This document shows, one piece after another, positions 1 through 21,391 of a stretch of 21,391 nt of DNA (positions are counted from its first letter, which is position 1; each line of letters starts with the position of its first letter). The stretch is taken from the IMG/VR virus record IMGVR_UViG_3300045790_001538, positions 1-21,391 of that record; one strand, 5' to 3'. Under the pieces are notes generated by a model. The model was not told where the DNA came from, did no database searches, and was given only the letters and a program-made list of their open reading frames with translations. A program made the translations under genes and the position numbers. This DNA comes from a virus.

Positions 1-179
1 AAAACGCCATCAATGACAGCCTCACCCACAGCAAACTTCACGTTCAACCCAGAGGAATCCCCGTAAGGTAAAAGCCCGCCCGAAGTGGTTGCACCGGACG
101 AAATGAGTTGACGAAACAGATCGCGGTATTGGTCGGTAGTAATTATTTGCCCAGATTTGGGGTACGCGGTAATTGTCAC
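1..179 (-). CDS. Minor tail / tail-tip protein, N-terminal part only
   Basis: A coding frame opens with GTG at 179 and runs off the left edge, so only the first 59 codons are visible. AAGGAG lies five bases before the GTG and fixes the start. The visible part begins MTITAYPKSGQI and later has a Gly/Ser/Thr-rich stretch and LNVKFAVGEAVIDG, which looks like the start of a beta-rich adhesion or baseplate-type domain. It directly follows the collar-domain tail gene, where siphophages usually carry receptor-binding or further minor tail proteins, so a tail-tip role is inferred from position. A terminator-like hairpin separates it from the preceding gene. No specific family is recognised. Confidence 0.7.
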   Translation of the reverse strand, partial: MTITAYPKSGQIITTDQYRDLFRQLISSGATTSGGLLPYGDSSGLNVKFAVGEAVIDGV

Positions 180-196
180 AAGGACTCCTTAACGAG

Positions 197-218
197 AAAA
201 GCCCTCCACGGGGAGGGC
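197..218 (-). terminator. Intrinsic terminator-like hairpin after the collar-domain tail gene
   Basis: On the minus strand GCCCTCC, a four-base loop (CCGT) and GGAGGGC form a 7-bp GC-rich stem directly followed by TTTTCTCG. It lies between the stop of the tail gene at 244 and the ribosome site of the next tail gene at about 186-191. Confidence 0.75.
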
Positions 219-243
219 GTCAGAAATGGTTGATAGTGGGCAA

Positions 244-1881
244 TCAGGTTTTGATAATAAAATTGAGGACTATGTATGGCTGCAAATTGTTGTGAGCAAG
301 CCCACCACCAGTAGAACTTGTTGCACCACTTTGCCCGCCCAAACTCTCGGCACGACGAACCCCCGACCAGGGGGACGAATCACCGAACGATGTGGGTATC
401 GAATGTGAGTGGGATGGGATTTCGGCGATGGTCAATGTGTGTGTTTCCGCACCACCAGTTGCACCCAACGAAGCAAACGTGCCCGAACCTTTACCCACCG
501 CAACACGACCCGCATGATTCGGAAGTGCAAACGTGGTCGAGCCATCACCAGCACCAAACACAGTCCCCAACACAGCAAACAGCACCGGGTAAATTGTGCG
601 TGACACAAGCGAACCATCGCAGAGCAGGAAACCGACCGGAGCCGTTGAACCCGCGAACTCTTGAACAGCGCCAGGAGGAACAGCACCCGAACCGTTCTCA
701 GCGTTTTGTTCCAACGCCGAAACCCTCTTATCAGTTTTTGACTGTTTGGCCGCAAGAATCGCTTGCCAATCGAACCCCGTCGCATCCCCAACAACAGCAC
801 CCACAAGGACACCATCCGAAGAAATACTAATCGGCGTCTCAGCAACCTGCGCCTTGACTTCTTGATCGTTGACCACGATTGTGACCCACGAACCCAAGAG
901 CCACTTATCGCCGAAACCCTCCGCCATATCCGTGGAAGGGACCACTTCAAGGGACGTAATTGTGGAGCCCTCTTTTGCGAGAACCTCCAAACCCGCCTGA
1001 GTTAGTTCCGTGACATCGTTCGTGTTGCGTTGGTCGATGAAGCGCTCTTTACGACCCCAAATAGCTTCAGAGAGGAGTGACGCCGGTGTGGTCACTTCCA
1101 CAATGGTGCGTTCAATACCCTCACCCTGACCAGCCACAAAAACTCTCGTGACACCCGGAGCCGAGTAACCATACTTTGAACTCGTCAGTTGGTTGTTGGC
1201 AATATCCCAACGAACCTCCGCCGAAACATCCTGCGGTGCCGTGACCCGAAACTCACGACTCAAACCAACCTGAACAACATCAAACAGAAGGTCAGAACCC
1301 AACGCAATCTCCTGCGTTAGTTCAAGGAGATTTTGGAACCGTGGCGACTTCGAGAGCGACATACCAAGCCCACCATCAGGGGCAAGAGTCAAATCCGTTT
1401 GACGCGCAACTGACGCCGTAGGGCCAATGTTCTCTGACACAAAGGCACGCATGAGAGCCTCACCCAAGCCGGTACGAACATCATTAGAAACAGACTGTGT
1501 TGAAGGGTCCGAATTGCTCGGCTGGGGGAAAGCCAAAGCGCCAGCCATGACAACCAAATCGGAGACACCCTCAATTTTCCACTGCCCATCAGGGTCAACC
1601 GAAGTCGCTTCATAATTGGCGTAAAGCATATCGCCGGTGAACTTGTAGCCATTCGGGCCCGTCACAATGACACCCGAACCCTGAGTCCTGAGCACAGCAC
1701 ACAACGCATGAGACACACGAACACCCGCAGCATCCAAAACCGTGTTCGGCAATTTGATCGACCACGACCCGAGAGTATTCATTCGAGGTACAACAAACAT
1801 ACCTTCACCAAGATCGTCCTCACTCAACTGACCAACACGCGCGAGACTCGAATCACGAACTTCAACAGTCCACCCAAGCAT
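244..1881 (-). CDS. Minor tail protein, Gp37-like N-terminus fused to tail-collar domain
   Basis: A 545-residue virion protein. Residues 1 to about 390 resemble the siphovirus Gp37-like (ReqiPepy6) tail proteins that follow Dit: the opening WTVEVRDSSLARVGQL, the GSWSIKLP segment and a SKYGYSAPGVTRVFVAGQGEG segment. From about residue 405 the protein is a phage tail-collar domain: PGAVQEFAGSTAPVGFLLCDG, then TTFALPNHAGRVAVGKG, HTLTIAEIPSHSHS and a closing NNLQPYIVLNFIIK. Such domains normally sit on short fibres or tail tips and help adsorption. The start overlaps the stop of the Dit-like gene (TGATG), so translation is probably coupled. Collar on the end of a Gp37-type protein is a fusion; the linker (about 385-405) is Ser/Ala/Glu/Asn-rich. 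Confidence 0.87.
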   Translation of the reverse strand: MLGWTVEVRDSSLARVGQLSEDDLGEGMFVVPRMNTLGSWSIKLPNTVLDAAGVRVSHALCAVLRTQGSGVIVTGPNGYKFTGDMLYANYEATSVDPDGQWKIEGVSDLVVMAGALAFPQPSNSDPSTQSVSNDVRTGLGEALMRAFVSENIGPTASVARQTDLTLAPDGGLGMSLSKSPRFQNLLELTQEIALGSDLLFDVVQVGLSREFRVTAPQDVSAEVRWDIANNQLTSSKYGYSAPGVTRVFVAGQGEGIERTIVEVTTPASLLSEAIWGRKERFIDQRNTNDVTELTQAGLEVLAKEGSTITSLEVVPSTDMAEGFGDKWLLGSWVTIVVNDQEVKAQVAETPISISSDGVLVGAVVGDATGFDWQAILAAKQSKTDKRVSALEQNAENGSGAVPPGAVQEFAGSTAPVGFLLCDGSLVSRTIYPVLFAVLGTVFGAGDGSTTFALPNHAGRVAVGKGSGTFASLGATGGAETHTLTIAEIPSHSHSIPTSFGDSSPWSGVRRAESLGGQSGATSSTGGGLAHNNLQPYIVLNFIIKT

Positions 1882-2744
1882 CAGTAAACCCCCTCAAACC
1901 GTGGCTTATAGTTGCCCGAAATTCTGGATGCCGCAGTGGCCCCAACCATCGTCACATTTACCTGATTTGCACCAGGCGACAACTGAGGGAACTTCGGGCT
2001 CGAACCCAAATCTGCGTAACGATTCGCGCCAGTACCATCAACAACAGTCACGCCCAACAACCCGCGCGTCACAGTGACAGTCTCCCCATCGGCAAGAGCC
2101 GACCCAAAACTGTAACCCTCACCATTGACCAAAATGGTTGTCGCACCAGAGGACGGACCAACAATAATGACCGTCAAATCTGCGCCAACATCCGACCCCA
2201 ACACAATCGACAAACTACCAATCGCGTTAGAAGGCGAAACAGGCAAACCGCTCAAATTGTTCAAGAAAGGTTCAGTGCCAGCATCCGACGTCGAAACAGC
2301 AAACTGCAACGCGTCACGAGCCACCCAAAACGGGTTAGGGCACTCCACCGAAATGAGGAACCGCCCAAAAGTCTCACGCGAAGACCCATCACCCTCAAGC
2401 CCAGACTGATAAACAAACTCAGACTCAAGAGCCGTACCATCGGCATACTCCGCCACAACACGAGGCAAAGCCCACCCCACACGAGGCAACACAATCGACG
2501 TCAAACGACGAAACAAAACCTCAGAAGCAAGACGATCCGCCGCAAAAAAAGAAACATCCAAATCCATGACACGAGTATCCGAACGAGTCCCCCGATACGC
2601 CGCCCCATCACCAGCACCACGAGTCAACCTCGGAACCTTAGAAGAAACCCCAAAGCCTGAAGAATTTTCTCCATGCACAAACTCAGACGAAGACGACGTA
2701 CCCAACTCAATGCGGTCAACCGCAGACTCAAGAAAAATTCTCAT
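1881..2744 (-). CDS. Distal tail (Dit)-like minor tail protein
   Basis: A 287-residue protein directly downstream of the tape measure gene, the usual place of the distal tail protein that forms the hub under the tail tube. Residues 30-130 carry RGTRSDTRVMDLDVSFFA and later ETFGRFLISVECPNPFW, a pattern of siphovirus Dit/tail-component proteins; the end YKPRFEGVY is also typical. The start ATG overlaps the tape-measure stop as ATGA, and the stop overlaps the next start as TGATG, so three tail genes are probably translationally coupled. The plus strand over its 5' half is strikingly poor in T (only 2 in positions 2461-2520), unlike the tape measure gene beside it, which hints at a different history. 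Confidence 0.85.
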   Translation of the reverse strand: MRIFLESAVDRIELGTSSSSEFVHGENSSGFGVSSKVPRLTRGAGDGAAYRGTRSDTRVMDLDVSFFAADRLASEVLFRRLTSIVLPRVGWALPRVVAEYADGTALESEFVYQSGLEGDGSSRETFGRFLISVECPNPFWVARDALQFAVSTSDAGTEPFLNNLSGLPVSPSNAIGSLSIVLGSDVGADLTVIIVGPSSGATTILVNGEGYSFGSALADGETVTVTRGLLGVTVVDGTGANRYADLGSSPKFPQLSPGANQVNVTMVGATAASRISGNYKPRFEGVY

Positions 2745-4522
2745 ACCAGTCTCGCTTTCAATCGACGGCCAGCAGCAAACAACTCTTCAGTCGAAGACAT
2801 CCCAGGCGAACCGTTGTTCACATAGTTCAACGTCAGCCCAGAACCCCCAGCACGATCCAACGGGATCACCGAAGCGCCACGGCCAAGGTTCAATATTTCT
2901 GGCCCCTGCTCGCCAACCATGACCGAACCTGAACCAGTAATCGTTCCACCACTAGCAAGCATCGGAATTTTTCCAATGGTGAAATCAATCTCGCCACCCG
3001 TGATCCCGGCGATGAAATTGCCGACACCGTTCAGCCCATCAATGGCACCATTTACGAGGCGAATAATCGTGTTGATGTACCCCTTGATAAAGTCCACAAC
3101 AGTGTTGAAAACGCCTTGAACAATTCCGCCAATACCTTCAAAAATTGTTGAGAATGCGCCGACCAGGCCACTCCACAAACCCGACCACCAAGAGGCAATA
3201 CCCTCACCGATGGCAACAAAAGAGTTATACAAGTTTGTGAAATAGCCCACAACAGCACCCACAATGTTGTTCCAAACGGAAAGAATGAACTCAAATACGG
3301 CAGTCCACAAACCATTCCACCAACCAAGGAACGCATTGAGCCCATCCATGATCCAGCCGACGAATCCGCCCCAAACATCGAGCAGGAACTTTACAACAAC
3401 ATCCCAGTTCATCATCAGCGCAATAATGCCTGCAATAAGAAGGGCAATTCCAATGACAATCCATGTGATCGGGTTGGCAAGTAGCGCCATGGTAAACGCC
3501 CATGTGGAGGCAATAGCAGGGACCAAAGCGGTCACATACGCACCAATTCCACCGGCCGCCGCAATAGCCATTGCGATACCAACACCAGTAATTCCTAAGG
3601 CGATAAGGCCGAGGCCAATCGCAAGCGGAATAAGCCAGCTCGAATTTGACTGAATGTAATCAAAGACTCCCGTGATTGTTTCACCGGCAGTTTTGAAAGC
3701 AGGCGTCAACCCGTCAAGTTTTGCTGTAACTGCACCCAAAATCGTAGGGAAGTCTTTGAATGCTGGACCAAGAAAGGCTGCACCCAAACGGCCAACAGCC
3801 GCCCCCAGATTGTCAAAAGAGCCCTGCGTGGTTCCGCCGGAAGCAAGCGCAGCGCCACCAATGTTCTCCTCAATAACTTTGCGGAAAGTTGCCGAGTCAA
3901 CCTCACCATTAGCAACCATCTTGGAAAGAGCCTCTTGAGTGACCCCATACTCTGCTGCAAGCCACTGGAAGATTGGGATTCCACGATCAGCGAGTTGGTT
4001 CAAGTTATCTGTATAAACAACGCCGGTTGCCGTGGTCTTATTTATGATCGCACCCATGTCGGTGAGGGAAACACCAGCAATAGTTGCGGCATCGGCAGTT
4101 AGTTTGAGATATTTTTCAAGTTCCTGCCCCGGCTTGATCCCAGCGGCAAGGGCCGAAGCGGCGACGGTAGCCGCATCGCCCATTCCAAAAGCCGTCCCCT
4201 TTACTGCCGCGAGTGCGTCATCCATGATGCCGGTGACCTCAACAGCGGTCCATCCAAGGCCCGAAAGTTTTGCGGAAGCATTCTCAATGTCGCTAAGACG
4301 GTTGAAGCCTGAGACCATGACGGCCCCGAGCGCGGCAACTGCAGTAACAGCTGCAGCAATCCCGCCGACTTTTACTGCCTTGAGAAGCCCTTTGGAAAAG
4401 TCCATGCCAAATGAATCGCTTGCAGCCGCGCCAGCATCAGCAGATGCCTTCTCAAGAGTTTTTCCAAACCCGTCCGTAGTCGGAATGATTTGAACGTATG
4501 CCGTAGCAATAGCTGACGCCAT
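2741..4522 (-). CDS. Tape measure protein
   Basis: A 593-residue protein that sets tail length and passes into the host envelope during DNA entry. Residues 40-75 and about 290-375 are strongly hydrophobic (LIPLAIGLGLIALGITGVGI is one segment), probable membrane helices. Residues 80-230 match the conserved tape-measure N-domain (segments like ADAATIAGVSLTDMGAIINK and ADRGIPIFQWLA). After them comes a Trp-rich repeat region with WW/WNGLW spacing, and a C-terminal MVGEQGPEILNLGRG motif common in tape measures. At roughly 0.15 nm per residue it predicts a tail near 90 nm, on the short side. Ribosome site AAGGAG lies nine bases before the ATG. It follows the tail chaperones, as expected. Confidence 0.95.
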   Translation of the reverse strand: MASAIATAYVQIIPTTDGFGKTLEKASADAGAAASDSFGMDFSKGLLKAVKVGGIAAAVTAVAALGAVMVSGFNRLSDIENASAKLSGLGWTAVEVTGIMDDALAAVKGTAFGMGDAATVAASALAAGIKPGQELEKYLKLTADAATIAGVSLTDMGAIINKTTATGVVYTDNLNQLADRGIPIFQWLAAEYGVTQEALSKMVANGEVDSATFRKVIEENIGGAALASGGTTQGSFDNLGAAVGRLGAAFLGPAFKDFPTILGAVTAKLDGLTPAFKTAGETITGVFDYIQSNSSWLIPLAIGLGLIALGITGVGIAMAIAAAGGIGAYVTALVPAIASTWAFTMALLANPITWIVIGIALLIAGIIALMMNWDVVVKFLLDVWGGFVGWIMDGLNAFLGWWNGLWTAVFEFILSVWNNIVGAVVGYFTNLYNSFVAIGEGIASWWSGLWSGLVGAFSTIFEGIGGIVQGVFNTVVDFIKGYINTIIRLVNGAIDGLNGVGNFIAGITGGEIDFTIGKIPMLASGGTITGSGSVMVGEQGPEILNLGRGASVIPLDRAGGSGLTLNYVNNGSPGMSSTEELFAAGRRLKARLV

Positions 4523-5154
4523 TTAGGACTCCTTAGGGTTCATGCGTTCAAGATTCTTCAAAACTGTGGAACGAGAGTGGGCAGCCTTTCCTGACTTCAC
4601 CGCATTACTTTTCAGCCACGGTCTAGGAATAGGTTTGACCTTCTTCTTTGAGTTGACCTGATGAGTCAGGTCAAAAAGTTCCGCCAACAGCATCCACTCA
4701 CTCGACGTCGGGTTCTTCCACCCAGAACGAGCAGCCTGCAACCACGACGCCGGGTCCCTCAAAAGAATGCGGACAAGATGGAGCGCCTCAAAATATGTGA
4801 CGCCCCGCCCGACGTCATCGAAGGAGAACGAAAAATGACTCCTAAAATCTGCACGAATCTCACTTGGGTGAGACTCCGCAAGTTCTAAGAGCCAGAGGAT
4901 TCCCCCAGTGAAACGCCAGACCCGTTGTCCGTCCACGACTTGATGAATAGGTTGAACTCATCAATAGACATGGCATCAACAGCGGCAAGCTCCTTGGAGT
5001 CAATGCCAAGCGTCGTTTCGAGGATGACGAATGCTCGGCCAAGGTCATCACTTTCATGACGTGACTTGCGCAAAGTTCCTGCGGATAGATTGGAAAACTT
5101 GGGGATTGTGTACTTCTTGCCAGCTTGCTCAAAATGGAATAGTTCAGTAGCCAT
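4523..5154 (-). CDS. Long tail assembly chaperone made by -1 frameshift
   Basis: The frame starting at ATG 5154 and the frame ending at 4523 overlap in the region 4885-4936 and are offset by -1. Slipping on GGGGGAA at 4906-4900 joins residues 1-84 of the short chaperone to 126 residues of the second frame, giving a protein of about 210 residues. The second part reads ILWLLELAESHPSEI and ends in a Lys/Arg-rich tail (KKKVKPIPRPWLK). It has no ribosome site of its own. This is the G/GT arrangement of siphophages, in which the long form binds the tape measure and brings tube subunits to it. Position between major tail protein and tape measure supports the call. Confidence 0.83.
4885..5154 (-). 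CDS. Short tail assembly chaperone
   Basis: An 89-residue protein, beginning MATELFHFEQAGKKYTIPKF, which is made when no frameshift happens. Lambda-G-like chaperones of this length coat the tape measure during tail building and are absent from the finished virion. It contains a helical acidic middle (IDEFNLFIKSW) and ends GESSGS shortly after the slip site. A purine-rich GAAGAG ribosome site lies upstream of the ATG, and a strong 12-bp hairpin stands between this gene and the major tail protein gene. Confidence 0.85.
   Translation of the reverse strand: MATELFHFEQAGKKYTIPKFSNLSAGTLRKSRHESDDLGRAFVILETTLGIDSKELAAVDAMSIDEFNLFIKSWTDNGSGVSLGESSGS
4900..4906 (-). other. -1 ribosomal frameshift slip site (GGGGGAA)
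   Basis: On the minus strand the short chaperone frame reads CTG GGG GAA TCC; slipping one base back on the run of five G keeps GGG paired and continues as GGA ATC CTC. The short frame stops within 20 bases after the site. The motif fits the G-rich slip sites of tail-chaperone genes. Confidence 0.8.
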
Positions 5155-5195
5155 TGTGGACTCTTCTCTTCTGTGAGTGGACTAAAAGGGTGGAG

Positions 5196-5229
5196 CCGTG
5201 ACTGGTGAGTCCACACACACCAGCCACGG
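5196..5229 (-). other. Strong hairpin between major tail protein and tail chaperone genes
   Basis: Minus strand CCGTGGCTGGTG and CACCAGTCACGG form a 12-bp stem with one G-U pair and a 10-base loop. A CTTTT run follows only after several unpaired bases, so it is a weak terminator at best; a role as a 3'-end stabiliser of the tail-tube mRNA is possible. The loop bases GTGGACT can also pair with AGTCCAC at 5179-5185 just downstream, giving an alternative fold. Confidence 0.6.
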
Positions 5230-5240
5230 GGTTTAGTGGG

Positions 5241-5768
5241 TTAGACCTCGAACTCGCCGTAGTAGGAGTCGAACGTGCGGCCCTCAGAGACATAGCAAGT
5301 GACCGTCACCGAGTACGCGATAGCTTCACCGTTAGCGACCATGATCGAATCGACGGACATAACCTCGCCAGCAGGAATGTAATGACGAATAATTTTCGCT
5401 CCATCAACAATGTCGATGACGAACGACTTGCGGCCACCAGTAGCGGAAGGGTTCACTTCGAGCTTGCCGGCAACAACGGTCGCACCGAAGTAAAGTTCCA
5501 AGACGGCCTCAGAAGTTTCCAGCAATGTGAAAGAGAACATGGAAGTTGCCTCGGTGATTGTTTCGCGCACGAGGTCACTGTTCTGCCATCCACGGATTTG
5601 AGACGTGGACTTATCCGTCGCAATCTCAATACCATCAGCAGACACATAACCAAGCTCTTCGAACGTGGTCAAAGCAGACACAGAACTAGTTGGTGCAGTA
5701 GCAGTGACAGGGGCAACATAAACTTTGCCTGAAATGCCCACCACAACGTTTTCGGCTGTAAGAGCCAT
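5241..5768 (-). CDS. Major tail (tube) protein
   Basis: A 175-residue protein forming the tail tube. It opens MALTAENVVVGISGKVYVAP and continues with ELGYVSADGIEIATDKSTSQIRGWQN, a pattern seen in siphophage tube proteins where the N-terminal strand is followed by a gating loop. The rest is beta-rich with EAVLELYFGA and a final YYGEFEV. AAGGAG lies eight bases before the ATG, one of the best ribosome sites of the window, as expected for an abundant protein. A terminator-like hairpin stands just upstream and another hairpin just downstream of the gene. Confidence 0.92.
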   Translation of the reverse strand: MALTAENVVVGISGKVYVAPVTATAPTSSVSALTTFEELGYVSADGIEIATDKSTSQIRGWQNSDLVRETITEATSMFSFTLLETSEAVLELYFGATVVAGKLEVNPSATGGRKSFVIDIVDGAKIIRHYIPAGEVMSVDSIMVANGEAIAYSVTVTCYVSEGRTFDSYYGEFEV

Positions 5769-5793
5769 GTTGTTTCTCCTTAAGGGTTAAACG

Positions 5794-5819
5794 AAAAAAC
5801 ACCCCAGGTAAGAGGTGTT
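5794..5819 (-). terminator. Terminator-like hairpin upstream of the major tail protein gene
   Basis: Minus strand AACACCTC, loop TTACCT, GGGGTGTT, then a run of T: an 8-bp stem with one G-U pair and a six-T tract (two of them in the stem). It lies between the tail terminator gene and the ribosome site of the major tail protein. Confidence 0.7.
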
Positions 5820-5822
5820 CAG

Positions 5823-5851
5823 TGGGCGAAGCCCATCCCGGCGAAAACCGG
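5823..5851 (-). other. Two small tandem hairpins downstream of the tail terminator gene
   Basis: Positions 5838-5851 (CCGG, six-base loop, CCGG) and 5823-5835 (TGGGC, TTC, GCCCA) form two small stems right before the terminator-like hairpin at 5794-5819. Together they make a three-hairpin block in the 87-base gap upstream of the major tail protein gene. Confidence 0.5.
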
Positions 5852-5855
5852 AAAC

Positions 5856-6263
5856 TTACATTGAAGACGCCTTTACGAAGACTTCAAATATCATGTATCG
5901 CTGTTCTTGTGGGCCTTCGTTATCAACCCGGATAGGTGAGGTGATGGTCTCCACAAGTTTGATATCGCCCCAAGGCATCGCACGCATAAGAGCCTCTACG
6001 ACAAGCGCTAAACCTGACGCATTCGCGTAAGTATTTGCCCACACATTCACGCCGAGACGTTCAGCTTTTGTGAGCCCTCGAACCATCATTGAGCCACCGT
6101 CAGAGCGGACGGTCACAATCTTGGCCGGGTAAGGCTTCACGCCTGCTGCCGGTTTTACAGTTGCAACTACAACGCCTGAAGTCATCGCACCAGACATTGC
6201 AGACAGAGAGGACGTGAGGCGTGCGACAACAAGCTTCTCAACATCGGGAAAGATAGTCGCCAT
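5856..6263 (-). CDS. Tail terminator / tail completion protein (gpU-like position)
   Basis: A 135-residue protein starting MATIFPDVEKLVVARLTSSL. Siphophage tail terminators of this length begin with an N-terminal helix like this, followed by a strand (PAKIVTVRSDGG) and a middle helix (ASGLALVVEALMRAM), and end with a strand (YMIFEVFVKASS). Such proteins cap the finished tube and join it to the head. The gene is the last before the major tail protein, as usual. A GAGG ribosome site lies seven bases before the ATG. Assignment rests on order, size and general fold pattern rather than on a unique motif. Confidence 0.75.
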   Translation of the reverse strand: MATIFPDVEKLVVARLTSSLSAMSGAMTSGVVVATVKPAAGVKPYPAKIVTVRSDGGSMMVRGLTKAERLGVNVWANTYANASGLALVVEALMRAMPWGDIKLVETITSPIRVDNEGPQEQRYMIFEVFVKASSM

Positions 6264-6266
6264 GTT

Positions 6267-6536
6267 TTACCTCTTTCCAAAACGACGAGCGACGCCGCGA
6301 GAAGCGAGCGCCCTAGACAGGTTTCCCTGTGACGCCTCGACATTCAAAGCATCCGGGGCGGGATCAATGACAGTAGACGAATAGCGCAATGCGTGCGTTT
6401 CTGAATAAACGAAGAAACGGTCACCTGCGGCCCTTGCCATTGACTCGGCTTCTTTGTCAATCAAGCCGCGGACTTCAGTCCCCTTCAAGATTTGTTTGCT
6501 GACTTCTTTACGATCCAGTTCAAACCTTTTAGCCAT
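6267..6536 (-). CDS. Small neck / minor capsid protein (HK97 gp10-like position)
   Basis: An 89-residue basic protein (MAKRFELDRKEVSKQILKG). It has an N-terminal helix pair followed by a predicted strand-rich part (RYSSTVIDPAPDA) and a basic end (GVARRFGKR). The pattern of an amphipathic helix, a central GDRFFVYSETHALRYSS region and a basic tail resembles short HK97 gp10-type proteins found between the head-tail stopper and the tail terminator. The start overlaps the end of the upstream gene by eight bases. The family assignment is by position and pattern only. Confidence 0.65.
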   Translation of the reverse strand: MAKRFELDRKEVSKQILKGTEVRGLIDKEAESMARAAGDRFFVYSETHALRYSSTVIDPAPDALNVEASQGNLSRALASRGVARRFGKR

Positions 6537-6846
6537 CGTGACTTCTCACCGCCACAACAACGCCCTTAGGGATACCAGAAGCAGACGCCCAAGCCTGGGC
6601 AATCCCATCCTTCACATACGAATCCCCGCGAATACCGAAAATGTCACCGTCAATGATGACTGTTCCGGTAGGCATATACAGCGTCACTTGGGATGAAACA
6701 GAGTTTGTTTCCGCCGATACAGCCTCATCAGTGGATCCAAAACCCACAAGACACTGAACCGTAAATGTGGACGTCTCATAAGTGGGGTTCCCATAATCGT
6801 CAACGACGTCGAGGACGGACCGAGTGACCGTAACCGACTCACTCAT
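6529..6846 (-). CDS. Head-tail stopper-like protein
   Basis: A 105-residue protein if it starts at ATG 6846 (MSESVTVTRSVLDVVDDYGN); a TTG 12 bases upstream is also possible. The order of a leading strand, DDYGNPTYETSTFTVQC, and IDGDIFGIRGDSY fits the small beta-barrel head-closure (stopper) proteins of SPP1 gp16 / HK97 type. The ATG overlaps the stop of the connector gene by eight bases (ATGAGTGA), pointing to coupled translation, since no clear ribosome site is seen. The role in closing the portal channel after packaging is inferred from position between connector and tail terminator. Confidence 0.7.
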   Translation of the reverse strand: MSESVTVTRSVLDVVDDYGNPTYETSTFTVQCLVGFGSTDEAVSAETNSVSSQVTLYMPTGTVIIDGDIFGIRGDSYVKDGIAQAWASASGIPKGVVVAVRSHDG

Positions 6847-7408
6847 AGCTTTGGACAATCAGAGAACCACGTTTGACCCTGAAAGAATCCGCCAAAACAT
6901 TATCGTCAGGTGCGAGCATTGTTTGCCCGCCCTGCGCCCACGTTGCAAACGTTCCCGACTCTGTAAATGGGCCGGTTGTTTCAGAAAATTGATTCAGGCC
7001 AGTCGTCGCCTTCTCCGCGATAAGCAACACCTTCTTAGCCACCTCAGCGATGCACAAGCGCACCACATCAGGGACTTCACCGCCATGAGTGTAAGCGACG
7101 TGCACGAAAGCTTCAGAAGTGTTAACAGTTGCCTCAGCGGCAAACAGGGTGAACTCAAGTTCAATCCCGCCGATAGTGGCAATAGATTCAACCGAAACAA
7201 CAGGACGTTGAGATAAGCGGACAACACCATCAAGGACACGCAACCGGACTAAAGAAGTCCCAGCCGTGAACTGTTGACGAGAACGAACCCTAAACAACTC
7301 CGAAGCCTTATCGAGGATCGCATTGACACGGCCCATCTCGAGGCTGGTCAGGTTGCGGCCTAATACTTCCTCAACATCAACCGACGTCGCCAACTGTATG
7401 ACAGCCAC
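6839..7408 (-). CDS. Head-tail connector (adaptor) protein
   Basis: A 189-residue protein starting with GTG at 7408, preceded by AAAGGTGG. It begins VAVIQLATSVDVEEVLGRNLTS; residues 20-45 form a helix (MGRVNAILDKASELFRVRS) and are followed by strands around RLSQRPVVSVESI. This is the layout of Gp6/Gp15-type adaptors, in which a DLxxxLGR-like start and helical bundle sit on the portal. It is the first gene after the major capsid protein, the usual place of the adaptor. The C-terminal third is Gly/Thr-rich (TGPFTESGTFATWAQGG), as often seen in actinophage homologues. Confidence 0.82.
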   Translation of the reverse strand: MAVIQLATSVDVEEVLGRNLTSLEMGRVNAILDKASELFRVRSRQQFTAGTSLVRLRVLDGVVRLSQRPVVSVESIATIGGIELEFTLFAAEATVNTSEAFVHVAYTHGGEVPDVVRLCIAEVAKKVLLIAEKATTGLNQFSETTGPFTESGTFATWAQGGQTMLAPDDNVLADSFRVKRGSLIVQSYE

Positions 7409-7447
7409 AACACACCACCTTTATATGTAGGAACAAAACTTGTGTGT

Positions 7448-7476
7448 GAGTGGTGCCGCCTGGGGAAGACGACACC
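7448..7476 (-). other. Hairpin downstream of the major capsid gene
   Basis: Minus strand GTGGTGTCG, an 11-base loop and CGGCACCAC form a 9-bp stem with one G-U pair. It is not followed by a U-run, so it is not a standard terminator. It lies between the capsid stop (7506) and the connector start (7408). Confidence 0.55.
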
Positions 7477-7505
7477 ACCCAACAGGTGCCCCGAAGGGCT
7501 ACCGC

Positions 7506-8321
7506 TTACGCGGCAGTGAACACCTGAATTGCGGAGGGGCGAACAGCAAGCCCACCGTAAACGTGGAGGCCACGGATGCGGTCAGCAATCTTCGACTCGG
7601 CGCGCATTGCCTCGATGGTGTCAATCTGCGAAGCGTAGGCAAGAGCGGAACGGTGCATCGCAACAGCCTGAGGAGTAGCAGATGGCAGGTTAGCCGAAAC
7701 AACAACCTGGAAACCGGCAAGGCGACCAATAGTTGCCTCACGCAATCCAGCAGTGTCACCCGAAGCTGCAGCATCGGTCAGACGCGAGTCATAACCGACA
7801 AGGAACTGCTCAAACTCAGGATTTACCACGAGGATACGGTCAGCAGCGGGAACCTTCGCCTGGCCGAGAGCCAAACGCAGCGCGACAACCTTGTTGTAGG
7901 CAGTTTCGGCGTTAGTGGGCTCAACTGTGTCAGCAAGGTCAACCCCACCAAGAACAGCAAGCTCCGCAAGGAACACGTCAGCATCTTCGACAAGACCAGC
8001 AACGGCAGAAGCCGTGTAAGCGTCGAAAGAAGCACCAGACTGTGCGCGGTCAATGTCATCAACGAAGAAGTCGAAAGACTTTTCCTGATTGATAACAAGG
8101 TCGATGCCAGTGTCGGTGATTGCCGAAGCGTTCGTGATACGGCCAGCAGCCTTGTAGTCGGCAATAGCGACCTCAACAATGCCGGGGAGGTGCAAGGTTG
8201 CACCCGAACGAATTTCGGTCTCATATTCGCGGTTGGCAAGGCCAGCCCAAACAGAATCGTTGCGGAAGTTCTCAATGATCTTCGCAGACCAAATCTCTTG
8301 AATAAAGTTCGTAATAGCCAT
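7506..8321 (-). CDS. Major capsid protein (HK97 fold, P22 coat-like)
   Basis: A 271-residue protein that builds the head shell. The start is taken at ATG 8321 (MAITNFIQEIWSAKIIENF) because GAAAGG lies six bases before it; a longer reading frame upstream would translate through the terminator-like hairpin. The opening NFIQEIWSAKI and the following VWAGLANREYETEI are typical of P22 coat/protein-5-type capsid proteins of actinophages. Later segments FFVDDIDRAQSG, RILVVNPEF and LAGFQVVVSANLP fit the P-domain and A-domain. It follows the scaffold gene, as expected. The ribosome site is good, in line with high expression. Confidence 0.93.
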   Translation of the reverse strand: MAITNFIQEIWSAKIIENFRNDSVWAGLANREYETEIRSGATLHLPGIVEVAIADYKAAGRITNASAITDTGIDLVINQEKSFDFFVDDIDRAQSGASFDAYTASAVAGLVEDADVFLAELAVLGGVDLADTVEPTNAETAYNKVVALRLALGQAKVPAADRILVVNPEFEQFLVGYDSRLTDAAASGDTAGLREATIGRLAGFQVVVSANLPSATPQAVAMHRSALAYASQIDTIEAMRAESKIADRIRGLHVYGGLAVRPSAIQVFTAA

Positions 8322-8346
8322 GATTGGCCTTTCAGGTTTTGGGCAC

Positions 8347-8374
8347 AAAAAAAGACCCACAGAATGTGAGTCTT
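8347..8374 (-). terminator. Terminator-like hairpin just upstream of the major capsid gene
   Basis: Minus strand AAGACTCACA, loop TTC, TGTGGGTCTT form a 10-bp stem with one G-U pair, followed by five more T. It is 20 bases after the scaffold stop and about 26 bases before the capsid ATG. It looks like a full intrinsic terminator inside the structural operon. Confidence 0.75.
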
Positions 8375-8393
8375 AGAAGTTGTAGTGCCGAGT

Positions 8394-8930
8394 TTATTTT
8401 TTGCCCATAAGTTCATCCAACCGGCCCTCAGTTCGAGCCTTGTTTATGTCGGCTTGACTCATCGACTTCAGTTGATCGCGGGACACAATTTGGGTAACAC
8501 CACCAATAGGTTCACCAACGTTTCCTGCACCCTCAGACGTTGCCGCCTTAGGTATGGTCCCCTTGAATGCGAGCGCAATGTCAGCAGACGCCTCCAGCTC
8601 CTCCTGAGTTACCCCAGAAAGTAACTCCAATGGGACGCCCTTGCTTGAAGCAACCTCGGCACGAAGAGTCCTGGCAGAAGCATCAAGTACCGCCTTTTCA
8701 GCGGCCTCAGCCCTCGCCAAAAGCTTTTCCATATCCGTTTTATTTGCCTCTTCAAACTCATCAAAGCGTTTAGCTTTATCCAAGTTCTCCTTAGCACGTT
8801 GCTCATTCTTTTTGCTCATCGCCTTCCACTTCTCCACCTCAGCAGAGAGGTCAGATGAAGACGTCGGTTCTGTTTCCTCGACCATTTCAGCCTCAGGTTC
8901 AGTCACGATAGTTTCAGTGGTGTCCGTCAT
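8394..8930 (-). CDS. Head scaffolding protein
   Basis: A 178-residue, highly charged protein. The start is placed at ATG 8930 because GGGAG lies six bases before it; an upstream ATG at 8981 lies ahead of a hairpin. The first 30 residues are very acidic (EPEAEMVEETEP), residues 30-85 form a long coiled coil (EKWKAMSKKNEQRAKENLDK), and the C-terminus ends with a basic helix (TEGRLDELMGKK) that would bind the coat protein. This composition and the place right before the major capsid gene define siphophage scaffolds, which guide head assembly and are removed before DNA packaging. Confidence 0.88.
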   Translation of the reverse strand: MTDTTETIVTEPEAEMVEETEPTSSSDLSAEVEKWKAMSKKNEQRAKENLDKAKRFDEFEEANKTDMEKLLARAEAAEKAVLDASARTLRAEVASSKGVPLELLSGVTQEELEASADIALAFKGTIPKAATSEGAGNVGEPIGGVTQIVSRDQLKSMSQADINKARTEGRLDELMGKK

Positions 8931-8954
8931 TTTTTGCTCCCTTTTCGGGTTTGT

Positions 8955-8978
8955 AAGAAAACCCCGTTTCCCGAGGTT
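8955..8978 (-). terminator. Terminator-like hairpin upstream of the scaffold gene
   Basis: Minus strand AACCTCG, loop GGAAA, CGGGGTT form a 7-bp stem with one G-U pair followed by TTCTT. A second small stem (TCCTG, six-base loop, CAGGA) occupies 8982-8997. Both lie in the gap between the MuF stop and the scaffold ribosome site. Confidence 0.55.
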
Positions 8979-9000
8979 CAATCCTGCCTAAACAGGAAAC

Positions 9001-9837
9001 TTAGATGAGCCCCTTAGGCCCAGTGAATGTGTCAACACGCCACCCGAGAGTCGGGCCAAGCTCGCCATGATTGTTCGTCACGATTAGGTCAGTGAAGTCA
9101 GATATGGGTTGCCCCTTCGTACTGAACTTTTCATTGCCCAAATTCCTGGCATTTCTATCTTTGAAGTTCAACTTCGCGTCAATCAAGTCATGCGTTTGGT
9201 CAAGAAGTCTCTGATCCAAAACTTGCCCAGGGTCAGAACTCTCCGTGAATGGGCGAACTTTGCAATCACAACCCGGATGCAACGGCATCAGCTCCGTTTT
9301 CCGGTAACGCTGAGTTGAAGCAATCACACAAAACGCGCAGTTCTCAGCGCCACTCAACACACGACGAGCGCCAGAGAAACCAGAGCCACCAATGGACTTA
9401 GTTGCCTGCCTGTTTGATGCCTGCTGCACATCCGTCGAAATAATGGAAGTCAACCTTTGCAAACCAAAGGCCGAAGCCGTTGCGAACGTTTCACCCTTAG
9501 CCAACGCCGTGTACACCGATACGGCAGGACGCCGGTAAACCACCTCAGCGGCAACACCCCGATAGCCCGTAATCGCCGCCGCATCGACACCAGCGGACGA
9601 CGTAACACCGGCAAGAATTGCCATACGGGCGACATACGAGTCCGTTATCTGCGCGACCTGAACTTGCCCTGCCTGAACGACAGGGACAATACGAGCAATC
9701 AGACGCTCAACATCAGCATCACGAAAACCCGGTGAACCCATCCATAGCGATGACGCATAAGCAAGGACACGAGCACGAACCGACTCAGTTGCCCCCTGGT
9801 AGCCGGCGACCAGTTGGTCAGGCGACAGGGTTGCCAT
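9001..9837 (-). CDS. MuF-like minor capsid protein
   Basis: A 278-residue protein that sits in the head near the portal and is thought to leave with or help the DNA. The N-terminal 150 residues are helical (SPDQLVAGYQGATESVRAR). Around residues 175-215 there is a Cys/His region, CAFCVIASTQRY and HPGCDCKVRPF, which is the MuF signature in actinophages. The gene starts inside the portal gene with a 20-base overlap and no clear ribosome site, so its translation is probably coupled to that of the portal. No toxin domain is fused to the C-terminus. Confidence 0.9.
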   Translation of the reverse strand: MATLSPDQLVAGYQGATESVRARVLAYASSLWMGSPGFRDADVERLIARIVPVVQAGQVQVAQITDSYVARMAILAGVTSSAGVDAAAITGYRGVAAEVVYRRPAVSVYTALAKGETFATASAFGLQRLTSIISTDVQQASNRQATKSIGGSGFSGARRVLSGAENCAFCVIASTQRYRKTELMPLHPGCDCKVRPFTESSDPGQVLDQRLLDQTHDLIDAKLNFKDRNARNLGNEKFSTKGQPISDFTDLIVTNNHGELGPTLGWRVDTFTGPKGLI

Positions 9838-11155
9838 TACCAGTTAGCGCAAACGAAGCCAAAAGCTCATCCGCGCGATCCGCTTCTTCCAAAGCAATCT
9901 CATCTGGCCCCATCCCAAGGATGGTCCGCTGAATCGTCCTAAGAGAAAGACCTGCCGCTTTAGCCTGAGCCGCAGCCGCGAACTTCTCCGCCATAGAAAC
10001 ATGCTCAGGAGGCTCCCAAAGCACTGACACAGTATCCGAGCCAAGCTCAACACCCTCAACACGCAACGCATAAACAATCGCCACAGCAAGGCCCACAGTC
10101 AGACGTGAAATCTCGTCCTTCGCCTGGAAAACTTGCCCCTCCTTCGCAGAAGCAGCACCCTCTGCAGACTGGTTCGCGCCCTCGGGAATAAACACAGAAA
10201 TAGGGGTACGAGTCACAGCAGCAAAGTCACGAGCATCAGCCTTCTCACCCTCCAACATGGGGCGAATGTCAGTCTGTTCTGACTCCCAAATATCAATACC
10301 TTCAGGCAAGTCCCAAAGGGCACCCGGTGCGGGCTCAAAAATCTTCGAATAATCAATAGAGTTGCCATCCTCATCCTCCTGAGGAAGACCGCCCTTAGTG
10401 GCGCGCTGACGAAACGCCTGCATCGCAGTAATCACAAGACGTTGAAGTTTGCCCAAATTGATTCGGTCAATGACATCAGTGTGCGGCTCAAACAAGCCAA
10501 TCCCATCAGGCCGCGTAAAGACCACAACAGGTACATCACCATCGAACTCTTCAAGCTCGCCAACAGCAGTCCAACCGCCGGCAATAAAAGACACAATGTC
10601 GCCGGTCAAACCATAAGAATTGCGAGAATACTTTTGACGCGCACCGGGAACCCACACGAAAGCAAAATCGCGGCCAGCATCAATGTCACGCCATACCTTC
10701 AAGAAAGCGCGAGCCTTCCACGGGCGCAAAGGGTCAACTGCTGCCATCGACATTTCAGGCATCTCGCGAGTAATAACCGCACGTCCACCCTCAGAAGAAA
10801 CCAGCATGTAACCCGTGGCCGTAATTAGATAATCGCGCACAGCATCAGAAACCTGCACATCCCAACGGTTGTCCCGCAAAACACGTTGCGCAGTAGTCAA
10901 AGCATCCGAAACAGAAGCCTCACCAATACGCACACCATTCACCACAAGGCGATTGGCTAAAGAATCAATACATAGCCCGCCATAATTCGTGCGAGCCTTT
11001 TTCTGAAAAGCCGTCCAAGAAGCCTGAACGTTCTTACCCATCTCCGGCAACGGGGCCTCACCGTTCGCATACGCCCGCAAACGGGCATAGCGTGGCGTAG
11101 CAAGGTCAAGGCGACCAGCGAGAATCCGTAACCATTCGTCAGGAGTGACAGCCAT
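9818..11155 (-). CDS. Portal protein (SPP1 gp6-type)
   Basis: A 445-residue protein whose dodecamer forms the vertex ring for DNA entry and exit. Residues 1-90 (RYARLRAYANGEAPLPEMG, then TNYGGLCIDSLANRLVVNGV) match the SPP1 gp6-type portals common in actinophages. Residues around 255-290 hold the crown/stem region with MQAFRQRATKGGLPQ; ISVFIPEGANQSAEGAASAK is also typical. GAAAGGAG lies six bases before the ATG. Gene order terminase, portal, MuF supports the call. The length is usual for the family. Confidence 0.93.
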   Translation of the reverse strand: MAVTPDEWLRILAGRLDLATPRYARLRAYANGEAPLPEMGKNVQASWTAFQKKARTNYGGLCIDSLANRLVVNGVRIGEASVSDALTTAQRVLRDNRWDVQVSDAVRDYLITATGYMLVSSEGGRAVITREMPEMSMAAVDPLRPWKARAFLKVWRDIDAGRDFAFVWVPGARQKYSRNSYGLTGDIVSFIAGGWTAVGELEEFDGDVPVVVFTRPDGIGLFEPHTDVIDRINLGKLQRLVITAMQAFRQRATKGGLPQEDEDGNSIDYSKIFEPAPGALWDLPEGIDIWESEQTDIRPMLEGEKADARDFAAVTRTPISVFIPEGANQSAEGAASAKEGQVFQAKDEISRLTVGLAVAIVYALRVEGVELGSDTVSVLWEPPEHVSMAEKFAAAAQAKAAGLSLRTIQRTILGMGPDEIALEEADRADELLASFALTGNGNPVA

Positions 11156-11173
11156 GTGCGCTCCTTTCGAGAG

Positions 11174-12853
11174 CTAATAAATGCGGCGAGGAGCCGACTT
11201 GGCGCGAAAAGACACACCCTTACCCAACGCATCAATCCCACATGCGTGCGCGAAAGCTGCACCCCAAACGGCGTCAATCTTCGAATAGTCCTGGTCGTTC
11301 TCTGGTTTAGACAAGACGTAACCGTTTCGGCGTGCATCGCGTCGTGCGTTCAAAAAATGGGACGTAAGAGCAGAAGAACCGTCATGAGTGAGATCACCGG
11401 AAACAATCGCGGAGTGCATGTTCGCAAACGCATCCACTGTGCGGCTCAAATCTTTCTGACGCCACCGGATAGGTTCGTTCTCGCTCAACTTCACCTTCAA
11501 CTGCCGGTGATACTCAGACTCCCAAGTTTTCACCTGACCAGCCCAACCCGCAGACGGGTCAGCATAAAAACCGACCACGTTGAAGTTCTTGAACGTATCC
11601 CGAACAGCAGCCTCCACCTCAATCGCTGGTGGACGCCACCCTTCGCCGGCAGGCCCGTCAGGTTGCTCCCACACACCAATCTGAAAGAGGTGCTTCTGGT
11701 TCACCGAATACCCGATGAGGACAGTGGAGTCGGCAATACCCATTCCGGGTTTGCGACCCTCCGAACCGTCAAAGCCAAGAGTGATTGGTTCAGCCTTTGT
11801 CACTACCTTTTCGAGGTCTTGAATGGCACGCCACTCAGGTTGCGAAATGAATGAATTACTCGCATGAGTAATCTGGTTCAAAAAGTCTTGACGCATTGTT
11901 TGAGGATCGTTCGAAGTATCCCAAAAGTCCATCGCAATACGGCCAATAGGAGACCAACCCGGAGCACACGAAGGAGTGTGAATGACACACCCGTCAGCAT
12001 GGTCAGACGAATCACCATAAGCAACCCGAAGACCAGCCACCAACGACTCCATGTCGCCAGGATCAGTATCCGCCGGAGCCTCACGATGGTCATACAAAAG
12101 TGAGCGCATATCCTGCTCATCAACCTGCTTCAACTTGCCAGACTTGATATTGTCCCAAAACTTTGCCGAATCCTCAGCGACAGAACGCTCACCAGGAGTA
12201 AAAGCGTTAGGCGACTCAATCGTCACTCCGCCAATCTTCGTAGCGTTATTCCTAAGGTTCTGAGCGAAACGTTTACCGCCGTTACCCTGAACCCACTCCT
12301 CCGTCTGGTCCATGATGGCCGCAACCGCGCGAGCACCCTTCACCGCACGAGCAGAAGAAGCGCGAGGCTCAATCTTTCCCGACCTCATATTCACAAACGT
12401 GTCCAACGGTTCAAGATCAAAATCGTCAACGGCAGAACCCTCACGAAGCATCTCAAGAAGAGGCGTCCAAGTGTTCTTAACCTGCTCCTCCGACGTCGCC
12501 GTGATGAGGACTAGCGGAGTGCGTAACTCGGCCCACGGTTTCCCAACAGGTTGACCGCCAGCATCCCAACCATCGAAACACACATCAAACAAGCCCTCAG
12601 CAATACCAATCGCCGCAAGAAACGGAGACTTACCCCAACCACGAGGACGCTGCAACACAGCACGATGCTTCACACGATGCCCATTCAAAGGATCAACCTC
12701 ATACAATCGCACCAAAAACTCAAGCTGCTCACGAGTCACATTGAATGGCTCATACTCTGCACGATCCGGTGCCGCAAGATGCTCCGCCATCTGATCGGCA
12801 ATACGCCAACCCAAAGAAGGAAACGCCTCCTCGCCGGCAGGCTTCCAAGGCAC
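11174..12853 (-). CDS. terL: Terminase large subunit
   Basis: A 559-residue packaging motor that cuts concatemeric DNA and pumps it into the head. The ATPase part shows a Walker A-like QRPRGWGKS (about residues 68-76), LVLITATSEEQ (about 115-124) and a Walker B-like IMDQTEEW (about 181-188). The nuclease part shows acidic residues in LGFDGSEG (about 360-367), GFYADPS (about 429-435) and KIDAV (about 526-530), as in RNase H-fold nucleases. The start is GTG at 12853, overlapping the small-subunit stop as TAGTG. Length and order are normal. Confidence 0.95.
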   Translation of the reverse strand: MPWKPAGEEAFPSLGWRIADQMAEHLAAPDRAEYEPFNVTREQLEFLVRLYEVDPLNGHRVKHRAVLQRPRGWGKSPFLAAIGIAEGLFDVCFDGWDAGGQPVGKPWAELRTPLVLITATSEEQVKNTWTPLLEMLREGSAVDDFDLEPLDTFVNMRSGKIEPRASSARAVKGARAVAAIMDQTEEWVQGNGGKRFAQNLRNNATKIGGVTIESPNAFTPGERSVAEDSAKFWDNIKSGKLKQVDEQDMRSLLYDHREAPADTDPGDMESLVAGLRVAYGDSSDHADGCVIHTPSCAPGWSPIGRIAMDFWDTSNDPQTMRQDFLNQITHASNSFISQPEWRAIQDLEKVVTKAEPITLGFDGSEGRKPGMGIADSTVLIGYSVNQKHLFQIGVWEQPDGPAGEGWRPPAIEVEAAVRDTFKNFNVVGFYADPSAGWAGQVKTWESEYHRQLKVKLSENEPIRWRQKDLSRTVDAFANMHSAIVSGDLTHDGSSALTSHFLNARRDARRNGYVLSKPENDQDYSKIDAVWGAAFAHACGIDALGKGVSFRAKSAPRRIY

Positions 12854-13317
12854 TACTCGCCCACACGTTCAGCAGGAATACTCATACCAGCGAAACGGTC
12901 ACGCGAAGACTTAGAAACAACCTTCACCTCAGCATCCGTCGCCTGAGCAAAAGTAATTCGCAGACGGGCACGATCCTCAGGGGTCGCCCCAAACTTTGCT
13001 GTACGCAAACGCAACTCACCAGCAAGATTCGTTGAACCAGTCCAATAGCGCGCATGAAGCAAAGCTGTGTCGCGCAACTCCGACCAATCAGTCGAAGTGA
13101 AATCAACAGCCAAAGGCGAATCCGCCCACATCTGCCACCACTCAACGGTTATCTGAGGCCAAACAAACTGAACCCACTCGCCATCGACGTCGGTTGAGAA
13201 ATCAGGCAACACCGGCTGAGCCGCCAAAATCGCGGGAAGAATACGCATGACAACAGGGTCTTTAGAATGACCAGCACGCTTATTCGGGTCTTTAGGTTGA
13301 GGGCCACGACCGGCCAT
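12853..13317 (-). CDS. terS: Terminase small subunit
   Basis: A 154-residue protein starting MAGRGPQPKDPNKRAGHSKDP, the basic N-terminal start shared by actinophage small terminases. The centre (WPQITVEWWQMWADSPLA, TDWSELRDTALLHARYW) is helical, and the C-terminus has RARLRITFAQA. Small subunits recognise the packaging site and regulate the large subunit. GGGGAGG lies five bases before the ATG. It directly precedes and overlaps the large-subunit gene, and the candidate cos region lies about 800 bases upstream. Confidence 0.88.
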   Translation of the reverse strand: MAGRGPQPKDPNKRAGHSKDPVVMRILPAILAAQPVLPDFSTDVDGEWVQFVWPQITVEWWQMWADSPLAVDFTSTDWSELRDTALLHARYWTGSTNLAGELRLRTAKFGATPEDRARLRITFAQATDAEVKVVSKSSRDRFAGMSIPAERVGE

Positions 13318-13356
13318 AATTGCCTCCCCGTTTCGGGTATGACACCGCCTTTTCAG

Positions 13357-13890
13357 CTAAGCCATATTTTTGAGCGATTTGCCCGTGATAGTGATGTAAC
13401 GGCCCGTCGAATAAAACTCGACACTCAAACCATCAATCGTCTTGCGCCAACCCCCGCCGGCAGGAGCGAACACCCAAATATGGATGCCGTCGCCCGAAGG
13501 GGAAACCTCTGTGTAGAAACCTTTGTGAGCTGCAAGGAACTCTTGAGCCCGAGGACTAAGCACACCGTTCTCAACGCAATGGTCGAGGTCATAACAGGCG
13601 ATACCGTCACCGTTCAACACGAAGCCAAGACCAGCGCCAGCCGACGACTTCGCCGCATCAGCATGATTAGACCATGTGGCCGGGTCAGTTGAAGAAGCTG
13701 CACTGCCGGCAACAGTCAGCGGAACCTTCGACGACGAACGACGAATCCAACGATCCCGAGACATCAACTCGCGCGGCAACCTGGCTGAAGCACGATGCCA
13801 ATAAACGCGACACGTCGGAGAACAGAACCGAGCACCCTTGCGAGACAGAAGATTAGAACCCCCGCAAAACTCGCACACCGACCCAACCAT
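13357..13890 (-). CDS. Compact zinc-finger primase-polymerase (AEP)-like protein
   Basis: A 177-residue protein. The N-terminus has a treble-clef-like zinc site with C6, C9, C23 and C27 (CEFCGG, RFCSPTCRVYWHR). Residues 86-172 carry the three catalytic motifs of archaeo-eukaryotic primase / prim-pol domains: YDLDHC (D101, D103), SPSGDGIHIW (S130-H137) and LSVEFYSTGRYITITG (E158). Family members make primers or short DNA and usually have a helicase domain fused or next door; here there is none, and the protein ends just after the third motif, so it is short for the family. Its place at the head of the late operon, before terminase, is unusual. No ribosome site precedes the ATG; a -10 element placed for leaderless transcription does. 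Confidence 0.72.
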   Translation of the reverse strand: MVGSVCEFCGGSNLLSRKGARFCSPTCRVYWHRASARLPRELMSRDRWIRRSSSKVPLTVAGSAASSTDPATWSNHADAAKSSAGAGLGFVLNGDGIACYDLDHCVENGVLSPRAQEFLAAHKGFYTEVSPSGDGIHIWVFAPAGGGWRKTIDGLSVEFYSTGRYITITGKSLKNMA

Positions 13891-13896
13891 GAGACA

Positions 13897-13902
13897 AGTC
13901 TA
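13897..13902 (-). promoter_or_regulatory. Candidate -10 element for a leaderless late transcript
   Basis: Minus strand TAGACT lies exactly six bases before the ATG at 13890, so transcription would begin at the start codon. There is no Shine-Dalgarno sequence. Leaderless genes with a TANNNT box at this distance are common in actinobacteria. No good -35 hexamer is seen 17 bases upstream. Confidence 0.45.
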
Positions 13903-14179
13903 GCGTAAAGCTGTTACGGATAAAAGGCGGAAACAAGCGGAATTTAGGCAGTAGCAAAGAGGCCGACACCACCTAAGCAAACGAAATGCCCAAGTGACAC
14001 CCGAACACGCAAAGCAACGCAAAACCTCACACAACGCATCCTCGCGCGCGCCAAACCCAAAACCCCCAGACTCAGGGCCGGGAAAAGTTACAGCACCTCA
14101 AAGGTCTGGCGAGGGGTGGGGCGGGGGGTTGAGGTACCCGCATATTTTGGGGCACACCCGGTCGCCGGCAGGCACTCAC
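13903..14179 (-). other. Non-coding stretch between HNH and prim-pol genes; candidate packaging region
   Basis: No convincing gene is seen in about 280 bases. The plus strand has a run of G (GAGGGGTGGGGCGGGGGGTT at 14111-14130) next to a KpnI-like GGTACC, and other short GC blocks. Its position, between HNH endonuclease and terminase, is where cos sites lie in many actinophages. Confidence 0.5.
14117..14125 (-). other. Candidate cos core (CCCGCCCCA on the minus strand)
   Basis: The minus strand reads CCCGCCCCA inside a longer C-rich run. C/G-rich single-stranded ends of about 9-11 bases are usual for cos-type actinophages, and HNH plus terminase genes flank the site. The exact cut positions cannot be read from the sequence, so this is a proposal only. 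Confidence 0.35.
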
Positions 14180-14494
14180 CTATTTGAGACCGAAGTGTGA
14201 TTCTTGTGGTCTTCTGCTGCTCTTCGTTGGGTCTTTGACGCGGCGCTGGTGGGCTTCTTTGCTCTCCCGTGCGGTCTTACGGTTGTGATGCCAGCTACAA
14301 AGCCATTGGAGGTTACTGGGCTCGTGGTTGTCGCCGTGAATAATGTGATCGCAGTCTGTCCCGGTTTCACTGCATCGTGTGCCGTCGTGCATGGTCGCTT
14401 GGCACCTACCCCCGGCCCGGGTACGAGTGTTCTCGACTAGTGTTGCCCACCCCCTGGGGAGTCTTGAACGCCGGTCTGATTGTTCCCAGCCCAT
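14180..14494 (-). CDS. HNH endonuclease
   Basis: A 104-residue protein. The start is placed at ATG 14494 because AGAGG stands five bases before it; an in-frame GTG at 14500 is the alternative. The fold signature is LPRGWATLVENTRTRAGGRC, then the zinc/HNH part DCDHIIHGDNHEPSNLQWLC and WHHNRKTARE, with the D-H pair, central N and last H of the HNH motif present. Phage HNH proteins next to terminase genes help cut DNA at the packaging site together with terminase. Its 5' end is 46 bases from the start of the plus-strand lipoprotein gene, so the two are divergent. Confidence 0.92.
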   Translation of the reverse strand: MGWEQSDRRSRLPRGWATLVENTRTRAGGRCQATMHDGTRCSETGTDCDHIIHGDNHEPSNLQWLCSWHHNRKTARESKEAHQRRVKDPTKSSRRPQESHFGLK

Positions 14495-14540
14495 AGGCAC
14501 CTCTTAGGTGTTGTCAGTGTTTGAGCGTAGTGTGCGCTAT

Positions 14541-14936
14541 ATGGGGAAATTATTGATAGTCCTAATGTCCGCGTTTCTGCTCGCTGGGTGTTCTTCAACG
14601 CCTACTGCTGAGCCAAACTCTTCGGAGGTTTCTACTGTGCCCATTGTTGACCGGGTTCAAGCGGGGTTACTTGCCGGCCTCAATGTTGAGCGGTTCAGCG
14701 ACGTCTCGACAACTGACCCGAATAGTTTGTGGCCCTACATTGCTTCAATGAAAGAGTTGAACGCGAACACTGTAGAGATCACTGTCCAACTCAATGAGGC
14801 AGACACGGACCGCGAGAACTTCAAGCTGTTGTCTTCTCGTGCCGTTTCACTCTTGAACGGCAGCATTGAAGGGCTCGATTGGATTGTTGTCCGCTCAGCA
14901 GATGGAAACATCACCGAGCAAACAATGGTCGGTTAG
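14541..14936 (+). CDS. Putative secreted lipoprotein, the only plus-strand gene
   Basis: A 131-residue protein if it starts at ATG 14541; the frame is open up to a GTG at 14508. The first 17 residues form a lipoprotein signal (MGKLLIVLMSAFLLAGC) with an LAGC lipobox, then a Ser/Thr/Pro linker (SSTPTAEPNSS) and an acidic domain with SLWPYIASMKELNANTVEIT. It would be anchored on the outer face of the host membrane. Phage lipoproteins are often superinfection-exclusion factors or lysogenic conversion genes, but nothing here proves that. It is transcribed against all its neighbours, so late minus-strand transcription would make antisense RNA to it. No clear promoter or ribosome site was found for it. 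The domain is not recognised. Confidence 0.77.
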   Translation: MGKLLIVLMSAFLLAGCSSTPTAEPNSSEVSTVPIVDRVQAGLLAGLNVERFSDVSTTDPNSLWPYIASMKELNANTVEITVQLNEADTDRENFKLLSSRAVSLLNGSIEGLDWIVVRSADGNITEQTMVG

Positions 14937-14955
14937 CTTTCTCCGGGTTTCTTGT

Positions 14956-15057
14956 TTAGCCCGCGCTGTTGGGTAGCTGGTGAGTACATGAGCGGGTAAC
15001 GCTCACCACTGGGTAATATCTGCCGCAAACTTTGCATCGATGATCTTCAACACTCAT
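14956..15057 (-). CDS. Very small Cys-rich protein (33 residues)
   Basis: ATG 15057 overlaps the stop of the gene upstream as ATGA, and the frame ends with TAA at 14956. The protein begins MSVEDHRCKVCGRYYPVV and continues to SCTHQLPNSAG. A CxxC pair (C8, C11) and a later C-x-H (C24, H26) could bind one zinc. The stop lies 19 bases from the stop of the convergent lipoprotein gene. The exact overlap supports it being real. Function unknown. Confidence 0.55.
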   Translation of the reverse strand: MSVEDHRCKVCGRYYPVVSVTRSCTHQLPNSAG

Positions 15058-15296
15058 TCGTCTGTGTAGTTTCCGTCAAACATTTCCATCCCCCATGAGA
15101 GGAGGCCGGTCATTGTGTATGAGGCTGCGTGTGGTGAACCTACGACGCGCACTTCTGTGGACGAATCTGTATCCCTGTGTAAGTCTTCAACACCGGCCAC
15201 AAGTATCCAGTCGCGGGCAAACTTTTGGTCGCCATCTTCGGAGGTCACATACGCTTGGACGGCTTCGATCAGGTTCATGTAAGCGTTGGTGGTCAT
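15054..15296 (-). CDS. Hypothetical protein, 80 residues
   Basis: Starts at ATG 15296, behind a very strong ribosome site (GGAGGTGCACATG). A longer frame opens at 15350 but would run through the tRNA-like element, so it is rejected. The sequence MTTNAYMNLIEAVQAYVTSE and DWILVAGVEDL resembles small proteins frequent in actinophage genomes whose function is not known. It is the first gene after the leader promoter, terminator and tRNA-like element, and is coupled to the 33-residue gene that follows. Confidence 0.7.
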   Translation of the reverse strand: MTTNAYMNLIEAVQAYVTSEDGDQKFARDWILVAGVEDLHRDTDSSTEVRVVGSPHAASYTMTGLLSWGMEMFDGNYTDE

Positions 15297-15311
15297 GTGC
15301 ACCTCCTGTTG

Positions 15312-15380
15312 TGTCTTGGCCCCGACTCGAACGGGGCAACCGTCAACCATTGTTGAGGCTCTTCCTTTGAGCTACAAGAC
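15312..15380 (-). tRNA. tRNA-like element with an abnormal anticodon arm
   Basis: Minus strand, 69 bases. Acceptor GTCTTG pairs with CAAGAC; TA and the D-arm GCTC, AAAGGAA, GAGC follow; the T-arm is GCCCCG, TTCGAGT, CGGGGC with a perfect T-loop. The T-stem of six plus acceptor of six keeps the normal 12-bp helix. The anticodon arm is TCAAC, AATG, GTTGA: five pairs but a four-base loop, and no alternative register gives a seven-base loop. It therefore looks unable to decode. CCA is not encoded. It may be a decayed tRNA, or a tRNA-shaped regulatory or processing element in the leader of the next gene. Confidence 0.5.
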
Positions 15381-15397
15381 TGCCACCGTGGTAGCAG
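15381..15397 (-). other. Hairpin abutting the 5' end of the tRNA-like element
   Basis: Minus strand CTGCTACCACGGTGGCAG (its last G is base 1 of the tRNA-like acceptor) can form a 7-bp stem with one G-U pair and a four-base loop. It would compete with the acceptor stem only at that one base. The remaining 108 bases up to the terminator hold no gene that I can see. Confidence 0.4.
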
Positions 15398-15505
15398 TTT
15401 GTGGGTTCCCAGCGGTGCTCACGAGTGTGTTTGCGTAGTGTCTCACCCTTGGGTGGCGGTCGCAGTTAGTGTTGTTCTCGTTATTTTGCTTGCACTGGGT
15501 ACACG

Positions 15506-15532
15506 AAAACGCCCCCCATAAATGGAGAGCGT
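15506..15532 (-). terminator. Intrinsic terminator downstream of the HTH gene and leader promoter
   Basis: Minus strand ACGCTCTCCA, loop TTTA, TGGGGGGCGT form a 10-bp stem with two G-U pairs, ending in TTTT. The same stem on the plus strand would have A-C mismatches, so it is directed leftward. It ends the early operon and also stands about 30-55 bases after the predicted start site of the promoter at 15568-15596. Confidence 0.8.
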
Positions 15533-15567
15533 CTGTGTTTGGGTCGCGTAATGCGAACCTAGATAAA

Positions 15568-15596
15568 AATATATGCGCTTATTTTTTGGAAGTCAA
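15568..15596 (-). promoter_or_regulatory. Near-consensus sigma-70/SigA promoter facing left
   Basis: TTGACT (15596-15591), 17 bases, TATATT (15573-15568) on the minus strand. The -35 element overlaps the stop codon of the HTH gene. The predicted start is near 15560, so the first transcript would reach the terminator at 15506 after about 55 bases unless transcription is allowed to pass. It is the best promoter sequence in the window. Confidence 0.7.
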
Positions 15597-15781
15597 CTAC
15601 CTGAGCGGTGATTCTTGTTTCTCAGTTCTTCCTCTACGCGAAGCACGTCACCGCTTTTCACATAAATGCCCGGATCAAAATTGTGTGACACTAACTTGCC
15701 GGAACTAATCCACCGGCTGATTTGTGATTGGTTCCGTTCGGCGAGCACCGCTGCTTCCTTTATTGTGATCCACTCTTTCAT
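15593..15781 (-). CDS. Small winged-helix / excisionase-like DNA-binding protein
   Basis: A 62-residue protein starting MKEWITIKEAAVLAERNQSQ and continuing with ISRWISSGKLVSHNF and GIYVKSGDVLRVEEEL. The order of strand, helix-turn-helix (IKEAAVLAERNQSQISRWISSG) and a wing matches the MerR/excisionase-type HTH_17 family, which binds short DNA sites or acts in excision or transcription control. GGAGGAGAAG lies ahead of the ATG, which overlaps the previous TAA by one base. It is the last gene of the early operon, next to the main promoter, so it could be a regulator of that promoter; this is inference. Confidence 0.85.
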   Translation of the reverse strand: MKEWITIKEAAVLAERNQSQISRWISSGKLVSHNFDPGIYVKSGDVLRVEEELRNKNHRSGS

Positions 15782-15957
15782 TAGTCTTCTCCTCCCCGCA
15801 AATATCCGGCTTCGAGTATCTTCCCCGCCAAAAGCATCAGGTCAACGCGGCCGTCGACCGTGAGGTCGTCAAGCGGTTCAAACTCACCCGTCCAGACGCC
15901 TTCCTGCTCCTCTAACGCTTTGCGAATGAGTGCCGCCAAGTCTTGAGATTTACTCAT
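15781..15957 (-). CDS. Hypothetical protein, 58 residues
   Basis: ATG 15957 overlaps the upstream stop as ATGA, and TAA at 15783-15781 shares a base with the next ATG. The protein reads MSKSQDLAALIRKALEEQ, then WTGEFEPLDDLTVDGRVDLM and LAGKILEAGYLRGGED: acidic, mostly helical, no recognisable family. The segments AALIRKAL and DLMLLAGKIL could be amphipathic helices. The perfect fit between its neighbours shows it is a real gene. Confidence 0.7.
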   Translation of the reverse strand: MSKSQDLAALIRKALEEQEGVWTGEFEPLDDLTVDGRVDLMLLAGKILEAGYLRGGED

Positions 15958-16142
15958 GTTTGTTCTCCCTCAATGCGTTCGATGATTTCGCCCATAAAGT
16001 ATTGGCCCGCCTGTAAGTCGATTGTTTCTGCCCCGGTCAAGATGTCCTCCACCACATCAAGTATGCGTTCTCGTTCTTCCTGCCGTATCGCATCAGCCCA
16101 TTGCTCCGAGGTGGCGGCGTAACGTCCAGGTACTTTGCTCAT
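15954..16142 (-). CDS. Hypothetical protein, 62 residues
   Basis: Start placed at ATG 16142, where it overlaps the upstream stop as ATGA; a longer frame from 16187 would overlap the upstream gene more. The sequence begins MSKVPGRYAATSEQWADAIR and continues with a charged helical part (QEERERILDVVEDILTGAE) and GQYFMGEIIERIEGE. Small proteins of this type (a conserved QWADAIRxEERERI helix) occur in many actinophage early operons with no known role. Confidence 0.7.
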   Translation of the reverse strand: MSKVPGRYAATSEQWADAIRQEERERILDVVEDILTGAETIDLQAGQYFMGEIIERIEGEQT

Positions 16143-16336
16143 GCTTGTTCTCCTCGGTAAGGACTTACGGGCCTCTCGGCTTCCCACGCTGGTGATACTA
16201 ACCGTTGTGCATCGACTCCTTCATCCCATGCGTCGGCCTTTACAGATGCCAACCACACGTCGAACGCAATTTCGTCTTCGTCACACATGACATAGGCCGA
16301 ACGCACATCCTCTACGGTTGCTATAGGCTCACTCAT
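16139..16336 (-). CDS. Hypothetical protein, 65 residues
   Basis: Starts ATG 16336, inside an eight-base overlap with the upstream gene (ATGAGTGA). Acidic N-terminal half (TVEDVRSAYVMCDEDEIAFD), helical WLASVKADAWDEGVDA and a Pro-rich end. The WDEGVDA segment is the part usually found in the small phage proteins of the 'AWDEGxxA' type that start or end many actinophage early genes. No function can be assigned. Confidence 0.65.
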   Translation of the reverse strand: MSEPIATVEDVRSAYVMCDEDEIAFDVWLASVKADAWDEGVDAQRLVSPAWEAERPVSPYRGEQA

Positions 16337-16586
16337 CGTCTACCCCCTTTTCTAATCCTTGGCATGTGGGGCAGTTTGCGTGACATGCGCCACCGTGCTT
16401 GTGCTCCTCATAGCCACACGCTCGACTGTGAGGTTGCTCGGAATTTGCTTTCTGAGATGCCTGCCACACCGCCCCTTCGACAAAGCCAGAGCGATAACGT
16501 GCCGCTTGACCGATGCCGACACCGTTGTCATGCCATTGCGGGTGACGGCGGTTCACTTCGTCTCTTGCCTTTTCCTCGACACTCAT
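16329..16586 (-). CDS. Hypothetical protein with Cys/His-rich C-terminus, 85 residues
   Basis: N-terminal half is helical and charged (MSVEEKARDEVNRRHPQW); RYRSGFVEGAVWQASQ follows. Residues 50-80 carry C57, H62/H64, C68, H69, C72 and C75 (CGYEEHKHGGACHANCPTCQ), dense enough for one or two zinc ions. The start overlaps the upstream stop as ATGA. Family not recognised. Confidence 0.68.
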   Translation of the reverse strand: MSVEEKARDEVNRRHPQWHDNGVGIGQAARYRSGFVEGAVWQASQKANSEQPHSRACGYEEHKHGGACHANCPTCQGLEKGVDDE

Positions 16587-16912
16587 TCGTCTACCCCTTC
16601 CGAGATAATACGAAGACCCGAGAGCTTCATAAGTTCATGCTCAAAAAGGGTTTCTCCATCAAGGTCAACCCATACTGGCGTCATCCCAAATTCTGCCGTC
16701 TGAGTCCAAAGACTTTTACTATCTTTAGAGACTTGTGCCCACCGTTTCGTGGGGAGAACAAAGGGCGGTGAGATTATCTCAATCGAGACGACACCATGCT
16801 TCCCTGCAAGCGGGACAGCCCAACCTTCAACATATATAAGCTCGGGAAACGCTAACCGCGCCTCGCCCTCAATGACGACTCGAACACGGTCGCCAACCTT
16901 TACTTCACTCAT
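16583..16912 (-). CDS. Hypothetical protein, 109 residues
   Basis: Starts MSEVKVGDRVRVVIEGEARL, a small beta-barrel-like opening (VKVGDRVRVV) of the kind seen in KOW/SH3-type folds, followed by strands (KHGVVSIEIISPPFVLP) and WVDLDGETLFEHELMKL. This would fit a small barrel that binds nucleic acid or protein, but no specific family is recognised. ATGA overlaps at both ends tie it to the early operon. Confidence 0.68.
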   Translation of the reverse strand: MSEVKVGDRVRVVIEGEARLAFPELIYVEGWAVPLAGKHGVVSIEIISPPFVLPTKRWAQVSKDSKSLWTQTAEFGMTPVWVDLDGETLFEHELMKLSGLRIISEGVDE

Positions 16913-17124
16913 TTCGTTTCCCCTTCAACGAGTGCAACGGCTTCAGACCATGCACCGAACTCCTTAGCGAGCAACGCCCTTATGCGCGCCCGTTCTTTTA
17001 GCACCCCGTAATCAACGAGGCTCACCGTGGCATGACCTGACACATCTATACCGACATCGGTAGTCTTCTGCCAATCACACGGGCAAGGCGGTGATCCCTC
17101 AAACTTTGTATGCCCACAACTCAT
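16909..17124 (-). CDS. Hypothetical protein with short Cys motif, 71 residues
   Basis: The N-terminus MSCGHTKFEGSPPCPCDWQ has C3, H5, C14 and C16, a possible small zinc site. The rest is a linker and a helix (VLKERARIRALLAKEFGAW). Proteins ending with an 'RxRIxALL' helix are common in actinophage early regions; the role is unknown. It begins with an ATGA overlap with the FmdB-like gene and ends with an ATGA overlap to the next. Confidence 0.65.
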   Translation of the reverse strand: MSCGHTKFEGSPPCPCDWQKTTDVGIDVSGHATVSLVDYGVLKERARIRALLAKEFGAWSEAVALVEGETK

Positions 17125-17297
17125 CTTTTGCCTCCTGAATAAAAACCTTCACCAACAAAACTCACACCCATCGGTTGCGGCCTGCGAACTAACGGGACCA
17201 AACAGTCGTTGCACACAATCGCAACAAAAGCGGTCATCTCATGGAAAATATCTTCGGACCAATCACAACCAGGACACTGATACACATAAGTTGGCAT
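17121..17297 (-). CDS. FmdB-like zinc-ribbon protein, 58 residues
   Basis: ATG 17297 overlaps the stop of the metallophosphoesterase gene (TGATG), and TGA at 17123-17121 overlaps the next ATG. The protein MPTYVYQCPGCDWSEDIFHE matches the FmdB-family start (MPTYxYxCxxC), with the second pair CNDC at residues 29-32 and the family's final SFVGEGFYSGG. The zinc-ribbon fold is likely. FmdB-like proteins are annotated as regulators but their function is uncertain; phage copies are often found among early genes. Confidence 0.82.
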   Translation of the reverse strand: MPTYVYQCPGCDWSEDIFHEMTAFVAIVCNDCLVPLVRRPQPMGVSFVGEGFYSGGKR

Positions 17298-18430
17298 CAC
17301 AACACCGTTTGAGAGCGGGAGTTGTAACCCTGCTCATCAATAGCGAAAACGAGAAGCCCAGGATCAGAGTCGTCGCCAGCTTTATTCCTGTACCAGTCCG
17401 AACCGTTGTCCAAAGTTGGGCATTGCAACCATTGTTTTGAACGTCCCGTGTAAGGGTTTCGGCCAGTTGAGTCAGCAGAAAACACATGATAATGGCCGGT
17501 AATGAGTACATCGCTGGCCCCGATTGGTTGCCCACCATGTAACTGTTTCGCCCACCACAGCGGTGCCCCTTTTGGCGCAAACTGATTACCATGCACAACA
17601 CCCACAAGGGTGCCGCGAACATCCAAAATGACACTCTCGTCATAAGGTGCCGGATAATGCCAAGTCGCATCCAGTTTTGCTGCGACCGCGATCTTCTCCA
17701 CCTGCTTGTGAACAAAAAGCCCAAGGTCATCTTGCGGATTGCCGAGAGCCTGAGCACCCTGACGCCAAGCGGTGTGATTGCTGGGGACGCACATAATGTC
17801 AACATGGCCGAACCTGCACATGAGTTCCACAAATTTGTAAACCTCTGTGCCAGCCATATCCATCTGTTGCGACAGTGAAAGATCATTTGTGAACATCGGA
17901 TTTCCGCCAGAGTTAAAGCCCTCAAAAAGGTCGCCAACCTCGGCAAGAACAAGCCGGTCAGGTTCTTCGGATTTCAGGTAGTCGTACAGTTTCGCCCGAA
18001 CCTCCGCCAGTCGAACCAACAACTCAGGGGTTCCACCGCGAGAGCCAGTCTTACCAATCTGCATGTCAGCCAACGCCACAACAGTTGTCTTCGCGCCACG
18101 ATCCCCCGGTACACGTTCACCAATATCAAGGGCAGCAGCAGCGTACAAAGCGGGGAGGTCAAGTGAAGACGTGCGCGGTTTATGTTTGAAGTAATACGAA
18201 ACACGCCACTCACCGTTCGGGAGCTGTTTCCGCCACTGGTTCACAGTGCCAACAATCTCAATCTCTTCCGGGTCATACCCAAACTGGATCAACAACTCAG
18301 CATCCGTATTCACTGGTTCAATCAGGCCAGTAGTACGCTCCTCCTCATCGCCACGAATCACATGACGGGCACGCCACTCCTCCGGCAACTCCCGAGCTTG
18401 CATCTCATTCATTGCATCCTCATACGACAT
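17297..18430 (-). CDS. Calcineurin-like metallophosphoesterase (Mre11/SbcD-like)
   Basis: A 377-residue phosphoesterase. Metal-site motifs in order: ALADMQIG (D122, Q124, where D-x-H is more usual), EVGDLFEG (about 165-171), PSNHTAWRQG (N218-H219), VVHGNQF (H280) and TGHYHVF (about 311-317). The first 100 residues are a separate domain (IVGTVNQWRKQLPNGEW). Phage homologues are linked to DNA end processing or recombination, but other phosphodiester substrates are possible. It starts 11 bases inside the preceding HTH-like gene. The surrounding SSB and methyltransferase genes fit a DNA-metabolism role. Confidence 0.87.
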   Translation of the reverse strand: MSYEDAMNEMQARELPEEWRARHVIRGDEEERTTGLIEPVNTDAELLIQFGYDPEEIEIVGTVNQWRKQLPNGEWRVSYYFKHKPRTSSLDLPALYAAAALDIGERVPGDRGAKTTVVALADMQIGKTGSRGGTPELLVRLAEVRAKLYDYLKSEEPDRLVLAEVGDLFEGFNSGGNPMFTNDLSLSQQMDMAGTEVYKFVELMCRFGHVDIMCVPSNHTAWRQGAQALGNPQDDLGLFVHKQVEKIAVAAKLDATWHYPAPYDESVILDVRGTLVGVVHGNQFAPKGAPLWWAKQLHGGQPIGASDVLITGHYHVFSADSTGRNPYTGRSKQWLQCPTLDNGSDWYRNKAGDDSDPGLLVFAIDEQGYNSRSQTVL

Positions 18431-18644
18431 TCGGGTTCGCCCTCTTCCACGCTAAAACCGTGTCCTTTGAACACTTGAAACCATGCTTTGATAACTGGTC
18501 AAGCGCCTCCCGAGCCGACACATTCCTCAACAACCAAGTGAGAGCGGCACCATCCCGTTCAGCCAACGAATCAATGTGATCTCCCAAAAGTTCGACGGCA
18601 TACTTTCGCGCCGGACGATCTTCGACATAATCTGCGTAACTCAT
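18420..18644 (-). CDS. Small HTH-like protein, 74 residues
   Basis: Begins MSYADYVEDRPARKYAVELL; residues 40-68 read RNVSAREALDQLSKHGFKCS and then TVLAWKRANPN, a helix-turn-helix-like pattern in which KDTVLAWKR would be the recognition helix. The N-terminal helix is acidic. Small proteins with this pattern bind DNA or act beside terminases or replication proteins. Role unproven. Overlaps the upstream stop as ATGA and the next start by 11 bases. Confidence 0.65.
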   Translation of the reverse strand: MSYADYVEDRPARKYAVELLGDHIDSLAERDGAALTWLLRNVSAREALDQLSKHGFKCSKDTVLAWKRANPNVV

Positions 18645-19258
18645 GCGCTCAACTCCATTTGTTCATATTCGTCTTGGTCAAAAATTGTTTGGCATTCAAC
18701 ATTTCGGCAGGTAATGGTGACGGGTTTCCCGGCTTGTGTGGGTGGGTTCCAATCGAGGGACTTTTGCCCACACTTCACACAACGCACACGAGTTTTATGT
18801 GCCACTTCTTCGAGCGGGTGAGTTTTGAATGCTTGCTCAGCTGCTTTCAAAAACTGGATCGCATCAGACGCACCCACCACCGACGACACCCACAAATCTG
18901 TGTTCGCACCCACCTTTGTAAGCGTGAGCATGTACGACTCAACTTCGTTGACAGTGAGCATGGTGGCGGTCAAACCAACATGACCCGCCGACGCTGTACG
19001 AACCCCCGCCGTTTCCTGCATCATCACCCGACCCAAAGGAAGAATCGTGGCAGCGAACTCCGGCCACCTGGTCAACGCCAACACAAGACGTTCCCAACAA
19101 TTCCAGCAAAGAAGCCCATGCTCGGCAGGTCTTGGTAAACACTTTTTACATTCGGCCCCGTTACGTTTCCGCCCATCACAGGTTGAAAGATGTTCACCGT
19201 TTTGGAGGCAAGGTTTACGCCACCCCGGATAGTCGTTCGTGACACATGGAATGCTCAT
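18641..19258 (-). CDS. Multi-zinc-site protein, 205 residues
   Basis: Cysteines at about 5, 17, 27, 37, 40, 51 and 54 form an N-terminal zinc region (CDGRKRNGAECKKCLPRP, then LLCWNCWERLV). The middle (residues 60-150) is helical and lacks Cys. A second zinc ribbon follows at the C-terminus (CVKCGQK at 160-166, ITCRNVECQ at 182-190). Similar two-ended zinc proteins are common in actinophage early regions, often without known function; DNA or RNA binding is plausible. ATGA overlaps at both ends. Confidence 0.78.
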   Translation of the reverse strand: MSIPCVTNDYPGWRKPCLQNGEHLSTCDGRKRNGAECKKCLPRPAEHGLLCWNCWERLVLALTRWPEFAATILPLGRVMMQETAGVRTASAGHVGLTATMLTVNEVESYMLTLTKVGANTDLWVSSVVGASDAIQFLKAAEQAFKTHPLEEVAHKTRVRCVKCGQKSLDWNPPTQAGKPVTITCRNVECQTIFDQDEYEQMELSA

Positions 19259-19386
19259 TGGTCCCTCATATCCCGCACAGCCTCAAGCCACAGATAAAAC
19301 TCTTCAGCGGCTTCCTCCTGGGACTGATCCCACTTGTTTGCGTCCGCCAAATACCGTTGCAAAACGTGTTGCGTTGAAATGGTCAT
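19255..19386 (-). CDS. Very small hypothetical protein, 43 residues
   Basis: ATG 19386 overlaps the methyltransferase stop as ATGA, and TGA at 19257-19255 overlaps the next ATG. The protein begins MTISTQHVLQRYLADANKWD and continues with an acidic helix (EEAAEEFYLWLEAVRDMRD). It may be one amphipathic helical hairpin. A GGAG ribosome site precedes the ATG. No family is recognised. Confidence 0.68.
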   Translation of the reverse strand: MTISTQHVLQRYLADANKWDQSQEEAAEEFYLWLEAVRDMRDQ

Positions 19387-20066
19387 GCGCCGATCTCCTC
19401 AAAATTGAAAGCTTGTTGGCTGAGACGAGTTGCAATAATTTCGCAATACTTCTCTTCCAACTCCACCCCGATAGCTTTTCGGCCAAGGTTGCGGGCCGCG
19501 ACAAGTGTTGCCCCGCTACCCGCGAACGGGTCAGCCACGATGCCGGGAGGACATCTCTCAATCAACGTTTCCATTAGGCCGATTGGCTTAGGTGTCGGGT
19601 GCCCAATCGTTGCCGCTGGCCCCGCTGCCCCTTGTCGCGGCTCCGTTGTTTCAATCACAGATCGCATTGGGGGAGACGTCTTTTTGAATCCCGAACCCAA
19701 AACATAAATCTCTTCATGCTGTGACATAAACGCCATGTTGGCGGGTCCCGGAGCCTGACCGCGTTTCCACCAAATGAGAATGTGCTGAGTATCGTCTGGC
19801 CGCGTGGCCCGCCATGAGCCGAACATCAGCGCGGGCCTGCCAGCCCACGCCACAAGAACATCGTCACGGACATCAGTGTTTCTGTCCCCCGCAATGGGAG
19901 AGGCCCGTCGCACTTCATGTTTTGAACCAAAAGCTCCCTTTTTCGATTCAGCGTTTATCCCATAAGGAGGATCAGTGACCAACACGTCAGCTTCCAGCCA
20001 TGCCAACTCCTCAAGGCAATCCCCGTGATACAAGGTGACTAAATCATCTTGGTAATAAATGGTCAT
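19383..20066 (-). CDS. DNA methyltransferase, N4/N6-type (DPPY)
   Basis: A 227-residue amino-methyltransferase. The order is catalytic motif DPPYG (residues 32-36), middle domain, HPTPKP (about 156-161) and then the S-adenosyl-methionine motif DPFAGSG (about 179-185), which is the beta-type order. It methylates adenine-N6 or cytosine-N4; the target sequence is unknown. No restriction enzyme gene is adjacent, so it is more likely a phage self-marking enzyme against host restriction than half of a restriction system. AGGGG precedes the ATG. Overlaps the small genes on both sides. Confidence 0.93.
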   Translation of the reverse strand: MTIYYQDDLVTLYHGDCLEELAWLEADVLVTDPPYGINAESKKGAFGSKHEVRRASPIAGDRNTDVRDDVLVAWAGRPALMFGSWRATRPDDTQHILIWWKRGQAPGPANMAFMSQHEEIYVLGSGFKKTSPPMRSVIETTEPRQGAAGPAATIGHPTPKPIGLMETLIERCPPGIVADPFAGSGATLVAARNLGRKAIGVELEEKYCEIIATRLSQQAFNFEEIGA

Positions 20067-20185
20067 TGTTTCCCCTCATGGCAACAAGTCCCCGCAATGG
20101 CCGAATGACCATACGGGGTTCGACACAACGCACAACACCGACCCAAAGATTCAGGCGGTTTACAAGTGACCGGCGCGAACTTCAT
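20063..20185 (-). CDS. Very small Cys-rich protein, 40 residues
   Basis: ATG 20185, two bases after the SSB stop; the TGA at 20065-20063 overlaps the methyltransferase ATG. MKFAPVTCKPPESLGRCC, then ALCRTPYGHSAIAGTCCHEG: seven candidate ligands (C8, C17, C18, C21, H27, C34/C35, H36) fit a small zinc finger with C-x2-C and C-H ends. The exact fit between neighbours argues for a real gene. Function unknown; single zinc fingers of this size are common beside actinophage replication genes. Confidence 0.72.
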   Translation of the reverse strand: MKFAPVTCKPPESLGRCCALCRTPYGHSAIAGTCCHEGKQ

Positions 20186-20187
20186 GG

Positions 20188-20538
20188 TTAGAAGGGAGTG
20201 TCTGGGTTGGCGGGGAACTCAGCAACAGCACCCCAAGAATCAGGCTCAGCAGGTGCGCCGGCAGACTCAATCTCCAAAATCTCCGGCTTATTCAAAGACA
20301 CTTCAACAGTCAGAATCTCCACATCCTGCTTCATGTACTTCCCCTTACGCGACGTGATAACACCAGCCACCAAAACCCGGTCCCCAACATTCACCCGCTC
20401 GGCAAGACCCCAAACAGTTGTTCGCTCCGGGTACTGATTACCCGGCAGCAAAGTCTCCATTTTGAACAGGGTTCCTTTGTCGTTCTTATAGGTCACGGTG
20501 CCGCCGATGCGGGCCTGAGTGTTGTCTTCAATAGCCAT
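20188..20538 (-). CDS. ssb: Single-stranded DNA-binding protein (SSB-like)
   Basis: A 116-residue OB-fold protein. It shows the strand pattern ARIGGTVTYKNDKGTLF, ERTTVWGLAERVNVGDRVLV and GVITSRKGKYMKQDVEIL. The C-terminus is acidic and ends NPDTPF, the SSB tail that binds replication partners (compare D-D-I-P-F in bacteria). It is shorter than host SSB. It overlaps the previous gene by 11 bases, with AAAGGA as ribosome site. Place among replication genes fits the role of coating single-stranded DNA. Confidence 0.85.
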   Translation of the reverse strand: MAIEDNTQARIGGTVTYKNDKGTLFKMETLLPGNQYPERTTVWGLAERVNVGDRVLVAGVITSRKGKYMKQDVEILTVEVSLNKPEILEIESAGAPAEPDSWGAVAEFPANPDTPF

Positions 20539-20836
20539 TTGTTTGGTTCCTTTTCTGTTCGTTTTTTTGCTCAGCCACTTTGACTAAAGCAAGCTCAATT
20601 TGCTTGTTTGTAAACATTTGCCGAACCACTGAGACGCTCTGTGCCGTCCGTGTGGCCGTTTTCTTTTCCACACCAAGCCGTTTAGCCTCCACCGTGTTCT
20701 GTGCCCGTGAATAGGCCAACATGGACCGTTCAACAGGTACAAGGCGAACGTGGGCCTCCCGTGAAACTTTCCCCGGCTTCAAAACAGCCAAAAAGAGTGT
20801 GAACGCCGCATCCGATGGAAGCTCGACATACGTCAA
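20528..20836 (-). CDS. Hypothetical protein, 102 residues
   Basis: Start is TTG at 20836, overlapping the upstream stop (TTGA). The N-terminus reads TYVELPSDAAFTLFLAVLKP, followed by LVPVERSMLAYSRAQNTVE and a basic helical C-terminus (KVAEQKNEQKRNQTNG). A conserved-looking patch, GKVSREAHVRL, is flanked by hydrophobic positions. It has no recognisable family. Being between a helicase-loader-like protein and SSB, it may act in replication. Confidence 0.62.
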   Translation of the reverse strand: MTYVELPSDAAFTLFLAVLKPGKVSREAHVRLVPVERSMLAYSRAQNTVEAKRLGVEKKTATRTAQSVSVVRQMFTNKQIELALVKVAEQKNEQKRNQTNGY

Positions 20837-21138
20837 CAGGTCACCTCATCGCGTAGACAACGATCACAAGGCAGCGGATACCCGTCATGCTCAACACAAA
20901 ACACGGGACCCAACGCAATCGCCCGAGCATCCTTCACCCGGTTAGCCAAACGAATAATGTGAGCCGGTTGCAAATAATCCGTTGACTCCTGCCGATGCAA
21001 AGTCACAGCAGAACGGGCATCCTCAAACTGAAGAAACCCAACCGTCTCAAACCACTCCAAAATGACCAACCGATCCACTTGCCGGTTATCACCCAACTGA
21101 ATTTTCGCCACAACCTGTTTGCACTCATCAACGGTCAT
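20833..21138 (-). CDS. Helicase-loader-like small protein with Cys/His tail, 101 residues
   Basis: N-terminal 65 residues, MTVDECKQVVAKIQLGDNRQ through LQFEDARSAVTLHRQES and YLQPAHIIRLANRVKDA, show the helical pattern of proteins like G39P, the phage SPP1 helicase loader (a DAxxAVxxH...Y..P..I motif). The C-terminal CVEHDGYPLPCDRC (C83, H86, C93, C96) could bind zinc. Directly follows a DnaT/initiator-like C-terminus, the classic order initiator then loader. The loader assignment is by pattern and order only. Confidence 0.68.
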   Translation of the reverse strand: MTVDECKQVVAKIQLGDNRQVDRLVILEWFETVGFLQFEDARSAVTLHRQESTDYLQPAHIIRLANRVKDARAIALGPVFCVEHDGYPLPCDRCLRDEVTC

Positions 21139-21391
21139 GCGCTGATTTCCCCCATATCAACATCAGTGGCTAAACCCAAAGTTCGAGAAGCCCGCTCTTC
21201 AGGGGTCGGTTTACGGTTTTGAACACGAGTCTCAAAATCGCTGAGTAGCCAGTTGTTCCAAGTTGCCGTCCAATCCAACTTCGTAGCGTTCTTCGTTGAG
21301 GCCCGCCAATAGTTGACGAACTTCTCAGTGGCAGTGTTCACATCCACACCAGGCACACGAGACGACGCCCATGACCTCATCTCATTTGTGA
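21135..21391 (-). CDS. Replication-initiator / DnaT-like protein, C-terminal part only
   Basis: The frame is open to the right edge, so the gene begins outside the window; ATG at 21380 is internal or alternative. The visible part, RSWASSRVPGVDVNTATEKF and NYWRAST, then KLDWTATWNNWLLS, matches the conserved C-terminal WxxTWxxW-type module at the end of phage replisome organisers and DnaT-like proteins, which bind helicase or ssDNA. The end (ASRTLGLATDVDMGEISA) is Ala/Glu-rich. The DNA-binding HTH half would be expected just outside the window. Confidence 0.78.
   Translation of the reverse strand, partial: TNEMRSWASSRVPGVDVNTATEKFVNYWRASTKNATKLDWTATWNNWLLSDFETRVQNRKPTPEERASRTLGLATDVDMGEISA

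Follow-up and report, generated by a model that had tools for sequence, protein, structure and literature searches.

In lambda, the late promoter pR' is followed by an early terminator, tR', with the late genes downstream and the gene of the regulator, Q, adjoining on the upstream side. Three Q families have been described, which are unlike in both sequence and structure (PMC7171158). For the phages of actinobacteria, our searches of open-licence papers brought up no account of processive antitermination, and a 2017 study of D29 and L5 named the site of late transcription initiation as a point still open for the phages it treated (PMC5712189). In the actinophages Kampy and WC1, the non-coding region that opens the late block gives the strongest late signal. 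The cos region of Streptomyces phage phiC31 consists of a non-coding region, tRNA-Thr, a small gene, HNH, TerS and TerL, in this order (the tRNA stands before gp29 and HNH) and is preceded by an integrase gene; the late promoter of this phage presumably lies near the tRNA-Thr. In Microbacterium phage vB_MoxS-R1 (MW073100), an HTH ORF is followed by a -10 box, a hairpin with a T-rich tail (TTTCTTCG), a tRNA-Ala, small genes, an endonuclease and terminase. This HTH ORF (~3911-4098 of the R1 locus, immediately ahead of the -10 box and hairpin) is absent from the GenBank annotation.

Here, we describe a putative promoter and a hairpin at the border of the late genes in the window, our name for all 21,391 bases of an IMG/VR virus record; it is a fragment of the genome of a phage of actinobacteria. 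The features discussed below are collected in the table. The late genes, encoding an HNH endonuclease, a Prim-Pol-like protein, TerS, TerL, portal and capsid proteins, lie on the minus strand, and a DUF7213-like gene starts on the same strand ~210 nt beyond the hairpin. An earlier note on this DNA had taken everything to the left of the promoter as one co-directional late module; this is right for the genes from HNH to capsid and wrong for an ORF at 14508-14936, which is on the plus strand. This ORF, just before the HNH gene and opposite to the late genes, carries a lipoprotein-type signal (LLAGCSS) and has the look of a moron, a gene with expression of its own; in one relative (L002, ~5110-5604, minus strand of the locus), a comparable lipoprotein ORF, likewise on the opposite strand, occupies the equivalent place. 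Position and homology identify the gene at 12853-13317 (minus strand) as the terminase small subunit; its top PHROG match, phrog_226, is labelled minor tail protein, a label that is probably wrong here.

Table. Features of the window around the putative late promoter, with coordinates in the window.
Feature	Position	Strand	Basis and remarks
Candidate late regulator, zinc-ribbon protein, 205 aa	18641..19258	-	Profile search over loci; weak phrog_1467/1568 matches
Candidate regulator, small HTH gene, 62 aa, stop overlapping the -35 element	15593..15781	-	HTH_17 and MerR-like/excisionase matches; homologues ahead of the promoter-hairpin pair in relatives
Putative promoter, TTGACT-17-TATATT	15568..15596	-	Consensus scan and direct reading; position common to L105 and L107
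Weak first leader hairpin	15542..15559	-	-7.6 kcal/mol, z -2.9
Terminator-like hairpin, 11 bp, loop UUUA, UUUU tail	15506..15533	-	-16.0 kcal/mol, z -6.07; hairpins with T-rich tails at the equivalent place in relatives
tRNA-like cloverleaf, 4-nt anticodon loop	15311..15381	-	Covariance model of other actinophages' tRNAs: 39 bits, E 2.5e-10, sole window match
First gene after leader, DUF7213 / phrog_4307	15054..15296	-	Shine-Dalgarno AGGAGGTG
HNH endonuclease, start of the conserved late block	14180..14500	-	Homologues 60-63% identical before TerS/TerL in relatives
Terminase large subunit	11174..12853	-	phrog_9, E 1.5e-46

With a promoter and then a terminator-like hairpin before the late genes, the predicted elements of this locus have the layout of a Q-type late promoter. 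By sequence and conservation, the likeness to lambda covers an adjoining upstream gene for a candidate regulator, a consensus-like promoter, an early terminator-like hairpin and late genes downstream, whereas no lambda Q or Q21 protein is found in the window record and the host phylum differs. The order of elements is the same in vB_MoxS-R1, although R1 has no good -35 box, its leader sequence is unrelated and its tRNA-Ala can form a 7-nt anticodon loop. The phiC31 region shares the order from the non-coding region to TerL, but is preceded by the integrase gene rather than by a zinc-ribbon/HTH gene. Kampy and WC1 are distant phages, and the likeness seen there lies in the abundance of leader RNA. 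In Rhodococcus phage WC1 (locus L116), an HNH endonuclease (EVDHINPGDNHSPANLRAVCSHCHS) can be read on the plus strand at ~710-980, a place that the record assigns to gene WC1_2 on the minus strand; nc_1 would therefore lie just before an HNH gene.

The putative promoter consists of a -35 element (TTGACT, 15596-15591), a 17-bp spacer and a -10 element (TATATT, 15573-15568), with a predicted transcription start at ~15561. Its -35 element does overlap the stop codon of the 62-aa HTH gene (TGA, 15595-15593), as had been noted. The claim that it is the best promoter in the window stands for its sequence and position, but not for its uniqueness, as another 10/12 match with a 17-bp spacer lies at 230-258 on the plus strand, within a minus-strand tail gene, and is probably due to chance. 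Dinucleotide shuffles contained a mean of 1.48 sites per window scoring at least 10/12, with at least one such site in 83% of shuffles, so that the promoter match alone is not significant. For a match with a hairpin at least as stable as -15 kcal/mol inside the next 75 nt, the expectation is 0.05 per window, which makes the pair rarer than chance; judged from the window alone, it is suggestive, not compelling.

The hairpin, GACGCUCUCCA-UUUA-UGGGGGGCGUU (15533-15508), has 11 pairs, its stem can be lengthened by ACAC/GUGU pairing, and none of 200 shuffles was equally stable. It begins ~28 nt from the predicted start and carries UUUU at 15509-15506, in agreement with the stem with a TTTT tail described earlier at about 30 bases past the start; RNA from the predicted start to the hairpin tail would measure ~55-58 nt. 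Among the hallmarks of an intrinsic terminator, a stable hairpin is thus present (z -6), while the U-tract is limited to UUUU and is weak, because two of its four U lie inside the stem and CGUGU comes next. A strict terminator scan did not pick up this hairpin, owing to its G-U pairs and short tail. One study cited in PMC8355165 states in its title that a U-tract is required by mycobacterial RNA polymerase; PMC8355165 also cites Ingham 1995 for terminators without poly-U tails in the phiC31 early region. The stretch from the predicted start to the hairpin lacks an ATG, so that attenuation by a ribosome on a leader peptide is ruled out, and the region holds no known riboswitch or Rfam leader.

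A nucleotide search of the region against annotated phages gave no match, and neither the 62-aa HTH gene nor the DUF7213 gene found a relative in viral contigs. Relatives were instead found via TerL, which gave 8 viral loci and then 80 viral and 21 genome loci, and then via an HTH protein profile. The named hosts of the TerL loci are mostly Microbacteriaceae, along with Schaalia, Actinomyces, Kitasatospora, Streptomyces and Corynebacterium, and among named phages, vB_MoxS-R1 and Actinomyces phage xhp1 come closest. The early-late boundary of these relatives was located by profiles of the HTH and zinc-ribbon proteins, and a pair was counted where, around the stop of the zinc-ribbon/HTH gene, a promoter scored 7 or more and a hairpin within 90 nt reached -15 kcal/mol or better. 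The controls were the stops of 435 other long ORFs from these loci. The search for the pair in related phages, which the earlier note had proposed, showed that it recurs: 13 of 33 distinct loci have it, compared with 21 of the 435 control stops (Fisher p 3e-8, window included; 12 of 32 loci with the window left out), the loci being not all independent and the stop anchor having been picked after the pattern was noticed in some of them. Median promoter scores are 5.7 versus 3.1 at control stops (p 7e-5) and median hairpin energies -17.8 versus -16.6 (p 0.02). An earlier strand comparison over whole boundary regions, which often chose other sites, was mildly significant (p 0.011); the gene-stop anchor is clearer.

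The -10 element lies 19 bases after the stop in the window, as in L105 (TTGACA-17-TAACAT), and 20 bases after it in L107 (TTGACA-18-CACGAT). By inspection, a pair deeper in the boundary region is seen in further relatives (L005, L008, L024, L025, L032, L033, L035, L029, L056, L058, L073, L101 and L111), seven of which share the sequence from the -10 box to the stem. Two of them, L024 and L025, first end the early operon with a long hairpin of its own, after which come the promoter and a second hairpin; in these two and L032, the stem starts within ~10 nt of the predicted 5' end. R1 (L010) is among the relatives with just a -10-like box. DNA past the stems contains 29% T, against a background of 16%. 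In many hairpins (L006, L026, L029, L048, L059, L104), the T-rich tail can pair with the stretch before the stem to form an outer clamp, e.g. CGACA..TGTCG or ACGAC..GTCGT. Between groups of relatives, transcribed sequences differ and the arrangement is kept. As the pair recurs at the early-late boundary in relatives from Microbacteriaceae, Actinomycetaceae, Kitasatospora and Corynebacterium, we regard it as a real unit.

The candidates for a regulator are neighbours of the pair on its early side. In relatives, a zinc-ribbon protein (phrog_1467/908/1568) adjoins or is fused with an HTH domain, ahead of the promoter; the window encodes them in separate genes, ~2.9 kb from each other. Fusions at the end of the early block are seen in L008, L024, L025, L032, L034, L035 and L012 (5726-6508), and the L004 protein at the zinc-ribbon place matches DUF7341. 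The predicted structure of the fused L035 homologue is of low confidence (pLDDT 60); its PDB matches are confined to HTH domains of the MerR/BldC type, with no lambda Q among the matches listed. The candidate HTH regulator could instead be an activator or a repressor. In the window record, itself a genome fragment, lambda Q (PF03589) and Q21 (PF06530) gave no match at E 1, and Q82 (PF06323) gave none either, as was the case for the control genomes. Because the three Q families differ from each other, the absence of a Q match leaves room for an unrelated antiterminator. A look by eye for a sigma-dependent pause or a Q-binding element found nothing consistent between groups.

Beyond the hairpin, the leader contains a tRNA-like cloverleaf, a new observation beyond the earlier note. 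By a covariance model of related phages' tRNAs, the element (15381-15311) has a D arm, a T arm and an acceptor stem, and a tRNA-box pattern matches once in the window and in none of 100 shuffles. It was not reported by ARAGORN or Rfam, and an exact search of viral contigs found no such short-loop element. The anticodon stem-loop (TCAAC-AATG-GTTGA) has a loop of 4 nt where a functional tRNA gene has 7, which makes ordinary decoding unlikely. Several relatives have ordinary tRNAs near the equivalent place, including Arg(tct), Ala, Asp and Leu, and three tRNAs precede terminase in WC1. The element is perhaps a tRNA in decay, or one retained as a processing signal.

Our preferred reading, which we hold to be about an even call, takes the site for the late promoter of an actinobacterial siphovirus, followed by an attenuated leader. 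Where virion genes stand behind a consensus-like promoter, in a prophage-rich group, either a repressor or control after initiation is needed, and a leader terminator fits the latter. From the arrangement of the elements, we infer that host RNA polymerase would start near 15561 and that, by default, most complexes would stop at the hairpin (15533-15506), yielding an RNA of ~55 nt. At a later stage of the infection, some phage factor would let polymerase past the hairpin, and the read-through transcript would carry the tRNA-like element, then the DUF7213 gene, and the HNH, terminase, portal and capsid genes. The best candidates for this factor are the zinc-ribbon and HTH proteins, encoded just upstream in many relatives. 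Points against the attenuated late promoter are the short U-tract, the lack of a lambda Q or Q21 homologue, and the apparent resemblance of the candidate HTH protein to MerR/BldC, not to Q.

The same hairpin might chiefly terminate the early operon, perhaps in both directions, insulating early from late genes, with the promoter passively read through or the late start elsewhere; we consider this possible but rather doubtful. A terminator would be ordinary at this place, ~60 nt past the last co-directional early gene, and a two-way function would suit the many homologous hairpins that pair their T-rich tail with an A-rich stretch ahead of the stem, as well as L006, in which a convergent gene follows the hairpin. 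However, promoter-like sequences between stop and hairpin are far commoner than at control stops, and L024 and L025 keep the pair after a separate operon terminator. These two loci and L032, with stems so close to the predicted 5' end, resemble another arrangement, in which the hairpin stabilizes the late mRNA as a leader stem, or serves as a processing site, and terminates nothing. Tails that are just moderately T-rich would agree with this, but they are still above background in T and the window stem begins 28 nt from the start, and we find such a role unlikely.

A short transcript flanked by promoter and terminator could also be a stand-alone, trans-acting small RNA of ~55 nt, and other actinophages do have abundant non-coding RNAs (PMC5712189). 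Between the groups of relatives, however, the arrangement alone is conserved and the transcribed sequence is not, which makes a small RNA less likely, and we give this reading little credence. Finally, the promoter match might be due to chance, given the ~1.5 equally good sites expected per window and the relatives, such as R1, that show a -10-like box alone; since its position and its pairing with a hairpin are conserved, we deem this very improbable.

More broadly, the attenuated late promoter could be one case of a widespread actinophage late switch, a generalization that we put forward only tentatively, as an outside possibility: a constitutive late promoter, a terminator within ~60 nt, an upstream zinc-ribbon and MerR/BldC-like HTH antiterminator unrelated to known Q proteins, and a tRNA or decayed tRNA early in the read-through transcript. 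The recurrent promoter-terminator pair and its constant regulator neighbour make the early-late switch testable in an ordinary laboratory phage such as Microbacterium phage R1, and the pair might account for the abundance of late-operon leader RNA, which in some actinophage infections exceeds that of any other RNA.
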